A DNA stretch of 64,000 nucleotides from an uncultured Dysosmobacter sp. GTDB taxonomy: Bacteria > Bacillota > Clostridia > Oscillospirales > Oscillospiraceae. The stretch covers positions 124,001-188,000 of the forward strand of contig CANQPD010000004.1 of assembly GCA_947625655.1 (NCBI GenBank), given 5' to 3'. Position 1 is the stretch's first letter; each line of letters begins with the position of its first letter. This document shows, piece by piece, positions 1 to 64,000 of this stretch. The notes under the pieces are model-generated. The model was not told where the DNA came from. It ran no database searches and saw only the letters and a program-made list of their open reading frames with translations. Made by a program: the position numbers and the translations under genes.

Positions 1-1
1 C

Positions 2-565
2 CGGCTGCTGCTGCTGGCCTCCGACGCGGCGGCGGGCACCCTCCGCCGGACGGTCCACTTCGCCGAGGCGGGCCAGTGCCTGTGGCTCCGCCTCCCCTTT
101 GCCAAGGAGGAGCTGGGCCGGGCGGTGGGCCGCACGTCCGCGGCCATCGTGGCCGTGACGGATATCGGCCTTGCCGGCGCGGTGGCCCGCCGGCTGGCGG
201 CCCTGGACCCTGTCCAGTACGATGAGGCCGCCGCCAGGCTGGATCTGAAAGCCAAGCGGGCGGCGGAGCGCCGGGCCGAACAGCTGGCCCACGAGAAAAA
301 CGTGCGCAGCGGCAAACGCAGGCCGAAAAAGGCCCCGCCCAACCAGCCTCCCCCGCCGGCGCCGCCCCGCAAAGGCGCCCCCGGAGAAGGGCGGCCCCCC
401 AGGGGCCCTGCCCAGCGGAGCGCGCCCCGCGGAAAGGACGCTCCCGCCCGCAGATCCCGTCCCTCCGGGGAAAACCGCCCCAAGCCCCGGGCAAAGCCAA
501 ATCCTTACGCCCACAGCCGCCCGGTGAAAAAGGGCAAGGGCTCCTTCCGCAAAAAAGAGTCCTGA
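2..565 (+). CDS. L7Ae-like RNA-binding protein, 5'-partial
   Basis: The reading frame is open from base 2, so the true start lies outside the window; 187 residues are visible. The first ~70 residues (RLLLLASDAA near the start, then AIVAVTDIGLAGAVARRL) resemble the L7Ae/L30e-fold protein (YlxQ type) that commonly sits just upstream of infB in the nusA operon of Firmicutes. From about residue 75 the chain becomes a very basic Lys/Arg/Pro-rich tail, unusual for the short YlxQ proteins and likely to contact RNA. The spacing of 67 nt to infB fits one operon. The family call rests on position plus weak sequence resemblance. Confidence 0.7.
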   Translation, partial: RLLLLASDAAAGTLRRTVHFAEAGQCLWLRLPFAKEELGRAVGRTSAAIVAVTDIGLAGAVARRLAALDPVQYDEAAARLDLKAKRAAERRAEQLAHEKNVRSGKRRPKKAPPNQPPPPAPPRKGAPGEGRPPRGPAQRSAPRGKDAPARRSRPSGENRPKPRAKPNPYAHSRPVKKGKGSFRKKES

Positions 566-632
566 CACGCTGCGGCGGCAGCTTTGAAAAATTCCTCCAA
601 CCTCCCGGTTGGTCTGTAACGAGGTGTTTTTA

Positions 633-3011
633 TTGGGTATTGAAAAATATCGGGTCCATGAGGTGGCGAAGGATTTCGGCCTGCCCACCAAGACCATTAC
701 CGAAATTCTGACCAAGTATGTGGCCGCGCCGAAGAACCACATGCAGGTCCTGACGGACCATGAGCTGTCCGTGATTTTTGACTATCTGACCCAGCACAAC
801 CAGGTCTCCGGCATCCAGGTGATCTACGCGGACGCCTATCAGGAAAAGCCCCAGCAGGCGGAGAGTGCCCCTGCCAAACAGGCCGCCCCCGCCCAGAAGG
901 CCGCGCCCTCCAAGGCGGCCCCTGCCCGCCAGCAGCCCGCCCAAGCCGCCGGAAAGCCCGCCCAAAAGCCTGCTTCCGGTCAGCAGCAGGCTGCCAAGCC
1001 CGTCGTCCAGCAGCCCACCAGCCGGGTCCCCCAGAAGAAGATCGTGGACACCCGCAAGGGCGGCGACGTGAACCTGGCCAAGTACGACGAGCGCCTGGAG
1101 GATCTGGGCGGCCAGCGGGGCGAGCGGATGCAGCAGCGGGGCGGCAAGGAGAAGTTCCGCAATAATAACCAGCGCAGGGGCGGCATGACCTTCTCCAACA
1201 AGCGCCGCCAGGACGAGGCGGAGAAAATGCGCCGTCTCCAGCTGGAGATCGCCAAGAAGGCCCCCGTCAAGGTCCAGATCCCTGACGAGATCAGCGTGGG
1301 CGAGCTGGCCAGCCGCATGAAGAAGACCGGCGCCGAGGTGGTCAAGTGCCTGATGAAAAACGGCGTCATGGCCTCCCTCAGCCAGGTCATTGACTTCGAC
1401 ACCGCCGCCATCATCGCCGAGGAGATGGGCTGCAAGGTGGAGAAGGAAGTGGTCGTCACCATCGAGGAAAAGCTCATCGACGTCCACGAGGATAAGCCCG
1501 AGGACCTGGTGCCCCGGGCCCCCGTGGTGGTGGTCATGGGCCACGTGGACCACGGCAAGACCTCCCTGCTGGACACCATCCGCCACACGGCGGTCGCCGC
1601 CGGAGAGGCCGGCGGCATCACCCAGCACATCGGCGCCTATCAGGTCCAGGTGAACGGCAAGCCCGTCACCTTCCTGGACACTCCGGGCCACGAGGCGTTC
1701 ACCTCCATGCGCGCCCGGGGCGCCATGATCACCGACATCGCCATTTTGATGGTGGCGGCGGACGACGGCATCATGCCCCAGACCATCGAGTCCATCAACC
1801 ACGCCAAGGCGGCCAACATCCCCATCATCGTGGCCATCAACAAGATCGACAAGGAGAACGCCAACCCCGACCGGATCCTTCAGCAGCTGACCGAGCACGG
1901 CCTGGTGCCTGAGGAGTGGGGCGGCGAGACCATCTGCTGCCGTATCTCCGCCAAGAAGAACATCGGCATCGACAATCTGCTGGAAAACCTGGTGCTGCTG
2001 GCGGAGATCCAGGAGCTGAAGGCCAACCCCAACCGCGCCGGCCAGGGCACCGTCATCGAGGCCCGTCTGGACAAGGGCCGGGGCCCTGTCGCCACCCTGC
2101 TGGTGCAGAACGGCACCCTGAAGCAGGGCGACGTCATCATCGCCGGCACCGCCGTGGGCCGCGTGCGCACCATGCTGGACTACAAGGGCAGCCGCCTGAG
2201 CGAGGCTGGCCCCTCCGTCCCCGTGGAGATCGCGGGCCTCAGCGAGGCCCCCTCCGCCGGCAGCCCCTTCTTCGCCGTGGCCGACGAGCGCATGGCACGG
2301 GAGCTGGTGGAGCAGCGCAAGGCCGAGGAGAAGGCCAAGGCCGCCGCACCCGTCCAGAAGGTCTCTCTGGAGAACCTGTTCGACCAGATCCAGGCCGGCG
2401 AGCGCAAGGAGCTGGCCCTGATCGTCAAGGCCGACGTCCAGGGCAGCGTGGAGGCCGTCAAGGCCTCTCTGGAGAAGCTCTCCAACGACGAGGTCAATGT
2501 CCGGGTCATCCACGGCGGCGTGGGTGCCATCAATGAATCCGACGTCATGCTGGCCGCCTCCTCCGGTGCCATCATCGTGGGCTTCAACGTCCGGCCGGAT
2601 GCCGCCGCCCGTGACGGTGCGCAGCGGCAGAACGTGGATATGCGGATGTACCGCGTGATCTACGACTGCATCGACGAGATCGAGGCCGCCATGAAGGGCA
2701 TGCTGGCCCCCAAGTACCGCGAGGTCGTTCTCGGCCACGCGGAGGTCCGCCAGACCTACAAGGTCTCCGGCGTGGGCACCGTGGCGGGCTGCTATGTCCA
2801 GGACGGCAAGATCGTCCGCTCCTGCTCCGTCCGCATCGTCCGGGACGGCATCGTCATCCACGAGGGCGCCCTGGCCTCCCTGAAGCGGTTCAAGGACGAC
2901 GCCAAGGAGGTCATCCAGCGCTTCGAGTGCGGCCTGACCATTGAGAAGTTCAACGACATCAAGGAAGGCGACATTGTTGAGGCCTTCACCATGGAGGAGA
3001 TCCCTCGTTAA
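633..3011 (+). CDS. infB: Translation initiation factor IF-2
   Basis: GTPase that places initiator fMet-tRNA on the 30S subunit and promotes 50S joining. The start is taken as TTG at 633 ([15 protein letters not shown]), preceded by GAGGTG at 621; an upstream in-frame TTG at 609 has no such site. Domains in order: IF2_N (residues 1-50), an Ala/Pro/Gln/Lys-rich linker, a second IF2_N-like segment (about 210-265), then the G domain with GHVDHGKT (303-310), DTPGH (about 349), NKID (about 403) and SAK. Domains II-IV follow to residue 792, a normal length. It is followed by a hairpin and a 1.5-kb gap before rbfA, its usual immediate neighbour. Confidence 0.98.
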
Positions 3012-3019
3012 ACGCACGG

Positions 3020-3049
3020 CAGGGGCGGCGACCAGCGTCGCCGCCCCTG
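3020..3049 (+). terminator. Hairpin after infB
   Basis: A 12-bp GC-rich stem (AGGGGCGGCGAC with its complement) closed by a 4-nt loop begins 9 nt after the infB stop. The T-run after it is weak, so it may be an attenuating or 3'-end-protecting structure rather than a strong terminator. Confidence 0.55.
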
Positions 3050-3196
3050 ATCTTCTTTGGCCTCTGGCCTTAGTCCGGCGGAGTATGTTTGCGGCAACGG
3101 GGCACACTGCTGTTGATGCGTTGATAATCCTGCTGCCGGAGGGCCGCCCTGCGGGCGGGGGATGGGTTTGCGCCGTGATGCGGCGCGGGGAATGCA

Positions 3197-3308
3197 CCAC
3201 CGTCGCGGCAATACGATTCCCGGCCCCTGTCGGGGCCGCCAATCGTGCCGCTTCCTCGAAACAGGCTCGCTTTCTCCGCCACTGGCGGCGCTTCGCCTGT
3301 TTCCCCCC
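3197..3308 (+). repeat. 110-bp interspersed repeat, copy A
   Basis: Runs from CCACCGT to TTTCCCCCC and matches copy B at 21676-21785 at most positions in the same orientation. Shared blocks include CGATTCCCGG, CCGCCAATCG, CCTCGAAAC, GGCTCGCTTT and GGCGGCGCTTCGCC. Differences lie mainly at paired positions of small hairpins, suggesting conserved secondary structure. Confidence 0.75.
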
Positions 3309-3437
3309 ATTGTCGTCGAAAGAAATTGCGCTACACTCGCCCCGCCCTGTCGGGCAGGGCTCGCACCGCTCCGTTTCTTTCTCCTCTCCCCACCGGACCC
3401 GCTCCGCTGGGCTCCGGCGGGGGCCCCGTTGGTCTTG

Positions 3438-3590
3438 CCAAAGAAAACGGGCCGTGCACGGTCCAAAAGAAAAACACTCTTTGTCCAAACTTGACCCATA
3501 AAGGGTCAAGTTTGGGGATGCGGCCCTCGTCACGGTGCGACCAGATAAAACTTGGAAAGTTTCATCCGGCTGCGCTATACGCCGGCGTTC
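3438..3590 (+). repeat. Inverted repeat, left arm
   Basis: The reverse complement of this stretch recurs at 4317-4482. The most conserved core is GGGCCGTGCACGGTCC (3449-3464) flanked by A- and T-rich tracts. Further blocks of similarity continue inward (CTCGTCACG, TTTCATCCGGCTGCGCT). The CCGTGCACGG core is itself palindromic. Confidence 0.8.
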
Positions 3591-3604
3591 GGTGAGGCAT
3601 CTAT

Positions 3605-3683
3605 GCCGCATTTGTCCTGTGGGCGCAAACTTGGGGCTGCTTTCCGCAAGGGCTTCTGCCTCTGGCTGCGCTGGCTGTTGTTT
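3605..3683 (+). repeat. 80-bp direct repeat, copy 1
   Basis: Matches 3753-3832 in the same orientation, ending in the nearly identical block TTCTGCCTCTGGCTGCGCTG. A diverged inverted relative is visible at about 4240-4290. Confidence 0.7.
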
Positions 3684-3752
3684 CGCGCTGGCGTGTCCTG
3701 CGGGGAATGTATCCGCCCGTAGGAGCCGATACCCACATCGGCCCTTGCCTAC

Positions 3753-3832
3753 GCCGCATCTGCCCCCTTGGGCGCAGGCTTGAGGGTGCTCATCGCAAGG
3801 GCTTCTGCCTCTGGCTGCGCTGGCTATTGTTC
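3753..3832 (+). repeat. 80-bp direct repeat, copy 2
   Basis: Second copy of the unit at 3605-3683, inside the same gene-free island. Confidence 0.7.
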
Positions 3833-3843
3833 TGCGTTGAAAC

Positions 3844-4040
3844 CGTAGGGCGCGACGACCCCGGCGCGCCACCTGCGAAACCGCCTGTTGGGAAATTCCC
3901 GTAGGGCGGGACGACCCCGGCCCGCCGAACGTCAAATTCTCCGCCAACTTTCTTGCTTGCAAAAACCTTCGTAGGGGTGGCTATCAGCCGCCCGGTTTCC
4001 GCAAGCACCCGCGTTTCGGGCGGATAATATCCGCCCCTAC
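3844..4040. repeat. Cluster of REP-like palindromes
   Basis: Four short palindromic units: 3844-3870 (GTAGGGCGCGACGACCCCGG), 3901-3926 (close variant with a perfect GGGCGGG/CCCGCC stem), 3971-3993 and 4018-4040 (GGGCGGATAATATCCGCCC followed by CTAC). Each carries GTAGGG or its complement CCCTAC at one edge. A further member lies at 43191-43221. Confidence 0.7.
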
Positions 4041-4316
4041 AACATCTCTGCATCATATCCCCCCATGGAGTGCATAGCGAAGCGGAATGCACGGATGGGA
4101 TGTTTCAGCCCTTGCGTCAACCTCCCGCAAATCCGCGCCCCACACCCCAGCTTGCGTCATAAGCAAGGACCGAGGTAGGCATCAGCCCCTACGAAAGGGC
4201 AATATTGCGCCAAACGCGGGATAACAGCCCCCGTAGCGTCAGCGGGGCCAGAGGCGGAACCCCTTCCGATAAGCACCCCCAAATCTGCACCCCAAGTACC
4301 AAATGCGGCTTAAACG

Positions 4317-4482
4317 CCGGAAAATCTCCAACGTCCAGCGCAGCCGGATGAAGCCCGGCAAGTTTCTGCCAAACACATCGTGACGAGGCCCGCATCCCCC
4401 AACTTTCCCCATGTTCCATGGGAAAAGTTGGGACGAAAAGCGTTTTTCTTTTGGACCGTGCACGGCCCGTTTTCTTTGTCGC
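4317..4482 (-). repeat. Inverted repeat, right arm
   Basis: Reverse-complement partner of 3438-3590; the shared core GGACCGTGCACGGCCC lies at about 4454-4469. The arm ends some 60 bp upstream of rbfA. Confidence 0.8.
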
Positions 4483-4544
4483 AAACAAAGAAAATGGGGG
4501 GTGCAAAAACCGCGATACCTGCCAGGTATCCAAGGAGGTATTCT

Positions 4545-4940
4545 ATGCCCAGCAATCGAATCGGTCGTATCAACGAAGAGATCCAGCGGGAGCTGTCCGC
4601 CCAGCTCCGCCGCCTGAAGGACCCCCGGGTCTCCCAGGTCGGCATGGTCTCCGTCACCCGGGTGGACACCACCAGCGACCTGCGCTACGCCCGGGTCTAT
4701 ATCAGCGTCCTGGACAAGGCCCAGGAAAAAGACGTCCTGAAGGGCCTGAAGTCCGCCTCCGGCTTTTTGCGCCGGGAGCTGGGCCGCGCCCTGCAACTGC
4801 GCTACACGCCGGAGCTCCAGTTCATCGGCGACGACTCCATCCAGTACGGCGCCCACATCCTGGAGGTCCTGCGGGACCCCACCAAGGTGAAGCCCGTCAA
4901 TCCCGACAACGACGCCGTCCTGCCGGACGAGGAGGAATAA
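4545..4940 (+). CDS. rbfA: 30S ribosome-binding factor A
   Basis: Assembly factor that binds the 30S subunit during late 16S rRNA maturation. The start is the ATG at 4545 (MPSNRIGRINEEIQREL) because AAGGAGGT lies 5 nt upstream; the longer upstream frame is repeat DNA. At 131 residues it is of normal length. The KH-like fold segments (VSVTRVDTTSDLRYARVYIS and LRYTPELQFIGDDSI) are clear, and the tail is acidic. The next gene starts 2 nt after its stop, with that gene's ribosome-binding site inside the rbfA tail, so the two are translationally coupled. Confidence 0.97.
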   Translation: MPSNRIGRINEEIQRELSAQLRRLKDPRVSQVGMVSVTRVDTTSDLRYARVYISVLDKAQEKDVLKGLKSASGFLRRELGRALQLRYTPELQFIGDDSIQYGAHILEVLRDPTKVKPVNPDNDAVLPDEEE

Positions 4941-4942
4941 GC

Positions 4943-5899
4943 ATGCTGACTGTCCCGGAAACCGCCGCCCTGCTGCGAACCTTTGACAACATTCTGATCC
5001 TGACCCACGTCCGCCCCGACGGCGACACCGTGGGCTGCGCCGCCGCCCTGTGCGCGTCTCTCCGTGCCCTGGGCAAGACGGCGTACCTCCTGCCCAATCC
5101 GGAGCTGACGGACACCACCGCTCCCTATTTCGTCCCCTACGCCGCCCCGGCGGACTTTGCGCCGGAGAAAGTAGTCTCCACAGACATCGCCACGCTGGGC
5201 CTGCTGCCGGAAAACGCCAGGCCTTACGCCGATCGCATCGACCTGGCCATCGACCACCACCCCTCCTTCGAGCACTTCGGCAGGGCCAACATCGTCCGGC
5301 CGGAGGCCGCCGCCTGCGGCGAGCTGGTGTACGACATCCTGGCCGCCCTGGGGCCCATCACCCCCGAGCTGGCCCTGCCGCTGTATGTGGCGGTCTCCAC
5401 GGACACCGGCTGCTTCGCCTACGCCAACACCACCGCCCACACCCATGCCGTGGCGGCGGCGCTGATGCGCACCGGCATCGACTACCAAACCGTCAACAAG
5501 GTGTTCTTCCGCACCAAGACCCGCAAGCGGATGCAGCTGGAGGGCGCCATGCTGAGCGCCTGTGAATTTTACGACAATGACCGGGTGGCCGTCCTGTCCG
5601 TCCCCATGTCCCTGATGGAGCGTTTCCAGGCCACCGAGAGCGACGCCGAGGACCTCTCCGCCCTGGGCGGCCAGATCCAGGGGGTGGACTGCGCCGTCAC
5701 CATGCGGGAGCTGCGGCCCAATGTCTGGAAGCTGTCCCTCCGCACCGGCACCCGGGTGAACGCCACCAACGTCTGCCGCCTTTTGGGCGGCGGCGGCCAC
5801 GCGGCGGCGGCGGGCGCCACCTTGGAGGCCCCCTGGCCCGAGGCCAAGCGCCGCATCCTGGAAGCCATCGCCCAAAATGCCCCGGACTTCACCCAGTGA
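4943..5899 (+). CDS. nrnA: DHH-family phosphoesterase, NrnA-like (oligoribonuclease/pAp phosphatase)
   Basis: The 318-residue protein has the two-domain DHH/DHHA1 layout of NrnA, which degrades short oligoribonucleotides and dephosphorylates 3',5'-pAp. Metal ligands are visible in HVRPDGDTVG near the N terminus, DHHPS at residues 104-108, STDTGCF near residue 155, and the DHHA1 loop GGGGHAAAAG near residue 282. The start at 4943 has GGAGGAA overlapping the end of rbfA. The order rbfA-nrnA-truB-ribF is the common Firmicutes arrangement, supporting the call. Confidence 0.9.
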   Translation: MLTVPETAALLRTFDNILILTHVRPDGDTVGCAAALCASLRALGKTAYLLPNPELTDTTAPYFVPYAAPADFAPEKVVSTDIATLGLLPENARPYADRIDLAIDHHPSFEHFGRANIVRPEAAACGELVYDILAALGPITPELALPLYVAVSTDTGCFAYANTTAHTHAVAAALMRTGIDYQTVNKVFFRTKTRKRMQLEGAMLSACEFYDNDRVAVLSVPMSLMERFQATESDAEDLSALGGQIQGVDCAVTMRELRPNVWKLSLRTGTRVNATNVCRLLGGGGHAAAAGATLEAPWPEAKRRILEAIAQNAPDFTQ

Positions 5900-6042
5900 A
5901 CCGGCCAACCCTCTCTCCGCAGGGGCCGATCTCCGGTCTAAGAGCCGCCCTGCGGGCGGTTGGCCTCCAAAAGGCGGCCTGCGGGCCGCTCTGCCCACAT
6001 CGGCCCGCGCCACTCCCTGCCTGCCAGGGCCGCCCCGATCGC

Positions 6043-6121
6043 TAAATTAGGAATCAGGAGTTAGGAATTAGGAATTAAATGAAACCGAAATTGGGGAAAT
6101 TCCTGATTCCTCATATAAAAT
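6043..6121. repeat. AT-rich inverted-repeat element before truB
   Basis: In a GC-rich background this stretch is AT-rich. The left arm holds tandem TTAGGAAT-type units, and the right arm has the complementary AATTCCTGATTCCT. It ends directly at the truB start codon. Two elements of the same design occur at 25778-25880 and 46468-46610. The preceding 5900-6040 holds only GC-rich hairpins. Confidence 0.7.
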
Positions 6122-6122
6122 T

Positions 6123-6989
6123 ATGCCTAACGGAATCGTCATCATTGATAAGCCCGCCGGATGGACCAGCATGGATGTCTGCGCCAAGCTGCGGGGGATC
6201 CTGCGGGAAAAGCGGGTGGGCCACGGCGGCACGCTGGACCCCATGGCCACCGGCGTGCTGCCGGTGTTCGTGGGCCGGGCCACCCGGGCCGTGGAGTTCG
6301 CGGAAAACAGCCGCAAGGAATATGTGGCGGGATTGCGCCTGGGCCAGGTGACCAACACCCAGGACATCTCCGGCGAGACCCTGGAGACCCGCCCCGTCAC
6401 CGCCTCCCCCGCCGACGTGGAGGCCGCCCTTTCCCGCTTCCTGGGGGACATCCAGCAGATCCCCCCCATGTACTCCGCCATCAAGGTGGGCGGCCAAAAG
6501 CTGTATGACCTGGCCCGCAAGGGCAAGGAGGTGGCCCGGAAGCCCCGAAGCGTCACCATCTATGAGCTGGAACTTCTGGCGCGGGAGAGCGGGACGGATT
6601 ACCTCTTCCGCTGTGTCTGCTCCAAGGGCACCTACATCCGCACCCTCTGCCACGATATGGGCCAGCTTCTCGGCTGCGGCGGCACGCTGTACAGCCTCCG
6701 CCGCACCATGGCGGCGGGCTTCACCCTGGACCGGGCCGTCACCATCGAGGACGTCCAGGCACAGGGCGCGTCCCTGCTCCTGCCCACGGACAGTCTGTTT
6801 TCCCAGTACCCCGCGCTGCCGCTGCGCTCCGCGGTCAGGGAAAAGCGGGTCCGCTGCGGCAATCCCATCACCGATCCCGCCGTCCCTGACGGCATTTACC
6901 GCGTCTACGGCCAGAACGGCGATTTCCTCTGCCTCTCCCAGGCAAAGGGTGGCGTCCTGACCTCCATCAAGAACTTCTTTGGAGCGTAA
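6123..6989 (+). CDS. truB: tRNA pseudouridine(55) synthase
   Basis: Converts U55 in the T-loop of tRNA to pseudouridine. At 288 residues it has the family hallmark GGTLDPMATGVLPV with catalytic Asp39, the YSAIKVGGQKLYDLARKG segment, and a C-terminal PUA-like part. The ATG at 6123 is the only start giving a normal N terminus (MPNGIVIIDKPAGWTS). No good ribosome-binding site precedes it, because the AT-rich repeat element abuts the start codon. ribF starts 4 nt after the truB stop. Confidence 0.96.
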   Translation: MPNGIVIIDKPAGWTSMDVCAKLRGILREKRVGHGGTLDPMATGVLPVFVGRATRAVEFAENSRKEYVAGLRLGQVTNTQDISGETLETRPVTASPADVEAALSRFLGDIQQIPPMYSAIKVGGQKLYDLARKGKEVARKPRSVTIYELELLARESGTDYLFRCVCSKGTYIRTLCHDMGQLLGCGGTLYSLRRTMAAGFTLDRAVTIEDVQAQGASLLLPTDSLFSQYPALPLRSAVREKRVRCGNPITDPAVPDGIYRVYGQNGDFLCLSQAKGGVLTSIKNFFGA

Positions 6990-6993
6990 CGAT

Positions 6994-7902
6994 ATGTCCA
7001 GTAAGGAAAAAGTCATCGCCCTGGGCTTCTTCGACGGGGTCCACCTGGGCCACGCCGCCCTGCTGCGGCGCACCGTGGAGGCAGCCGCCGCCCGGGGCGT
7101 CACGCCGGCGGTATTCACTTTCGACCGGGTGCCGAAGGAGGTCGTCACCGGCATCCCCTGCCCCCTCATCAACTCCCCGGAGGACCGGCGGGACCTGATG
7201 GTCCGCCTGTACGGCATCCGGGAGGTCATCATGGTCCCCTTTGACCGGGAGATGATGACCACCTCCTGGGAGGACTATATCACGGAAATCCTGGTCAAGC
7301 GGCACCACGCCGTCCACCTGGTGGCGGGCCACGACCACCACTTCGGCCACAAGAACCAGGGCACCCCGGAGCTGCTGGCGCAAAAGTGCGCCCAGCTGGG
7401 CCTGGGCTGCGACATCATCCCCAAGGTGGAGGTGGGCGGCGTCACCGTCAGCTCCACCTACATCCGCCGCCTGGTGGAGCTGGGCCAGATCGACCGGGCC
7501 AACCGCTTCCTGGGCCATCCCCACACGCTGACAGGAACCGTCCGCCACGGGCGGGGAGTGGGCTCCTCCCGGCTGTTCCCCACCGCCAACCTGGCGGTCC
7601 CCGCCCATGTCCTGGTGCCCAGCCACGGCGTATACGTCACCCGGGTCTTCCTGCCGGACGGCGGCAGCTGCGCCGCCGTCACCAACGTGGGCACCCGCCC
7701 CACCCTGAACAACGGCGCCGACGTCACGGTGGAGGCCTGCCTGCTGGATTTTGAAGGCGACCTGTACGGCAGGCCCCTCCGGGTGGAGTTCCACCAGCGC
7801 ATCCGGGACGAGATCCGCTTCGACTCTCTGGATGCCCTGAAGGCCCAGATCGCCGCCGACGCGGAGACCACCCGCCGCTATTTCGCGGAGCATCCCCTCT
7901 GA
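6994..7902 (+). CDS. ribF: Bifunctional riboflavin kinase/FAD synthetase
   Basis: Makes FMN from riboflavin and ATP and adenylates FMN to FAD. The N-terminal FAD-synthetase domain shows GFFDGVHLGHAALLRR (the HxGH-type nucleotidyltransferase loop) and STYIRRLV. The C-terminal kinase domain shows HGRGVGSSRLFPTANL and VTNVGTRPTLNN. The ATG at 6994 is chosen over an upstream TTG because GGAG lies 9 nt before it, within the truB stop region. At 302 residues it is of normal length. A terminator follows directly, ending the operon. Confidence 0.97.
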   Translation: MSSKEKVIALGFFDGVHLGHAALLRRTVEAAAARGVTPAVFTFDRVPKEVVTGIPCPLINSPEDRRDLMVRLYGIREVIMVPFDREMMTTSWEDYITEILVKRHHAVHLVAGHDHHFGHKNQGTPELLAQKCAQLGLGCDIIPKVEVGGVTVSSTYIRRLVELGQIDRANRFLGHPHTLTGTVRHGRGVGSSRLFPTANLAVPAHVLVPSHGVYVTRVFLPDGGSCAAVTNVGTRPTLNNGADVTVEACLLDFEGDLYGRPLRVEFHQRIRDEIRFDSLDALKAQIAADAETTRRYFAEHPL

Positions 7903-7907
7903 CCCGC

Positions 7908-7936
7908 AGGCCGCCCCGGCAGGGGCGGCCTTTCTG
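7908..7936 (+). terminator. Rho-independent terminator after ribF
   Basis: A 10-bp stem AGGCCGCCCC/GGGGCGGCCT with a 4-nt loop (GGCA), followed by TTCTG. It lies 5 nt after the ribF stop. Confidence 0.85.
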
Positions 7937-7971
7937 TCCCCGCCGCCGCGGATAACGCCCCCATTTCCCTC

Positions 7972-8000
7972 TTGCATTTCCGCCTCCCCCATGGTATACT
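7972..8000 (+). promoter_or_regulatory. Sigma-A promoter of queT
   Basis: TTGCAT (7972-7977), a 17-bp spacer, and TATACT (7995-8000). Transcription would begin near 8007, giving a leader of about 164 nt. Confidence 0.85.
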
Positions 8001-8006
8001 CCTTTT

Positions 8007-8170
8007 CGACAGGTGCCATCTCCCTGTCCAAGCGCCGGTGACGGCGTTCGTTCGATGAACCAGATGGGGCATCGTTCTCTAAACAAAAAAATGGAGGCTG
8101 CGCGGGCCTTACTCTGCGTGTTTTTGCTGTGCATGCAGGCCTCCACACCATGTCAAGGAGGTCTTTTTTC
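8007..8170 (+). promoter_or_regulatory. Structured queT leader, candidate queuosine-precursor riboswitch
   Basis: Two clear hairpins come first: GACAGG/CCTGTC near 8008-8028, and CGCCG-GTGA-CGGCG near 8031-8044. A loop sequence CCATC in the first hairpin can pair with GATGG near 8063, a possible pseudoknot. Farther on, CCTCC at 8140-8144 can pair with GGAGG at 8093-8097 or with the queT ribosome-binding site GGAGG at 8157-8161. That is the mutually exclusive arrangement of a translational switch. QueT genes are known targets of preQ1 riboswitches, but I could not assign this leader to a known class. Confidence 0.55.
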
Positions 8171-8683
8171 ATGTCCAGATTCACCACCCGCCAGCTGGCC
8201 ACCGCCGGCATCATTGCCGCCCTCTACACCGTGCTGTCCCTGTTCGCCAATGTCTTCGGCGTGGCCTATGGCCCCATCCAGTGCCGCTTTTCCGAGGCCC
8301 TGACGGTCCTCCCCTTCTTTCTGCCGGAGGCCGTCCCCGGTCTCTTTATCGGCTGCCTTGTCACCAATTTGATGAGCACCGTGGGGCCCCTGGACATCAT
8401 CTTCGGCTCCCTGGCCACCCTGCTGGCGGCCCTGTGGACCCGGAAAATGCCCAGCAAGTGGCTGGCCCCCCTGCCGCCCGTGCTCTGCAACGCCGTCATC
8501 ATCGGCGCCATGATCGCCTGGTACGAGGCGGGCTTCACCGCCGCGTTCCCCGGCCTTTTCGCCTACAACGCCTTCACCGTGGGCCTGGGCGAGGCCATCG
8601 CCTGCTATGTGCTGGGCCTGCTCCTGCTCCAGCTCCTGCCCCGGATCCCCGGATTTCAGGCCCGTCTTTCTCCCCGCGCCTGA
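8171..8683 (+). CDS. queT: QueT-family queuosine-precursor transporter
   Basis: A 170-residue integral membrane protein, probably the substrate-binding S component of an ECF-type transporter for preQ1 or preQ0. The start is the ATG at 8171 (MSRFTTRQLATAGIIAALYTV) with AAGGAGGT 8 nt upstream. About five or six hydrophobic segments are visible, and the FANVFGVAYGPIQCRFSEALTVLP motif region is characteristic of QueT. No queuosine synthesis gene is nearby, so it is likely a salvage function used with a shared ECF module encoded elsewhere. Expression is probably set by the leader at 8007-8170. Confidence 0.88.
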   Translation: MSRFTTRQLATAGIIAALYTVLSLFANVFGVAYGPIQCRFSEALTVLPFFLPEAVPGLFIGCLVTNLMSTVGPLDIIFGSLATLLAALWTRKMPSKWLAPLPPVLCNAVIIGAMIAWYEAGFTAAFPGLFAYNAFTVGLGEAIACYVLGLLLLQLLPRIPGFQARLSPRA

Positions 8684-8761
8684 CTGCCGGAAAAAGCCGG
8701 CCGGTGTCCTCAGAAAACGGTCGCATGCAGCCTGATCCGCGGCAGGCGTGCGGATATGAAC

Positions 8762-8796
8762 AAGAACACCACTCCGAGATCGGAGTGGTGTTCTTC
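8762..8796. terminator. Bidirectional terminator
   Basis: A perfect 15-bp stem AAGAACACCACTCCG with its complement around a 4-nt loop. A-rich and T-rich edges allow it to end queT (plus) and the anti-sigma gene (minus), which converge here. Confidence 0.92.
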
Positions 8797-8863
8797 TTTC
8801 AAATTCCCGCGGCGGGGCCTTGCCTCGTCAGCAGCTATGGGCCATGCTCATACAAATCGGCGC

Positions 8864-9571
8864 TCAAAGCGTCGTGATCAAAATGTACACTGCGTCGATC
8901 TCGCTGTTTTCGGCGTTTTCCGCGTATCCCTGGATATAATCTCCCTCGGCGATCTCGTCAGGGCTTCCATCAGGCGCTGTGACGGCCGTATCCTCTGCAA
9001 TCTTAACGATCTTCCCATTGTCCAGCGTCACGCTGTCCCGCTCCGCCTTGGTGACCCGGCCTTCAAAGTTGACCACTCGTTTTCCGCCGCCGGTGCGTCC
9101 TTCATTGGTCCAGATCCTGCTGGCGGTGATTTCCCCTGCATCGCTGTCATCTTCTGTATAGCCCTGAATGAAGTTGCCCACCAGAATATCTGCGCTGACG
9201 GCGTTTCCGGTGTCCGGATCGCCTGCAAACACAGTATCCTCTGTAATAAGAACGACCGTCCCGTCCTGCAGAGTGACGCTGCCGTCCTCAACGGCGGCCA
9301 CCACGCCCTCAAAGTTGATCACTGGCTTCAAGCTCTCGGTGCGCCCCTCATGGGTGGGGATGTCGCTGCCGGAGACGCTTTCTCCATCATTGGGCGCTGT
9401 CACAAACCCGCTTTGCAGCAGACCCACACCGAGAATGGCCGCTGCCGCAAGGCAGGCCGCCATAACGCCCCAGGTTCTCCCGTTCATTTTCTTTTTCACA
9501 GCTGTTTTGGCTCCTTTCACAAGGTCGTCATCGAGTTCGCCAAGGACTTCAAAAAAATCTTCTTTTCTCAT
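8864..9571 (-). CDS. Probable anti-sigma factor, membrane-anchored, with duplicated extracellular domain
   Basis: A 235-residue protein encoded directly after an ECF sigma gene. The N-terminal ~30 residues (MRKEDFFEVLGELDDDLVKGAK) would be the cytoplasmic sigma-binding part, followed by one membrane segment (WGVMAACLAAAAILGVGLL, about 33-52). Outside are two similar ~65-residue units: NFEGVVAAVEDGSVTLQDG...GNFIQGYTE and NFEGRVTKAERDSVTLDNG...GDYIQGYAE. These are an internal duplication resembling small beta-rich DUF5666-like domains. Its ATG overlaps the frameshift-corrected sigma stop by 4 nt (ATGA), the usual coupling of sigma/anti-sigma pairs. Function is inferred from position and architecture. 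Confidence 0.7.
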   Translation of the reverse strand: MRKEDFFEVLGELDDDLVKGAKTAVKKKMNGRTWGVMAACLAAAAILGVGLLQSGFVTAPNDGESVSGSDIPTHEGRTESLKPVINFEGVVAAVEDGSVTLQDGTVVLITEDTVFAGDPDTGNAVSADILVGNFIQGYTEDDSDAGEITASRIWTNEGRTGGGKRVVNFEGRVTKAERDSVTLDNGKIVKIAEDTAVTAPDGSPDEIAEGDYIQGYAENAENSEIDAVYILITTL

Positions 9572-9574
9572 AAT

Positions 9575-10129
9575 TCAAAGCCCCTTTCTGTCAAATGCGC
9601 TTTTAGTTGTTTCCTTGTCCGTTCCAGCGTCTTGGATACGCTTCCCTGCATCAATTCCATAGTCCTTTGCAATTTCTGAAACCGGATCAGCATACCAATA
9701 CCGGCGAACAAATATGTTCCGTTTTTCTGTGGGAAGGCCTCTCACGAATGAATCGATCGCCTTTTTCAGCTCTTCACGGTCCATGATTTGCTCCACATCA
9801 TCCGTATCTGACACACAGTCCGCCAGCTCGTCTAAAACAAGCACGATCTCACCGCCGCCTCGCTTTTCAGTGTGATGATACCTATACTTGTTAAAAGATA
9901 AATTTCGTGTGATCTTGCCAAGAAACGCCGCCAATTGCTCGGGCCAATGCGTTGGCATGGAGTTCCATGCGTTCAGGTATGTATCATTGACGCATTCTTC
10001 CGCATCTTCTTCGTTATTCAGAATGTTCCTTGCAATGGCCTTGCAGTAATGACCATATTTTTCGGACGTCGCGCGGATGGCTTGGTCATTCCTGTCCCAA
10101 TACATCTGGATTATGCTGTCATCCTCCAT
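9575..10129 (-). pseudogene. ECF-type sigma-70 factor, probable frameshift in region 4
   Basis: The start is the ATG at 10129 (MEDDSIIQMYWDRNDQAI) with GAGGAGG 6 nt upstream. Region 2 is well preserved (AIARNILNNEEDAEECVNDTYLNAWNS), and region 4 begins normally (LPTEKRNIFVRRYWYADPVSEIAKDYG). The frame then leaves the family pattern and stops after GIDAGKRIQDAG... . In the next frame the expected recognition helix follows (MQGSVSKTLERTRK...) and ends at 9568, giving an ATGA overlap with the anti-sigma start. A one-base excess near 9651-9656 (AATTG instead of AATG) explains this. It could be a real mutation or a sequencing error. Confidence 0.82.
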
Positions 10130-10225
10130 GCAGATCCTCCTCTCACCTATATACACAACTTCCGGGCGAAAATCTGACACGCATTTCAAAAAAATTTATG
10201 ATCCCATCATCCTGCATATATGAGA

Positions 10226-10269
10226 GCATCAAAAATGGGTCAGAACATGTTCTGACCCATTTTTGATGC
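10226..10269. terminator. Perfect 44-bp palindrome, terminator
   Basis: Both 22-nt arms are exactly complementary, with core GGGTCAGAACATGTTCTGACCC and A/T runs on both sides. It lies 33 bp beyond the stop of the 10302-12629 gene and upstream of the sigma gene, so it most likely ends the former's minus-strand transcript. Confidence 0.88.
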
Positions 10270-10301
10270 CGTCGAAAAAGTCCGGCGGGCAGGTTTCCGC
10301 T

Positions 10302-12629
10302 TTATTTCAGCTTTTTCCGCAGCTTCGCCTTGACCTCCGGGGACAGCACCTTCCCCGCCATCCGCACCGGAAGGGGCGGCAGGCGGAAAAACTTTTTCCG
10401 CACCTGCTCAAAGGGCTCCAGGGCATAGGCGGCGAAGAAGGCCGCCCGGTCCGCCGCGGGGCCGATGGGCGACGCCAGCCGGGGATTGCCCGCCACGGCC
10501 CGCTCGACGGGGAAGGCCTGGCGGCTCAGGGGCAGCTGGTCAAAGATGTGGCTGCCGTGGGCGGTGTTCACCAGCAGCAGATTGATGCCCTTCTCCTGCT
10601 GCTCCGGCAGCTCCTCCGGCTTCAATCCCCAGAAATCCCCCAGGGTGAAGTCGCCGGGCCGGTTCAGATTCGTATAGGCGCAGCGGTGGCAGCTGGGCCG
10701 CAGGAACAGCGCCCGGCCAAAGGCCCGGCCATACTCCGTGCGGAACAGCGGCACGCTCTCCACCGTGCCGTCGTCATAGACGGCGGTAAAGTGGCTGTCC
10801 CTCCAGCCGGTGACCTTGTTGCGGAAGCGCACCGCCTGCAGGCCCTTGTGCCTGCGGGTCTCGATGGAGCGGGCCATGTCCTCCCACACGCCGGGGGAAG
10901 GCACGCCGTGGCACACCAGGTCGCAGGTGATGAGCTTCTCCGGGCGGCAGCCCAGATAGCGGTAAAGGCCGTCCACCTGACAGGGGGTGCCGGAAAACAG
11001 CACGGCCCTCCCCGCCGCCAGGACCGCTTTGATCTCCCGGAAGGTCTCACCTAAATCGCTCTGGACATACTTGGCCCCCCGCAGCCGCCACAGGTCCTCC
11101 TTGCGGAAGCAGGCGATATGCCGCAGGTGCTGCCTGCCGTCCATGGCCGCGCCGTACACCACGCCGCCGGACTCCAGCACATAGTCCGCCAGGGCGGTGA
11201 ACACACCGCCGGAGGTGGAGTCCCTGCGGATGCCCTCGTCCCGGTTCCAGGCGGCGAAGGCCGCGGGCAGGGACTTGGGCTCCCGCTCATGCAGGATGGG
11301 ACAGACGGCGGTGCAGTGTCCGCAGCGGACGCACTTCTCCTTGTCGATGGCCGGGTAGACAAAGCCCTCCTTGTCCCGGGCCATGGTGATGGCGTCCCTG
11401 GGGCAGCCGCTCATGCAGGCGCCGCAGCCTGTGCACCGGGTGTGGTCCGCCAGGACGGGCAGACCGCCCTCCGACGCCTGGGGCCCGGGGGCTTCCGCCG
11501 TCTCCTCCCCCGCCAGGGCGGCCCGGAGATAGTCCAGGGACGACTGCCGCGCCGCATCCAGCCGGGCTTCCACCGCCGCCCAGTCGATGCCCGCATCAAG
11601 GCCGGCGGTATCTCCCTTGCCGATGATGCGCTCCGTCAGGCCCAGGGTGCTCAGCAGGCTGAAGGTCCGGGAGCTCTCCGGCTCCGCCAGCTCGCCGGGG
11701 GCCACAGCGGTGAAAAAGGGCTTTTGGAACTGGACGGAAAACACCGTCCCGTGGAAGGAATTGGTGCAGACATAGGCGGCGTTTTGGAACAGCCCCAGGA
11801 ATTCCGCCGGGCCGGCGTCCAAAACGCACCGGGCCCTGGGATGGACCTTCTGCCGGACGCCGCAGAGTTGGACCACCGGCAGGCCGGTCCTGTCCGCCAG
11901 GCTTTGGATATAGGGCGCCAGGGCGCCGGGCCTGCTGATGCAGTAGCAGAGGATATACCCCCGGGGGGTATTGAGATCTCCGCCGGAGGGATACCCCGAG
12001 GGGGTATTTGCCATGGCGGCCCACTGGTCCCGTGTCAGCAGCAGCGTGGGGTCCAGCACCACCGGGACGGTCTTCCCGGCGATGTCCTCCACGATCTTCT
12101 GCCCCTGCCGCTCCCGGACGGAGAGGTGGGAAAAGGCCGCAAGGTAACCCCGCAGCTCGTCCTCCATGCCCTCCGGGATCCGGGGCACGCCGAAGGAGGG
12201 GGCGTAGGCGATCTTCCGCCGCTGGGAAAACACGCCGAAAAACACCGGGTCAAAATGGCCGTCGGGGAAGATCTTCGGGTTCCAGATCTGGTCGCTGCCA
12301 GCCAGGATCACATCGTAGGGCAGCTCGGCGGCCCGCAGCTCCTCCAGGCTCTCGAAGCGGTGGCCGGAGATGCGGAGATTGCGCCTGGCAAATGCCTCAA
12401 ACCGCTGGTAGCGGGTCTTCAGGGCCTGGTAGTGCAGGGCGGTGTGGGCGTCGGCGGCGGCACTGCCAAGGCCCGTGGGCCTGCGGAACAGGTCGTTGTT
12501 CTGGTTGACGAAATAATCGACGATCTCGCACTCGCCGCCCAGGCGCTCCACCGCCCGCTCCGTGGCCGCCGCCTGGAGCAGGGCCCCATAGTGGTGGATA
12601 TGGTAAAAAGTGACAAGTCCTGTCTTCAA
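10302..12629 (-). CDS. Polysaccharide pyruvyl transferase fused to FrhB-type ferredoxin/flavin domain
   Basis: A 775-residue two-part protein. Residues 1 to about 370 match the polysaccharide pyruvyl transferase fold (MKTGLVTFYHIHHYGALLQAAA, VILAGSDQIWNP, VCTNSFHGTVFS). From about 397 come two [4Fe-4S] motifs, CTGCGACMSGCP and CVRCGHCTAVCP (about 433). A coenzyme F420 hydrogenase/dehydrogenase beta-subunit domain follows (TSGGVFTALADYVL, FSGTPCQVDGLYRYL, CDLVCHGVPSP, GDFWG). Separate or fused pairs of these domains occur in cell-surface polysaccharide clusters of gut Firmicutes; reaction and acceptor are unknown. The start is TTG at 12629 with AAGGAAG upstream. It follows the dCMP deaminase gene by 18 nt. 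A Pro/Gly-rich insert near residue 210 is encoded by small palindromes. Confidence 0.85.
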   Translation of the reverse strand: MKTGLVTFYHIHHYGALLQAAATERAVERLGGECEIVDYFVNQNNDLFRRPTGLGSAAADAHTALHYQALKTRYQRFEAFARRNLRISGHRFESLEELRAAELPYDVILAGSDQIWNPKIFPDGHFDPVFFGVFSQRRKIAYAPSFGVPRIPEGMEDELRGYLAAFSHLSVRERQGQKIVEDIAGKTVPVVLDPTLLLTRDQWAAMANTPSGYPSGGDLNTPRGYILCYCISRPGALAPYIQSLADRTGLPVVQLCGVRQKVHPRARCVLDAGPAEFLGLFQNAAYVCTNSFHGTVFSVQFQKPFFTAVAPGELAEPESSRTFSLLSTLGLTERIIGKGDTAGLDAGIDWAAVEARLDAARQSSLDYLRAALAGEETAEAPGPQASEGGLPVLADHTRCTGCGACMSGCPRDAITMARDKEGFVYPAIDKEKCVRCGHCTAVCPILHEREPKSLPAAFAAWNRDEGIRRDSTSGGVFTALADYVLESGGVVYGAAMDGRQHLRHIACFRKEDLWRLRGAKYVQSDLGETFREIKAVLAAGRAVLFSGTPCQVDGLYRYLGCRPEKLITCDLVCHGVPSPGVWEDMARSIETRRHKGLQAVRFRNKVTGWRDSHFTAVYDDGTVESVPLFRTEYGRAFGRALFLRPSCHRCAYTNLNRPGDFTLGDFWGLKPEELPEQQEKGINLLLVNTAHGSHIFDQLPLSRQAFPVERAVAGNPRLASPIGPAADRAAFFAAYALEPFEQVRKKFFRLPPLPVRMAGKVLSPEVKAKLRKKLK

Positions 12630-12647
12630 AAAGAGACTTCCTTTCCG

Positions 12648-13148
12648 TTATTTCAGGTCCATGACCACGTTCTGCGGGGTCAGGAGGTCGTCCTCGGCGA
12701 TCCAGTCCGCCACGGGCACCACCTCGAACTCCGTCTCCGTGCGGCGGATGACCACCTTTTCCAGCCCCGCGTTGATGACCATGCGGCGGCACATCAGGCA
12801 GGAGGTGGCGTCGGACAGCAGCTCGCCGGTGCGGGCGTCCCGGCCCACCAGGTAGATGGTGCCCCCCACCATGTCCCGCCGGGAGGCGGAAATGATGGCG
12901 TTGGCCTCGGCGTGGACGCTGCGGCACAGCTCGTACCGCTCCCCTCTGGGGACCTTCATGGCCTCCCGGGAGCAGTAGCCCATGTCCACGCAGTTGGCCC
13001 GGCCCCGGGGGGCGCCGTTGTAGCCCGTGGAGATGATCTCGTCGTTCTTCACGATGATGGCGCCGTAGATCCGGCGCAGGCAGGTGGCCCGCTCCAACAC
13101 GGTCTCGGCAATGTCCAGGTAGTAGTTCTCTTTACTGATGCGGTCCAT
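12648..13148 (-). CDS. Deoxycytidylate (dCMP) deaminase family protein
   Basis: Zinc enzyme converting dCMP to dUMP for thymidylate synthesis (ComEB/dCMP deaminase group). At 166 residues it shows the zinc and proton-shuttle motif HAEANAI, and the second zinc motif as SCLMCRRMVINAG, where the usual Pro before the first Cys is Ser. The substrate-loop region TGYNGAPRG is normal. The start ATG at 13148 has GGAGG 7 nt upstream; the longer frame has none. A good promoter lies 35 bp upstream, and the pyruvyltransferase fusion follows in the same transcript, without obvious functional link. Confidence 0.93.
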   Translation of the reverse strand: MDRISKENYYLDIAETVLERATCLRRIYGAIIVKNDEIISTGYNGAPRGRANCVDMGYCSREAMKVPRGERYELCRSVHAEANAIISASRRDMVGGTIYLVGRDARTGELLSDATSCLMCRRMVINAGLEKVVIRRTETEFEVVPVADWIAEDDLLTPQNVVMDLK

Positions 13149-13183
13149 GGGCAGCCCTCCAATTTCTGTAATGTCGTGTATTG

Positions 13184-13212
13184 ATTGTAGCATGAGAATC
13201 CGGCTCTTGCAA
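13184..13212 (-). promoter_or_regulatory. Sigma-A promoter of dCMP deaminase operon
   Basis: On the minus strand: TTGCAA (13212-13207), a 17-bp spacer, and TACAAT (13189-13184) with a TGC extended -10 element. Confidence 0.82.
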
Positions 13213-13256
13213 GTGGGGGCGGCGGTTCCGGCCCCGCCGCCCGGGGAGAGCCGGCC

Positions 13257-14249
13257 TTACAGCACACCCGCCCGGACGGCGATCAGCTCCGCCGTGACGG
13301 AAACGGCGATCTCCTCCGGCGTCTCCGCGCCGATGGCAAGGCCGATGGGGGCGTGGACCCGGGCGTACTCCTCCGCCGTGAAGCCCGCCGCCAGCAGGCG
13401 GTCCCGGCACAGGGCCAGCTTCTTCTTCGAGCCGATGCAGCCTAGGTACTTCGCCCCGCTGCGGAGGGTCTGGGTCAAAACCTCGTAGTCCGCCTGGTGT
13501 CCCCGGGTCATGATGACCACATAGTCGTCCGGGGTGACTTTTACCTGGTCCGACAGCGCCTCGAAGGAGCCGCAGAGGGTCCCCTCCGCCTGGGGAAACA
13601 GGGCCGGGTCCGCGAATTCCGGCCGGTCGTCGTACACCACCGGGCGGAAGCCCACCGCCGCGATGGCCGGCACCAGGGCCTGGGAGACATGGCCGCCGCC
13701 GAAGATGTACACCCGGCCCGCTTTCACCACCGGGACGGCAAACCAGCCGTCCCGGAACACCGCCTTGTTTTGCAGGATGTCCACAGGAAGCCCCGGCAGC
13801 CGGGGGCAGCCGGAGCGGCCCGCCAGATCCATGGCGGCCACCCGGTCCCCCTCCAGCCTGCGCACCAGCCAGATATCGGCATTTTTCCCGCTGGCGTCCA
13901 GCAGGGCCCGGAGGACGGCGATGGCCGCCGTGTCCCCGCCGGGGAGATACTGGAACTGCAGCGTCACGTCGCCGCCGCAGGCCATGCCCAGGCTGGCCGC
14001 GTCCCCCTGGACGAAGCGGAAGTGCCGCAGGGCCTGCCCGCCCTCCGCCAGCAGGGCCTTTGCCAGGGTCTGGGCCTCGTATTCCACGTTGCCGCCGCCG
14101 ATGGTGCCCGCCGTCCTGCCGTCGGGGAACACCGCCATCAGCGCCCCGGCGCCCCGGGGCGTGGAGCCGCTGGCGGACAGGACGCTGACCAGCTGGACGC
14201 TCCGCCCCGCCTCCAGGGCGTGGACGATGGAACGGATGAATTCGCGCAT
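13257..14249 (-). CDS. XdhC/CoxI-family protein
   Basis: A 330-residue protein with the XdhC/CoxI N-terminal motif (VLSASGSTPRGAGALMAVFPDG, GTIGGGNVEYEA) and a C-terminal Rossmann-like part (VYIFGGGHVSQALVPAIAAVGF, TRGHQADYEVL, YLGCIGSKKK). Family members insert or mature the sulfurated molybdenum cofactor of xanthine dehydrogenase-type enzymes. No molybdenum hydroxylase is encoded in this window, so the client enzyme is elsewhere. ATG at 14249 is chosen because GGGAGGG lies just upstream; the longer frame is not conserved-looking. A candidate extended -10 (TGATACAAT, minus strand, near 14286-14278) lies about 30 bp upstream. Confidence 0.92.
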   Translation of the reverse strand: MREFIRSIVHALEAGRSVQLVSVLSASGSTPRGAGALMAVFPDGRTAGTIGGGNVEYEAQTLAKALLAEGGQALRHFRFVQGDAASLGMACGGDVTLQFQYLPGGDTAAIAVLRALLDASGKNADIWLVRRLEGDRVAAMDLAGRSGCPRLPGLPVDILQNKAVFRDGWFAVPVVKAGRVYIFGGGHVSQALVPAIAAVGFRPVVYDDRPEFADPALFPQAEGTLCGSFEALSDQVKVTPDDYVVIMTRGHQADYEVLTQTLRSGAKYLGCIGSKKKLALCRDRLLAAGFTAEEYARVHAPIGLAIGAETPEEIAVSVTAELIAVRAGVL

Positions 14250-14472
14250 GGAGATCCCTCCCTTTCCCTTTTTTTCTATTGTATCACAGGGAGGGCCCGG
14301 AGGGAAGACGGGAAGTTTCCCCTGTTTCGCCCCGGCGGGGCGGGCCGGCCCTCTCAGGGGGGCATTTTGCGGGGCAGCCCCAAAATTTACGATTCCTTGA
14401 AGAAATCCGGCGGGCCGCATCGTATTATGAACAGCAAAGGACGAAGGGGGGTGGCGGCGCGGCGTGGCGAGC

Positions 14473-14985
14473 ATGACAAAGGAACAGTTTTCGGCCCTGG
14501 TGGTTCAGTACGAGCGGCTGGTGTACACCGTCTGCTTCCAGCTGGTCCATAACGCTGCCGCCGCCGAGGATCTGACCCAGGAAACCTTTCTCTCGGCCTA
14601 TCTCCACCGGGATACGATGCCGGCGGGCTATGAGCGGCAGTGGCTGGGGCGCATCGCCGCCAACAAGGCCAAGGACCATCTGCAAAGCGCCTGGAACCGC
14701 CACGCGGTGCTGCCGGGAGACGAGGAGATGCCCCCCGGCCTGGCCCCGCCTGCCGAGGAGGTGGCCCTCCAGCGCAGCGGGGCGGCGGACATCCAGGCCG
14801 CCATCGAGGGGCTGCGAGAGCCCTACGGCCCGGTGTGCCGCCTGTGCCTGCTGGAGGAGAAGTCGCCGGAGGAGGCGGCCCTGGCCCTGGGCAGGCCGGT
14901 GAAGACGATCCACACCCAGCTGTCGCGGGGCAAGCGGCTGCTGCGGGAGAAACTGGAAAGGAGCGAGGGGCATGGAGCTGTTTGA
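14473..14985 (+). CDS. ECF-type sigma-70 factor
   Basis: The 170-residue sigma factor has region 2 (YERLVYTVCFQLVHNAAAAEDLTQETFLSAY) and region 4 (LREPYGPVCRLCLLEEKSPEEAALALGRPVKTIHTQLSRGKRLL). ATG at 14473 (MTKEQFSALVVQYERL) fits the family; an in-frame GTG lies 9 nt earlier. It overlaps the next gene by 14 nt, so sigma and anti-sigma are translationally coupled. Upstream, TTGAAG near 14397 and TATTAT near 14423 are 20 bp apart, too far for a good sigma-A promoter. GAAAT...CGTA in the same stretch could be an ECF-type promoter, implying self-activation. Signal and regulon are unknown. Confidence 0.9.
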   Translation: MTKEQFSALVVQYERLVYTVCFQLVHNAAAAEDLTQETFLSAYLHRDTMPAGYERQWLGRIAANKAKDHLQSAWNRHAVLPGDEEMPPGLAPPAEEVALQRSGAADIQAAIEGLREPYGPVCRLCLLEEKSPEEAALALGRPVKTIHTQLSRGKRLLREKLERSEGHGAV

Positions 14986-15448
14986 CCGAAACGGGCATCT
15001 GACAGAGGAAGCGCTGGCGGCGCTGATACGGGAACGGGAGCTGGATGAGCTGGGCCGGCTGGAGGCGGCGGAGCATCTGGCCTTCTGCGACCTGTGTCTT
15101 CAGCGGTACATGGACGCGCTGGCGGGGGCGGAGCTGCTGACGCCGGAGCGAAGCTGCCGGGAGAGCCTTTGGGTCCGCATCAGGATGCGGACCGTCCGGC
15201 TGGTGACCAGCCGGTACGCCACGGCCGCCGCCGCGGTGGCCCTGGCCCTGACGGTGGTCTGGGGCAGCGGACGGATCGACCTGGTGCGCCGGCCGGCGCT
15301 GCCGGAGGACCGGCCCTCCGTCTCCCAGGGGCTGCGGGAATGGCCGGCGAAGTGGAACACTGCCCTGGACAGCGTCATGTCCGGGCTGAACGATTTTTTT
15401 GACGGGTTTGGGCACGCCCAGGCCGGACAAGGAGGAACGAACTCATGA
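14972..15448 (+). CDS. Putative zinc-binding anti-sigma factor
   Basis: A 158-residue single-pass membrane protein overlapping the sigma gene by 14 nt. The N-terminal cytoplasmic part has a ZAS-like motif HLAFCDLCLQRY (His-x3-Cys-x2-Cys, residues about 36-43), typical of anti-sigma factors. A hydrophobic segment follows (YATAAAAVALALTVVWG, about 81-97), and then a short external tail. Its stop overlaps the next ATG (ATGA), so the module has at least three coupled genes. The role is inferred from motif and position. Confidence 0.78.
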   Translation: MELFDRNGHLTEEALAALIRERELDELGRLEAAEHLAFCDLCLQRYMDALAGAELLTPERSCRESLWVRIRMRTVRLVTSRYATAAAAVALALTVVWGSGRIDLVRRPALPEDRPSVSQGLREWPAKWNTALDSVMSGLNDFFDGFGHAQAGQGGTNS

Positions 15449-16077
15449 AACGCAAACACGGACTCTCCCTTTTCCTCGCATCCTGCATCCCCGGATGCGG
15501 GCAGATGCACCAGGGGTATATGAAGCGGGGCCTCTCCCTGCTGGCCGCCTTCTGCGGCGTGTTTTTTCTGGCGGTCTTTCTGGAGGTAGGCGCCATGGCG
15601 GTGCTGATGCTGCCGGTGTGGCTGTACGCCTTTTTTGACAGCTACAACCTCCGGGCCCAGACCGACGAGGAGGCCGCCGCCAATCCGGATGCGTACCTCT
15701 TCGGTCTCAGCGAGCTGGACGCGGAGAAGCTGGACGCGCTGCTGAAAAAGCGGCACAGCCTCATCGGCTGGGGGCTGGTGGTGCTGGGGATCTACCTGCT
15801 GTGGCAGCGGGTGGCCGACTGGCTGGACGACCTGTTCGCCTACCTCTTTGGGTACGACTGGGGATTCTACTATTCCTTCCGCTACGATATCCCCCGGCTG
15901 GCGGTGACCATTCTCATCATCGCCCTGGGCGTCTGGTTCATCCGGGGGCCGAAAAAGGCCAAGGGCGAGGACATCCCCGCCTTTACGCCCCCCGCGGCGG
16001 AGCCGGAGGCCCGGGAGCCCCAGACGGAGGCCGGCGGCCAGGGGCCGCAAGAGGAGGCGCCCCATGGAGACGAGTGA
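15445..16077 (+). CDS. Multi-pass membrane protein in ECF sigma operon
   Basis: A 210-residue protein of unknown function. The N terminus (MKRKHGLSLFLASCIPGCGQMHQGYMKRGLSLL) resembles the Gly/Pro-hairpin entry of TM2-like membrane proteins. Hydrophobic segments are visible at about 28-60, 110-125 and 155-170. The C-terminal ~45 residues are Pro/Glu-rich and probably cytoplasmic. It overlaps the preceding anti-sigma gene by 4 nt and the next by 14 nt, so it is very likely a stable part of the same stress or signalling module. Confidence 0.75.
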   Translation: MKRKHGLSLFLASCIPGCGQMHQGYMKRGLSLLAAFCGVFFLAVFLEVGAMAVLMLPVWLYAFFDSYNLRAQTDEEAAANPDAYLFGLSELDAEKLDALLKKRHSLIGWGLVVLGIYLLWQRVADWLDDLFAYLFGYDWGFYYSFRYDIPRLAVTILIIALGVWFIRGPKKAKGEDIPAFTPPAAEPEAREPQTEAGGQGPQEEAPHGDE

Positions 16078-16402
16078 GCGGACGAACACGGCCTGCGGGC
16101 CGGAAACGCCCCGGCGCCGGGTGGGCACCTTCACCCTGGGGGTGACGCTGGTGGCGGCAGGCGGGCTGATGCTGGTCTCCCTGCTGGCCCCGCAGCTGGA
16201 TCTGCGGTGGGCGCTGAAGCTCTCCCCCGTCATCCTGATCCTGCTGGGCGTGGAGACGCTTTTGGCCGCAAGAGGCGGCGGGAAAATCAAGTACGACTGG
16301 GTGGGGATGCTGCTGTGCTTCGTGCTGGTGTGCGCGGCGCTGTGCATGTATGGCCTGGCGTGGTGGTTCCTGTACGGGCCGGAATATGGATTCTGCCTGT
16401 AA
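16064..16402 (+). CDS. Small membrane protein in ECF sigma operon
   Basis: A 112-residue protein with a short charged N terminus and three hydrophobic segments (VGTFTLGVTLVAAGGLMLVSLL, LSPVILILLGVETLLAA, VGMLLCFVLVCAALCMYGLAWWFL). The pattern is like the transmembrane part of LiaF/DUF5668-type envelope-stress proteins, but similarity is too low to name it. It is the last gene of the four-gene sigma operon and overlaps its predecessor by 14 nt. Confidence 0.75.
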   Translation: METSERTNTACGPETPRRRVGTFTLGVTLVAAGGLMLVSLLAPQLDLRWALKLSPVILILLGVETLLAARGGGKIKYDWVGMLLCFVLVCAALCMYGLAWWFLYGPEYGFCL

Positions 16403-16417
16403 GTGTAAGCCTGTAAG

Positions 16418-16447
16418 AAAGAGGTGGACTTCCGTCCACCTCTTTCC

Positions 16448-16449
<2 letters not shown>
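16418..16449. terminator. Bidirectional terminator
   Basis: Stem GAAAGAGGTGGAC/GTCCACCTCTTTC with loop TTCC. It separates the plus-strand sigma operon from the minus-strand tex gene, whose stop codon it touches. Confidence 0.92.
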
Positions 16450-18610
<2,161 letters not shown>

Positions 18611-18621
18611 AGTCGTTCCTT

Positions 18622-19965
18622 TCAGTTCCAAAAGCTGTGGGCGATCTCCGTCAGGGTGTCCAAGCCCAGGGGGCGGTCCTGGGGAAGTGTTTCCAGATCG
18701 ATAAAATATTTTACAAAAAAATTCTCCACATCCGGGTCGCCGTGCATCTCCGCCAGGATGCGGAACGATTCCTCCACCAGACTGCTCCGCTGGTACGGAA
18801 GGCCGGCGCAGCAGAGGGCCAGGTTCTTCAAGCGGGGGCCTCCGCTGCGCCGCAGCAGCACCAGCGCCGCCCGGAGCCAGGGGCGGTATCGGGCAGGCTC
18901 CGCCAGCCAGTGCGCCAAATCGCTGTCCGTTGGATAGCCGGGGAGCTTCGCCGCCGATACCACGGCGTATTCCCGCATGGTGGGATACCCGGCCCCAGCG
19001 GCGCGGTACTCGGCGGTCCACTCCCGGTCGGCAAGGCGGCCCTCCGGCAGCTGCCGCTGGGGCCCTTTCACGACGTGGAAGGGCTTCTGTGGCAAGTATT
19101 TGTTCGGATACGCCCCCGGCAGGTCCCGCACCCGAATGAAAAACGGGCCGAACCGGGCCGCCGTTGGCGTGGGCACCGGCGGATAGCCGGGGATCTGGGC
19201 CGTTTCGTAGTGGTAGACGGCGGGCAGGATGGTCAGGCAGGGCAGCGTCCGGCCCAGCCGGGCGGCGGCCGCGGCCTTGTGGTGGCCGTCCAGCAGAATG
19301 GACAACCCCTCCGCCACATGCAGCGCCACGCCCCGGGGCGGCGGGCCGTCCTGTTGGAAGCGCTCCATGTAGTATTCCACCCGCTTCTCGTCCAGCCGGA
19401 ACCGGCGCTGGGAGGGATACAGGAACACCGGCGCACTGTTCGGGTACTCGTATTCGTAATCGTCGTCCAGCAGCTGGACCTGCGCCGTGGCGGGGGCGGC
19501 GGTCAGGCCGTCGGGCACGTCCCAGAAGAACCGCCCGCCGCCGTCGGCGGGATAGGCCTCCCCGTCCGCCAGGACGTACAGGCCCCGCTCCAGCAGGCCC
19601 AGCAGGGGCGCCAGGGCCGGAATGGCGTCATCCAGGCGGGCAAAGCCGCCGTTCAGCGTGTCCCGCACCGCCTCCAATTCCGGGCAGTCCACCGCGTCCA
19701 GGCCCCAGCCGGTGGAGAGCATACTCTCACAGGTGGGGCAGCCGGGGTCGTCCCTGGACAGCAGCGGCGTACCCCGCAGCGTCAGGCAGGAGAGGCCGGT
19801 CGTCCAGCCGTCGTTGCTCGCCCTTTCGCCGCACCCCTCCCACCGGAGAACGCCGGCGCCCTTCACGTGAAGCAGACGGGCCTGCCGGCACCAGGGCATG
19901 GTCAGAATCTCCAAATGGTTCGGCAGGACCTTGACGGTCCCGCGTCTCTGCCAGGGAAAGCCCAT
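18622..19965 (-). CDS. Hypothetical protein with ParB-like DGHHK motif
   Basis: A 447-residue protein I cannot name. A central segment, ALHVAEGLSILLDGHHKAAAAARLGRTLPCLTI (about 221-253), has the D-G-H-H/N-R/K pattern of ParB/sulfiredoxin-like nuclease folds, where a ligand- or nucleotide-binding site is usual. Two CxxC-like cysteine pairs occur early (DDPGCPTCESM). The C-terminal third is rich in Arg, Leu and Tyr and could be helical repeats, possibly monitoring its own sequence context (RSSLVEESFRILAEMHGDPDVENFF). AAAGGAGG precedes the ATG. It is co-oriented with tex and 11 nt upstream of it. Confidence 0.7.
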   Translation of the reverse strand: MGFPWQRRGTVKVLPNHLEILTMPWCRQARLLHVKGAGVLRWEGCGERASNDGWTTGLSCLTLRGTPLLSRDDPGCPTCESMLSTGWGLDAVDCPELEAVRDTLNGGFARLDDAIPALAPLLGLLERGLYVLADGEAYPADGGGRFFWDVPDGLTAAPATAQVQLLDDDYEYEYPNSAPVFLYPSQRRFRLDEKRVEYYMERFQQDGPPPRGVALHVAEGLSILLDGHHKAAAAARLGRTLPCLTILPAVYHYETAQIPGYPPVPTPTAARFGPFFIRVRDLPGAYPNKYLPQKPFHVVKGPQRQLPEGRLADREWTAEYRAAGAGYPTMREYAVVSAAKLPGYPTDSDLAHWLAEPARYRPWLRAALVLLRRSGGPRLKNLALCCAGLPYQRSSLVEESFRILAEMHGDPDVENFFVKYFIDLETLPQDRPLGLDTLTEIAHSFWN

Positions 19966-19989
19966 GGCGCGCCTCCTTTCTGGGACAAT

Positions 19990-20016
19990 GAGGGGCGACC
20001 TGAAGGCCGCCCCTCG
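19990..20016. terminator. Terminator after the NCS2 permease gene
   Basis: Stem GAGGGGCG/CGCCCCTC with a T-run on the plus side. It lies between the permease stop (20032) and the next minus-strand gene start (19965). Confidence 0.75.
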
Positions 20017-20031
20017 CAGTTTTTGAAATGA

Positions 20032-21495
20032 TTATTCCTTCTCAGCCAGCTTCTTTTCCTTCAGAGCCGCCAGCTCAGCGGCGGCCTCCTCAGCGGCGTA
20101 GTCATCCTTTTCCTTGGGGATCAGGACGTTCAGCACGATGGCCAGCAGAGCGGCGGGCACAATGCCGCTGCCGCCGAAGACCAGGTTGATGTTGGCGCCC
20201 AGGCCCGCGATGGCGCCGGAGGTGGCGCCCAGGCCATAGCCCACGCCCAGGGCCACGGAGACGATGGTGATGATGCGGTTGGTGACGCCGTATTTCGTGA
20301 TGAGCTGGATGCCGGAGATGGCAATGGAGGAGAACATCATGACGGCGGCGCCGCCCAGGACGCTCTGGGGCATGATGGACACCACGGCAGCCAGCTTGGG
20401 GCTGAGGCCGCAGAGCACCAGGAACACGGCCCCCACGGCCAGGGCGAAGCGGTTGACCACCTTGGTCATGGCCACCAAGCCCACGTTCTGAGAGAAGGAG
20501 GTGTTGGGCAGGACGCCGAAGAGGGCGGCGAAGGTAGAGCCCAGGCCGTCGCAGGTGACGGCGCCGGAGAGCTCCTTATCGGTGGCCTCCCGGCCCATGC
20601 CGCCCTCGATGCAGCCGGCGGTGTCGCCCACGGTCTCCACGGCGGTGACGATGAACATGATGCCGATGGGGATGATGGCGCTCATGTCAAAGACGGGCTT
20701 CACCGGCAGCAGCGCCGGGACGGCAAACCAGGCGGAGTCGGCGATCTTGGACCAATTCAGGACCCAGGCCTTGGTGTACTCCACGCCCTCGGCGTCCACG
20801 GCGGTGTGGGACAGGAAGGCCCCCAGGATGGCGCAGAGGATATAGCCGAAGATGATGCCGAACAGGATGGCGGAGGTGGAGGTGATGCCCTTGGTGAAAT
20901 GCTTCAGGGCCACGATGACCACCAGGACCGCCGCGGCGACGGCCAGATTCTCCAGCGAGCCGAAGTCCTTGGCGCCGGAACCGCCGGCGAAGGAGTTGAC
21001 GCCCACGGAGATCAAGCTCAATCCGATGGCCAGCACCACAGTGCCGGTGACCACCGGGGGGAAGAGCTTGCGCAGGGGCTTGATGAAAAAGCCCAGAACG
21101 GTCTCAAAAATACCGCCGATGATGGACGCGCCCAGGATGGCGCCGTAGCCGATGACGCCGCCGCCCATGGAGACGGCCACGCTGCGCATGACCCCCAGGA
21201 AGCCGGAGCTGGTGCCCATGATGATGGGGACCTTGCCGCCGATGGGGCCGATGGCGTACAGCTGGACCAATGTCACCAGGCCCGCCACCAGCATGGCGTT
21301 TTGCAGCAGCGTGACATACAGGGCGGGCTCGTCGGTGATGATGCCGCAGGCGCCGCAGATGATGATGAGCGGCGTCAGGTTGCCAACGAACATGGCCAGG
21401 ACATGCTGGATGCCCAGGGGGATGGCGTGCTTCAGGGGGATGCGGCCCTCAAACTCGTAAGGGCTGGTGTAGGCGCGGGTCTTTTCCTGTTTCAT
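20032..21495 (-). CDS. NCS2-family purine/uracil permease
   Basis: A 487-residue membrane symporter of the nucleobase:cation symporter-2 family with about 12-14 hydrophobic segments. It shows the family signature PNTSFSQNVGLVAMTKVVNR, where the Q-N-V-G motif follows the substrate-binding helix, and the acidic TAVETVGD segment. Xanthine/urate members (PbuX, PucJ/K, UacT) carry QNVG; uracil carriers usually differ nearby, so a purine substrate is more likely. The C-terminal tail is Glu/Ala/Lys-rich. No purine riboswitch is evident in the short leader. Confidence 0.88.
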   Translation of the reverse strand: MKQEKTRAYTSPYEFEGRIPLKHAIPLGIQHVLAMFVGNLTPLIIICGACGIITDEPALYVTLLQNAMLVAGLVTLVQLYAIGPIGGKVPIIMGTSSGFLGVMRSVAVSMGGGVIGYGAILGASIIGGIFETVLGFFIKPLRKLFPPVVTGTVVLAIGLSLISVGVNSFAGGSGAKDFGSLENLAVAAAVLVVIVALKHFTKGITSTSAILFGIIFGYILCAILGAFLSHTAVDAEGVEYTKAWVLNWSKIADSAWFAVPALLPVKPVFDMSAIIPIGIMFIVTAVETVGDTAGCIEGGMGREATDKELSGAVTCDGLGSTFAALFGVLPNTSFSQNVGLVAMTKVVNRFALAVGAVFLVLCGLSPKLAAVVSIMPQSVLGGAAVMMFSSIAISGIQLITKYGVTNRIITIVSVALGVGYGLGATSGAIAGLGANINLVFGGSGIVPAALLAIVLNVLIPKEKDDYAAEEAAAELAALKEKKLAEKE

Positions 21496-21914
21496 AGTCT
21501 CTCCCTCTCTTTGAAATATATTTGGGGGCGGGATGCAGGGGACGGGATCGCCTTTGCGGGGACGGGGGAAGGGACGGACAGATCCGCCCTGTATGCGCGG
21601 GTGTTTTCCCCGGCGGGGCGGCGGGACGAGAGCGGCGCCATACGCGGGAAGGGGGCTAGGGGAAACCTACGGTTTCCACCGTTGCGGCATTGCGATTCCC
21701 GGACACTTTGTGTCCGCCAATCGCGCCGCTGCCTCGAAACCGGCTCGCTTTATCCGCCACAGGCGGCGCTTCGCCGATTTCCCCCAGTTGATTTGCCATC
21801 GGCAAATCAAGGAAATGAAATCATTTTCGCCGGGGCGTGTACCTGGCGAAAATACCGAGACCCGCGTGCCCTTGGGGCACGCACACCAGTCCGCAGACTG
21901 GTGGTGGGGGATCT
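21496..21914. other. Gene-free stretch with repeat copy B
   Basis: About 420 bp between two minus-strand genes. It contains the permease upstream region, repeat copy B (21676-21785), and small hairpins such as TTTGCCATCGGCAAA near 21792. Open frames here are short, lack ribosome-binding sites and follow the repeat. Confidence 0.7.
21676..21785 (+). repeat. 110-bp interspersed repeat, copy B
   Basis: Second copy of the unit at 3197-3308 in the same orientation; see that entry for shared blocks. Confidence 0.75.
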
Positions 21915-21938
21915 AAAGGGGGAGCAGGCTCCCCCTTT
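21915..21938 (-). terminator. Terminator overlapping the DUF1846 stop codon
   Basis: An 11-bp stem AAAGGGGGAGC/GCTCCCCCTTT with a 2-nt loop. Its edge includes the TAA stop (21937-21939) of the minus-strand gene. Confidence 0.85.
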
Positions 21939-23421
21939 ATTTATGATACAGCTTCTTCGTCTCATACCGCGGCTCACAGCTGAAATTGACCCCCAGGCGC
22001 TTGAGGAGCTTGGCATCCACGTCGCTGAGGACCACGGTGAAGTGGGCGTCACAGCCCCGGAGCTTGGGCAGCTGCTGCTGAGCCAGCTCCGCCAGGGGAT
22101 TGGTCAGGGCGGAGATGGTCAGGGCCATCAGCACCTCGTCGGTGTGGAGACGGGGATTGCGGTGGCCCAGGTATCGGGTCTTCAGATCACACACCGGCTC
22201 CAGGACCTGGGCGGAAATCAGCTCGAAGTGGTCGGCGATGCCGCCCAGGGCCTTCAGGGCGTTCAGCAGCAGGGCCGAGGCGGCGCCCAGGGTCTCCGAC
22301 GTGCGGCCGGTGACCACCCGCCCGTCGGGCAGGATCATGGCGGCGGCGGGGCCGCCGGTGGTCTCCGCCTTGGTCAGGGCGGCGGACACCGCCGGGCAGA
22401 TGTCCGGCGTGACGTGGGCCTGCCGCATCACCAGCTCCAGCTTGCGCACCGGCTCGTCGCCGGCCTTGCCCTGCAGCTTTTCCACACAGGCGTTATAGTA
22501 CCGGCGCAGGATCTCCTGCCGGGAGGCGGCGCAGCAGACACCGTCGTCCACGATGCAGTTTCCCGCCATGTTCACGCCCATGTCGGTGGGGGAACGATAG
22601 GGGGACTCCCCCTGGATCTTTTCAAAGATGGCGTTGAGCACCGGGAAGATCTCCACGTCCCGGTTGTAGTTGACGGCGGTCCTGCCGTAGGCCTCCAGGT
22701 GGAAGGGGTCGATCATGTTCACGTCGTTCAGATCCGCCGTGGCGGCCTCGTAGGCCAGGTTCACCGGGTGCTTCAGGGGCAGGTTCCAGATGGGGAAGGT
22801 CTCGAACTTGGCATAGCCCGCCCGGATGCCCCGCTTGTAGTCGTGATACAGCTGGCTGAGGCAGGTGGCCATCTTGCCGCTGCCGGGGCCGGGGGCCGTC
22901 ACCACCACCAGGGAATGGGTGGTCTCGATGTAGTCGTTCTTGCCAAGGCCCTCGTCGCTGACGATGTGGGGCACGTCGGAGGGGTAGCCGGCGATGGGAT
23001 AGTGGCGGTAGCACCGGATCCCCAGGGCGTTCAGGCGCTTCAAAAAAGCGTCCGCCGCGGCCTGGCCGTTGTACCGGGTCAGCACCACGCTGCCCACATA
23101 CAGGTCCATCCCCCGGAAGATATCGATAAGGCGCAGCACATCGTCGTCATAGGTGATGCCCAGGTCCCCCCGGACCTTGTTTTTCTCGATGTCCGCCGCG
23201 TTGATGGCAATGACGATCTCCACGTCGTCCTTCAGCTGCTGGAGCATGCGGATCTTGCTGTCCGGCTCGAAGCCCGGCAGGACCCGGGAGGCGTGGAAGT
23301 CGTCGAACAGCTTGCCGCCGAATTCCAGGTACAGCTTGCCGCCGAACTGGGCGATGCGGCGCTTGATCTGCTCCGACTGGGTGGTCAGGTATTTTTGATT
23401 GTCAAATCCGATGGATGTCAT
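21937..23421 (-). CDS. DUF1846 domain-containing protein
   Basis: A 494-residue protein of the DUF1846 family, conserved in Firmicutes and Actinobacteria without a settled function. Characteristic stretches include MTSIGFDNQKYLTTQSEQIKRRI, LYLEFGGKLFDDFHASRVLPGF, and a P-loop-like VVVTAPGPGSGKMATCLSQLYHDY at about 170, which suggests nucleotide binding. Length is normal for the family. The upstream minus-strand sequence has an extended -10 (TGATATACT, near 23471-23463). It is transcribed divergently from the methyltransferase gene. Confidence 0.93.
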   Translation of the reverse strand: MTSIGFDNQKYLTTQSEQIKRRIAQFGGKLYLEFGGKLFDDFHASRVLPGFEPDSKIRMLQQLKDDVEIVIAINAADIEKNKVRGDLGITYDDDVLRLIDIFRGMDLYVGSVVLTRYNGQAAADAFLKRLNALGIRCYRHYPIAGYPSDVPHIVSDEGLGKNDYIETTHSLVVVTAPGPGSGKMATCLSQLYHDYKRGIRAGYAKFETFPIWNLPLKHPVNLAYEAATADLNDVNMIDPFHLEAYGRTAVNYNRDVEIFPVLNAIFEKIQGESPYRSPTDMGVNMAGNCIVDDGVCCAASRQEILRRYYNACVEKLQGKAGDEPVRKLELVMRQAHVTPDICPAVSAALTKAETTGGPAAAMILPDGRVVTGRTSETLGAASALLLNALKALGGIADHFELISAQVLEPVCDLKTRYLGHRNPRLHTDEVLMALTISALTNPLAELAQQQLPKLRGCDAHFTVVLSDVDAKLLKRLGVNFSCEPRYETKKLYHK

Positions 23422-23526
23422 ATGTGTGCTCCCCTTTTCCCTATTCTCTCAAATCCTGGAACAGTATATCACAAACCGTCGGATTTTGGAAGTGGGGAAA
23501 GCGGGTCTTTTTCGTTTCGCCCCGAC

Positions 23527-23555
23527 TTGCAAGCGGCCCGCCTCTGTGATAAGAT
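23527..23555 (+). promoter_or_regulatory. Sigma-A promoter of the methyltransferase gene
   Basis: TTGCAA (23527-23532), a 17-bp spacer, and TAAGAT (23550-23555) with a TGA extended -10. Confidence 0.75.
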
Positions 23556-23586
23556 CGGGGGAAATGACAGACGGGGAGGTCTTGTG

Positions 23587-24372
23587 ATGAACGATACGGA
23601 GAGATTCACCGGAAGGCATCTGGACTACGCCGCGGCCCGCCCCTCTTACCCCAGGGCGGCGATCGACTATCTCTGCGGCGCATACGCGCCGCCCCGGGCC
23701 CATACGGCGGCGGACGTTGGCTCCGGCACCGGCAAGCTGTCCGCCCAGCTGCTGGAGGCCGGCTTCACCGTGTACGGCGTGGAGCCAAACGCGGACATGC
23801 GGCGTACCGCCGAGGAACTGCTGGGCGGCAGCGGCCGCTTTCGCTCCGTGGACGGCTCCGACCGCGCCACCGGCCTGGCGGAGGGGTCGGTGGACTTCGT
23901 CACTGCGGCCCAGGCCTTCCACTGGTTCGACCCCCTGGCCTTCCGGGCGGAGTGCCTGCGCATCCTGCGGCCGGGCGGACGGGTGTTCCTGATCTGGAAC
24001 GTCCGCGCCGAGGCGCCTTTGAATCAGGCCCTGGCCGGGGTCTTCCAGAGATATTGCCCGGACTTCAAGGGCTTCAGCGGCGGCATCCGGGAGGATGACG
24101 AGCGCATCCGCACCTTTTTCCGCGGCGGGTATGAAAAACTGCGCTTCCCCAGCCCCCTGGCGTTTGACCGGGAGCGATTCCTGCGGCGGTGCTTTTCCTC
24201 CTCCTACTCCCTGCCGGAGGGCCGCCCGGACTATCCGGCCTACTGTCAGGCGCTGGAGGCGCTGTTCGACGCCTTCTCCCGGGACGGCCTGCTGACCCAG
24301 CCCAACGAGACGCTGATCTATGCGGGACGGCCCCTGCCTGGAGCGGAAGATTCCAAGAGGTCAACCTATTAG
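23587..24372 (+). CDS. Class I SAM-dependent methyltransferase
   Basis: A 261-residue methyltransferase with the SAM-binding motif AADVGSGTGKLSAQLLEAG (motif I), GVEPNADMRR (acidic loop), FVTAAQAFHWFDP (motif II) and LRPGGRVFLIWN (motif III). The substrate is unknown; relatives are often annotated generically as UbiE/SmtA-like. ATG at 23587 has GGGGAGGT upstream. It is monocistronic: divergent from the DUF1846 gene and followed by the separate purA promoter. Confidence 0.9.
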   Translation: MNDTERFTGRHLDYAAARPSYPRAAIDYLCGAYAPPRAHTAADVGSGTGKLSAQLLEAGFTVYGVEPNADMRRTAEELLGGSGRFRSVDGSDRATGLAEGSVDFVTAAQAFHWFDPLAFRAECLRILRPGGRVFLIWNVRAEAPLNQALAGVFQRYCPDFKGFSGGIREDDERIRTFFRGGYEKLRFPSPLAFDRERFLRRCFSSSYSLPEGRPDYPAYCQALEALFDAFSRDGLLTQPNETLIYAGRPLPGAEDSKRSTY

Positions 24373-24404
24373 GAAAAATTATTCCCGCTATAACAAGTTT
24401 GTTC

Positions 24405-24433
24405 TTTACTTATGGGAGAAGTGCCGATATAAT
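24405..24433 (+). promoter_or_regulatory. Sigma-A promoter of purA
   Basis: TTTACT (24405-24410), a 17-bp spacer, and a perfect TATAAT (24428-24433). The leader is about 58 nt, too short for a purine riboswitch. Confidence 0.85.
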
Positions 24434-24497
24434 AGTTAAGGTTGGGCCATTGCGGCCTGCTTGTTTGCGCGAAATCAGACCGGGAGGTTTTTTGAGT

Positions 24498-25772
24498 ATG
24501 TCGAATTGTGCCATTGTAGGCATCAACTGGGGCGACGAGGGCAAGGGCCGCATGGTGGATCTGCTGACCCGCGATTATGACGTGGTCGTCCGCTATCAGG
24601 GCGGCGGCAACGCCGGCCACACCGTCGTCAACGAAAAGGGCAAATTCGCCCTGCATCTGCTGCCCTCCGGCATTTTCCGGGAGGGTGTTGTGAACATCCT
24701 GGGCAACGGCGTGGCCCTGGACTGTGAAAACCTGTGGGGCGAGATCCAGGATGTGGCCGGCAAGGGCGTGGCCATCACTCCGGAGAATCTGAAGGTCAGC
24801 GACCGGGCCTCCCTGCTGCTGCCCTGGCACCGGGAGCTGGACGGCCTGGAGGAGGCCCGCCTTGCCGACAAGAAATACGGCTCCACCAAGCAGGGCATTG
24901 CCCCCTTCTACTCCGACAAGTACCAGAAGAAGACCGTCATGGCCGGCGAGCTGCTGTATCCGGACAAGCTGTGGGAGCATCTGGCGGACATCCTGGAGTG
25001 GAAAAACCTGACCCTGGAGCGGGTCTACGGCGCCAGGCCCTATACCATGGATGACCTGAAACAGTGGATCGCTGATTTCGGCGAGAAGATCAAGCCCTTT
25101 ATCTGCGACACCGGCGCTTTCCTGCGCCAGGCCCAGAAGGAGGGCAAGAACATCCTGTTTGAGGCCCAGCTGGGCTCCCTGCGGGATCTGGATTACGGCA
25201 TCTATCCCATGACCACCTCCTCCAACCCCATCGCCGCCTATGCCCCCGTGGGCTCCGGCCTGCCCAGCGCCAGGATCGACAAGATCGTGGGCGTGGTGAA
25301 GGCCTACTCCTCCTGCGTGGGCGAGGGCCCCTTCACCTGCGAGTGGTTCGGCGAGGAGGCTGAAAAGCTGCGGGAGGCCGGCGCGGAGTACGGCGCCAAG
25401 ACCGGACGGCCCCGCCGGGTGGGCCCCATCGACATCGTGGCCACCCGCTACGGCGTGGAGTGCCAGGGCGCCACCGACATCGCCCTGACCAAGCTGGACG
25501 TGCTGAGCTACATGGACAAGATCCCCGTCTGCGCCCACTACACCCTGAACGGCGAGCAGATCGACTACTTCCCCTTCCCCGCCGTGCTGACCGACGCCAA
25601 GCCCGTGGTGGAGTATCTGGACGGCTGGAAGTGCGACATCTCCGGCGTCCGTAAGTGGGAGGACCTGCCTGAGGCCGCCCGGAACTACGTGGAGTATGTG
25701 GAGCGCCAGATCGGCTGCCGCATCACCTATGTCTCCGTGGGCCCGGAGCGGGACTCCATCATCATCCGATAA
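24498..25772 (+). CDS. purA: Adenylosuccinate synthetase
   Basis: Converts IMP, Asp and GTP to adenylosuccinate, the committed AMP step. At 424 residues it carries the N-terminal GDEGKGRMVD nucleotide loop, GGNAGHTVV with the catalytic His (about 40), GSTKQGIAPFYSDKYQ, and the C-terminal guanine motif. ATG at 24498 has GGGAGGT 9 nt upstream. It is followed by purB, the next enzyme in the route, with an AT-rich palindromic element between them. Confidence 0.97.
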   Translation: MSNCAIVGINWGDEGKGRMVDLLTRDYDVVVRYQGGGNAGHTVVNEKGKFALHLLPSGIFREGVVNILGNGVALDCENLWGEIQDVAGKGVAITPENLKVSDRASLLLPWHRELDGLEEARLADKKYGSTKQGIAPFYSDKYQKKTVMAGELLYPDKLWEHLADILEWKNLTLERVYGARPYTMDDLKQWIADFGEKIKPFICDTGAFLRQAQKEGKNILFEAQLGSLRDLDYGIYPMTTSSNPIAAYAPVGSGLPSARIDKIVGVVKAYSSCVGEGPFTCEWFGEEAEKLREAGAEYGAKTGRPRRVGPIDIVATRYGVECQGATDIALTKLDVLSYMDKIPVCAHYTLNGEQIDYFPFPAVLTDAKPVVEYLDGWKCDISGVRKWEDLPEAARNYVEYVERQIGCRITYVSVGPERDSIIIR

Positions 25773-25777
25773 ACAAA

Positions 25778-25880
25778 AAAGATATTGAGATAAGAGAGAA
25801 GAGATAAGAGATATTGGATACAGAAGACCGCCCCATATGGAATATCTTCTTATCTTTTATCTCTTATCTTTTATCTTTGG
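25778..25880. repeat. AT-rich inverted-repeat element between purA and purB
   Basis: Left arm of AAGATAAGAG-type tandem units and right arm of the complementary TTATCTTTTATCTCTTATC. A short GC-containing centre lies around 25825-25840. It ends just before the purB ribosome-binding site. Confidence 0.75.
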
Positions 25881-25894
25881 AAAGGGTTGTTTCT

Positions 25895-27313
25895 ATGTCC
25901 AAAGGCCGCTATGAGTCCCCCCTGGCGTCCCGGTACGCCTCCCAGTTCATGCTGCATCTGTTCTCCGCCGACATGCGCATCCAGACCTGGCGCCGCCTGT
26001 GGGTGGCCCTGGCCCGGGCGGAGCACAATCTGGGTCTGCCTGTCACCGCCGAACAGGTGGCGGAGCTGGAGGCCCACCTCACCGACATCGACTACGAGTG
26101 CGCCGCCGCGCGGGAGAAGGAAGTCCGCCATGACGTGATGGCCCATGTCTATACTTACGGCAAGGCGGCCCCCTCCGCCGCGGGCATCATCCACCTGGGC
26201 GCGACCTCCTGCTATGTCACCGACAACGCCGACCTCGTCATCTACCGGGAGGGCCTGCGGTATCTGCGGGGCGAGCTGATCGCCGTGCTGGCGAACCTCG
26301 CCAAGTTCGCCGACCAGTACAAGGCCACCCCCACCCTGGGCTACACCCACTATCAGCCCGCCCAGCTGGTCACCGTGGGCAAGCGGGCCACGCTGTGGAT
26401 GCAGGACCTGCTGGCGGATCTGGAGGAGCTGGACTTTGTGCTGGACAACATGAAGTTCCTGGGCTGCCGGGGCACCACCGGCACCGAGGCCAGCTTCATG
26501 GACCTGTTCGAGGGCGACGGTGAGAAGATCGACGAGATGAACCGCCAGATCAGCGCCGAGTTCGGCTTTGACAAGTGCTTCCCTGTCTGCGGCCAGACCT
26601 ATCCCCGGAAGGTGGACAGCCGCATTTTGAACTGCCTCTCCTCCATCGCCCAGAGCTGCTACCGCATGGCCAACGACATCCGCCTGCTGCAGCATGACCG
26701 CCAGGTGGAGGAGCCCTTTGAGAAGAACCAGATCGGCTCTTCCGCCATGGCCTACAAGCGCAACCCCATGCGGTCCGAGCGCATCTGCTCCCTCAGCCGC
26801 TACCTGATGGCCGACGCCATGAACGCCCCCATGACCGCCTCCGTCCAGTGGCTGGAGCGGACCCTGGACGACTCCGCCAACCGCCGCATCTCCATGCCCG
26901 AGGGCTTCCTCTGCGCCGACGCCATTTTGCGCCTGGCCCAGAACGTCACCGACGGGCTGCACGTCAACGAGAAGGTGGTGGACCGGACCTGCCGGGAGTA
27001 CCTGCCCTTTATCGCCACCGAGAATCTGATGATGGAGGGCGTGAAGCGGGGCGGCGACCGCCAGGAGCTCCACGAGATCATCCGCACCTGCTCCATGGCC
27101 GCCACGGCGAAGATGAAGGAGGGCGAGAAGTGCGACCTGCTCTCCCGTCTGGCGGCGGAGCCCGCCTTTGGCATGACCGAGGCGGAGATGGAGGCCGTGC
27201 TGGACCCCAAGCTGTACATCGGCCGGTGCCCGGAGCAGGTGGAGGCCTTCCTCCGTCAGGTGGAGCCGCTGCTGGCGGATGCTTCCGACGAGAAGCCGGA
27301 GATCAATCTGTAA
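25895..27313 (+). CDS. purB: Adenylosuccinate lyase
   Basis: Removes fumarate from adenylosuccinate (to AMP) and from SAICAR in purine synthesis. At 472 residues it shows the fumarase/lyase superfamily signature SSAMAYKRNPMRSE with the flexible catalytic loop, THYQPAQ with an active-site His, and HLGATSCYVTDNAD. ATG at 25895 follows AAAGGG. With purA it forms the two-step IMP-to-AMP branch. A strong terminator follows. Confidence 0.97.
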   Translation: MSKGRYESPLASRYASQFMLHLFSADMRIQTWRRLWVALARAEHNLGLPVTAEQVAELEAHLTDIDYECAAAREKEVRHDVMAHVYTYGKAAPSAAGIIHLGATSCYVTDNADLVIYREGLRYLRGELIAVLANLAKFADQYKATPTLGYTHYQPAQLVTVGKRATLWMQDLLADLEELDFVLDNMKFLGCRGTTGTEASFMDLFEGDGEKIDEMNRQISAEFGFDKCFPVCGQTYPRKVDSRILNCLSSIAQSCYRMANDIRLLQHDRQVEEPFEKNQIGSSAMAYKRNPMRSERICSLSRYLMADAMNAPMTASVQWLERTLDDSANRRISMPEGFLCADAILRLAQNVTDGLHVNEKVVDRTCREYLPFIATENLMMEGVKRGGDRQELHEIIRTCSMAATAKMKEGEKCDLLSRLAAEPAFGMTEAEMEAVLDPKLYIGRCPEQVEAFLRQVEPLLADASDEKPEINL

Positions 27314-27330
27314 AACGTCCGATCCAATTG

Positions 27331-27366
27331 AAAAGACGGAGCCGCTGAGCGGCTCCGTCTTTTTTC
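27331..27366 (+). terminator. Terminator after purB
   Basis: A stem of about 16 bp, from AAAAGACGGAGCCGCT to its complement, with a 2-nt GA spacing at the centre and ending in TTTTTT. Confidence 0.93.
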
Positions 27367-27431
27367 CCACCGGCATGTCTGTCCCCGCCGCCGCATACCC
27401 TTTCCTGAGAATCAATGGGGAGGACCATGCC

Positions 27432-28802
27432 ATGCTGAGGACCATCAACGAGCTGCTGTGGGGACCGGGGACGCTGGCGCTGCTGCTGGGGACCGGGGTG
27501 TTTTTGACGGTGCGGATGCGGTTTCTGCCCTGGCGGCGGCTGGGTTTCGCCCTGCGCGCCGCCCTGGGGCGGGAGGCCCGGCAGGGCGGGCAAGACGGCG
27601 TCTCCCCCTTCTCCGCCCTGATGACGGCCTTGGCGGCCACCATCGGCACCGGGAACATCGTGGGGGTGGCCACGGCGCTGGTGGCCGGCGGGCCGGGGGC
27701 GCTGGTGTGGATGGAGCTGTCCGCCCTGTTCGGCATGGCCACGATCTTTGCCGAGAGCATGCTGGCGGTAAAGTACCGGCGGCGGGACGCGCGGGGACAG
27801 TGGATGGGCGGCCCCATGTACCTGATGGAAACCGCCTTTGGGCGGCGGGCCGGCGGGGCCATGGGCAGCATGTTCGCCCTCTTCGCCGTGGGGGCCTCCC
27901 TGGGCATCGGCAGCATGACCCAGGCCAACGCCATCACCGGGGCGCTGTCCGACGCCTTCAACCTGCCGGCGGGGCCGGTGGGCCTTGTAACGGCGGGGCT
28001 GGCCCTGGCGGGCATTTCAGGCGGCATCCGCGGCATTTCCAAAATCACCTCTGTGCTGGTGCCGGTCATGGCGGTGCTGTATCTGGGGGCGGGGCTGGCG
28101 GTGATCCTGGGGAACCTGGGGAATCTCCCGGCGGGGCTGGCGCTGATCTTCCGCTCCGCCTTTTCGCCCCGGGCGGCGGCCGGGGGGATGGCCGGGATGT
28201 GGGCCGCCGCCCGGTGGGGCGTGGCCCGGGGCGTCTTTTCCAACGAGGCAGGGCTGGGCTCCGCCGGCATCGCCGCCGCTGCCGCCGAGACCGCCGATCC
28301 CGTGAAGCAGGGCTACATCAGCATGACCGGCGCCTTTTTTGACACCACCGTCATCTGCACCGTGACGGGGCTTGCCATCTGCTGCTCCGGCGTGCTGGGA
28401 AGTGTGGACGCCTCCGGCGCGGCGGTGGACGGCGGGGCGCTGACCATCCTGGCCTTCCGCACGGTGCTGGGGGATCTGGGAGCCCGGTGCATCGCCGTGT
28501 CCATCGTGCTGTTCGCCTTTTCCACCGTTCTGGGGTGGGAGTATCAGGGGGAGACCGCCTTTTCCTATCTCACCCGGGGCCGGGGGCGGCCGGTCTACCG
28601 GCTGGTCTACGTCCTGGCGGCGCTGCTGGGCGGCGGCGCGGAGCTGGAGACGGTGTATCTCTTCTCCGACATCTGCAACGCCCTGATGTGCGTGCCCAAT
28701 CTGGCGTGTCTACTGGCCCTGTCCGGCACCGCCTGCCGGGAAATGCGCCGGGCGGAGCCGGGGCGGCGGCGCGGGGCGGAGGAAATGGTAAACTTTCTGT
28801 GA
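27432..28802 (+). CDS. Sodium:alanine/glycine symporter (AGCS family)
   Basis: A 456-residue membrane protein with about 11 segments. It shows the AGCS family motif ATIGTGNIVGVATA near residue 75, GGPMYLMETAFG, and the cation-binding region FSNEAGLGSAGIAAAAA. It would import alanine or glycine with sodium. ATG at 27432 is chosen because GGGGAGG lies 8 nt upstream. The tail extends a little past the usual end and is Arg-rich. Its stop codon overlaps the first half-site of the operator array that precedes the CobW genes. Confidence 0.93.
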   Translation: MLRTINELLWGPGTLALLLGTGVFLTVRMRFLPWRRLGFALRAALGREARQGGQDGVSPFSALMTALAATIGTGNIVGVATALVAGGPGALVWMELSALFGMATIFAESMLAVKYRRRDARGQWMGGPMYLMETAFGRRAGGAMGSMFALFAVGASLGIGSMTQANAITGALSDAFNLPAGPVGLVTAGLALAGISGGIRGISKITSVLVPVMAVLYLGAGLAVILGNLGNLPAGLALIFRSAFSPRAAAGGMAGMWAAARWGVARGVFSNEAGLGSAGIAAAAAETADPVKQGYISMTGAFFDTTVICTVTGLAICCSGVLGSVDASGAAVDGGALTILAFRTVLGDLGARCIAVSIVLFAFSTVLGWEYQGETAFSYLTRGRGRPVYRLVYVLAALLGGGAELETVYLFSDICNALMCVPNLACLLALSGTACREMRRAEPGRRRGAEEMVNFL

Positions 28803-28829
28803 AAATGTTTGCATTTTCAAGAGAAAATG
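28801..28829. promoter_or_regulatory. Candidate operator array for the CobW-type genes
   Basis: Three half-sites alternate at exact 4-nt spacing: GAAAATG (28801-28807), CATTTTC (28812-28818), GAAAATG (28823-28829). They form two overlapping 7-4-7 palindromes that cover the -35 and most of the spacer of the promoter at 28809-28836. That position would suit repression; a metal-sensing Fur-family protein (for example Zur) is a guess from the genes controlled. Confidence 0.6.
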
Positions 28830-28836
28830 GTATATT
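28809..28836 (+). promoter_or_regulatory. Sigma-A promoter of the CobW-type pair
   Basis: TTGCAT (28809-28814), a 16-bp spacer, and TATATT (28831-28836). The -35 lies inside the operator-like array. Confidence 0.75.
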
Positions 28837-28875
28837 AAAGCTGTTCAGAAATTTTAAAGCAAAGGACTTGATACC

Positions 28876-30060
28876 ATGACAAAAATCGACATCGTCTCCG
28901 GCTTTCTGGGCGCGGGCAAGACGACTCTCATCAAAAAGCTGCTGGCGGAGGCCTTCCCCGGCGAGAAGCTGGTGCTCATCGAGAACGAGTTCGGCGAGAT
29001 CAGCATCGACGGCGGCTTCTTGAAGGAATCCGGCGTGCAGATCAGCGAGATGTCCTCCGGGTGCATCTGCTGCTCCCTGGTGGGCGACTTCAACAAGGCC
29101 CTGAAGGACGTGCAGGCCCAGTTCCAGCCTGACCGCATCCTCATCGAGCCCTCCGGCGTGGGCAAGCTCAGCGACGTCATCGTGGCGGTGGAAAACACCG
29201 TGGCCGATGTGCCGGACATGAAGCTGAACAGCTTCGTCACCGTGGCCGACGCCACCAAGGTGAAGGTCTATATGAAGAACTTCGGCGAGTTCTACAACAA
29301 CCAGATCGAATCCGCCGGCACCATCATCCTCTCCCGGACCCAGAAGCTGAGCCAGGAGAAGCTGGAGGCCGCCGCGGCCATGCTGCGGGAGAAGAACCCC
29401 GACGCCGCCATCCTGACCACCCCCTGGGACCAGCTGGACGGCAAGGTGATCCTCTCCGCCATGGAGAAGGTGTCCCTGGCGGACGAGCTGCTGGCCAAGA
29501 TGCGGGCCGAGCATGAGGCCGAGGAGGCGGAGCACGCCCACCATCACCACGACCATGAGCATGAACATGCGCACCATCATGACCACGATGACGAGGACGA
29601 GCACGAGCATCACCATCATGACCACGGGGAAGAGGAGCACGAGCACCACCATCATCACGATCACGATGAGGATGAGCATGAGCATCACCATCATGACCAC
29701 GATCATGACGGCCATGAGCATCACCACGACCATGACCACGAGTGCGACGACCCCAGCTGCTCCTGCCACCATCACCACCATCACGCCGACGAGGTGTTCA
29801 CCTCCTGGGGCAAAGAGACACCCAAGAACTTCACCCAGGTGGATATCCAGCGCATCCTGACGGCCCTGGACTCCGGCGAATACGGCAGGATCCTGCGGGC
29901 CAAGGGCATCGTGAACGGCACGGACGGCGCGTGGATCGAGTTCGACTATGTGCCCGAGGAGCACGACATCCGCGCCGGACATCCCGACTACACCGGGCGG
30001 CTGTGCGTCATCGGCGCGGAGCTGAAGGAAGACAAGCTGGCGGAGCTGTTCGGCCTGTAA
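28876..30060 (+). CDS. CobW/COG0523-family GTPase with long His-rich metal-binding insert
   Basis: A 394-residue G3E GTPase, the family that delivers metals (zinc, cobalt, others) to client proteins. Walker A is GFLGAGKTT (residues 9-17), and the metal-relay motif GCICC lies near 62-66. Residues about 215-310 are almost entirely His, Asp and Glu with a short Cys-containing stretch, a large metal-buffering insert. A C-terminal CobW_C-like domain follows. The G4 base-recognition motif NKxD is replaced by SRTQ, so nucleotide specificity may be altered. It is followed 25 nt later by a second GTPase of the same superfamily, and its promoter carries an operator-like array. Confidence 0.93.
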   Translation: MTKIDIVSGFLGAGKTTLIKKLLAEAFPGEKLVLIENEFGEISIDGGFLKESGVQISEMSSGCICCSLVGDFNKALKDVQAQFQPDRILIEPSGVGKLSDVIVAVENTVADVPDMKLNSFVTVADATKVKVYMKNFGEFYNNQIESAGTIILSRTQKLSQEKLEAAAAMLREKNPDAAILTTPWDQLDGKVILSAMEKVSLADELLAKMRAEHEAEEAEHAHHHHDHEHEHAHHHDHDDEDEHEHHHHDHGEEEHEHHHHHDHDEDEHEHHHHDHDHDGHEHHHDHDHECDDPSCSCHHHHHHADEVFTSWGKETPKNFTQVDIQRILTALDSGEYGRILRAKGIVNGTDGAWIEFDYVPEEHDIRAGHPDYTGRLCVIGAELKEDKLAELFGL

Positions 30061-30085
30061 GGCGGGAAAGGAAACGGACTTTACC

Positions 30086-31018
30086 ATGGCTGATATTCCT
30101 GTTTATCTGATTGCCGGGTTCCTGGATTCCGGCAAGACCGATTTTATCAACGGCATCCTCCAGGACGGCTTCGCCCGCCAGGACAGGACGCTGCTCATCT
30201 GCTGCGAGGAGGGCGAGCTGGAATACGAGAAGAACGCCCTGGACAACGTGACGGTGGTCACCGTGGAGGATGAGGAGGATCTGAAGTGCTCCCAGCTGAA
30301 GGAGTGGGAGAAGCAGTACAAGCCCAAGCAGGTCCTCATCGAGTACAACGGCATGTGGCAGATGGAGCGCCTTTACAGGGACGTGCTGCCGGCCAACTGG
30401 GTGCTGTACCAGATCATGACCTTTGTGGAGGCCGCCACCTTTGAGGTGTACGCCAAGAACATGGGCCAGCTGATGATGGAGAAGATCACCAACGCGGACA
30501 TGCTGGTGTTCAACCGCTGCACCCCCGAGCTGCGGGACGCCCTGCGCAAGCGCAACCTCAGGATGGTGAACCGCCGGGCGGACATCTATCTGGAGATGAC
30601 CGACGGCACCAGCGAGGATTACAACAACGGCGACGTCTGTCCCTTCGATCTGACCCAGGACGTCATCGACATCCCAGACGACGACTTCGGCGTGTGGTAT
30701 GTGGACGTGATGGATCACCCGGACCGCTGGGCCGGGAAGATGGTCCACATGAAGCTCATCATGTGCCACTCCAAGAAGTACCCCGGCATCCACTGCCCCG
30801 GCCGCTTCGCCATGGTGTGCTGCGAAAACGACGTGCAGTTTTTGGGGCTCATCGCCAAGGGCGTAGGGCTGAACCAGTATGAGAACCGGGACTGGATCGA
30901 GGTCTCCGCCCGGATGGCCGTGGAGAACCACAAGGCCTACAAGGGCAAGGGGCCGGTGATGCATGTCATCTCCATCGGCCCCTGCGAAAAGCCTGCCCAG
31001 GAGATCGTCACCTTCTGA
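30086..31018 (+). CDS. CobW-like GTPase without His-rich region (paired with upstream gene)
   Basis: A 310-residue protein with Walker A GFLDSGKTDF (residues 11-20) and a G3E-like layout, but no CxCC metal motif. The nearest pair is ICCEEGE at about 38. The G4 position reads NRCT rather than NKxD. The C-terminal half (DDDFGVWYVDVMDHPDRWAGKMVHMKLIM) has an OB-like pattern with several Cys and His (MCHSKKYPGIHCPGRFAMVCC) that could bind metal. It likely works with the upstream His-rich GTPase, perhaps as a heteromeric metal chaperone; the partner and metal are unknown. Confidence 0.8.
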   Translation: MADIPVYLIAGFLDSGKTDFINGILQDGFARQDRTLLICCEEGELEYEKNALDNVTVVTVEDEEDLKCSQLKEWEKQYKPKQVLIEYNGMWQMERLYRDVLPANWVLYQIMTFVEAATFEVYAKNMGQLMMEKITNADMLVFNRCTPELRDALRKRNLRMVNRRADIYLEMTDGTSEDYNNGDVCPFDLTQDVIDIPDDDFGVWYVDVMDHPDRWAGKMVHMKLIMCHSKKYPGIHCPGRFAMVCCENDVQFLGLIAKGVGLNQYENRDWIEVSARMAVENHKAYKGKGPVMHVISIGPCEKPAQEIVTF

Positions 31019-31051
31019 CGAATTTCAATACGGCTTGTAGAATCCTGTTGA

Positions 31052-31087
31052 AAAAATCCCCTCCGTTGTCATACGGAGGGGATTTTT
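31052..31087. terminator. Bidirectional terminator
   Basis: A 14-bp stem, AAAAATCCCCTCCG with its complement, around an 8-nt loop. It serves the plus-strand CobW-type pair and the minus-strand XRE gene. Confidence 0.92.
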
Positions 31088-31088
31088 G

Positions 31089-31961
31089 TCATGATATCCT
31101 GGCGGCGGAGCCTTCAACGCCGCCCTTGGGCAGGGGCCGGAGGTCTTTATCCAGCAGTTCCAGACCGCGGGAAACGATATCCGCCGTGTCCGGCAGAAGG
31201 AACACATCCAGCACCTGTCTATTTTGAATAGGGCAGATATAGGTGATGCCGCTGTTCTGGAAGGTGTAATAAGCCGCTTCCGCCGGGAGCCCGCCGCCGC
31301 AGAGGATGATGACCGCCTCCTGCTGCGTCCCGAAATTCCAGCTGCCCAGCGTTCCGTTTTCCAGCCACGGCTTTCCGCCATTGGCCCGCCAGCGGTCCGG
31401 AAACAGCCCGTCCCGGTCATATTCACACATGCACCAGTTTCCCGCTTCATCCATACACAGGGCCGCCAGATAGTCGCCCTTCCGGTCCGTCTCCACGATG
31501 CGGAGGGCGTCGTAGTCAAAGGCCCATTCATCGCTTTCGGAGAAACCGCCCAGATAGGCCGCCGCCTGCTTCTCCAGCGCTGCCCTGTCTGTCTCAGGTA
31601 CTGTGGTGACATAGTGATATGCCGGGAACAGACCCAGCGGCAGCGCCAGGACCAGCAGCGTCGCCAGGACGCCCCGCCAGACCATCCCCGCGTTTTTCCG
31701 CATGGTCTCCACGAGCTGGCTTCCCGCCTCCCGGGGCAGCTCCTCCGCCGTCAGCTCCCGACCGCTCAAAAGCTCGCTGACAGACAGGCCCAGGGCTTCC
31801 GCCAGGGGCTCCAGGCTGTCGATGGCGGGCATGCCCCGTCCCGTCTCCCAGCGGCTCACCGCCTTGTCCGTCACATGGAGCCGCTCCGCCAGCTCCGCCT
31901 GGCTGAGCTCCAGGGCCCTCCGGCGGGCGGCGATGAGCTGTCCGGTGGTCTTCGCGTCCAA
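31089..31961 (-). CDS. XRE-family regulator with membrane anchor and external domain
   Basis: A 290-residue protein. Residues 1-65 are a helix-turn-helix domain (LSQAELAERLHVTDKAVSRWETGRGMPAIDSLEPLAEALG). One membrane segment follows (VWRGVLATLLVLALPLGLFPAY, about 92-113), then an external domain of about 175 residues with several Cys residues. The layout suggests a one-component sensor that binds DNA from the membrane. The start is TTG at 31961 with AAGGAGAT 8 nt upstream. The target genes are not evident; the divergent LTA-synthase-like gene is the nearest candidate. Confidence 0.85.
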   Translation of the reverse strand: MDAKTTGQLIAARRRALELSQAELAERLHVTDKAVSRWETGRGMPAIDSLEPLAEALGLSVSELLSGRELTAEELPREAGSQLVETMRKNAGMVWRGVLATLLVLALPLGLFPAYHYVTTVPETDRAALEKQAAAYLGGFSESDEWAFDYDALRIVETDRKGDYLAALCMDEAGNWCMCEYDRDGLFPDRWRANGGKPWLENGTLGSWNFGTQQEAVIILCGGGLPAEAAYYTFQNSGITYICPIQNRQVLDVFLLPDTADIVSRGLELLDKDLRPLPKGGVEGSAARIS

Positions 31962-32121
31962 ACAATCATCTCCTTTCCGAAGCTTATTTTACCATCCGGC
32001 GGATAAAAAAGCACCCTATGGGCCGTAGAACCGTGGCAAATCGCGCCCCCGCCTTGCTTTTTCCGGCAAAAGCCATATAATAGAAGTACTGCTTTGTTTT
32101 TTCAGAAAGGAATTGTGGCTT

Positions 32122-34053
32122 TTGAAGATTCGTGAACAGCTTCCCAAATACCGGCTGTCCCTGCCGCTGGCGCTGCTGGCGGCGGTGGGGCTTGCCGGGT
32201 GCGTCACATTGCTGGCCCTGTGGTGCCAGCCCAACTCCCTGCGGGCGGTGCTGGCCCAGTTCAGGGCCCAGCCCCTGCTGATCGTGCTGAATGCCATGCC
32301 CATCGGGCTTTTGCTGCTGGCCTGCGCCTGCCTGTTCCGCAACGTGTTCTTCGGTGCGGCGGCGGTGAACTTCGGCGTGTGCGCGCTGTCCATCGCCAAC
32401 CGCATCAAGATCGAGGTGCGGGACGAGCCGGTATTTCCCCGGGACCTCGGCCTTTTGAAAGAGGTGGGCAGCGCCATGGGAAGCTATGACATCCAGTACC
32501 CCGCCGCCGTCATCGCCGCGGTGGTGCTGACCACGCTGGCGCTGGTGGTTTTGGGCATTTTCATTGGGTGTAAACCTCTTTCCCTTGCCCGGTTGAAGCT
32601 CCGCAGCGCGCGCCTGAAAAGCTGGCTCTGCCGCCTGGGCGGCGCCGCCGCCAGCCTTCTGGTGCTGGCCGGGCTGATTTTGACGGTCTATGCCTCCGAC
32701 GGTCTGTACAACTCCTTCCGGGTGTCCAACGCCTACTACATCCCCTCGGTGTTCAACGAGCTGGGATTCCCCTACTGCTTCTGCCACCAGTTCACCACCT
32801 ATCCCATCGACAGGCCGGAGGGCTTCAGCAAAGCGGAGGCCGAGGCCTGGGAGACCGGCGGCCAGAGCGGCCAGGGAAAGGCCGTCAACGTCGTCATGGT
32901 GATGAACGAGGCGTTTTCCGACATCACGGACAACGAGGCCTTTGCCTTTGACGGGAGCAATGACCCCCTGCCCAACCTCCACGCCCTGCGGGAGGACCCC
33001 CACGCCCTCTCCGGCCATGTGGTGGTGCCGGGCTTTGCCGGCGGCACCGCCAACACGGAGTTCGACGTGCTGACGGGGATGCAGACCAACGCCCTGTCCG
33101 CCGCCACCACCTCCGCCTTCCGGGTGGTGAACCGGGATCTGGACAGCCTGTTCCGGGTGTTCGGCGGCGACGGCTATCACACCTCTTTCTTCCACCCCGG
33201 CGACGACTGGTTCTACAACCGGGAAAACGTCTACCGCTGGTTCGGCGCGGAGGAGACGGTATTCGCCGACCAGATGGAGGATCTGGAATACAAGGGCCGC
33301 TGGGTCACCGACGACTATATGGCCGGGATGATCGAGCGGGAATTCGAGGGGACCGCGGCCAGCGGCAAACTGCTGTTCCACTACACCACCACCATCCAGA
33401 ATCACATGTCCTACACCGCCGACAAGTACGGCGAGGGGTATGACTTCCCCGATGTGCCGCTGACGGCGGAGGTATCGGAGCAGGTGGAAACGCTGCTGAA
33501 GGTGTATATCGAGGGCGCCCGGGACGCGGACGCCATGCTGGGCCGCCTGCGGGACTATTTTGCCGCCCGGGAGGAGCCGGTGGTGCTGGTGTTCTTCGGC
33601 GACCATCTGCCCTATCTGGGGGACAATCAGCTGGGGTATCGGGAGCTGGGAATGGCCCAGGATGACGTCTGGGACCGCCTGACCTCCTATTGCACGCCCT
33701 ATGTCATCTGGGCCAACGACGCGGCGGCAGAGACGCTGGACTGGGAGAACACCGTGAACGCCCTGGAGCTGCCGCGGATCACGGAGGCCATCTCCGCCGC
33801 CTTCCTGGGCGCCACGGTGCTGGAGCTGACGGGCCGCGGCGGCGAAAGTCCCTGGTTTGACTTCCTGAACCAACTGCGCCGGGAGGTTCCGGTGGTACAG
33901 AAGGACACCTATCTGCTGAGCGGGAACATGCTGTTTTCCCAGGAGGACCTGGACGCGGATGACAGTGAGCCCGGCCAGGCCCTGCGGGATGCCCTCTTCA
34001 AGTGGCGGAAGTGGAGCTATTACAAGCTGCGGTACAAGGATGTGACGGAATGA
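32122..34053 (+). CDS. LTA synthase-like sulfatase-family phosphotransferase
   Basis: A 643-residue membrane enzyme of the LtaS/phosphoglycerol transferase group. The N-terminal part has about five membrane segments (to about residue 205), followed by an extracellular sulfatase-fold domain. The nucleophile threonine is in GGTANTEFDVLTG (about 310), metal ligands are in VMVMNEAFSDI and FFGDHLPYLGDN (about 490), and NHMSY lies between. Family members transfer glycerol-phosphate to teichoic acids or glycans; the acceptor is unknown here. TTG at 32122 is taken as start, as AGAAAGGA lies 10 nt before it; TTG at 32113 is too close to that site. Confidence 0.88.
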   Translation: MKIREQLPKYRLSLPLALLAAVGLAGCVTLLALWCQPNSLRAVLAQFRAQPLLIVLNAMPIGLLLLACACLFRNVFFGAAAVNFGVCALSIANRIKIEVRDEPVFPRDLGLLKEVGSAMGSYDIQYPAAVIAAVVLTTLALVVLGIFIGCKPLSLARLKLRSARLKSWLCRLGGAAASLLVLAGLILTVYASDGLYNSFRVSNAYYIPSVFNELGFPYCFCHQFTTYPIDRPEGFSKAEAEAWETGGQSGQGKAVNVVMVMNEAFSDITDNEAFAFDGSNDPLPNLHALREDPHALSGHVVVPGFAGGTANTEFDVLTGMQTNALSAATTSAFRVVNRDLDSLFRVFGGDGYHTSFFHPGDDWFYNRENVYRWFGAEETVFADQMEDLEYKGRWVTDDYMAGMIEREFEGTAASGKLLFHYTTTIQNHMSYTADKYGEGYDFPDVPLTAEVSEQVETLLKVYIEGARDADAMLGRLRDYFAAREEPVVLVFFGDHLPYLGDNQLGYRELGMAQDDVWDRLTSYCTPYVIWANDAAAETLDWENTVNALELPRITEAISAAFLGATVLELTGRGGESPWFDFLNQLRREVPVVQKDTYLLSGNMLFSQEDLDADDSEPGQALRDALFKWRKWSYYKLRYKDVTE

Positions 34054-34568
34054 ACGGCCGCAACATGGCCCTTTGCGGCGTACTGACCGCCCTGGCGGTG
34101 GTGGTTTTGCTGCTGGGCGGCGCCATCGGCATCGGCACGTTCGCGGCGCCGGTGCTGGCCATGGCCGTGCTGCTGCCGGTGCTGGAGGAGTGCGGGGCCA
34201 GGGCCGCCGGGACCGCCTATGGGGCGGTAACGGTCCTGGCACTGCTGCTGGTGCCGGACCGGGAGCTGGCGCTGGTGTACGCAGGCTTCGGGTGGTATCC
34301 CATTCTGCGGCCCCGGATCGCCGGGTTTCCCTCCCGTTTGCTGCGGACGGCGGCGCGGCTGGCAATCTGCAATGCTGTCATTTTGGCGCTGTACGGCCTG
34401 CTGCTGCGGATCATGGGCCTGACCGCGGATCTGGCCGGGGCGTCCCGGATCATGAACGCCGCCCTGCTGGTGCTGGGCAACGCGGTGTTTTTGCTGCTGG
34501 ACGCGGCGCTGGCGCGGATGACGCTGCTGTGGCGGCGGAAGCTGCGGAAAAAGGTTTTCCCCTTTTGA
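34050..34568 (+). CDS. Small integral membrane protein
   Basis: A 172-residue protein with about five hydrophobic segments and little else. Its ATG overlaps the stop of the LTA-synthase-like gene (ATGA), so the two are translationally coupled. The GIGTFAAPVLAMAVLLPVLEECG region and the following VPDRELALVYAGFGWYP resemble ECF S-component or YybS-like proteins loosely, but not enough to name it. A role alongside the glycerophosphotransferase in envelope synthesis is an inference from the overlap. Confidence 0.75.
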   Translation: MNGRNMALCGVLTALAVVVLLLGGAIGIGTFAAPVLAMAVLLPVLEECGARAAGTAYGAVTVLALLLVPDRELALVYAGFGWYPILRPRIAGFPSRLLRTAARLAICNAVILALYGLLLRIMGLTADLAGASRIMNAALLVLGNAVFLLLDAALARMTLLWRRKLRKKVFPF

Positions 34569-34588
34569 ATCCTTTGCCATACGCGAAA

Positions 34589-34614
34589 AGCTGACTGATT
34601 TCTTCAGTCAGCTT
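34589..34614 (+). terminator. Hairpin after membrane gene pair
   Basis: AGCTGACTGA/TCAGTCAGCT stem. A near-identical hairpin stands at 34768-34793, before the repeat element's far side and the trmO stop. Confidence 0.7.
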
Positions 34615-34640
34615 CAGCTTGTCGAAAAACCTCTGTTTGG

Positions 34641-34771
34641 GGAAAAAGCGTTCCGTTTCGCAGGGGGAGTACGAGGGGGCGGGAGCCCCCTCGTGTTAAA
34701 TCGAATGCCTGCAAAAAGCCTGCGGGAGCAGGCGTTTGCGCCGCGAAGCGGGAGCTTTTTGGGCTGCGAAG
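34641..34771 (+). repeat. Inverted repeat flanking trmO, copy 1
   Basis: Contains GGGGGCGGGAGCCCCC and TCGAATGCCTGCAAAAAG; its reverse complement recurs at 35648-35741. Copy 1 has an extra ~45 nt (34720-34760) not present in copy 2. Confidence 0.75.
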
Positions 34772-34796
34772 CTGACTGAGATCCTCAGTCAGCTTT
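34768..34796 (-). terminator. Terminator after trmO
   Basis: Stem AAGCTGACTGA/TCAGTCAGCTT overlapping the trmO stop at 34785, with T-rich ends. It is near-identical to the hairpin at 34589-34614. Confidence 0.75.
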
Positions 34797-35477
34797 TTGA
34801 ATGTCCAGGACGGTGAGGGCGGCGCCGTCCACGGAGAATTTGACCTCCAGCCCCGCGAAGGTGAAGCCGTACACCCGCGCCGGATCCTGCTGGTAATGGG
34901 GGCGGGGGTCCTGGGCCAGCACCCCCCGCAGGGCCGCCAGCCGTTCTGCCGGGATCCGGAGAAGCATATCCTGGGGAATGACCACCTCCAGCGTCTCCCC
35001 GGCGGGGACGGCGGCAAAGCCCCCCAGGGCCTCCGGGCGGCAGTCCGCATAGGGAATGTAGGGCTTGATATCCAGAATGGGCGTCCCGTCCACCAGATCC
35101 GCCCCCCGGACACGCAGCACCGGCCCGTGCTCCGCCGTCCGCTCGATCCCCGCCAGCCGCACGGCGGACAGGGCGATGGGATTGGGCCGGAAAGGAGACC
35201 GGGTGGCAAACACCCCCATCCGCCGGTTTCCCCCCAGCCTGGGCGGACGCACGGTGGGCGACCAATCCTCCCGCGCCGCCCGGTCAAAGACCCACACCAG
35301 CCACAGGTGGGAGAAATCCTCCAGCCCCCGCAGGGCGGCGGGATCCCGGTACGGCGGCTCGAAAATCACCGTGGCCTCCAGCTCGTCCACCAGGCCGCTC
35401 TGCCGGGGCACGCCGAATTTCGTGGCAAAATCACTGCGGATCCGGGCAATGGCTTTCATGGAAAATTCCTGCTGCAT
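34785..35477 (-). CDS. trmO: tRNA (t6A37)-N6-methyltransferase TrmO
   Basis: Methylates t6A37 in tRNA-Thr(GGU) using SAM, improving decoding of ACY codons. At 230 residues it shows the TrmO beta-barrel motifs FGVPRQSGL, FSHLWLVWVFD, FATRSPFRPNPIALS and DGTPILDIKPYIPY. The C-terminal extension carries YGFTFAGLEVKF. Two ATG codons are possible (35477 and 35459); the first has GAGGGTG 6 nt upstream. The gene stands alone between inverted copies of one repeat, an unusual setting. Confidence 0.95.
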   Translation of the reverse strand: MQQEFSMKAIARIRSDFATKFGVPRQSGLVDELEATVIFEPPYRDPAALRGLEDFSHLWLVWVFDRAAREDWSPTVRPPRLGGNRRMGVFATRSPFRPNPIALSAVRLAGIERTAEHGPVLRVRGADLVDGTPILDIKPYIPYADCRPEALGGFAAVPAGETLEVVIPQDMLLRIPAERLAALRGVLAQDPRPHYQQDPARVYGFTFAGLEVKFSVDGAALTVLDIQKAD

Positions 35478-35831
35478 GGGATCACCCTCGCTTTTCCTGT
35501 TTTCCCTCTATTATACAGGAACCCCATAAAAAAGGAAACCCGAAGGGAATAAAAACACGGGACCCCGGCATCTGCCGGGGGTCCCGTCAGGCTGTTGAAA
35601 AAGTCCGCCGGACTTTTTCAACAGCCTGAACAATGCCTCGCTTTTTTGTCTGCTTCGCAGCCCTTTTGCAGGCATTCGATTCAACACGAGGGGGCTCCCG
35701 CCCCCTCGTACTCCCCCCCTGCGAAGCGAAACGCTTTTCCTCCAAGCTGGGGAGGCAGCAGTCAGACAGGACCCCGGCATCTGCCGGAGTCCCGTCTGAC
35801 AAAGGGTATCTCAGGAACGCGGCGCGGGGCC
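35478..35831. repeat. Repeat-rich intergenic region after trmO start
   Basis: Contains two GACCCCGGCATCTGCCGGGG-type hairpins (about 35560-35590 and 35776-35803, direct repeats), a palindrome of about 40 bp at 35589-35629 (CAGGCTGTTGAAAAAGTCC with its complement), and repeat copy 2 at 35648-35741. No gene is evident. Confidence 0.7.
35648..35741 (-). repeat. Inverted repeat flanking trmO, copy 2
   Basis: Reverse-complement partner of copy 1 at 34641-34771; shares GCATTCGAT, CACGAGGGGGC and GCGAAGCG blocks. Confidence 0.75.
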
Positions 35832-36206
35832 TTAGAGCATGCCGTCCGCCGTGCCGCGGGCGCGGCTGGCCGTGCCGGACTTGGTTTGATCGCCGGTGAT
35901 GGCGTCGCCCACATCCTCGATGCCGTCGGCCACGTCATTTACGCCGTCGGTGACCGCGTCGCCCATGTCCTCCATCACGGAGCCGGTGCCGTTGGAGGCG
36001 TCGTTGCCGGCGCCATTGGCGGGATCACTGCCGTTGGCGGCGCCCTGTTCGGTCCCTGTGCCGCTCTGGTCCCCGGCGGTGCCGCCGCTGTCGGTGACGG
36101 CGCTGCCGTTCTGATTGGTCTCCTGCTGCTTGTCATCCCGGCCGCAGGCGGTCAGGGAACATACCAGCAGCAGGGAGGCCAGCAAGAGCGTCAGACTTCT
36201 TTTCAC
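35832..36206 (-). CDS. Small secreted lipoprotein
   Basis: A 124-residue protein starting with GTG (36206; AAGGAGG 7 nt upstream). A clear signal peptide (MKRSLTLLLASLLLVCSLTAC) ends in the lipobox LTAC with Cys21 as the lipidation site. The rest is low-complexity Asp/Gly/Asn/Thr-rich, including tandem VMEDMGDAVTDGVNDVADGIEDV. No family is recognisable. It probably serves as an envelope spacer or stress lipoprotein; function is unknown. Confidence 0.85.
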   Translation of the reverse strand: MKRSLTLLLASLLLVCSLTACGRDDKQQETNQNGSAVTDSGGTAGDQSGTGTEQGAANGSDPANGAGNDASNGTGSVMEDMGDAVTDGVNDVADGIEDVGDAITGDQTKSGTASRARGTADGML

Positions 36207-36433
36207 GTTGTCTTCCTCCTTTTGCGCGGGTCAAAGGTGTGCGATCCCCAGCTGACCCTTCGGTGGACAGAGGACGGTGTGCCCGTCCTCCGCCGCCGAA
36301 GCGGCAAAAAGCCGGACTGTCCTTTGTTCACTGTGGCTATTGTCTCCGCCGAACGGAAAACCACCCGTGGGACTTTTTGCCGGCGGAGATATTTTTTTGA
36401 AAAAAGCCTTGCGGATTCCCCAGGGAGGATTTA

Positions 36434-36454
36434 TAATAATAGTAATCATTATTA
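36434..36454. promoter_or_regulatory. Fur/PerR-type operator before perR
   Basis: TAATAAT, 7 nt, ATTATTA: a perfect inverted repeat in a short AT-rich patch 18 bp before the perR start codon. It resembles the PerR/Fur box pattern and fits autoregulation. Confidence 0.7.
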
Positions 36455-36471
36455 ATAAGGGGGCCGCCAAG

Positions 36472-36858
36472 ATGACCACGCGCTTTTCTCAGCAGAGGGA
36501 GCGCATTTACAAGGCAGTCTGCGCATCCAAAGAGCACCCCTCTGCCCAAATGATCTATGACACGCTGCGGCCGGAGCTGCCCCGCCTCAGCCTGGGGACG
36601 GTGTACCGCAACCTGCATCAGCTGGCCCAGGAGGGACGCCTGGTGGAAATCGGCGGCCCCACGGCCCGGTTCGACGCCGTGCTGCGGCCCCACACCCACA
36701 TCCGCTGCCGGCGCTGCCAGCGGCTCATCGACACGGACTGGCCCTACGATGCCGCTCTGGACCGGGCCGCCGCGGCCAAGGGCTGGAGCATTCAGGATCA
36801 CGAGCTGATTTTCAACGGCATCTGCCCCGCCTGCGCGGAAAAAAACACAAACATTTGA
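36472..36858 (+). CDS. perR: PerR-like Fur-family regulator
   Basis: A 128-residue Fur-family repressor. The winged-helix part ([41 protein letters not shown]) and the structural zinc pairs CRRC (about 83-86) and CPAC (near the C terminus) are clear. The HTHIRC and DHEL residues supply the sensory metal site. Adjacent rubrerythrin suggests a peroxide-sensing PerR rather than an iron Fur. ATG at 36472 has AAGGGGG upstream, and the rbr gene starts 14 nt after its stop, so they form an operon under the operator at 36434-36454. Confidence 0.92.
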
Positions 36859-36872
36859 AAGGAGAACCTACC

Positions 36873-37406
36873 ATGGAACTGAAGGGAAGCAAAACGGAAG
36901 CCAATTTGTGGATCGCCTTTGCCGGGGAGTGCAAGGCCCGCAGCAAGTACGACTACTATGCCAGCAAGGCCCGGAAGGAGGGCTACGAGCAGATCGCGGC
37001 CATCTTCCAGGAGACGGCCCTGAACGAGAAAGAGCACGCCAAGCTGTGGTTCAAGGCCCTGGGCGGCATCGGCGACACGGCGGAGAACCTGGCGGACGCC
37101 GCCGCCGGGGAAAACGAGGAGTGGACCCAAATGTACGCCGAGATGGCCCGCACCGCCGAGGAGGAGGGCTTTTTGGCCCTGGCCGCCCAGTTCGAGGGCG
37201 TGGCCAAGATCGAGAAGACCCACGAAGAGCGCTATTTGAAGCTGCTGGACAACCTGAAAAAGGGCGAGGTCTTCCAAAAGGGCGAAAAGGTCATGTGGTT
37301 CTGCCGGAACTGCGGCCATGTGGAGATCGCCGAGAGCGCCCCGCTGGTCTGTCCCGTCTGCAAGCACCCCCAGTCCTACTTCCAGGTCAAGGCCGAGAAT
37401 TACTGA
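36873..37406 (+). CDS. rbr: Rubrerythrin
   Basis: A peroxide-reducing diiron protein that protects anaerobes from H2O2. At 177 residues it has the N-terminal four-helix diiron domain ([65 protein letters not shown]), supplying Glu and His ligands. The C-terminal rubredoxin-like domain reads CRNCGH...CPVCKH. ATG at 36873 has AAAGGAGA 8 nt upstream. It is co-transcribed with perR and ends at a strong terminator. Confidence 0.96.
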
Positions 37407-37417
37407 GCCCGTCCCTC

Positions 37418-37444
37418 CCCGCCGCGCGGCCGCGCGGCGGGGAT
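37418..37444 (+). terminator. Terminator after rbr
   Basis: A GC-rich stem built on CCCCGCCGCGCG/CGCGCGGCGGGG, followed by ATTTTT. Confidence 0.88.
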
Positions 37445-37785
37445 TTTTCTGTCCGGCGGAGGGGCGCGGCGCCTCCCCTTTCGGAGGGGCCGAAACCGGC
37501 GCGGGAAAAATCCGGCACAGCCTCCGCCCTCCGCCCCCTACGGTCCGGGCCGCGCCCATGCGTTTTTGCGGCGCGAGAGGGAAAAATCCGCCCACTTTCG
37601 GTATAATTTCAGGCGAAAGTGGTGTAAACTACCAAAAAGAAAATTTCCTACGGAAAAAATTCAAAAAATGTTTGTGAAAAACGCCGTTGACGAGATGGAA
37701 AAAACAAGTTATGATGGTATCAGAAATGCGACTTGCTATGCGAAGCTGATCCATCCGACTTGGTATAGAAAAGGAGAGCTGTATC
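37445..37785. promoter_or_regulatory. ptsH upstream region with promoter and a nested palindrome
   Basis: About 340 bp without a gene. TTGACG (37687-37692), a 17-bp spacer and TATGAT (37710-37715) form a strong ptsH promoter. Farther up, CCACTTTCG (37592-37600) and CGAAAGTGG (37614-37622) are exact inverted arms around a TATAAT (37602-37607), an operator-like arrangement over a possible second promoter. The rest is GC-rich filler and a final AT-rich stretch. Confidence 0.65.
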
Positions 37786-38049
37786 ATGTACACACAGGAG
37801 ATCACTGTTAACAACGAGGTAGGCCTGCACGCCAGACCTGCTACTTTCTTCATCCAGAAGGCCAATGAATTCAAAAGCGGCATCTGGGTCGAGAAAGAGG
37901 ACCGCCGCGTAAACGCCAAGAGCCTGCTGGGCGTGCTGTCCCTGGGCATCGTGAAGGGCACCACCATCACCCTGATCGCCGACGGCAGCGATGAAAAGGA
38001 AGCTGTCAGCGCCCTGGTGGAGCTGGTCAACGACAACTTCGGCGAATAA
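37786..38049 (+). CDS. ptsH: Phosphocarrier protein HPr
   Basis: The phosphotransferase-system carrier, an 87-residue protein. His15 in GLHARPA is the EI phosphorylation site, and Ser46 in AKSLLGVLSLG is the HPr kinase site used in Firmicutes carbon-catabolite control, so this is HPr rather than Crh. AAAGGAG precedes the ATG. No EI gene follows, so it is monocistronic with its own promoter and terminator. Confidence 0.96.
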   Translation: MYTQEITVNNEVGLHARPATFFIQKANEFKSGIWVEKEDRRVNAKSLLGVLSLGIVKGTTITLIADGSDEKEAVSALVELVNDNFGE

Positions 38050-38072
38050 GAGAGGCGGATACAGTCCCCACG

Positions 38073-38101
38073 CGGCCCTGCGCATGCAGGGCCGCCTTTT
38101 T
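38073..38101 (+). terminator. Terminator after ptsH
   Basis: Stem GCGGCCCTGC/GCAGGGCCGC with loop GCAT and CTTTTT tail. Confidence 0.93.
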
Positions 38102-38132
38102 GTTACGGAATACGCGGAGAGGGGGAATCCCT

Positions 38133-39971
38133 GTGACAAAGGACGAACTGAGGGAAAAGGCCAACGACCTGCCGCTGCTGCCCGGCGTCTATCTGATGAT
38201 GGACAAGACCGGCAAGGTCATCTACGTGGGCAAGGCGAAAAAACTGAAAAACCGGGTCAGCCAGTATTTTCAGGACAGCGCCTCCCACACCGTGAAGACC
38301 CGGCAGATGGTCAGCCAGGTGGACCACTTCGACACCATCTTCGTCTCCAGCGAGTTTGAGGCCCTGGTGCTGGAGAATTCCCTGATCAAGCGCCACATGC
38401 CCCGCTACAACATCCTGCTGAAGGACGACAAGGGCTATCCCTTTGTCCGCCTGTCCAGAGAGACCTATCCCCGGTTCTCCATGGTCAACCGCATCGCCAA
38501 CGACGGCGCGAAGTACTTCGGCCCCTTCGGCGGCCGGTTTGAGACCCGGCAGGCCCTGGACGCGGTGCTGTCCGCCCTGCGGCTGCCCACCTGCAGCCGG
38601 AAGTTCCCCCGGGACGTCGGGGCGGAGCGGCCCTGCCTGAACTTCCACATGGGCCGGTGCGACGGCTTCTGCCGCCCAGAAATGACGGCGGAGGAGTATA
38701 ACCGCCGCGTCCGCCAGGCCTGCCAGCTGCTGGAGGGCAAGAGCAGGCAGCTTCTCCGGGACATGACCGCGGAGATGGAGGCGGAGGCCGAGGCCCTGCG
38801 GTTTGAACAGGCGGCGCTGCTGCGGGACCGCATCAACGCCATCAGCGCCCTGGCGAAAAAACAGACGGTCATCGCCGGGCTCTGCGCCGACACGGACATC
38901 TGGGGCGTTTACAAGGGCGCGGGCAAGTGCTGCTACGCTGTCCTCCACATGGAAGAGGGCAATCTGGCGGGCCGGGAGACGGAGCTGTTCACCGCCCCCA
39001 TCGAGGAGACGGAGGAAGAGATGCTCGCCGCCCTGACGGCCCAATACTACCTGCCCCGGGCCATCCTGCCCCATGAGATCCTGCTGCCCACGGAGACCGA
39101 GGGCTATTGCGAGAGCCTTTCGGAGGCGCTGACAAAGCGGGCGGGCCGCAGGGTCTGGGTCCACGTCCCCCAGCGGGGGGAGAAGGCGGACCTGCGGGCC
39201 ATGGCCCAGCGGAACGCGGCGGAGGAGGCCGAGCGGGCCACCTCCGCCGAGGAGCGGGTGGCCCACACCCTGGAGCTGCTGGGAAAGCTGCTGGACCTGC
39301 CCGCGCCGCCTGGGCGGATGGAGTCCTTCGACATCTCCAACACCGGGAAAAGCGACATCGTGGCATCCATGGTGGTGTACAGCGGCACCCGGCCCCTGAA
39401 GTCCGCCTACCGCCGCTTCCGCATCAAGGAACTGGACGGCCACCCGGACGACTACGCCTCCATGCAGGAGGTGCTGCGCCGCCGCCTCCAGCGGGCCGCC
39501 GACGGCGACGAGAAATTCCTGCCCCTGCCGGACCTGTTCCTCATCGACGGCGGCGAGACCCACGCCCGGGCCGCCCAGACGGTTGCCCGGGAATTCAGCT
39601 GTACGGTCCCCATCTTCGGCATGGTGAAGGACGACCGCCACCGCACCCGGGCGCTGATGACGCCGGACGGCCGGGAGATCGGCATTTCCAATCACCAGCC
39701 GGTGTTCACCCTCATCGGCCAGATCCAGGAGGAGACCCACCGCTTCGCCATCACCTATCACCACGAGAGCCACACTAAAAGCACTATGAAGTCCGCCCTG
39801 GACGACATTCCCGGCGTGGGCCCCAAGCGCCGGGAGGCCCTGCGCAGGCACTTTGGGACCATCAGGGCCATCCGGGAGGCGGATATCGACGCCCTGGCCG
39901 CCGTCCTCCCCCGCCCCACGGCGGAGACGGTCTGGAGACATTTCCACCGGGACGCGGGCGGCCCGCAGTAA
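38133..39971 (+). CDS. uvrC: Excinuclease ABC subunit C
   Basis: Makes the two incisions in nucleotide excision repair. At 612 residues: an N-terminal GIY-YIG nuclease (LPGVYLMMDKTGKVIYVGKAKKLKNRV), a Cys-rich linker (CSRKFPRDVGAERPCLNFHMGRCDGFC), a UVR motif (about 190-225), the C-terminal RNase H-like nuclease (SFDISNTGKSDIVASMVVY, FLIDGG) and an HhH pair (DDIPGVGPKRREALRRHFG). GTG at 38133 (MTKDELREKANDLP) has GAGAGGGGGA upstream and gives a normal N terminus. Confidence 0.97.
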   Translation: MTKDELREKANDLPLLPGVYLMMDKTGKVIYVGKAKKLKNRVSQYFQDSASHTVKTRQMVSQVDHFDTIFVSSEFEALVLENSLIKRHMPRYNILLKDDKGYPFVRLSRETYPRFSMVNRIANDGAKYFGPFGGRFETRQALDAVLSALRLPTCSRKFPRDVGAERPCLNFHMGRCDGFCRPEMTAEEYNRRVRQACQLLEGKSRQLLRDMTAEMEAEAEALRFEQAALLRDRINAISALAKKQTVIAGLCADTDIWGVYKGAGKCCYAVLHMEEGNLAGRETELFTAPIEETEEEMLAALTAQYYLPRAILPHEILLPTETEGYCESLSEALTKRAGRRVWVHVPQRGEKADLRAMAQRNAAEEAERATSAEERVAHTLELLGKLLDLPAPPGRMESFDISNTGKSDIVASMVVYSGTRPLKSAYRRFRIKELDGHPDDYASMQEVLRRRLQRAADGDEKFLPLPDLFLIDGGETHARAAQTVAREFSCTVPIFGMVKDDRHRTRALMTPDGREIGISNHQPVFTLIGQIQEETHRFAITYHHESHTKSTMKSALDDIPGVGPKRREALRRHFGTIRAIREADIDALAAVLPRPTAETVWRHFHRDAGGPQ

Positions 39972-40015
39972 GGCTCCCGCGCTCCTGCCGCCTTTTTGAT
40001 CCGCTTATGCGCGAA

Positions 40016-40050
40016 AAACAAGCGCCGTCCTTACGGACGGCGCTTGTTTT
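40016..40050. terminator. Bidirectional terminator between uvrC and etfA
   Basis: Stem AAACAAGCGCCGTCC with its complement around loop TTAC; T-runs on both sides suit the convergent genes. Confidence 0.92.
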
Positions 40051-40058
40051 TGCGGTTC

Positions 40059-41168
40059 TTACTTCGCAGCCTTGGCGGCCTTGATGGCCTCGATCAGCAG
40101 CGGGGTGACCTTGAACAGGTCGCCGCAGATGCCGTAGTCGGCGATCTCGAAGATGGGAGCGGTGTCGTTCTTGTTCACCGCGATGATGCACTCGGAGTCC
40201 TGCATGCCCGCCTTGTGCTGGATGGCGCCGGAGATGCCCAGAGCCACATACACCTTGGGATGCACGGTCTTGCCGGTCTGGCCAACCTGATGGTCGGCGC
40301 TCAGCCAGCCGCTGTCGATGGTGGCACGGGAGCCGCCAACGACGCCGCCCAGGACGTCCGCCAGCTCCTCAGCCAGCTTGATGCCGCCCTCGACATCCTT
40401 GCTGATGCCGCGGCCGACGGAGACGATGTAGTCGGCGCCGATCAGGTCCACCAGCTTCTTGGCGGCCTTGACCACCTCCACGACCTCGGTCTTCAGATCG
40501 CTCTCAGCCAGCTGGAAGGCGGGCTTCACGATCTCGCAGGCGTCGGCCTTGGCCTGGTCGAAGGGGTTCTTCTTCATAACGCCGGGACGGACGGTGGCCA
40601 TGCAGGGACGGAAGCGGGGGCAGATGATGGTGGCCATCAGGTGGCCGCCGAAGGCGGGACGGGTCATCTTCAGGTTCCGGTCCTCCATATCCCACTTCTG
40701 GCTGTCCACGTCCAGCGTGGAGGATTCCCGCAGGAACTGGATGTAGTTGGCCACATCCACGTCCAGGTGGGTGCAGTCGGCGCACAGGCCGGTGTGCAGA
40801 CGGGCCGCGCAGCGGGGGCCCAGGTCACGGCCAATGTTGGTGGCGCCGATCAGGAACGCCTCGGGCTTCAGGTCCTCGATGACGTCGCAGATGACCTTGG
40901 CGTAGGCGTCGGTGTTGTAGACGCTCAGCAGGGGGCTCTCGCAGACGTACACCTTGTCGGCGCCGTAGCCGCCCAGCTCCTTGGCGGCGGACTCGATGCC
41001 CTCGCCGCCCAGCAGCAGGCCGCAGAGCTTCACGCCCAGCTCGTTGGCCAGGTCCCGGCCCTTGGAGATCAGCTCAAAATCGGTGGGCATCAGCTTGCCC
41101 TCGCGCTGCTCACAGAACACCCATACATCCTTGAAAGCAGCGATATCAGCACTGTTGAAATTAGACAT
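40059..41168 (-). CDS. etfA: Electron transfer flavoprotein alpha subunit
   Basis: A 369-residue EtfA, which holds the FAD that passes electrons to the acyl-CoA dehydrogenase. The C-terminal FAD-binding motif region reads GRGISKDVEGG...AELADVLGGVVGGSRATIDSGWLSADHQVGQTGKTVHPKVYVALGISGAIQHKAGM. In butyrate-forming Clostridia, Bcd-EtfAB bifurcates electrons from NADH to crotonyl-CoA and ferredoxin. It is the last gene of the cluster, 18 nt after etfB, with AAGGGAG upstream of the ATG. Confidence 0.96.
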   Translation of the reverse strand: MSNFNSADIAAFKDVWVFCEQREGKLMPTDFELISKGRDLANELGVKLCGLLLGGEGIESAAKELGGYGADKVYVCESPLLSVYNTDAYAKVICDVIEDLKPEAFLIGATNIGRDLGPRCAARLHTGLCADCTHLDVDVANYIQFLRESSTLDVDSQKWDMEDRNLKMTRPAFGGHLMATIICPRFRPCMATVRPGVMKKNPFDQAKADACEIVKPAFQLAESDLKTEVVEVVKAAKKLVDLIGADYIVSVGRGISKDVEGGIKLAEELADVLGGVVGGSRATIDSGWLSADHQVGQTGKTVHPKVYVALGISGAIQHKAGMQDSECIIAVNKNDTAPIFEIADYGICGDLFKVTPLLIEAIKAAKAAK

Positions 41169-41186
41169 AGTCGTTTATCTCCCTTC

Positions 41187-41987
41187 TCAGATGATGTGCT
41201 TGTCGATCAGGATGCCGGCCAGCTTCTCGCAGGTCTCCTTGCCGTCGCCCTCCAGCATCACGCCGACGCCCTTCTGGGGAGGCGTGAAGCTCTTGAAGAT
41301 GTTGGTGGGAGAGCCCTTCAGGCCGATGGTGGTGGCATCGATCAGCTTGTGATCCTTCAGCTTCTCATAGTCGAAGACCTCCAGGGGCTTCTCATAGGTG
41401 GCATAGATGCCGCCGATGCTCATGTAGCGGGGCTCGTTCAGCTCCTTGATGCAGGTGACCAGGCAGGGGGTCTGGGTCTTGATGGTCATGTAGCCGTCTT
41501 CCAGCATACGCTTGACGGTGATGGTGTCGCCGTCCTTCTGGATGTCGGCGGCGTAGGTGATCTGGGGCAGGCCCAGCTTCTCGGCGATCTGGGGGCCCAC
41601 CTGGGCGGTATCGCCGTCGATGGCCTGACGGCCGCACATGACGATGTCGTCCTTCTCCACGCCGATGGTGTCGATGGCGGCGGCCAGGATCTGGGAGGTG
41701 GCGTAGGTATCGGAGCCGCCGAACTCACGGCCGGAGACCAGAACGGCGTCGTCGGCGCCCATGGCCATCAGCTCACGCAGCATGCCGGCGGCGGGAGGCG
41801 GGCCCATGGTGACCACGGTGACCTTGCAGCCGGTGGCGTCCTTCAGCTTCAGGGCGGCCTCAACGGCGTTCATATCGTCGGGGTTGGTGATGGTCTGCAT
41901 GGACGCGCGGTTCAGGGTGCCGTCAGGATTGACGGCCACCTTGCCGGAGGTATCGGGGACCTGCTTGACACAAACAATGATCTTCAT
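41187..41987 (-). CDS. etfB: Electron transfer flavoprotein beta subunit
   Basis: A 266-residue EtfB, partner of EtfA, starting MKIIVCVKQVPDTSGKV and carrying the LSGREFGGSDTYATSQ and DGDTAQVGPQIAEKLGLP segments that form the AMP/FAD site. It begins 18 nt after the bcd stop (AGAGGAGG upstream) and is followed by etfA. In bifurcating systems the beta FAD is where NADH electrons are split; the sequence fits this group by its cluster context. Confidence 0.96.
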   Translation of the reverse strand: MKIIVCVKQVPDTSGKVAVNPDGTLNRASMQTITNPDDMNAVEAALKLKDATGCKVTVVTMGPPPAAGMLRELMAMGADDAVLVSGREFGGSDTYATSQILAAAIDTIGVEKDDIVMCGRQAIDGDTAQVGPQIAEKLGLPQITYAADIQKDGDTITVKRMLEDGYMTIKTQTPCLVTCIKELNEPRYMSIGGIYATYEKPLEVFDYEKLKDHKLIDATTIGLKGSPTNIFKSFTPPQKGVGVMLEGDGKETCEKLAGILIDKHII

Positions 41988-42005
41988 AATCGTCTTTTCC
42001 TCCTC

Positions 42006-43145
<1,140 letters not shown>

Positions 43146-43190
43146 GATGTTTTCTCCTTATATCAAAATTTGGAAACGCAAGTTGATTGG

Positions 43191-43221
43191 GCGCGGGCGG
43201 ACGGATACTATCCGCCCCTAC
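43191..43221. repeat. REP-like palindrome upstream of bcd
   Basis: GGGCGG...ATACTATCCGCCC followed by CTAC, the same type as those at 3844-4040. The remaining 43225-43360 holds hairpins ACGTTCGCCGTGCGAACGT and GCCGAACCAACGGTTCGGC and the abfD 3' hairpin. Confidence 0.7.
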
Positions 43222-43340
43222 AAAATCCGTTTTGCACGAATTCATTTCGGGCAAAACTCCTCTGCCCGCCGCAGCGACACGTTCGCCGTGCGAACGTGAG
43301 GGGGGTCAGCGGAGCCGAACCAACGGTTCGGCGCAGCGTC

Positions 43341-43366
43341 TAGGGGGGACGCAGTCCCCCTTAGAC
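43341..43366 (-). terminator. Hairpin overlapping the abfD stop
   Basis: CTAGGGGGGA/TCCCCCTTAG stem with a 6-nt loop. It includes the abfD stop codon at 43361-43363, the same design as at 21915-21938. As bcd follows on the same strand, it may reduce read-through rather than end the operon. Confidence 0.6.
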
Positions 43367-44836
43367 AATTCCCGCGATATCCTTGGCAAGCTGCTTCTTG
43401 CCCTGGATGTTGCCCTGGCGGGCGATCATGATGCGCTGGGCCTGGGGAGAGCCGGCGCCGTGCATGGACTCGGTGCGGTAGCCGACGGCGGCGGCGCCCA
43501 GGCACAAATTCTCGATGAAGCGCATGATCCGCTGGCGGTTTTCGGTGCTGACGCCCTCCCGGGCAACGAAGAACTTGTTGCAGATGTCACCGATGGTCTC
43601 GCCGTTGCGGCCCACCACGGTGTCGCTGTTGAAATCCTTCTGAGAGGGCATGGTGACCATCAGGCCGCCGGCGATGTCCTCCGCCAGGCGGACGATCTCG
43701 TAGGGGAAGCGGGTGACGTTCTGCTTGCACACGTTGGCCAGCAGCAGGTCGATCTGATAGTTGCCCGCCTTGGTCTTGAAGCCCTGAGCGGAGCAGGCGA
43801 TGCCGCAGCAGAACAGCGTCTCGTTCAGGTGGGTCATCTCGATCAGCTTGTCCTTGACGGCGCTGGCCTTCTCCACGCCGTTGTACTCGGCGGCCAGGGC
43901 GGCGGCGCCGATCAGGGTGTCGCCCACGCCCACCTTGCAGCCGCCGTAGGACTGGCGGTGATAGCCGGCGAAGCGCTCCACGATCATGCCGGCGAACTCA
44001 TACTCGCCATTGAGGAAGATGTACTCGTTGGGGATGAACACATGGTCCAGCACCACCAGGGCCTCCTGGCCGCCGAACTTGGCGTTGCCCACGTCGATGG
44101 AGGCGTCCTCCTCCAGCTTGCGGGTGTCGCAGGACTGGCGGCCGTAGATCATGTACATGCCCTCGGCGTCGGTGGGGCAGGCGAAGGAGACGGCCCAGTC
44201 CTTGTCGGCCTCGCCCATGGAGATGGTGGGCATGAAGATGTGCCAGTGGCTGTTGATGGAGCCGGTCTGGTGGCACTTGGCGCCGCAGACCACGATGCCG
44301 TCGGGGCGGCGCTCCACAACGTGGACGTACATGTCGGGGTCGGCCTGGTCATGGGGGGCCTTGGAGCGGTCGCCCTTGGGGTCGGTCATGGCGCCGTCCA
44401 CGGTCAGGTCGTTGTCCTGAACATAGGTCAGGAACTTCTTGAAGTTCTCGTGATAGTGGGTGCCGTACTTCTCGTCGATCTCAAAGGTGGTGGAGAACAC
44501 GGAGTTGAAAGCGTCCATGCCCACGCAGCGCTGGAAGCAGGAAGCCGTCTTCTGGCCAAGCAAACGCTGCATCTTCACCTTGTTCATCAGGTCCTCGGTG
44601 GACTGGTGCAGGTGGGTGAAGCGGTTGATGGTGTGGCCGGTCAGGCTGGACTTCACGGTCATCAGATCCGCATACTGGGGATCCTGGGCCAGGGCATAGG
44701 TCATGGCGACGCAGTTGATGGAGGGGCGGATCATGGGGTGGTCCACCCAGTTTTCGATCTTCTCGCCGAACATGTATACCCGGGTGTTCAGCTTGCGCAG
44801 GCTCTCAATGTATTCCTGTGCGGTCATCAGTGCCAT
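43361..44836 (-). CDS. abfD: 4-hydroxybutyryl-CoA dehydratase / vinylacetyl-CoA isomerase
   Basis: A 491-residue [4Fe-4S] flavoprotein that dehydrates 4-hydroxybutyryl-CoA to crotonyl-CoA, the key step of the 4-hydroxybutyrate and GABA routes to butyrate. The cluster ligands match the well-studied Clostridium enzyme with a one-residue offset: Cys100 and Cys104 (ASCFQRCVG), His293 and Cys300 (GYHRQSYGGC). TAGGAGG precedes the ATG (MALMTAQEYIESL). It follows the CoA-transferase by 37 nt and precedes bcd. Confidence 0.95.
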   Translation of the reverse strand: MALMTAQEYIESLRKLNTRVYMFGEKIENWVDHPMIRPSINCVAMTYALAQDPQYADLMTVKSSLTGHTINRFTHLHQSTEDLMNKVKMQRLLGQKTASCFQRCVGMDAFNSVFSTTFEIDEKYGTHYHENFKKFLTYVQDNDLTVDGAMTDPKGDRSKAPHDQADPDMYVHVVERRPDGIVVCGAKCHQTGSINSHWHIFMPTISMGEADKDWAVSFACPTDAEGMYMIYGRQSCDTRKLEEDASIDVGNAKFGGQEALVVLDHVFIPNEYIFLNGEYEFAGMIVERFAGYHRQSYGGCKVGVGDTLIGAAALAAEYNGVEKASAVKDKLIEMTHLNETLFCCGIACSAQGFKTKAGNYQIDLLLANVCKQNVTRFPYEIVRLAEDIAGGLMVTMPSQKDFNSDTVVGRNGETIGDICNKFFVAREGVSTENRQRIMRFIENLCLGAAAVGYRTESMHGAGSPQAQRIMIARQGNIQGKKQLAKDIAGIV

Positions 44837-44873
44837 TTTGTTTTCCTCCTAAAAATATTGGGGGTCCGCCGCG

Positions 44874-46430
44874 TCAGTCGTTGGCAAGGCCCATCAGCTC
44901 GTCACGGAAGATGCGCTCGTCCATGAGCTTCAGGTCCTCGGCGATCTTCGGCATGAACTCCATCTGATCCAGGATCTGGGTCTGAAGGTCGATGCCGGGG
45001 GCAATCTCGATCAGTGTCACGCCCTCGGGCCGCAGCTCAAACACGGCGCGCTCGGTGACGTACAGAACAGGCTGGTGCACCTTGTTGGCGTAGACGCCGG
45101 AGAAGGTGATGTGCTCCACCTGGTTGACGAACTTCTTCTTGGCGCCCTCCTGGACGATGACCAGCTTGCCGTCGCGGCACTCGGTCTTCAGGCCCTTGGC
45201 GGTGAAGGTGCCGCAGTAGACCACCTTCTTGGCGTTCTGGGTGATGTCGATGAAGCCGCCGGCGCCGGCCAGACGGGTGCCGAATTTGGAGACGTTCAGG
45301 TCGCCGTTGGGCGCGGTCTCCGCAAGGCCCAGGAAGGCCACGTCCAGGCCGCCGCCCTGATAGAAGTCGAACTGGACGTTGTGGTCCAGGATGGCCATGG
45401 AGTTGGCCGCGCCGCCGAACTGGGTGCCGCCGTAGGGCACGCCGGCGATGGAGCCGGCCTCCACGGTCAGGGTCATCTTGTTGGAGATGCCCTCCTCCGC
45501 CGCCACGTTGGCGATCTTCTCCGGCGCGCCGGTGCCCAGGTTGACGATGGCGTCCTGGGGCAGCTCCATGGCGGCCCGGCGGGCCAGAATCTTCTTGGCG
45601 TCCAGGGGGATGGAGGGGATGTCGTCCACGGGGATGCGGAATTCGCCGCTGAGGGCGCCGTCATAGGGCATGCCCAGGCACTGGAGGTTATCCTCGATGG
45701 AGCCCACCACGATGGCGTCCACATAGATGCCGGGGATCTTCACCAGGCGGGGATCCAGGGTGCCGCCCTGAACGATCTTCTCCACCTGGACGATGACCTT
45801 GCCGCCGGAGTTCTTGGTGGCCTGGCACTGGGCGGTGACGTCCAGGGGGCCGATCTCCCGGTGGACGGTGCAGTTGCCGTACTCATCGGCGTAGCTGGCG
45901 CGGACCAGGCAGACATCGATGGGGATGGGCTTGTACAAAAGCCGCTCCTCCCCCTCGATGTTGATTAGCTTCACCAGGTCCTCCTTGGTGCACTCGTTCA
46001 GCTTGCCGCCGCCGTTGCGGGGGTCCACAAAGGTGTACAGGCCCACGTGGGTGATGGTGCCGATGTTGTGGGCGGCGATGTCGCGGTACATGTGGGTGAT
46101 GACGCCCTGGGGCAGGTTATAGGCCTCCAGCTTGTTGGCAAGAGCCAGCTCGCCCAGCTTGGCCGCGCGGTCCCAGTGGCCGCCCACCACGCGCTTGCAC
46201 ATGCCCTCGTGGCCGAAGTGGTCGCCGCCGGTGCCGTCCCGGTGGCCCTGGCCCGCCGCGAAGAACAGCGTCAGGTCCCGGGGATGTCCGGTCTCGACGA
46301 AGCGCTGTTCCAGGGCCTTGGTCAGCGCCTCGGGGCAGGCGCAGCTGACGAAGCCGCCGGTGGAGACGGTATCGCCGTCCTTGACCATCAGGGCCGCTTC
46401 CTCAGCGGTGATGACTCGAACTTTCTTCAT
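44874..46430 (-). CDS. Acyl-CoA:acetate/propionate-type CoA-transferase
   Basis: A 518-residue class I CoA-transferase of the fused YdiF/propionate-CoA-transferase type. ATG at 46430 (MKKVRVITAEEAALMVKDG) has GAGGGA upstream. The likely catalytic Glu lies in LTVEAGSIAG at residue 324, the same number as the characterised propionate CoA-transferase. In this cluster it would load 4-hydroxybutyrate with CoA from acetyl-, propionyl- or butyryl-CoA; the true acceptor is inferred. It is not the shorter Cat2/AbfT-type enzyme. Confidence 0.9.
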   Translation of the reverse strand: MKKVRVITAEEAALMVKDGDTVSTGGFVSCACPEALTKALEQRFVETGHPRDLTLFFAAGQGHRDGTGGDHFGHEGMCKRVVGGHWDRAAKLGELALANKLEAYNLPQGVITHMYRDIAAHNIGTITHVGLYTFVDPRNGGGKLNECTKEDLVKLINIEGEERLLYKPIPIDVCLVRASYADEYGNCTVHREIGPLDVTAQCQATKNSGGKVIVQVEKIVQGGTLDPRLVKIPGIYVDAIVVGSIEDNLQCLGMPYDGALSGEFRIPVDDIPSIPLDAKKILARRAAMELPQDAIVNLGTGAPEKIANVAAEEGISNKMTLTVEAGSIAGVPYGGTQFGGAANSMAILDHNVQFDFYQGGGLDVAFLGLAETAPNGDLNVSKFGTRLAGAGGFIDITQNAKKVVYCGTFTAKGLKTECRDGKLVIVQEGAKKKFVNQVEHITFSGVYANKVHQPVLYVTERAVFELRPEGVTLIEIAPGIDLQTQILDQMEFMPKIAEDLKLMDERIFRDELMGLAND

Positions 46431-46467
46431 GACTGATCCCTCTTTTATATGTAATGTGGGTCCTGAA

Positions 46468-46610
46468 TTCAGAATTGATAATTGACAATTGATAATTGAT
46501 AATGAATGTGTCTGCCTGCGGCAGACAGGATTGCATTTGCCGCCTTTGGCGGCCTGCATTTTCCACCAATTATCAATTTTTAATTATGAATTATCAATTA
46601 CTTATTCTGG
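46468..46610. repeat. AT-rich inverted-repeat element between CoA-transferase and crotonase
   Basis: Left arm of ATTGATAATT-type tandem units, right arm of complementary AATTATCAATT units, and a GC-containing centre with CTGCCTGCGGCAG and GCCGCCTTTGGCGGC hairpins. It has the same architecture as 6043-6121 and 25778-25880. It overlaps the crotonase 3' end slightly. Confidence 0.75.
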
Positions 46611-47398
46611 AAGTGCTTTTCCTTGCGCTTTTCCAGGAAGGCGCCCATGCCCTCCTTCTGGTCGGCGGTGGCGAAGCACATGGCGAACAGCTCGTTCTCC
46701 AGGGCGATGCCGTCGTCAATGTCCATCTGCATGCCGCGGTCGATGCAGGCCTTGGAGTATTTCACGGCGATGGGGGCGTTGGCGGTGAAGGACTTGGCCA
46801 TGGCGATGGCGCCGTTCATCAGCTCCTCGGGGGCGTAGACGGCGTTGACCAGGCCGATCTCCTTGGCCTCGGCGGCGCCGATGACCTTGCCGGAGAAGAT
46901 CAGCTCCTTGGCCTTGGCGATGCCCACACGGCGGGGCAGGCGCTGGGTGCCGGAGAAGCCGGGGGTGATGCCCAGGCCCACCTCGGGCTGGCCGAACTTG
47001 GCGCCGCCCTTGCCCTCGGCGTTGGGGCCGGCGGCCAGGATGATGTCACAGCTCATGGCGATCTCGCAGCCGCCGCCCAGGGCGAAGCCGTTCACCGCCG
47101 CGATGGTGGGGATCTCCAGCTTCTCGATGCGGCGGAACAGGGCGCTGCCCCGCTGGCCCCACTTGCGGCCGCCGGCCACATCCAGGGGATACTGCTCGCC
47201 GATGTCGGCGCCGGCCACGAAGGAGCGGCCCTCGCCGGTGAGGATCATGGCGCCCAGGGTGGCGTCCTTCTCGATCTCGGTGATGACCTGCTCCAGCTCG
47301 GAGATCACGGTGGAATTCAACGCGTTCAGCGCTTCGGGACGATTGATGGTGACAATGGCGATATTGTCGTTCTTCTCGTAACGAATGGTCTGATACAT
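46598..47398 (-). CDS. Enoyl-CoA hydratase/crotonase family protein
   Basis: A 266-residue crotonase-fold enzyme (MYQTIRYEKNDNIAIVTINRPEALNAL). The two glutamates of the hydratase site are in FALGGGCEIAMSCD and GQPEVGLGITPG, and the oxyanion region is GADIGEQYP. In this setting it could hydrate crotonyl-CoA to 3-hydroxybutyryl-CoA or work in reverse; no Hbd or thiolase is present, so its role is uncertain. AAGGAGG precedes the ATG. It is the first gene downstream of the sigma54 promoter at 47478-47494. Confidence 0.93.
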   Translation of the reverse strand: MYQTIRYEKNDNIAIVTINRPEALNALNSTVISELEQVITEIEKDATLGAMILTGEGRSFVAGADIGEQYPLDVAGGRKWGQRGSALFRRIEKLEIPTIAAVNGFALGGGCEIAMSCDIILAAGPNAEGKGGAKFGQPEVGLGITPGFSGTQRLPRRVGIAKAKELIFSGKVIGAAEAKEIGLVNAVYAPEELMNGAIAMAKSFTANAPIAVKYSKACIDRGMQMDIDDGIALENELFAMCFATADQKEGMGAFLEKRKEKHFQNK

Positions 47399-47477
47399 GA
47401 GATGGTTCCTCCTTTTTCATATTCGGGCCCGTGCCGCCCTTCGCGGCGGTGCCCGACCCTTTGCTGCCATAAAATTA

Positions 47478-47494
47478 TAGCAAATTTTGTGCCA
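47478..47494 (-). promoter_or_regulatory. Sigma54 (-24/-12) promoter of the butyrate cluster
   Basis: On the minus strand: TGGCAC (47494-47489), AAAAT, TTGCTA (47483-47478). This matches the TGGCAC-N5-TTGCW consensus with correct GG-GC spacing. The start site would be near 47468, about 70 nt before the crotonase ATG. Confidence 0.9.
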
Positions 47495-47606
47495 GCTTTT
47501 CAAGGGCCACTTCCTGCCATTGGGGCCGTTTTTCTTGTGCAAGCTGCCTGGGTTTTTTTCGTTTTTTTGTGTGTCCTGTGCATGGCCCTGAACGGTTTTT
47601 TTGCGG

Positions 47607-47624
47607 CTATTCATTTTTGAATAG
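47607..47624. promoter_or_regulatory. Candidate activator-binding palindrome 1
   Basis: CTATTCATTTTTGAATAG, perfect 7-4-7 inverted repeat centred about 147 bp upstream of the predicted sigma54 start. The position suits an enhancer-like site. Confidence 0.8.
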
Positions 47625-47737
47625 GGTGCGGTCCCCGCCCCTCCGCCCCGGCGGGCGGCGGGCTTTGTACGGAGAGAATAATTTTCACGGCGAATTTCTG
47701 TGAAATCCGACTGGTTTTTTTTGTGCCGCCCCTCTTC

Positions 47738-47755
47738 CTATTCATTCTTGAATAT
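47738..47755. promoter_or_regulatory. Candidate activator-binding palindrome 2
   Basis: CTATTCATTCTTGAATAT, 17 of 18 palindromic positions kept relative to palindrome 1's design. It lies just before the -10 of the activator gene; a lone half-site TGAATAG is at 47770-47776. It could allow autoregulation. Confidence 0.78.
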
Positions 47756-47763
47756 GGTATACT
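47755..47763 (+). promoter_or_regulatory. Extended -10 promoter of the activator gene
   Basis: TGG followed by TATACT (47758-47763). No good -35 is seen. The overlap with palindrome 2 implies control by the activator. Confidence 0.6.
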
Positions 47764-47819
47764 CACAAATGAATAGAAGGCCCGGCTTCCGCCGGCATTT
47801 GAAAAGCGGGTGAAAAATT

Positions 47820-49265
47820 TTGTCACAGTCCACAACATTTTCCGATTTTTTTGGCAAGGACATCAACCTCAAGGGCCTGTTCGATATCATCAGCCCGGAG
47901 AACAACCTGGTGCTGGCGGACGATATGATGCTCTCCGACGCCAGCGGCATCATCCTGCGGGTCAGCGAGACCTATGAGAAGAACTTCGGCTTCGCCCACA
48001 ACTCCATCGTGGGCAGGTCCGCCTTTGACCTGGAGGCCGACGGCACGTTCACCCCCTGCATCACGGCGGAGGTCATCCGCCAGAAGCGGAAGATCACCGC
48101 CACCCAGACCATCAACCGCACCTATAAAAACGTGATGACCGTGGGCATCCCCCTGTTTGACGACAACGGGGAGCTGAAATACGCCGTGTGCTTCAACACG
48201 GTGTCCATGGAGCAGATCAACGCCATCCAGCAGAATTACCGGCATTTGCAGGACTCCCTGCAGCAGTATTCCGAGGAGATCGCCGAGCTGCGGACCCGGG
48301 CCACCTCCACCAGCCTGGTCTTTCGCAGCGCGCCCATGCAGCGGCTGTGGACGCTGATGCAGAACACCGCCAACACCAAGGCCAACATCCTCATCACCGG
48401 GGAGACCGGCGTGGGCAAAAGCGCCATCGCCAAGACCATCCACGCCATGAGCAACCGGGCCGACGGCCCCTTTATCGAGGTCAACTGCGCGGTGCTCCAC
48501 GAAAACCTCATCGAATCGGAGCTGTTCGGCTATGAGAAGGGCGCGTTCACCGGCGCGTCCTCCTCCGGCAAGATCGGCAAGATCGAGCTGGCCAACCACG
48601 GCACGCTGTTTCTGGACGAGATCGGCGAGCTGCCGCCCCACATCCAGTCCAAGCTCCTGCAATTGATCCAGGAGAAGACCATCGAGCGGCTGTCCGGCAC
48701 CAAGAAGATCGAGCTGGATTTCCGCCTGATCGTGGCCACCAACCGCAATCTGGAAGAGGCCGTTCAGCGGGGGCTGTTCCGCTCCGACCTCTTTTACCGG
48801 CTGAACGTCATCCGCATCCACATCCCGCCCCTGCGCCAACGGATGGAGGACATTTTCCCCCTGGCCCACCAGTTTCTGGCCCGGTTCTGCGGGGAGTACG
48901 GGAAGGAGCTGTCCTTCAGCCCCCGGTTTCTGGCCTTTTTGGAAAAATACGACTGGCCCGGCAATGTGCGCCAGCTGGAAAACCTCATTGAACGGCTGGC
49001 CATCACCGTCCAGGACCCCATCATCGACGTGACCCATCTGCCGGTGGAGTACACCGGCGACGCGGTGCCGCCGCCGGAGCTGCTGGCCCAGAGCGGCACC
49101 CTGGCGGAGCGGATGGAGGCCTATGAGGGGCAGATCATCCGGGATTCCTACCGCCGCTGCGGCACCACGGTGGCGGTGGCCCGGGAGCTGGGCATCTCCC
49201 AGGCCACCGCGGCCCGGAAGGTGGCCAAATATGTGCCCAGGGGCATGGGAGGTGCGCCGCTGTGA
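47820..49265 (+). CDS. PAS-AAA+ sigma54-dependent transcriptional activator
   Basis: A 481-residue enhancer-binding protein. An N-terminal PAS-like sensor (LSDASGIILRVSETYEKNFGFAHNSIVGRSAFDLE, about 37-75) is followed by a coiled linker (HLQDSLQQYSEEIAELRTRA). The AAA+ domain has Walker A GETGVGKSAIAKTI (about 194) and the sigma54-contacting loop GAFTGA (241-246). A C-terminal Fis-like helix-turn-helix closes it (GTTVAVARELGISQATAARKVAKY). The start is TTG at 47820 with a weak ribosome-binding site. It overlaps rpoN by 4 nt and is divergent from the butyrate genes, whose sigma54 promoter it most likely activates in response to a small molecule sensed by PAS. Confidence 0.92.
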   Translation: MSQSTTFSDFFGKDINLKGLFDIISPENNLVLADDMMLSDASGIILRVSETYEKNFGFAHNSIVGRSAFDLEADGTFTPCITAEVIRQKRKITATQTINRTYKNVMTVGIPLFDDNGELKYAVCFNTVSMEQINAIQQNYRHLQDSLQQYSEEIAELRTRATSTSLVFRSAPMQRLWTLMQNTANTKANILITGETGVGKSAIAKTIHAMSNRADGPFIEVNCAVLHENLIESELFGYEKGAFTGASSSGKIGKIELANHGTLFLDEIGELPPHIQSKLLQLIQEKTIERLSGTKKIELDFRLIVATNRNLEEAVQRGLFRSDLFYRLNVIRIHIPPLRQRMEDIFPLAHQFLARFCGEYGKELSFSPRFLAFLEKYDWPGNVRQLENLIERLAITVQDPIIDVTHLPVEYTGDAVPPPELLAQSGTLAERMEAYEGQIIRDSYRRCGTTVAVARELGISQATAARKVAKYVPRGMGGAPL

Positions 49266-50602
49266 GCCTGGTTTCCCTGAAGACCGAGCTGCGGCAGGAA
49301 TTAAAGCTGACGCCGCAGCTGCTGCAGTCCATGGAGATTTTGCAGATGAATTCCCAGGAGCTGCTGGAATACCTGGGCCGGGTCACGGAGGAAAACCCCC
49401 TGCTGGAGCAGGAGGACGCCCATGACCTGCGCAGCGCCTATGAGGAGCTGCGCCAGAAAGCCAGCTGGATCGACGGCGGCGTCTACGGCGCCACCTTTAC
49501 CCATGAGGAGGGGGAGCTGCCGGAGCGGGGCCGGATGGACCGGGAGACGGAGAGCCTCTCCGCCTTCCTCTGCGACCAGCTGGACCGCAGGCGGCTGCCC
49601 AAGCCGCTGCTGGCCCTGTCCAAGTACATTGCCGAACTGGTGGACGAGGACGGCTATCTGACCCAGGAGGACATCGACGGGCTGCTGGAGCTGAAGATCC
49701 CCCAGCCCCTTATCGACGAGGCGCTGGCCACCGTCCAGAGCCTGGAGCCCGCCGGCGTGGGCGCCAGGAGCCTGTCCGAATGCCTGCTGCTGCAGCTGTC
49801 CCGCCGGGAGGACGTCTCCCCCGTCGTGCTGGACATCGCCGCCCGGTTCCTGCCGGAGCTGGGGCGGAAGCACTACGGTCCCATCTCCCGGGAGCTGGGG
49901 GTGGGCGTGGAGGAGATCCAGGCGGCGGAGAAGGTCATCGCCGGGCTGGAGCCCCATCCCGGCCGGGCCTTCCAGAGCGCAGAGCCCACGGCGTATGTAC
50001 GGCCGGACATCTTCATCGTGGAGCTGGACGGCAGGCTGCAGGCGGTATTGAACGAATACTACCTGCCGCGGATCACCGTCAGCACCTACTACGCGCGGCT
50101 GCTGAAGGAATCCGACGAAAAGGAGACCCGAGCGTACTTACAGCAGAAAATGCAGCAGGCCAAGTGGCTGATGAACAGCCTGGAGCGGCGGGGCGGCACC
50201 CTGCGCCGCTGCGCCGACGCGATTTTAGAGGCCCAGCGGCCCTTTTTTGCCGGCGAGACCGGGATGCTGGCCCCCATGAGTCTCAGCTCCCTGGCGGAGA
50301 CGGTGGAGGTCCACCCCTCCACCATTTCCCGGGCCGCCAGGGGAAAGTACCTCCAGTGCCGCCAGGGCACCTATCCCCTGCGGTACTTTTTCAGCAGGGC
50401 GGTCAGCGCCCAGGGCCCCTCCCGCCAGGCGGTGAAGCAGAAGCTGCTGGCCCTGGTCCGGGCCGAGGACCCCAAGAGGCCTCTCAGCGACCAGCGGCTG
50501 TGCGCCCTGCTGGCGGCGGACGGCATGGCGGTGGCCCGGCGGACGGTGGCAAAATACCGCATTGAGCTGGGCATCGGGTCCTCCACGGCGCGGAAACGGT
50601 GA
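49262..50602 (+). CDS. rpoN: RNA polymerase sigma-54 factor
   Basis: A 446-residue sigma54. Region I is glutamine/leucine-rich (LTPQLLQSMEILQMNSQELLEYL), followed by the core-binding region and the C-terminal RpoN box ARRTVAKYR (425-433) that reads the -24 element. The GTG start overlaps the activator stop (GTGA), so both are made together. Having rpoN encoded directly with one activator next to one sigma54 promoter is a compact regulatory unit. A strong hairpin ends the operon. Confidence 0.96.
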   Translation: MSLVSLKTELRQELKLTPQLLQSMEILQMNSQELLEYLGRVTEENPLLEQEDAHDLRSAYEELRQKASWIDGGVYGATFTHEEGELPERGRMDRETESLSAFLCDQLDRRRLPKPLLALSKYIAELVDEDGYLTQEDIDGLLELKIPQPLIDEALATVQSLEPAGVGARSLSECLLLQLSRREDVSPVVLDIAARFLPELGRKHYGPISRELGVGVEEIQAAEKVIAGLEPHPGRAFQSAEPTAYVRPDIFIVELDGRLQAVLNEYYLPRITVSTYYARLLKESDEKETRAYLQQKMQQAKWLMNSLERRGGTLRRCADAILEAQRPFFAGETGMLAPMSLSSLAETVEVHPSTISRAARGKYLQCRQGTYPLRYFFSRAVSAQGPSRQAVKQKLLALVRAEDPKRPLSDQRLCALLAADGMAVARRTVAKYRIELGIGSSTARKR

Positions 50603-50605
50603 AAA

Positions 50606-50636
50606 ACGTCCCCATCCGGTATACCGGATGGGGACG
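50606..50636. terminator. Bidirectional terminator after rpoN
   Basis: Stem CGTCCCCATCCGG/CCGGATGGGGACG with loop TATA, between convergent rpoN and carbamate kinase. Confidence 0.92.
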
Positions 50637-50651
50637 CGCTTTATGCCGGCG

Positions 50652-51596
50652 TTATGCGAAGGTCACAACGGTGCCGGTCTTGCCGTCCAGGGCGTCCAGG
50701 CAGCGGTCCAGGCTGGTGATGACAGCCCTTTTCCCAGGGTTGGCCCGGACAAATTTCATAGCCGCCTCCACTTTTGGCAGCATGCTGCCCACGCCGAACT
50801 GGCCCTCCTCCACATACCGGGCGGCCTCCGCCAGGCTGAGCCGGCTCAGGTCCCGCTGATCCGGCTTGCCGAAGTTGACCGCCACCTTTTCCACCTCCGT
50901 CAGGATCAGCAGGGCGTCGGCGTCCACCTGCTCCGCCAGCAGCTCCGCGGCGAAGTCCTTGTCGATGACCGCCGCCACGCCCTCCAGGGTGCCGTCGGGG
51001 TTTTCCACCACCGGGACGCCGCCGCCCCCGCAGGTGATGACGATGGCGTGGTCCCACAACAGCCGGACGGCTTCGATCTCCACGATTCGCCGGGGCAGGG
51101 GCGACGCCACCACCCGCCGCCAGCCCCGGCCCGCGTCCTCCCGCAGGACATAGCCCTTTTCCCGCTCCAGCTCTTTGGCCTCCTCCGCCGTATAAAAGCC
51201 GCCGATGGGCTTGGTGGGGTTCTGGAAGGCGGGGTCGTTCCGGTCCACCGCCACCTGGGTGGTCAGGGACACCACGGGGTAATTGCGGTTCCGGACGGCC
51301 AGGGCGTATTTCAGGGCCTGCTGGATGTGGTAGCCGATATAGCCCTGGCTCATGGCGCCGCAGACGTCAAAGGGCATGGGCGGCACCACCTCCCTGGCGG
51401 TCTCGCCGGCAAGCAGGATGCGGCCCACCTGGGGGCCGTTGCCGTGGACGATGGCCATTTCATAGCCCCGGCGGCTGATCTCGGCGATGTGGGCGGCGGT
51501 CTTGCGCACCACCTCCAGCTGGGCCTCGGCGGTGGGGGCGGAATCCTTGGACTGCAGGGCGTTGCCGCCCAGGGCGATCACGATTTTCTCGGGCAT
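50652..51596 (-). CDS. arcC: Carbamate kinase
   Basis: Transfers phosphate between carbamoyl phosphate and ADP, giving ATP in arginine, agmatine or purine/ureide fermentation. At 314 residues it shows IVIALGGNALQ at the N terminus, VHGNGPQVGRIL, CGGGGVPVV and LTEVEKVAVNFGKPDQ. ATG at 51596 has AAAGGAAG upstream; the longer frame is not coding-like. No transcarbamylase or deiminase gene is beside it in this window, so its pathway is unassigned. Confidence 0.96.
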   Translation of the reverse strand: MPEKIVIALGGNALQSKDSAPTAEAQLEVVRKTAAHIAEISRRGYEMAIVHGNGPQVGRILLAGETAREVVPPMPFDVCGAMSQGYIGYHIQQALKYALAVRNRNYPVVSLTTQVAVDRNDPAFQNPTKPIGGFYTAEEAKELEREKGYVLREDAGRGWRRVVASPLPRRIVEIEAVRLLWDHAIVITCGGGGVPVVENPDGTLEGVAAVIDKDFAAELLAEQVDADALLILTEVEKVAVNFGKPDQRDLSRLSLAEAARYVEEGQFGVGSMLPKVEAAMKFVRANPGKRAVITSLDRCLDALDGKTGTVVTFA

Positions 51597-52055
51597 GTGT
51601 GTAACTTCCTTTCCGCGCGTTTGGGTTTCGGGGAAACGCCGGCGAACCACAGGCCGGCCTTTCGTCCGTGTCCGGCGGTAGTTTGCGCGGAGAGGGCGGA
51701 AATGATGCAAAAAGTCCGGGGCCAAAAGAATAACCCTGCGTAAGGACAGCAAAATGTTCCGTTCAGTCTGTATGGAAAAAGCCATCTGACTTGGCATCTG
51801 CACTGTCCCAGACTATCCAGGCAGCACAAAAGGGCCTCCGGCAGGAAAGGAACGATTTTTCAGCGGAGCGGCACAGCGTGCGCGGCGCCGCGGCGGCCCT
51901 TTTTTCTATTGCATAGCGAGGCGGACGGTGTCCCATACAAGACTTACGGTTCGGCCTGTCCGCCCGAAATTTTGGGGTTCAGCGGCCTCTCGTATTGATG
52001 AGGCCGCCGCCCCATCTGCCGCCATTTTTGCGGTATGCCTCATGAAATCTACCCG
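51597..52055. other. Gene-poor stretch upstream of carbamate kinase
   Basis: About 460 bp without a credible gene. A GC-rich hairpin followed by CCCTTTTTT near 51877-51907 looks like a terminator for the plus strand with no intact gene upstream of it, a possible remnant. Beyond it the sequence leads into the broken UxaA-family frame. Confidence 0.6.
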
Positions 52056-53099
52056 TCACAGCAGATCCCTTACAAGGCGGAATATCGGCCTAATCTTGAT
52101 CGTCGTCATGCAGGCGTTGCCGATGGGGTTGCCCCGGCCTGTGGTAAACAGGCAGATGTGGCAGGCGCTCATGGCCAGGGTGGTGCTGGCGTAGGCGTCG
52201 TTGGCGCCCTGGGCCTGGTTGATGCCCCAGGCGCCGGGGCCCGGCGCCGCCTCGCCGCAGTCCAGGATGCCCAGGATCCGGCTGTGGCCGTGGGTCTTGA
52301 AGCTGCCCAGGTTCTTTTCCGTCATGGTGGTCAGGCCGCCGGCCTTGTTGCCGGGGGTGGGATTGACCTGCGAGAGGCCCTTGCCGCCCCGGCGGGTGCA
52401 GTCCTCGTTGAAAAAGTCGCCAATGTCCATCAGCCGCATGCCCACGTCATAGGAGGCCGCGTCGGTGGGATAGCCGCCCCGGCCCACGACCTGCACAGAG
52501 GTTCCTCCGATGGACAGATGCATGTCGATGGCCTCGCCCACCACCGGGTTGGCGGAAAGGCCGCTGGTCCAGTCGGAGCCGCCGTTGTAGCCGCTGATGA
52601 CCAGGCCGCTGAGAGGGCACGGCTCCCGCTTCTGCTCCGCCGCCTGGCGCTTGAGCTCATTGACCGCCGCGATGCCGTCCTGAATGGCCTTGGTGGCGCC
52701 GCCGTCTGCCTGCATGCTGATGTTGATGACCGGACGGCCGGTCTTGCGGATCTCGCTGGCCACATCCTCCGGATTGGTCTGCTGGCAGCCCAGGGACAGC
52801 AGCACGACGCCGAAGGTGTTGGGGTGGGTGCCGGTGGTGATAAAGCCCCGCAGGGTGCGGGCAAAGCGGTCCGGGAACTCGCCGCAGGCCGCGTCCACAA
52901 AGGTGGCGGGAACGTCGCAGGCGGCGGCGATCCGCTGGGCGGCGTTGTTGGAGCACTGCACCAGGGAGATCACCACCACATGGTTCCGGATGCCGAAGCT
53001 CCCGTCCTGCCGCTTGAAGCCCATGATGGTCTCGGGGAGCCCCAGCTCCTCCTTCGTGTACTTGTGCTTGAAAGAATAGTCCAGCGCGTCAGGGGCCAT
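52056..53099 (-). pseudogene. UxaA-family (altronate dehydratase-like) hydrolase, C-terminally truncated
   Basis: The 347-codon frame reads like UxaA/GarD-type dehydratase C domains: MGFKRQDGSFGIRNHVVVI, VQCSNN, LSLGCQQTNPEDVA, GVVLLSLG, ISGYNGGSDWTSGLSANPVVGEAID, and ending TTGRGNPIGNACMTTIKI. After MTTIKI (about 52091) the sequence stops matching and the frame ends in unrelated RPIFRLVRDLL. Relatives continue well beyond that point. At the 5' side there is no ribosome-binding site, and the neighbouring sequence from about 53100 belongs to another fragment, so both ends look broken. Confidence 0.8.
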
Positions 53100-53106
53100 G
53101 GAGCGG

Positions 53107-53412
53107 TAATACGCCTATGAGCAGCTCACCGGCCGCAGCGCCTATGATGAGATGGAGCCGGACAGGATGGAGGATCTGCGGGACGAGTTGGCAGCGGATA
53201 TTGTCTACAAGGACGGCATCCAATACCCCAGGGATCCGAAAGACCTGCCGCAGTTCCTGCCCCGTCTGTGCGAGAAATACGGCGGGCCTGAGCGTTTCCA
53301 GGTGGCATCCTCCACCTGGAACTTCGACCTTCATGAGATCCGCCGACTGCTGGATGAGGGCAAGGCTCAGGATAGGGCTGCCAAAAAAGAGAAAGGGGGC
53401 GGCGCTCGGTGA
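53107..53412 (+). pseudogene. Fragment of a mobile-element-type protein, N-terminally truncated
   Basis: An open frame reading YAYEQLTGRSAYDEMEPDR...DELAADIVYKDG...LPRLCEKYGGPERF...DEGKAQDRAAKKEKGGGAR with a stop codon just before it (53107). The composition is coding-like, but I cannot name the family. Its stop overlaps the next fragment's GTG (GTGA), as in the partition modules of Clostridial plasmids and integrative elements. Confidence 0.6.
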
Positions 53413-53503
53413 GCGAGGAATACATCATCGGCGTGGACCACGGCTACGCGGCCACGAAAACTGTCCACAGTTCCTTTCCCACGGGGCTGGTGGCCTACAC
53501 AGC
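53409..53503 (+). pseudogene. N-terminal fragment of a ParM/StbA-like actin ATPase
   Basis: GTG at 53409 opens MSEEYIIGVDHGYAATKTVH, which has the actin-fold phosphate-1 motif (GVDHGY) typical of ParM-like plasmid-segregation proteins. After about 30 residues (ending SSFPTGLVAYT) the sequence runs into the tail of the minus-strand WYL fragment. So only the first tenth of such a protein remains. Confidence 0.65.
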
Positions 53504-53911
53504 CTCATTGTCCGGCTTGGCCGTGCCATCCATGTAGACGGGGCGGTTCAGGAGCGCGGCGTTGTGCCGGCTGGTGAGATGGCCCAACTTCTCGATGAGG
53601 ACGGCGCTTTTCTTCTCTGTGATGAGGTGGGAGGACTCCACGGCGTCCACCAACAGTTTGAGTTCCGGCAGTTCCAGCAGCCGGGAACCGATGCAATAGC
53701 GGTTCTGCGCACTGCGGACGCAGATAACGTCCAAGCCGAAATCCATGAGCAGTTGAATGTCGCTGTAGACATTCTTCCGGTTGGCTGGGATGCCGTTGGA
53801 TGCCCAAAACTGCAAAACATCCCCACTCGACACTGAGTGGACCTCGTCTGTCTGTTCCAAGAGAAGTTGCAGTAGTAAAAAGAGTCGGCGCTGGCCTTCT
53901 TTGTTTTGCAT
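53495..53911 (-). pseudogene. WYL-type transcriptional regulator, N-terminal fragment
   Basis: ATG at 53911 has AAGGAGG 8 nt upstream. The 138 residues give the HTH part of the WYL regulator family (RRLFLLLQLLLEQTDEVHSVSSGDVLQFWASNGIPANRKNVYSDIQLLMDFGLDVICVRSAQNRYCIG) and end in PVYMDGTAKPDNEAV. Family members are about 300 residues with a C-terminal WYL sensor domain, here absent. The loss point coincides with the ParM-like fragment's end. Confidence 0.75.
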
Positions 53912-54317
53912 GGGATTTGCCTCCTTACGGCGGAGAGGGGACGGGGCATGCCCTGTCCCCTCTATATGAATTTTGCACGGTAAAATTGCAATAGAGGGAT
54001 GGATGCATAATCTTTGGTAGATAGATTGGTCAAAGTGGTTCGCGATGTCAGAGAGAAACAAAGGTTTTCCCAATGAGAACTATCACAGCGGCTCATCATG
54101 AACACCCATACAGTCATGTTTTAAAGTTGGCTGGGGCAATCTACATATTGCGGTATCGTGCAGGTTGCCGGTGGTAGTTTCATCAACGGCGACGCTTTGC
54201 TGTGGCTCCTCTCCGTTGAGTTGTGCACAGCTGCATCCGGATATACGGCAAGAGAACGACGGCGGCTGGGAGATAATCCCAGCCGCCGTTCTTGCGGTTC
54301 AAATCGTGCAAACGAGA
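53912..54317. other. Gene-free stretch with terminator
   Basis: Holds a GGGGACGGGGCATGCCC-type hairpin at about 53936-53962 and a strong AT-moderate spacer. A perfect hairpin (AACGGCGGCTGGGA with its complement, about 54264-54298) ends the large surface-protein gene on the minus strand. No gene could be supported in between. Confidence 0.65.
54264..54298 (-). terminator. Terminator of the large repeat protein gene
   Basis: A 16-bp stem, AGAACGGCGGCTGGGA with its complement, around a 5-nt loop. It is 20 bp beyond the stop of the extended (frameshift-corrected) frame at 54318. Confidence 0.82.
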
Positions 54318-54405
54318 TCAGTTGGAACCTGCATGGAAATACTGATAGTTGGTCGCGCTCGGTACAGCCGGGGCGGTATAGCCTGGGTCATGGGTTTCCG
54401 ACAAC

Positions 54406-57400
54406 TCAGTTACCAGATGCGGCATGGAACCACTGATAAGTTCTGAAAACATCTTGATTGACAGTAGCATCATAGGCGATTGCACCACTCCCGTCCTTGT
54501 TGAGGGAAACCTGTGCTGTGACGCTTTCACCCAGAATCGGCTTATAATACATAGCATGCATACCTTCAGATTCCTCACCATTTTTTGTCGCGGTACCGCT
54601 GACCGCAGTTACGCTTCCTCCATTGATCGTTAGTTTATTGTAGTTTGCCGAGATCCCGCAACTGTTTGCGCGGATGGTATAGCCCTCTGGCGCTGTCAAA
54701 GCCACATCACCGCCCCTCGCGGTCACACTGCCCCCGTTGACAATGAGATTGTTAACCGACAATCCAATGCTCGAGCCATCGGTACTGTTGCCAACATTCC
54801 TTTTGTTGATACTGCCTCCGGTCGTGGTGATGGTTCCGCCGTTGACAGTCATGTTGCCCGCCACACAAATGGCAAAGCTTCTAATATAGCCTGTGTCGTA
54901 GGAACACGTACCAGTTATATTGACTGTCAGACTTCCCGGACCCTCGATCATCAGTTCGGAGTTCTGGATATAAATTCCGCTGCTAAAGGTGGTATCTCCG
55001 GTGTAGGTCAGGCTGTTGTTTCCGATCAATTGAATGGTCAGGGTCTCCGTGCCTTTATATCCAAGGCAGGCATCCCCGATGGTCGCACCAGTTATATTGG
55101 TGGTGCCCTCTCCGGTATAGTGGTAATTATTCAGGGTCAGGATATTCGTTTCCGCATCATAAGAAACGGTTCCATCCCTGAAAACATTTTGCGCGTTTCC
55201 GCCTGTGACCTGCACGCCGCCGATCCAAAGATCATATTCCGTCGTATCCTCGACCCAGTGGGCGTAAAGGGTATGATCTTCCGTCCGCTTCACAGAGGTG
55301 TCGGACTCGACCTTGCTGCCGCCGTCTGCTTCAGTAAACCAGCCGGTAAAGGTATAGCCCTGCCGGAAGGGAGTGGGCAGCGTTCCGTAGGCGCCGTTAT
55401 ATGTGACGGTCGCGCTTGTTTCTGTGACCGTGCCGCCGTTGGCATTAAAAGTCACGGTGTAGGTGTTGGCCGTCCACTGGGCTGTGAAAGACTGATCGCT
55501 GTCAGGCATGGTGTTGGGCACATTCGGATCCCAACTGGTAAAGGTATAACCGGTGCGGGTGGCCGTAGGCGCCGTGATGGCCGTGCCGTAATCCACGGTT
55601 CCGCTGGTATACAATCCGGTCAGAGTGCCGCCGTTGGCGTTCCAGCTCAGGGTGTGCTGATTGAGCTTCCATTGGGCAGTAAAGGTGGAGTTTTGATTTG
55701 GAACAGTGGCGGGGACCTCCGGCTCCCAGCCGGTAAAGGTATAACCTTCACGGATCGGCGTAGGTTCAGTGATGGCCGTTCCGTAATACACCGTTCCGTT
55801 GGTATACGAGCCGTTCAGGGTGCCGCCGTTGGCTTCCCAGCTCACCGTGTACGGAATCGGCGTCCACTTGGCGTAGAGGGTCTTGTTTCCCGTCGCATCC
55901 GCAGCGATCTCTGTCACCTGCTCTCCGTTGAAACTGCTGTCCTCGTACCAGCCGCCAAAGGTATAGCCCGTTCGTGTGGCCGGAGCCAGGGTCACGGCAG
56001 TCCCGTAGGTATAGGAGGACGGGTTGGGATTGGCTGCGTCATCCACATTTTCATAGGTGATCTGATAGGTGTTTGCCTCGTCGCGGAACTGGGCGTAATA
56101 GGTCACGTCCCCCGCCACCGTAACGGTATCGTCCAGCGCCGTTCCGGAGCCGTCCGCCACCGTATTCCAGCCGGAGAAGGTGATGGTGTGCCCCGTTTCG
56201 GTCTTTTCCGGGGCCGGGCCGTCATACCGGGGCTTCGCGCCGTACTTCACGTTCTCGTCCGTCTCCAGCAGGGTTTCGCCGTTCATCCATTTGACGGTAT
56301 AGGTCAGGCGGTCATATTTGATCTCGATGACCGTTGTGCCGTCGGGGGCGATGGTCGTTTGCGCAAACTCCTTGGCGGGGCCAAAGCCCTCATAGGTCTT
56401 GGCATTGGCGGCGGTTTCGGTCATCACGGTGCCCGTCAGGCTTTCCTTCTCGTGCTCGGTGTACTCGTCGTTCTCCACGTTCTGCCAGAGGTGCTTGACG
56501 GTGTAGGTCACATTTCCCGGCGTCCACTTGGCGTAGAGGGTGTGTGCCCCGGCTGTTTCCACAACGGTGTCCGCCTCGACCTTTTTGCCGCTGTCATCGT
56601 TTGCCGTATACCAGCCCGCGAAGTTGTAGCCTTGCAGGGTGGGCGTGGGCAGCTCGCCGTAGGGCTGGCCGTAGGTGACGGTTCTCGTGGAATCGCCCAT
56701 CAGCTGGCCGTCCATCGGGTTAAGGGTCACGGTGTAGACTCTGGCCGTCCACTTGGCGAACAGGGTCACAGCCCCGGTGACCTCCGTGCTGAAGTCCCAC
56801 TTCTTCGTGCAGTTCTGGTCGCTGTACCAGCCGCCGAAGACATAGCCGTCCCGGGTGGGGTCGGCGGGCTTGGTGATGCACTCCCCGGTCCGGACCGTGG
56901 CCGCCGCCGTCTCACTGCCGCCCATGGCGTTGAACGTGACGGGATTCTGAACGCCCTCCCACCGGGCGGTGTAGACCGCGTTTCCAGTTACTGTTTCAGG
57001 CGGCGTCACGTCCCAGCCGGTGAAGAGGTAGCCCTCCCGTCCCACGGTGGGCGGAGTCAGCGCCGCGCCGTACTTGCAGGTCTGGACGATGTCCTTCGTG
57101 CCGTTTTCCGGTTTCCACGTCACGGTGTACTGGTTCCGGTCATAGTAAATTTTCACCACGGTGGAGCCGTCGGCGGCGATGGTCTGCTGGTCAAAGGCCT
57201 TGGCGGTAAAGCCGGTGTAGGTCCTGGCCGCCGCCGTGGTCCGGCTTTCCGTGAGACCGCGTTTCGTTTCCTTCGTTTCCAGCGTGTAGGCGCCGTTGAG
57301 CGCCTGCTGATAGTGCTCCACGGTGTAGTCGACCTCCGCAGGCGTCCACTTGGCAAAGAGGAGCTTGCCCTTGGTGCCGGGGAAGAATTTGGGCATGGTG

Positions 57401-60400
57401 TTCATCTTTTCCACCTTGCTGCTCTCAATAGAAGGGTTCGTGTACCAGCCAGCGAAGGCGTAGCCGGGTTTCGTGGGATCTGCGGGCCAGGTGATGGCGG
57501 CGCCCTCGCCGCCGGTGATCTGGGCCACGGCGGAGCCGCCCATGGGGTTAAAGCTGATGTACCGCAGCCCCTCCGGATCGCTCCATGTGATATGGATGAC
57601 CTTCTGGATGGGCTCGGAGGTGAAGGACAGCGCAGCCTTCTTCCATGTAATGGTCATGTCGGTCTCTTCGTTCAATGAGCCGGTGGGCGGCGTGACCGTC
57701 ACGGTATTGCCGGCCGGGTCGTAGCGGAAGGCCGGGTTAGAGAAGGAGATGGTAAAGGCTCTCTCGCTGTCGTCATCCCGATTGACCGCCCCCGTCTCAC
57801 CTGATTTCAGATCCATGTACTGCATGGTATAGGTGGAACCGGGCAGAGCAAGGCTCTTGACGGTCTTAATGTTGTAGCCTGTGTCATCCGTCACGGCAAA
57901 GGCATAGACATTCTGCTGCTCACCCGCCGACCACAACGGCCACTCATGGGCATAGAGGGTAGGCGCCCAGGTGAGCTTGCTGCTGTTGAAGGCCTGTGCC
58001 AAAAACTTGATGTCGATATACATCCCGATCTCGATGAGCATGGCTCCGGCGGAACGCTCCTCCTTCCCCTGTCCCTGCATCCAACACAGATGATAGAAGA
58101 AGTAGCCCCAAAGCTGGGAGTAGGCCCCGACATCCGCCACGATGCCGATCTTATCCAGATTTAGGGAGATCAGGCCCACATACATCTCCAGCCGCAGTCC
58201 CGCGCGGATGCCAACGGTGCCCACCACATAGAAATCGAAATTGTATTGGGGCGTGATGATGTCAATGGTCTCATTGGTAGCCTGTCTGGACTTCACACGG
58301 ACGGAAAAGTTGTACCGTTTCTGGGTGGTATAGTCAAAGCTCATACCCATGGACACCGCCAGATTGGCGCTGACCACGAATCTGCCCTTTACCTGCCAGC
58401 AGAAGATATGCAGGAAGGCGCTGCCGTTGTTTTCAAACAGCTTGACGTTGACGATCTCGAACCATGTGTCATTGGCGTTATCCATCACGCCGGCATAGAT
58501 CTCCGCCAGGGAATCCATCTCGCCGTCTGTTCCCTGTACGCCGCCCGCCTCGGCATAGTCTTCCATGCGGTCCATGATGGCGTCCAGTTTTTCCGTCATG
58601 GAGGCATCCTCCTCGTCCCCGCCTGCCGTAATGTCAGCGGTGAAGCCGATGCCGGTGTAGTTGCCCACATCAAAGGAGGCGTTCAAAGAGTAGTCATAGC
58701 GCAGGAAGCCTATTTTGTGGCGCTTGGTGCTGACGCTTTGCCGGAGGATGATCTCCTCCTCAAAGATGGCGGTGATGCTGATCTCCACCTTGTCGTTGAT
58801 CTTCACAGTAAAGGGGATACTGATCTCCACGTCAAAGCCATTGCCCTGCAGATGATCCAGCCTTTGGTTGGCACGCACCTTGATATTGATGTTCTTAACG
58901 TCAAATTCCACCTCTACCTTGTTTCCGTCTTTGGCCGCGGCAACAACGCCGCTGTACGGTACGGCGGAAGCCCGCATGGTTTTCATGGTTTCCTCCACCT
59001 GCTCGGGGTCCGGCAGCTCGTTCAGTTCGTCGCTCTCCAGCATCACTGCCGCGAGATAGAGGGCGGCCTCCTCGGCGTAACCGCTTGCTTCCACATCGTT
59101 TTTGATTTCTGCTTCGATCTCCGCCTTCTCCGCCTCGCTGACTTCGATCTCCTGATCCTGCGTGTAGTAGACGTCCAGCGCGGTTTCGATGTCCGCTTCT
59201 GTTGCGGAGGTGTAGGTGATGACATAGCTGTTGCCAGTTTGGGTAAATTCAGTGATTTTTCCATAAGAGTTTGCGGTGGCATTGTCGCTGTATGCGCTGC
59301 TGATAAAGCCGATGAAGTCGCCTGCGTCCAGGCTGTCCGCGTCCACATTTTCCATGGCTGCGGCCAGATTGTCCGCTGCGATGGTAATGGTGTTTACGTC
59401 AGTGTCCGTGTCCCAGCCGCTTTGGATGGGCAACACATCGGGCATAAAGAGCACATCCTCCACATCGGCCATCTCATAGCTGTAACTGCCGCCGCCGTTG
59501 ACGGCAGTGATCTTGATGTAACCTACCTCGCCCTCGGTGGAACTGACATCGTTCAGATTTACGCTGCCGGAGGTGACGGCCAGGGTGTCGCCCACTGCCA
59601 GCGTTTCAGAACCCGTGTAGGTAAAGCTGCCGCTGGCGGTGTTCTCGGCGCTGCGGCCCTGTCCGTCGATCTGATACAGTCCGGCGAACACCGTGTCCTT
59701 CAAGCCATCGGTGTCAGTGACCGGGATCCGCTTCACCCCATCGTTCAGTTGGGCGTTTTTCACCTCGTTTTTTGCGGTGAGGAGATTCAGATAGCGGATG
59801 GACGCGCTCTGCTCGCCATCGTCCAGTTTGAACCGCGCCGCCTCGTTCAGCAGCTCCACCTGATAGGTCTGTCCGGCTTCCAGCACAGCGGACACCTTGG
59901 AACCCCTGACGGTGTAGCCCACGGCCATATTGCCGCCTGTGATATTGATGAATTTCACGGCGGCTGTGATATCGCTCTCTCCGGTCACGCCCACCACGTC
60001 AAAGGAATATATACCTGCCGGAAGGTCCGTGCGGGTCACATAGTTTGGCGTTTCCATAGCCTGCACTTCTTCTCCCGCCGCCGTCTTGGCATAGAGGGTC
60101 ATGTTTTTTGTCACAGTGTCGCCCGTTTCCACCCCACGGGTCAGTCCGGCGTCATAGTACCAGCCCAGGAAGATCACCCCGGCCTTGGCCGGCGTAGGCA
60201 GGCTGCTGATGAGGGTGTCCTTCGCGGCGGTTTGGGGGGTGGGAAGGCTGATGTCCGGCTGACCGCTGCCCAGCGCAAATTGCACTTCGTAATAGGTGGT
60301 CTGGCTCGTCCCTCCGCCGGAGGAGCCGCCTCCGCCAGAAGATCCGCCGCCTGTGGAGGGCTTTTCCGGCTTGACGGCTGGATCTCCGGCCTCGGGGTCG

Positions 60401-60561
60401 ATGCTGACCCGCTCGGAGGGCACGCCGGGTTCCTGATACCAGGTCTCCACCGTTTCGTCCGTCCGCATACACAGTGTGGCCGCCTGGGCGCGGCTGGCAT
60501 TGCCCGCCGGATTAAAATTTACTCCGTCGCCGTTCAGAAGTCCGGTTTTCCACAGCTTCAA
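54406..60561 (-). CDS. Giant cell-surface repeat protein, 5'-truncated
   Basis: 2051 codons. The first residues (MKLWKTGLLNGDGVNF...ASRAQAATLCMR) are the end of an S-layer-homology domain. Upstream in frame is YARDAVL, then the match is lost at about 60580, so the signal peptide and other SLH units are missing. A Ser/Gly linker follows, then a unique 800-residue part, then about eight InlB-B/Listeria-Bacteroides-type repeats (RxGYTFxGWYxx...TLYAKW), MucBP-like segments and a beta-helix-like domain (DLWIGGVQV...NNYHYTGEG). The terminal TGA comes early: in the next frame ELSETHDPGYTAPAVPS...YQYFHAGSN extends to 54318 and repeats the YQWFHA motif, pointing to a one-base frameshift near 54407. 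Confidence 0.82.
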   Translation of the reverse strand: MKLWKTGLLNGDGVNFNPAGNASRAQAATLCMRTDETVETWYQEPGVPSERVSIDPEAGDPAVKPEKPSTGGGSSGGGGSSGGGTSQTTYYEVQFALGSGQPDISLPTPQTAAKDTLISSLPTPAKAGVIFLGWYYDAGLTRGVETGDTVTKNMTLYAKTAAGEEVQAMETPNYVTRTDLPAGIYSFDVVGVTGESDITAAVKFINITGGNMAVGYTVRGSKVSAVLEAGQTYQVELLNEAARFKLDDGEQSASIRYLNLLTAKNEVKNAQLNDGVKRIPVTDTDGLKDTVFAGLYQIDGQGRSAENTASGSFTYTGSETLAVGDTLAVTSGSVNLNDVSSTEGEVGYIKITAVNGGGSYSYEMADVEDVLFMPDVLPIQSGWDTDTDVNTITIAADNLAAAMENVDADSLDAGDFIGFISSAYSDNATANSYGKITEFTQTGNSYVITYTSATEADIETALDVYYTQDQEIEVSEAEKAEIEAEIKNDVEASGYAEEAALYLAAVMLESDELNELPDPEQVEETMKTMRASAVPYSGVVAAAKDGNKVEVEFDVKNINIKVRANQRLDHLQGNGFDVEISIPFTVKINDKVEISITAIFEEEIILRQSVSTKRHKIGFLRYDYSLNASFDVGNYTGIGFTADITAGGDEEDASMTEKLDAIMDRMEDYAEAGGVQGTDGEMDSLAEIYAGVMDNANDTWFEIVNVKLFENNGSAFLHIFCWQVKGRFVVSANLAVSMGMSFDYTTQKRYNFSVRVKSRQATNETIDIITPQYNFDFYVVGTVGIRAGLRLEMYVGLISLNLDKIGIVADVGAYSQLWGYFFYHLCWMQGQGKEERSAGAMLIEIGMYIDIKFLAQAFNSSKLTWAPTLYAHEWPLWSAGEQQNVYAFAVTDDTGYNIKTVKSLALPGSTYTMQYMDLKSGETGAVNRDDDSERAFTISFSNPAFRYDPAGNTVTVTPPTGSLNEETDMTITWKKAALSFTSEPIQKVIHITWSDPEGLRYISFNPMGGSAVAQITGGEGAAITWPADPTKPGYAFAGWYTNPSIESSKVEKMNTMPKFFPGTKGKLLFAKWTPAEVDYTVEHYQQALNGAYTLETKETKRGLTESRTTAAARTYTGFTAKAFDQQTIAADGSTVVKIYYDRNQYTVTWKPENGTKDIVQTCKYGAALTPPTVGREGYLFTGWDVTPPETVTGNAVYTARWEGVQNPVTFNAMGGSETAAATVRTGECITKPADPTRDGYVFGGWYSDQNCTKKWDFSTEVTGAVTLFAKWTARVYTVTLNPMDGQLMGDSTRTVTYGQPYGELPTPTLQGYNFAGWYTANDDSGKKVEADTVVETAGAHTLYAKWTPGNVTYTVKHLWQNVENDEYTEHEKESLTGTVMTETAANAKTYEGFGPAKEFAQTTIAPDGTTVIEIKYDRLTYTVKWMNGETLLETDENVKYGAKPRYDGPAPEKTETGHTITFSGWNTVADGSGTALDDTVTVAGDVTYYAQFRDEANTYQITYENVDDAANPNPSSYTYGTAVTLAPATRTGYTFGGWYEDSSFNGEQVTEIAADATGNKTLYAKWTPIPYTVSWEANGGTLNGSYTNGTVYYGTAITEPTPIREGYTFTGWEPEVPATVPNQNSTFTAQWKLNQHTLSWNANGGTLTGLYTSGTVDYGTAITAPTATRTGYTFTSWDPNVPNTMPDSDQSFTAQWTANTYTVTFNANGGTVTETSATVTYNGAYGTLPTPFRQGYTFTGWFTEADGGSKVESDTSVKRTEDHTLYAHWVEDTTEYDLWIGGVQVTGGNAQNVFRDGTVSYDAETNILTLNNYHYTGEGTTNITGATIGDACLGYKGTETLTIQLIGNNSLTYTGDTTFSSGIYIQNSELMIEGPGSLTVNITGTCSYDTGYIRSFAICVAGNMTVNGGTITTTGGSINKRNVGNSTDGSSIGLSVNNLIVNGGSVTARGGDVALTAPEGYTIRANSCGISANYNKLTINGGSVTAVSGTATKNGEESEGMHAMYYKPILGESVTAQVSLNKDGSGAIAYDATVNQDVFRTYQWFHAASGN

Positions 60562-60578
60562 GACCGCGTCCCGCGCAT

Positions 60579-60911
60579 ATGGTCGGGCGGATGTTTACCA
60601 TGCGGATGACGCCGGAGCCGGGCATACTGGATCTCATGTGCTGTATTCCCGTGGAGGAGCGCTTCGACGGGCCGGAGCGGGTGGAGTTTGCGGAAACGTC
60701 CGCACTGTGCATCTACTACCGGGGCCCCTATGAGGGGACAGGCGACGCTGTCCGGGCACTGGCGGCATATGTCCGGGAGCATGGCGTCCAGACCACTGGG
60801 CCGTTCCGCTCCATCTACCTGGAGGGGCCGCCCAACCGCGGTGAGAACAGCGGCGACTATATCACGCAGGTCGCCGTGCCGGTCAAGGATTTGCGGAGAG
60901 CGCAGCGTTGA
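60579..60911 (+). pseudogene. GyrI-like/effector-binding domain fragment, N-terminally truncated
   Basis: A 110-codon frame (MFTMRMTPEPGILDLMCCIPVEERFDGP...ALCIYYRGPYEGTGDAVRALAAYVREHGVQTTGPF...DYITQVAVPV). It matches the second half of GyrI/AraC-E-bind small-molecule domains, which normally have two such halves. No ribosome-binding site precedes the ATG, and the frame starts at the same junction (about 60580) where the giant surface protein on the other strand loses its N terminus. So it is the end of a broken regulator or effector protein. Confidence 0.7.
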
Positions 60912-60970
60912 TGCTCACGAGTTTTTGGGAGAGACAATAAAGCAGGAATCTATCATTTTAACCCAATTGT

Positions 60971-61008
60971 AGAGTTGGGGCGGTCTTGAAAACCGCCCCA
61001 ACTTTTTA
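60971..61008 (+). terminator. Terminator after the GyrI-like fragment
   Basis: Stem AGTTGGGGCGGT/ACCGCCCCAACT, loop CTTGAAA, and TTTTT tail. Confidence 0.9.
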
Positions 61009-61057
61009 TCTTTGCGGGTGGATACCTTGCCCCACAAAGCCTGTATTTTCCCGTCTG

Positions 61058-61157
61058 GTTAAAGGCAGGCAGTTTTCGGAGATTTTCCTCCGAAAACCGC
61101 CTGCTGTTCCTAATCCTATTATCAACCCGGCGGGGCGAGCTGACCCGCCCCGCCAAT
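61058..61157 (-). terminator. Two hairpins before the SLH protein stop
   Basis: A long interrupted stem at 61058-61110 (GTTTTCGGAG with its complement) and GGCGGGGC/GCCCCGCC at about 61131-61157, just beyond the 61168 stop. The latter likely ends the minus-strand gene. Confidence 0.7.
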
Positions 61158-61167
61158 GATCCGAGTA

Positions 61168-64000
61168 TTACGCTGCGTCCGAAGCGTTTTTCAGCATCTG
61201 CACCATCTGCGCCCGGGTGCAGGGCGCATCGGGGGAGAACTTCCCGCCGCCGGTGCCATTGGTGATGTTCTGCTCATAGGCCCACAGCACTGCATTGCAG
61301 TAGTAGGTTCCGGCGCTCACATCAGAGAAGGGCGTTGTTCCCGTAACCTTGGGGGAGCCGTTGGCCCGCCACAAGAAAGTGGCCATCTGCGCCCGGGTGC
61401 AGGGGGCGTCTGGGGAGAACTTCCCGTTGCCGGTGCCGCCGGTGATGCCCTGTTCCACAGCCCACAGCACCGCATCATAGTAGTAGGCATCGGCACTCAC
61501 ATCGGAGAAGGGACTCGTCGTGCCAATCTCGGGGGTGCCGCTGGCCCGCCAGAGGAAGGTCACCATCTGCGCCCGAGTGCAGGAGACGTTGGGACTGAAG
61601 GTGGTGTCCGACGTGCCGGAAGTGATTCCCTGCTCCACCGCCCATGCTACCGCACCGGCGTACCAGGAATTTGCGGGTACATCGGTGAAACCCATGACCT
61701 GTTCGGTGTGGACCAGCAGGTAGCGGGAGAGGTGGTCGGTCTCAAAGACGAAGCAGCCGCTTTTGGCGTCATAGCTGCCGCCCTTGTTCTCAATGGAGCC
61801 GTTGTCCCGGATGTACCAGACCGCCAGCGTGGACGTGTCCTCGCCCTTCTCAGGGATGTAGGGGATGGAGATGGTCAGCCGCCCGCCGTTGAAGGCGGAC
61901 TGCTTCACCGTCCCGACCACGATGTCCACGTCCATCACCACGGCCACCTGAGCCAGCGAGCTGACAGCCTCCTGTTGAGCGTTGGTCAACTTGGCCTGCT
62001 GGACGGAGACGGTCAAGGTTTTGCCGGTGGCGATGGATTCCAGCGCCGCTTCGTCCAGTTCCACGGCGCCATCAGGGAGCCGGATCGTCAGTCCTGTGTC
62101 CTCAGCATCTTCGGTTTTGGCAATGACCGAGGCGGGCAGCTTCACGCTGTCTACCTTGGAAAGCCTGGAGAGATCTACCGTCACCGACTTTGCCCCATCG
62201 GCAATGACTTTGTCGATTTCCTTTCCGCTGACGGACACAGTGGCGGTGCTGCCGGAGATCGTGGCGCTGAGTTTGGCTCCGCCATGGTCGGAGGACACTG
62301 GGATCGTGACGGACGGAGTAGAAGAACCGCCGCCTCCGCCGCTACTGCTCCCACCGCCGCTGCTGGGCAGCTTGGGAATGACCGTACCGGAGGCGATTTT
62401 CTCACCGCAGCCTAAGCAATAGGTATCACCGGTATAGCCTTCGGTGGTCGTGGTTGCTTCTTTTTGATTCCGCACTTCTGTTCCACCCGTATGGTTACTC
62501 GGATTCTTTTCTCCGTAGGACTGTCCGCAGATGGAACAGTTCGCCGGAGCCTTGCAGGTGGCGGCAGTGCCCGGGGTGTGGTCTCCGGTCTCCTTGTGGG
62601 AACCGTCGTTTTGACAGATCCGCTGATGCTGGGTCTCACTTACTTTCTCCCACGCACCCCAGTTATGGTTCAGAGCCGGACTGGTGATCTCTGTGAGTTC
62701 TCCTTTCCCTTCAGAATCTGAGAAATTCTTGTTACAGACAGAGCAGTGCCAGTATTCCACATTGCCGGGAGTGGTACAGGTAGCGTCCACTGCGGGAGTA
62801 TGGGTCAGTGTATGGGGTGCAAGCTCGCCATACACCATATGGCAGACGTCGCAGACTGCCCGCGCCTCACAAGTGGCGGAACCACCGGAACAATTTGTGG
62901 TTTCTGTATGACTGCTGTCGTTTTTGCAGGTATGGGTATGAGTTCCGTTTCCATTGGATTCCCACGCATTCCAATCATGGTTATTGTTAGCGGGTGTGAT
63001 TTCATAGCCGCACGCCGTACAAGTCTGCGGGGTGGTACAGTTGGCCGGAGTGCCTGGAGTATGGGCGGCGGTTTCGGTATGGCTCTGATCCCGCTGACAA
63101 GTGCGGGTATGCTGCTGGGCGTTGCCGGTGTTTTTCCATTCGCCCCAGTCATGACCCAGCTCTTCCCCATAGGAACCTCCACAGCTTGTGCAGATAGCTG
63201 CGTTCGTGCAAGTGGCGGAGCCGCCGGAGCAGTTTTCTGTTTCCGTATGGCGGCTGTCCCGCTGACAGGTGCGGGTATGGGTGCCGTTGCCATTGGAAGT
63301 CCACGCACCCCAGTTATGGTTCAGAGCCGGACTAGTGATCTCTGTGAGTTCTCCTGTTCCTATAGAATCCGAGAAATTCTTGCCGCAGACAGAGCAGTGC
63401 CAGTATTCCACATTACCGGGTGCGGTACAGGTGGCATCTACGGCATCATGCTTTGTTAATGTATGGCCTCCCAGCTCCCCGTAGGCAGTTTGGCAGGTGC
63501 TGCATACCGCCTTTGCGGTACAGGTCGCTGTGCCGCCACTGTGCTCTGCTCTGTCAAGTTCCGCACCGCACTTTCCACAGACATACCAGTGATGCGTTTC
63601 ATCATGCTGCAAGGTTTTATCTCCGTCGTGGGCGCAGGTGCTCACGGTAAAGGGCTTGCTGAAGCACTTATAGCCGTCGCCCGTTGCAATCTGGACTTTA
63701 TACGAAAATGTCTGGCCTGCGGGCAATTCGGTAATGGAGAGCGTCTGGCTGTCGGCACCGGTATATTTCTCAGTCAAGCCTTGCGTAATAGAAGGATTCG
63801 TAAGCCAACGCCACTCATCATTGATGGATCTGCACCAGATATAGGTCAGGCCTGCACTCTCATCGGGTGTGACCGACACTGTCAGCGTCACAGAGGTGCT
63901 GTCCTTTGCGTCGAAGGTACTGCCGGAGTAGTCCGTCTCGCTGTTCGGATAGACCTTTGTGCTTTTGATGGGCGCTGGCGTGACAGTTACATTGTCTACG
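61168..64000 (-). CDS. SLH-domain surface protein with Cys-rich repeats, 5'-partial
   Basis: The frame is open to the window edge, so at least 944 residues are visible and the N terminus is outside. After an Ig-like stretch come many CxxC units (HCSVCGKNFSD, TCTSCGGSYGEE and similar) joined by Trp/His-rich HNWGAW...NGTHTRTC blocks, a repeat type known from gut Firmicutes surface proteins. A Ser/Gly linker and a beta-rich domain follow. Three C-terminal SLH domains (FTDVPANSWYAGAVAWAVEQG; FSDVSADAYYYDAVLWAVEQG; FSDVSAGTYYCNAVLWAYEQN, each with RAQM) anchor it to the cell-wall polymer. Ordinary start selection is impossible here. Confidence 0.9.
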   Translation of the reverse strand, partial: VDNVTVTPAPIKSTKVYPNSETDYSGSTFDAKDSTSVTLTVSVTPDESAGLTYIWCRSINDEWRWLTNPSITQGLTEKYTGADSQTLSITELPAGQTFSYKVQIATGDGYKCFSKPFTVSTCAHDGDKTLQHDETHHWYVCGKCGAELDRAEHSGGTATCTAKAVCSTCQTAYGELGGHTLTKHDAVDATCTAPGNVEYWHCSVCGKNFSDSIGTGELTEITSPALNHNWGAWTSNGNGTHTRTCQRDSRHTETENCSGGSATCTNAAICTSCGGSYGEELGHDWGEWKNTGNAQQHTRTCQRDQSHTETAAHTPGTPANCTTPQTCTACGYEITPANNNHDWNAWESNGNGTHTHTCKNDSSHTETTNCSGGSATCEARAVCDVCHMVYGELAPHTLTHTPAVDATCTTPGNVEYWHCSVCNKNFSDSEGKGELTEITSPALNHNWGAWEKVSETQHQRICQNDGSHKETGDHTPGTAATCKAPANCSICGQSYGEKNPSNHTGGTEVRNQKEATTTTEGYTGDTYCLGCGEKIASGTVIPKLPSSGGGSSSGGGGGSSTPSVTIPVSSDHGGAKLSATISGSTATVSVSGKEIDKVIADGAKSVTVDLSRLSKVDSVKLPASVIAKTEDAEDTGLTIRLPDGAVELDEAALESIATGKTLTVSVQQAKLTNAQQEAVSSLAQVAVVMDVDIVVGTVKQSAFNGGRLTISIPYIPEKGEDTSTLAVWYIRDNGSIENKGGSYDAKSGCFVFETDHLSRYLLVHTEQVMGFTDVPANSWYAGAVAWAVEQGITSGTSDTTFSPNVSCTRAQMVTFLWRASGTPEIGTTSPFSDVSADAYYYDAVLWAVEQGITGGTGNGKFSPDAPCTRAQMATFLWRANGSPKVTGTTPFSDVSAGTYYCNAVLWAYEQNITNGTGGGKFSPDAPCTRAQMVQMLKNASDAA

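Follow-up and report, generated by a model that had tools for sequence, protein, structure and literature searches.

A predicted sigma54 promoter with phased enhancers and an overlying candidate sigmaA promoter before the butyrate genes of an uncultured Dysosmobacter

Control of butyrate operons by sigma54 has been predicted in Clostridium, and in gel shifts SigL was reported to bind promoters so predicted (Nie et al. 2019, PMC6615313). That paper describes CrbR, XanR, XcgR, AhcR and YctR as sigma54 regulons for butyrate and butanol synthesis in Clostridium and Clostridioides, and its text does not mention Oscillibacter. According to excerpts of the respective papers, a sigmaN-to-sigma70 switch has been published for Neisseria pilE (PMC6755734), the GAFTGA-less NtrC of Caulobacter and Rhodobacter and VspR, once activators of the sigma54 type, reportedly act at sigma70 promoters (PMC10274813), and overlapping sigma54 and sigma70 sites in E. 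coli reportedly lead to repression by competition (PMC4551910). A literature search linking sigma54 or rpoN to butyrate in Oscillibacter or Dysosmobacter gave nothing relevant among the papers listed, nor did the combination described below turn up there. A preliminary description of this locus had set it against most described butyrate producers, in which these genes are said to use sigma-A promoters; on precedent it is overstated, given the Clostridium case of Nie et al. 2019 (PMC6615313). What is new here is the regulator, the enhancers and the promoter overlay, while sigma54 control of butyrate operons in Clostridium was already known.

Here, we analyze a 64,000-nucleotide stretch of DNA from an uncultured Dysosmobacter sp. 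(the window), in which the features that matter to the argument are:

40059-41168, minus strand: etfA
41187-41987, minus strand: etfB
42006-43145, minus strand: acyl-CoA dehydrogenase gene (bcd type)
43361-44836, minus strand: abfD, 4-hydroxybutyryl-CoA dehydratase
44874-46430, minus strand: YdiF-like CoA-transferase (the open frame reaches 46559, but translation more likely begins with the ATG at 46430)
46598-47398, minus strand: enoyl-CoA hydratase of the crotonase type, the gene nearest to the promoter
47474-47503, minus strand: candidate sigmaA promoter, TTGAAA (47503-47498)-N18-TATAAT (47479-47474), with the TG of an extended -10; predicted start 47467
47478-47494, minus strand: predicted sigma54 promoter (the box), -24 TGGCAC at 47494-47489 and -12 TTGCT at 47483-47479
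47608-47623, no strand: UAS1, TATTCATTTTTGAATA, 129 nt from palindrome start to box start
47739-47754, no strand: UAS2, TATTCATTCTTGAATA
47755-47763, plus strand: TGG-TATACT, putative sigmaA extended -10 for the activator-rpoN operon, lying between UAS2 and UAS3 and overlapping them
47760-47775, no strand: UAS3, with one mismatch; it lies 21 bp on from UAS2 (start to start) and shares bases with the activator -10
47820-49265, plus strand: sigma54 activator with a PAS-like domain (below the Pfam cut-off), an AAA+ domain with GAFTGA, and HTH_50
49262-50602, plus strand: rpoN (sigma54), its start overlapping the activator stop by 4 bp
50652-51803, minus strand: amino-acid kinase family gene, presumably of the carbamate-kinase type, which follows rpoN and serves as a synteny marker for rpoN loss in relatives

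The preliminary description had listed crotonase, CoA-transferase, abfD, bcd, etfB and etfA on the minus strand, and this gene content is right. AbfD can be regarded as securely identified from its full-length match to the solved enzyme 1u8v (E 1.9e-276, residues 3-490). The bcd and etfBA products resemble acryloyl-CoA reductase and butyryl-CoA dehydrogenase systems, and on the ordinary reading the cluster would form butyrate from 4-hydroxybutyrate. The whole cluster may be one transcript, although it is interrupted by a 167-nt gap behind crotonase and a 215-nt gap ahead of bcd. In the gap between crotonase and CoA-transferase (46431-46597), repeats of the ATTGATAATT/TATCAATT type occur together with one match resembling a terminator and one resembling a promoter; this may be a small mobile repeat within the operon. 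Further along the window, a 2,051-residue open frame (54406-60561, minus strand) with Listeria-Bacteroides repeats (Flg_new, eight stretches) probably encodes a large surface protein.

Divergently next door, as had been described, lie the activator and rpoN, both on the plus strand. The activator has GAFTGA and a DNA-binding domain; PrdR (NF041552) is its best NCBIfam match, yet at 351.6 bits it stays below the curated cut-off of 795. The genome of the window has one rpoN match, adjoining the activator. It also has a second full sigma54 activator (G000:C2:346652-349047; loci L001, L121 and L122), flanked by two sigma54 boxes; the genes behind these boxes, named by eye, we take to encode a cysteine desulfidase/serine dehydratase-type protein and a MalY-type aminotransferase.

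On the minus strand, positions 47494-47478 read TGGCACAAAATTTGCTA (17 bases; TGGCAC-AAAAT-TTGCTA), with the -24 GG and -12 GC at the right spacing, so the TGGCAC-N5-TTGCTA element of the preliminary description is present. The distance of 70 nt to the first gene given there does not fit the box, which lies 96 nt (from its start) or 80 nt (from its end) before the crotonase ATG at 47398, and does fit the start at 47468 predicted from standard spacing. With up to one mismatch allowed, the window has two matches to TGGCAC-N5-TTGCW, where shuffled sequence leads one to expect 2.48, and only that at 47478-47494 is mismatch-free. At that tolerance the motif is no commoner than in shuffles and was rejected as evidence by itself; conservation among relatives was therefore used. 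Across the whole genome, TGGCAY-N5-TTGCW has eight matches against one for the reversed pattern, and three of the eight sit just before genes (flanks read by eye).

Related genomes were searched for the -24/-12 element, as the preliminary description had proposed. Of 39 distinct regions upstream of crotonase, 37 (all but L029 and L039) carry TGGCAC-N5-TTGCT with up to one mismatch, at a distance of 54-117 nt from the start codon, while the N5 and the bases 3' of TTGCT are variable. The 39 regions come from the window and its relatives, identical upstream regions being merged; most of the records bear the name Oscillibacter, Dysosmobacter or Oscillospiraceae or are other genomes of this genus. 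This conservation argues strongly for the sigma54 box. A wider table has 68 rows, 67 of them with upstream sequence (L171, which has none, was left out), and there the box is found in 45 of 47 upstream regions with enhancers versus 1 of 20 without, two of the 20 coming from one genome (G230). Sign tests on the crotonase tree gave an average of 3.7 concordant and 0 opposite pairs for enhancers against box, and 3.4 and 0 for rpoN against box, too few for significance in both cases; the rpoN 'yes' of L074 and L076 in the table and tree tests is a default value rather than a genome result. The single enhancer-less region with a box, L182 (G180), has a crotonase gene with a perfect sigma54 box and no TATTCA-N4-TGAATA enhancers, directly after a distant rpoN (35% identical), and is perhaps an independent sigma54 arrangement.

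A candidate sigmaA promoter, TTGAAA-N18-TGCTATAAT, overlies the sigma54 box. It matches the consensus at 11 of 12 positions, is the best of five matches in the 7.9 kb scanned (1.4 expected), and has its -35 and -10 hexamers 18 bp apart, within the 16-18 bp expected of a sigmaA promoter. On standard spacings the two predicted starts, 47467 for sigmaA and 47468 for sigma54, fall within 1 nt of each other, so start-site mapping cannot discriminate between them; the primer extension for a start near 47468 that had been suggested as a test of sigma54 would fit either promoter. Among 45 boxes (L182, whose box has no enhancers, was left out), 29 have a hexamer that opens with the final T of TTGCT and matches TATAAT at five or six of its six places, and a TTG lies 17-18 bp upstream in 25 of these 29 compared with 2 of the 16 others (Fisher 1.7e-6). 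The -35 and -10 co-vary between species: in ten independent pairs on the crotonase tree that differ in the -10, the -35 is concordant in 5.5 on average and opposite in 0 (median p 0.03, range 0.03-0.06).

The best-surviving alternative is a pure sigma54 promoter on which TATAAT and TTGAAA arose by chance or from ordinary AT-richness. About a third of the relatives are without the overlay, and one other likely sigma54 promoter (L208) is followed by TATAAT with no -35, so the -10 match may in part reflect the usual AT-richness that follows the -12. We nevertheless consider it unlikely, because the TTG at 17-18 bp tracks the -10 and changes along with it on the tree, and because none of six other likely sigma54 promoters, picked by eye as promoter-like (L121, L122, L206, L208, L209 and L212), has both sigmaA elements (L208 has the -10 alone, L209 the -35 alone). 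We lean towards a sigmaA promoter that is functional in this species and may give basal transcription, with control of the promoter probably dual, by sigma54 and sigmaA. A purely sigmaA promoter, the sigma54 likeness being a by-product of the extended -10 and spacer, would account for the top-ranking 11/12 match with its extended -10 in the scanned 7.9 kb and for several box-less relatives with a sigmaA-type match nearby; it is very improbable, however, since 16 of the 45 boxes match TATAAT at fewer than five of six places and still keep TGGCAY-N5-TTGC, and since the box tracks both the enhancers (45/47 against 1/20) and GAFTGA.

The enhancers are three TATTCA-N4-TGAATA palindromes in the intergenic region between activator and crotonase. 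Perfect copies occur only twice in the 3.15 Mb assembly, both here (UAS1 and UAS2), and with one mismatch allowed there are three at the locus and three elsewhere. Nine relatives were searched for perfect palindromes, of which six have two, one has one and two have none; wherever they were found (seven of nine), all lie between the activator and the first butyrate gene, and the reversed control had no match in the nine. The UAS pair is 21 bp apart in every one of the 47 enhancer-bearing regions. UAS1-to-box distances of 96, 106, 127-131, 138-141, 148 and 158 (n = 45) differ in steps of about one helical turn (permutation p 0.0004, from 13 distinct values and with shared ancestry ignored), so that the upstream sites appear to be in helical phase with the promoter. 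Phased spacing of this kind is what looping by an enhancer-binding protein requires. We regard it as very probable that the butyrate cluster has a sigma54 promoter at 47494-47478 under the control of the adjoining activator.

The palindromes also reach the putative promoter of the activator itself. The distal half of UAS3 reads TGAGTA (32) or TGATTA (3) in all 35 loci with an adjoining activator gene and in none of the 12 loci without one, and on the opposite strand it is part of the extended -10 of the activator (TGG-TATACT in the window). The enhancer pair thus covers the activator-rpoN promoter, which makes negative autoregulation of the two genes likely. In the 12 loci without an adjoining activator gene all three palindromes remain at the crotonase promoter; an orthologue is found elsewhere in ten of these genomes and was not detected in G218 and G225. 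The surroundings of the moved activators (L057, L058, L061-L065, L071, L075 and L080) showed no palindrome, even with one mismatch allowed. These ten activators lie distant from the butyrate cluster, as does rpoN where the locus extends far enough, and in several of the loci the displaced activator stands beside what reads like rpsB and tsf. That the palindromes serve autoregulation alone and the butyrate promoter answers to another activator would suit the two of three palindromes that overlap or flank the activator -10 and the second full activator in the genome, but it can be set aside as highly improbable, given that the 12 loci keep the palindromes at crotonase and the ten moved activators have none.

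Variants of the arrangement occur among the relatives. In L073, L077 and L078 the first gene behind the enhancers is abfD rather than crotonase, with a sigma54 box before it in L077 and L078 (one mismatch in L078) and none in L073. One single-contig genome has an activator orthologue split across two frames (G233:C1:1793288-1794687), with box, enhancers and rpoN intact, reflecting either a sequencing error or decay.

Of the 48 activators in the tree, 45 carry an exact GAFTGA. The other three, L157 (G163), L158 (G169) and L073 (G203), have open frames and combine loss of the loop with retained Walker A/B motifs and HTH, as would be expected of a GAFTGA-less sigma70-type activator; in L157 the second loop is short of nine residues as well. 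No rpoN was detected in these three genomes (completeness 71, 88 and 96%, respectively). The window and L042 have the kinase gene after rpoN; in L157 and L073 it comes straight after the activator, and in L158 no rpoN was found within roughly 1.4 kb 3' of the activator. In all three promoters the box is absent and the three enhancers are kept (the third of L073 with two mismatches), at UAS1 distances equivalent to 129, 149 and 141 for L157, L158 and L073 (the last by hand); their sigmaA-like elements are TTGAAA-17-TAATAT, TTGTCA-18-TATAAT and TTGCAA-18-TATAAA (the last read by eye). The dN/dS of the GAFTGA-less activators against relatives is approximately 0.10-0.18, with dS saturated (2.3) for L158. 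On the activator tree the three stand apart as three changes and a single clade is rejected (AU p 0.02), a test to be read with caution as L157 and L158 are long branches; the nearest relatives of the L157 activator are L019/G174 on the crotonase tree and L049 on the activator tree.

In a further group that includes G168, G172, G173, G194, G212 and G213 the crotonase gene is present, and no rpoN, activator orthologue, enhancer or box was detected. L074 and L076 branch outside most of the set, yet box and enhancers are present in both, which makes loss more likely than gain on several occasions. The absence of rpoN was also considered as a perfect predictor of box loss and is contradicted by G200, G218 and G225, which keep box and enhancers with no rpoN detected. 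Incomplete assemblies may possibly lie behind this; in the unlinked group containing G218 and G225 the activator and rpoN lie together, hence an assembly gap is possible in these two. In L053, from the single metagenome assembly G200, rpoN ends after about a dozen codons (after 3405) and is followed by the kinase gene, despite which the GAFTGA of the activator and the sigma54 box are intact; the break is either a very recent loss or an assembly fault. Genome-wide, box matches number 5 versus 15 for the reversed pattern in nine rpoN-less genomes and 14 versus 5 in four rpoN-bearing genomes, counts that are blurred by matches inside genes and agree in direction with loss. Lack of other activators was dropped as support for sigma54 loss: a search at E 1e-60 found only this activator in the three rpoN-less genomes and likewise in the genome of the window, where it misses the known second one. 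The chances seem to us evenly balanced that the promoter is a built-in sigma-factor switch, such that at least three lineages would have lost sigma54 and the GAFTGA-less activator would now be a sigmaA regulator acting from the same sites in the same phase. If true, the shared bases and start would let a lineage lose sigma54 without silencing its butyrate genes, and the genus would offer a replicated natural experiment in abandoning enhancer-dependent transcription.

We propose that the divergently encoded activator binds the three enhancers and loops from UAS1 onto sigma54 polymerase at the box, where ATP hydrolysis acting through its GAFTGA loop would open the promoter, possibly in response to a signal read by the PAS-like domain. 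With the putative sigmaA promoter of the activator gene lying across UAS2 and UAS3, the activator and sigma54 would probably be under negative autoregulation, and the near-consensus sigmaA promoter on almost the same bases would provide a second, basal or competing route that varies between species. We hold this model as a whole, from sigma54 promoter and enhancer activator to autoregulation and sigmaA overlay, with good confidence. The regulatory link between promoter, activator and rpoN put forward in the preliminary description is supported by comparative evidence from conservation, enhancers, helical phasing and linked losses. The same evidence bears out the sigma54 part of its statement that this promoter drives the cluster, which is incomplete given the near-consensus sigmaA promoter on the same bases.

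The butyrate (4-hydroxybutyrate) genes of a gut genus would thus depend on a dedicated switch driven by enhancers, whose perfect target is confined to one place in every searched genome that has it, and this switch would be a handle on when these commensals produce butyrate. Close relatives span an intact sigma54 circuit, an overlaid promoter, a putatively converted activator with no sigma54 detected and loss of the whole circuit; hence the path from sigma54 to sigmaA control can be tested stepwise.

Like the regulons of PMC6615313, one of which (XanR) also covers an abfD operon, the locus has a sigma54 promoter, an activator of its own and UAS in front of butyrate genes, whereas operon order and host differ and the palindrome TATTCA-N4-TGAATA is unlike the TGT-N10-12-ACA of CrbR, AhcR and XcgR. 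As at Neisseria pilE, both promoter types precede one gene, and where rpoN function is lost the sigma70-type promoter appears to be relied on; in the excerpts of PMC6755734, however, the N. meningitidis activator is reported as truncated, whereas three lineages here keep a GAFTGA-less activator together with the enhancers, and the sigma54 and sigmaA sites share bases and predicted start, unlike those of pilE. The likeness to GAFTGA-less NtrC in the excerpts of PMC10274813 applies to the activators of L157, L158 and L073 and not to that of the window, and unlike the NtrC case each of the three has closely related orthologues that carry GAFTGA and act at this promoter in other relatives. The overlap of sites for two holoenzymes recalls the E. 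coli situation in the excerpts of PMC4551910, from which this promoter differs in that both forms have the same predicted start and the sigmaA elements co-vary across species.
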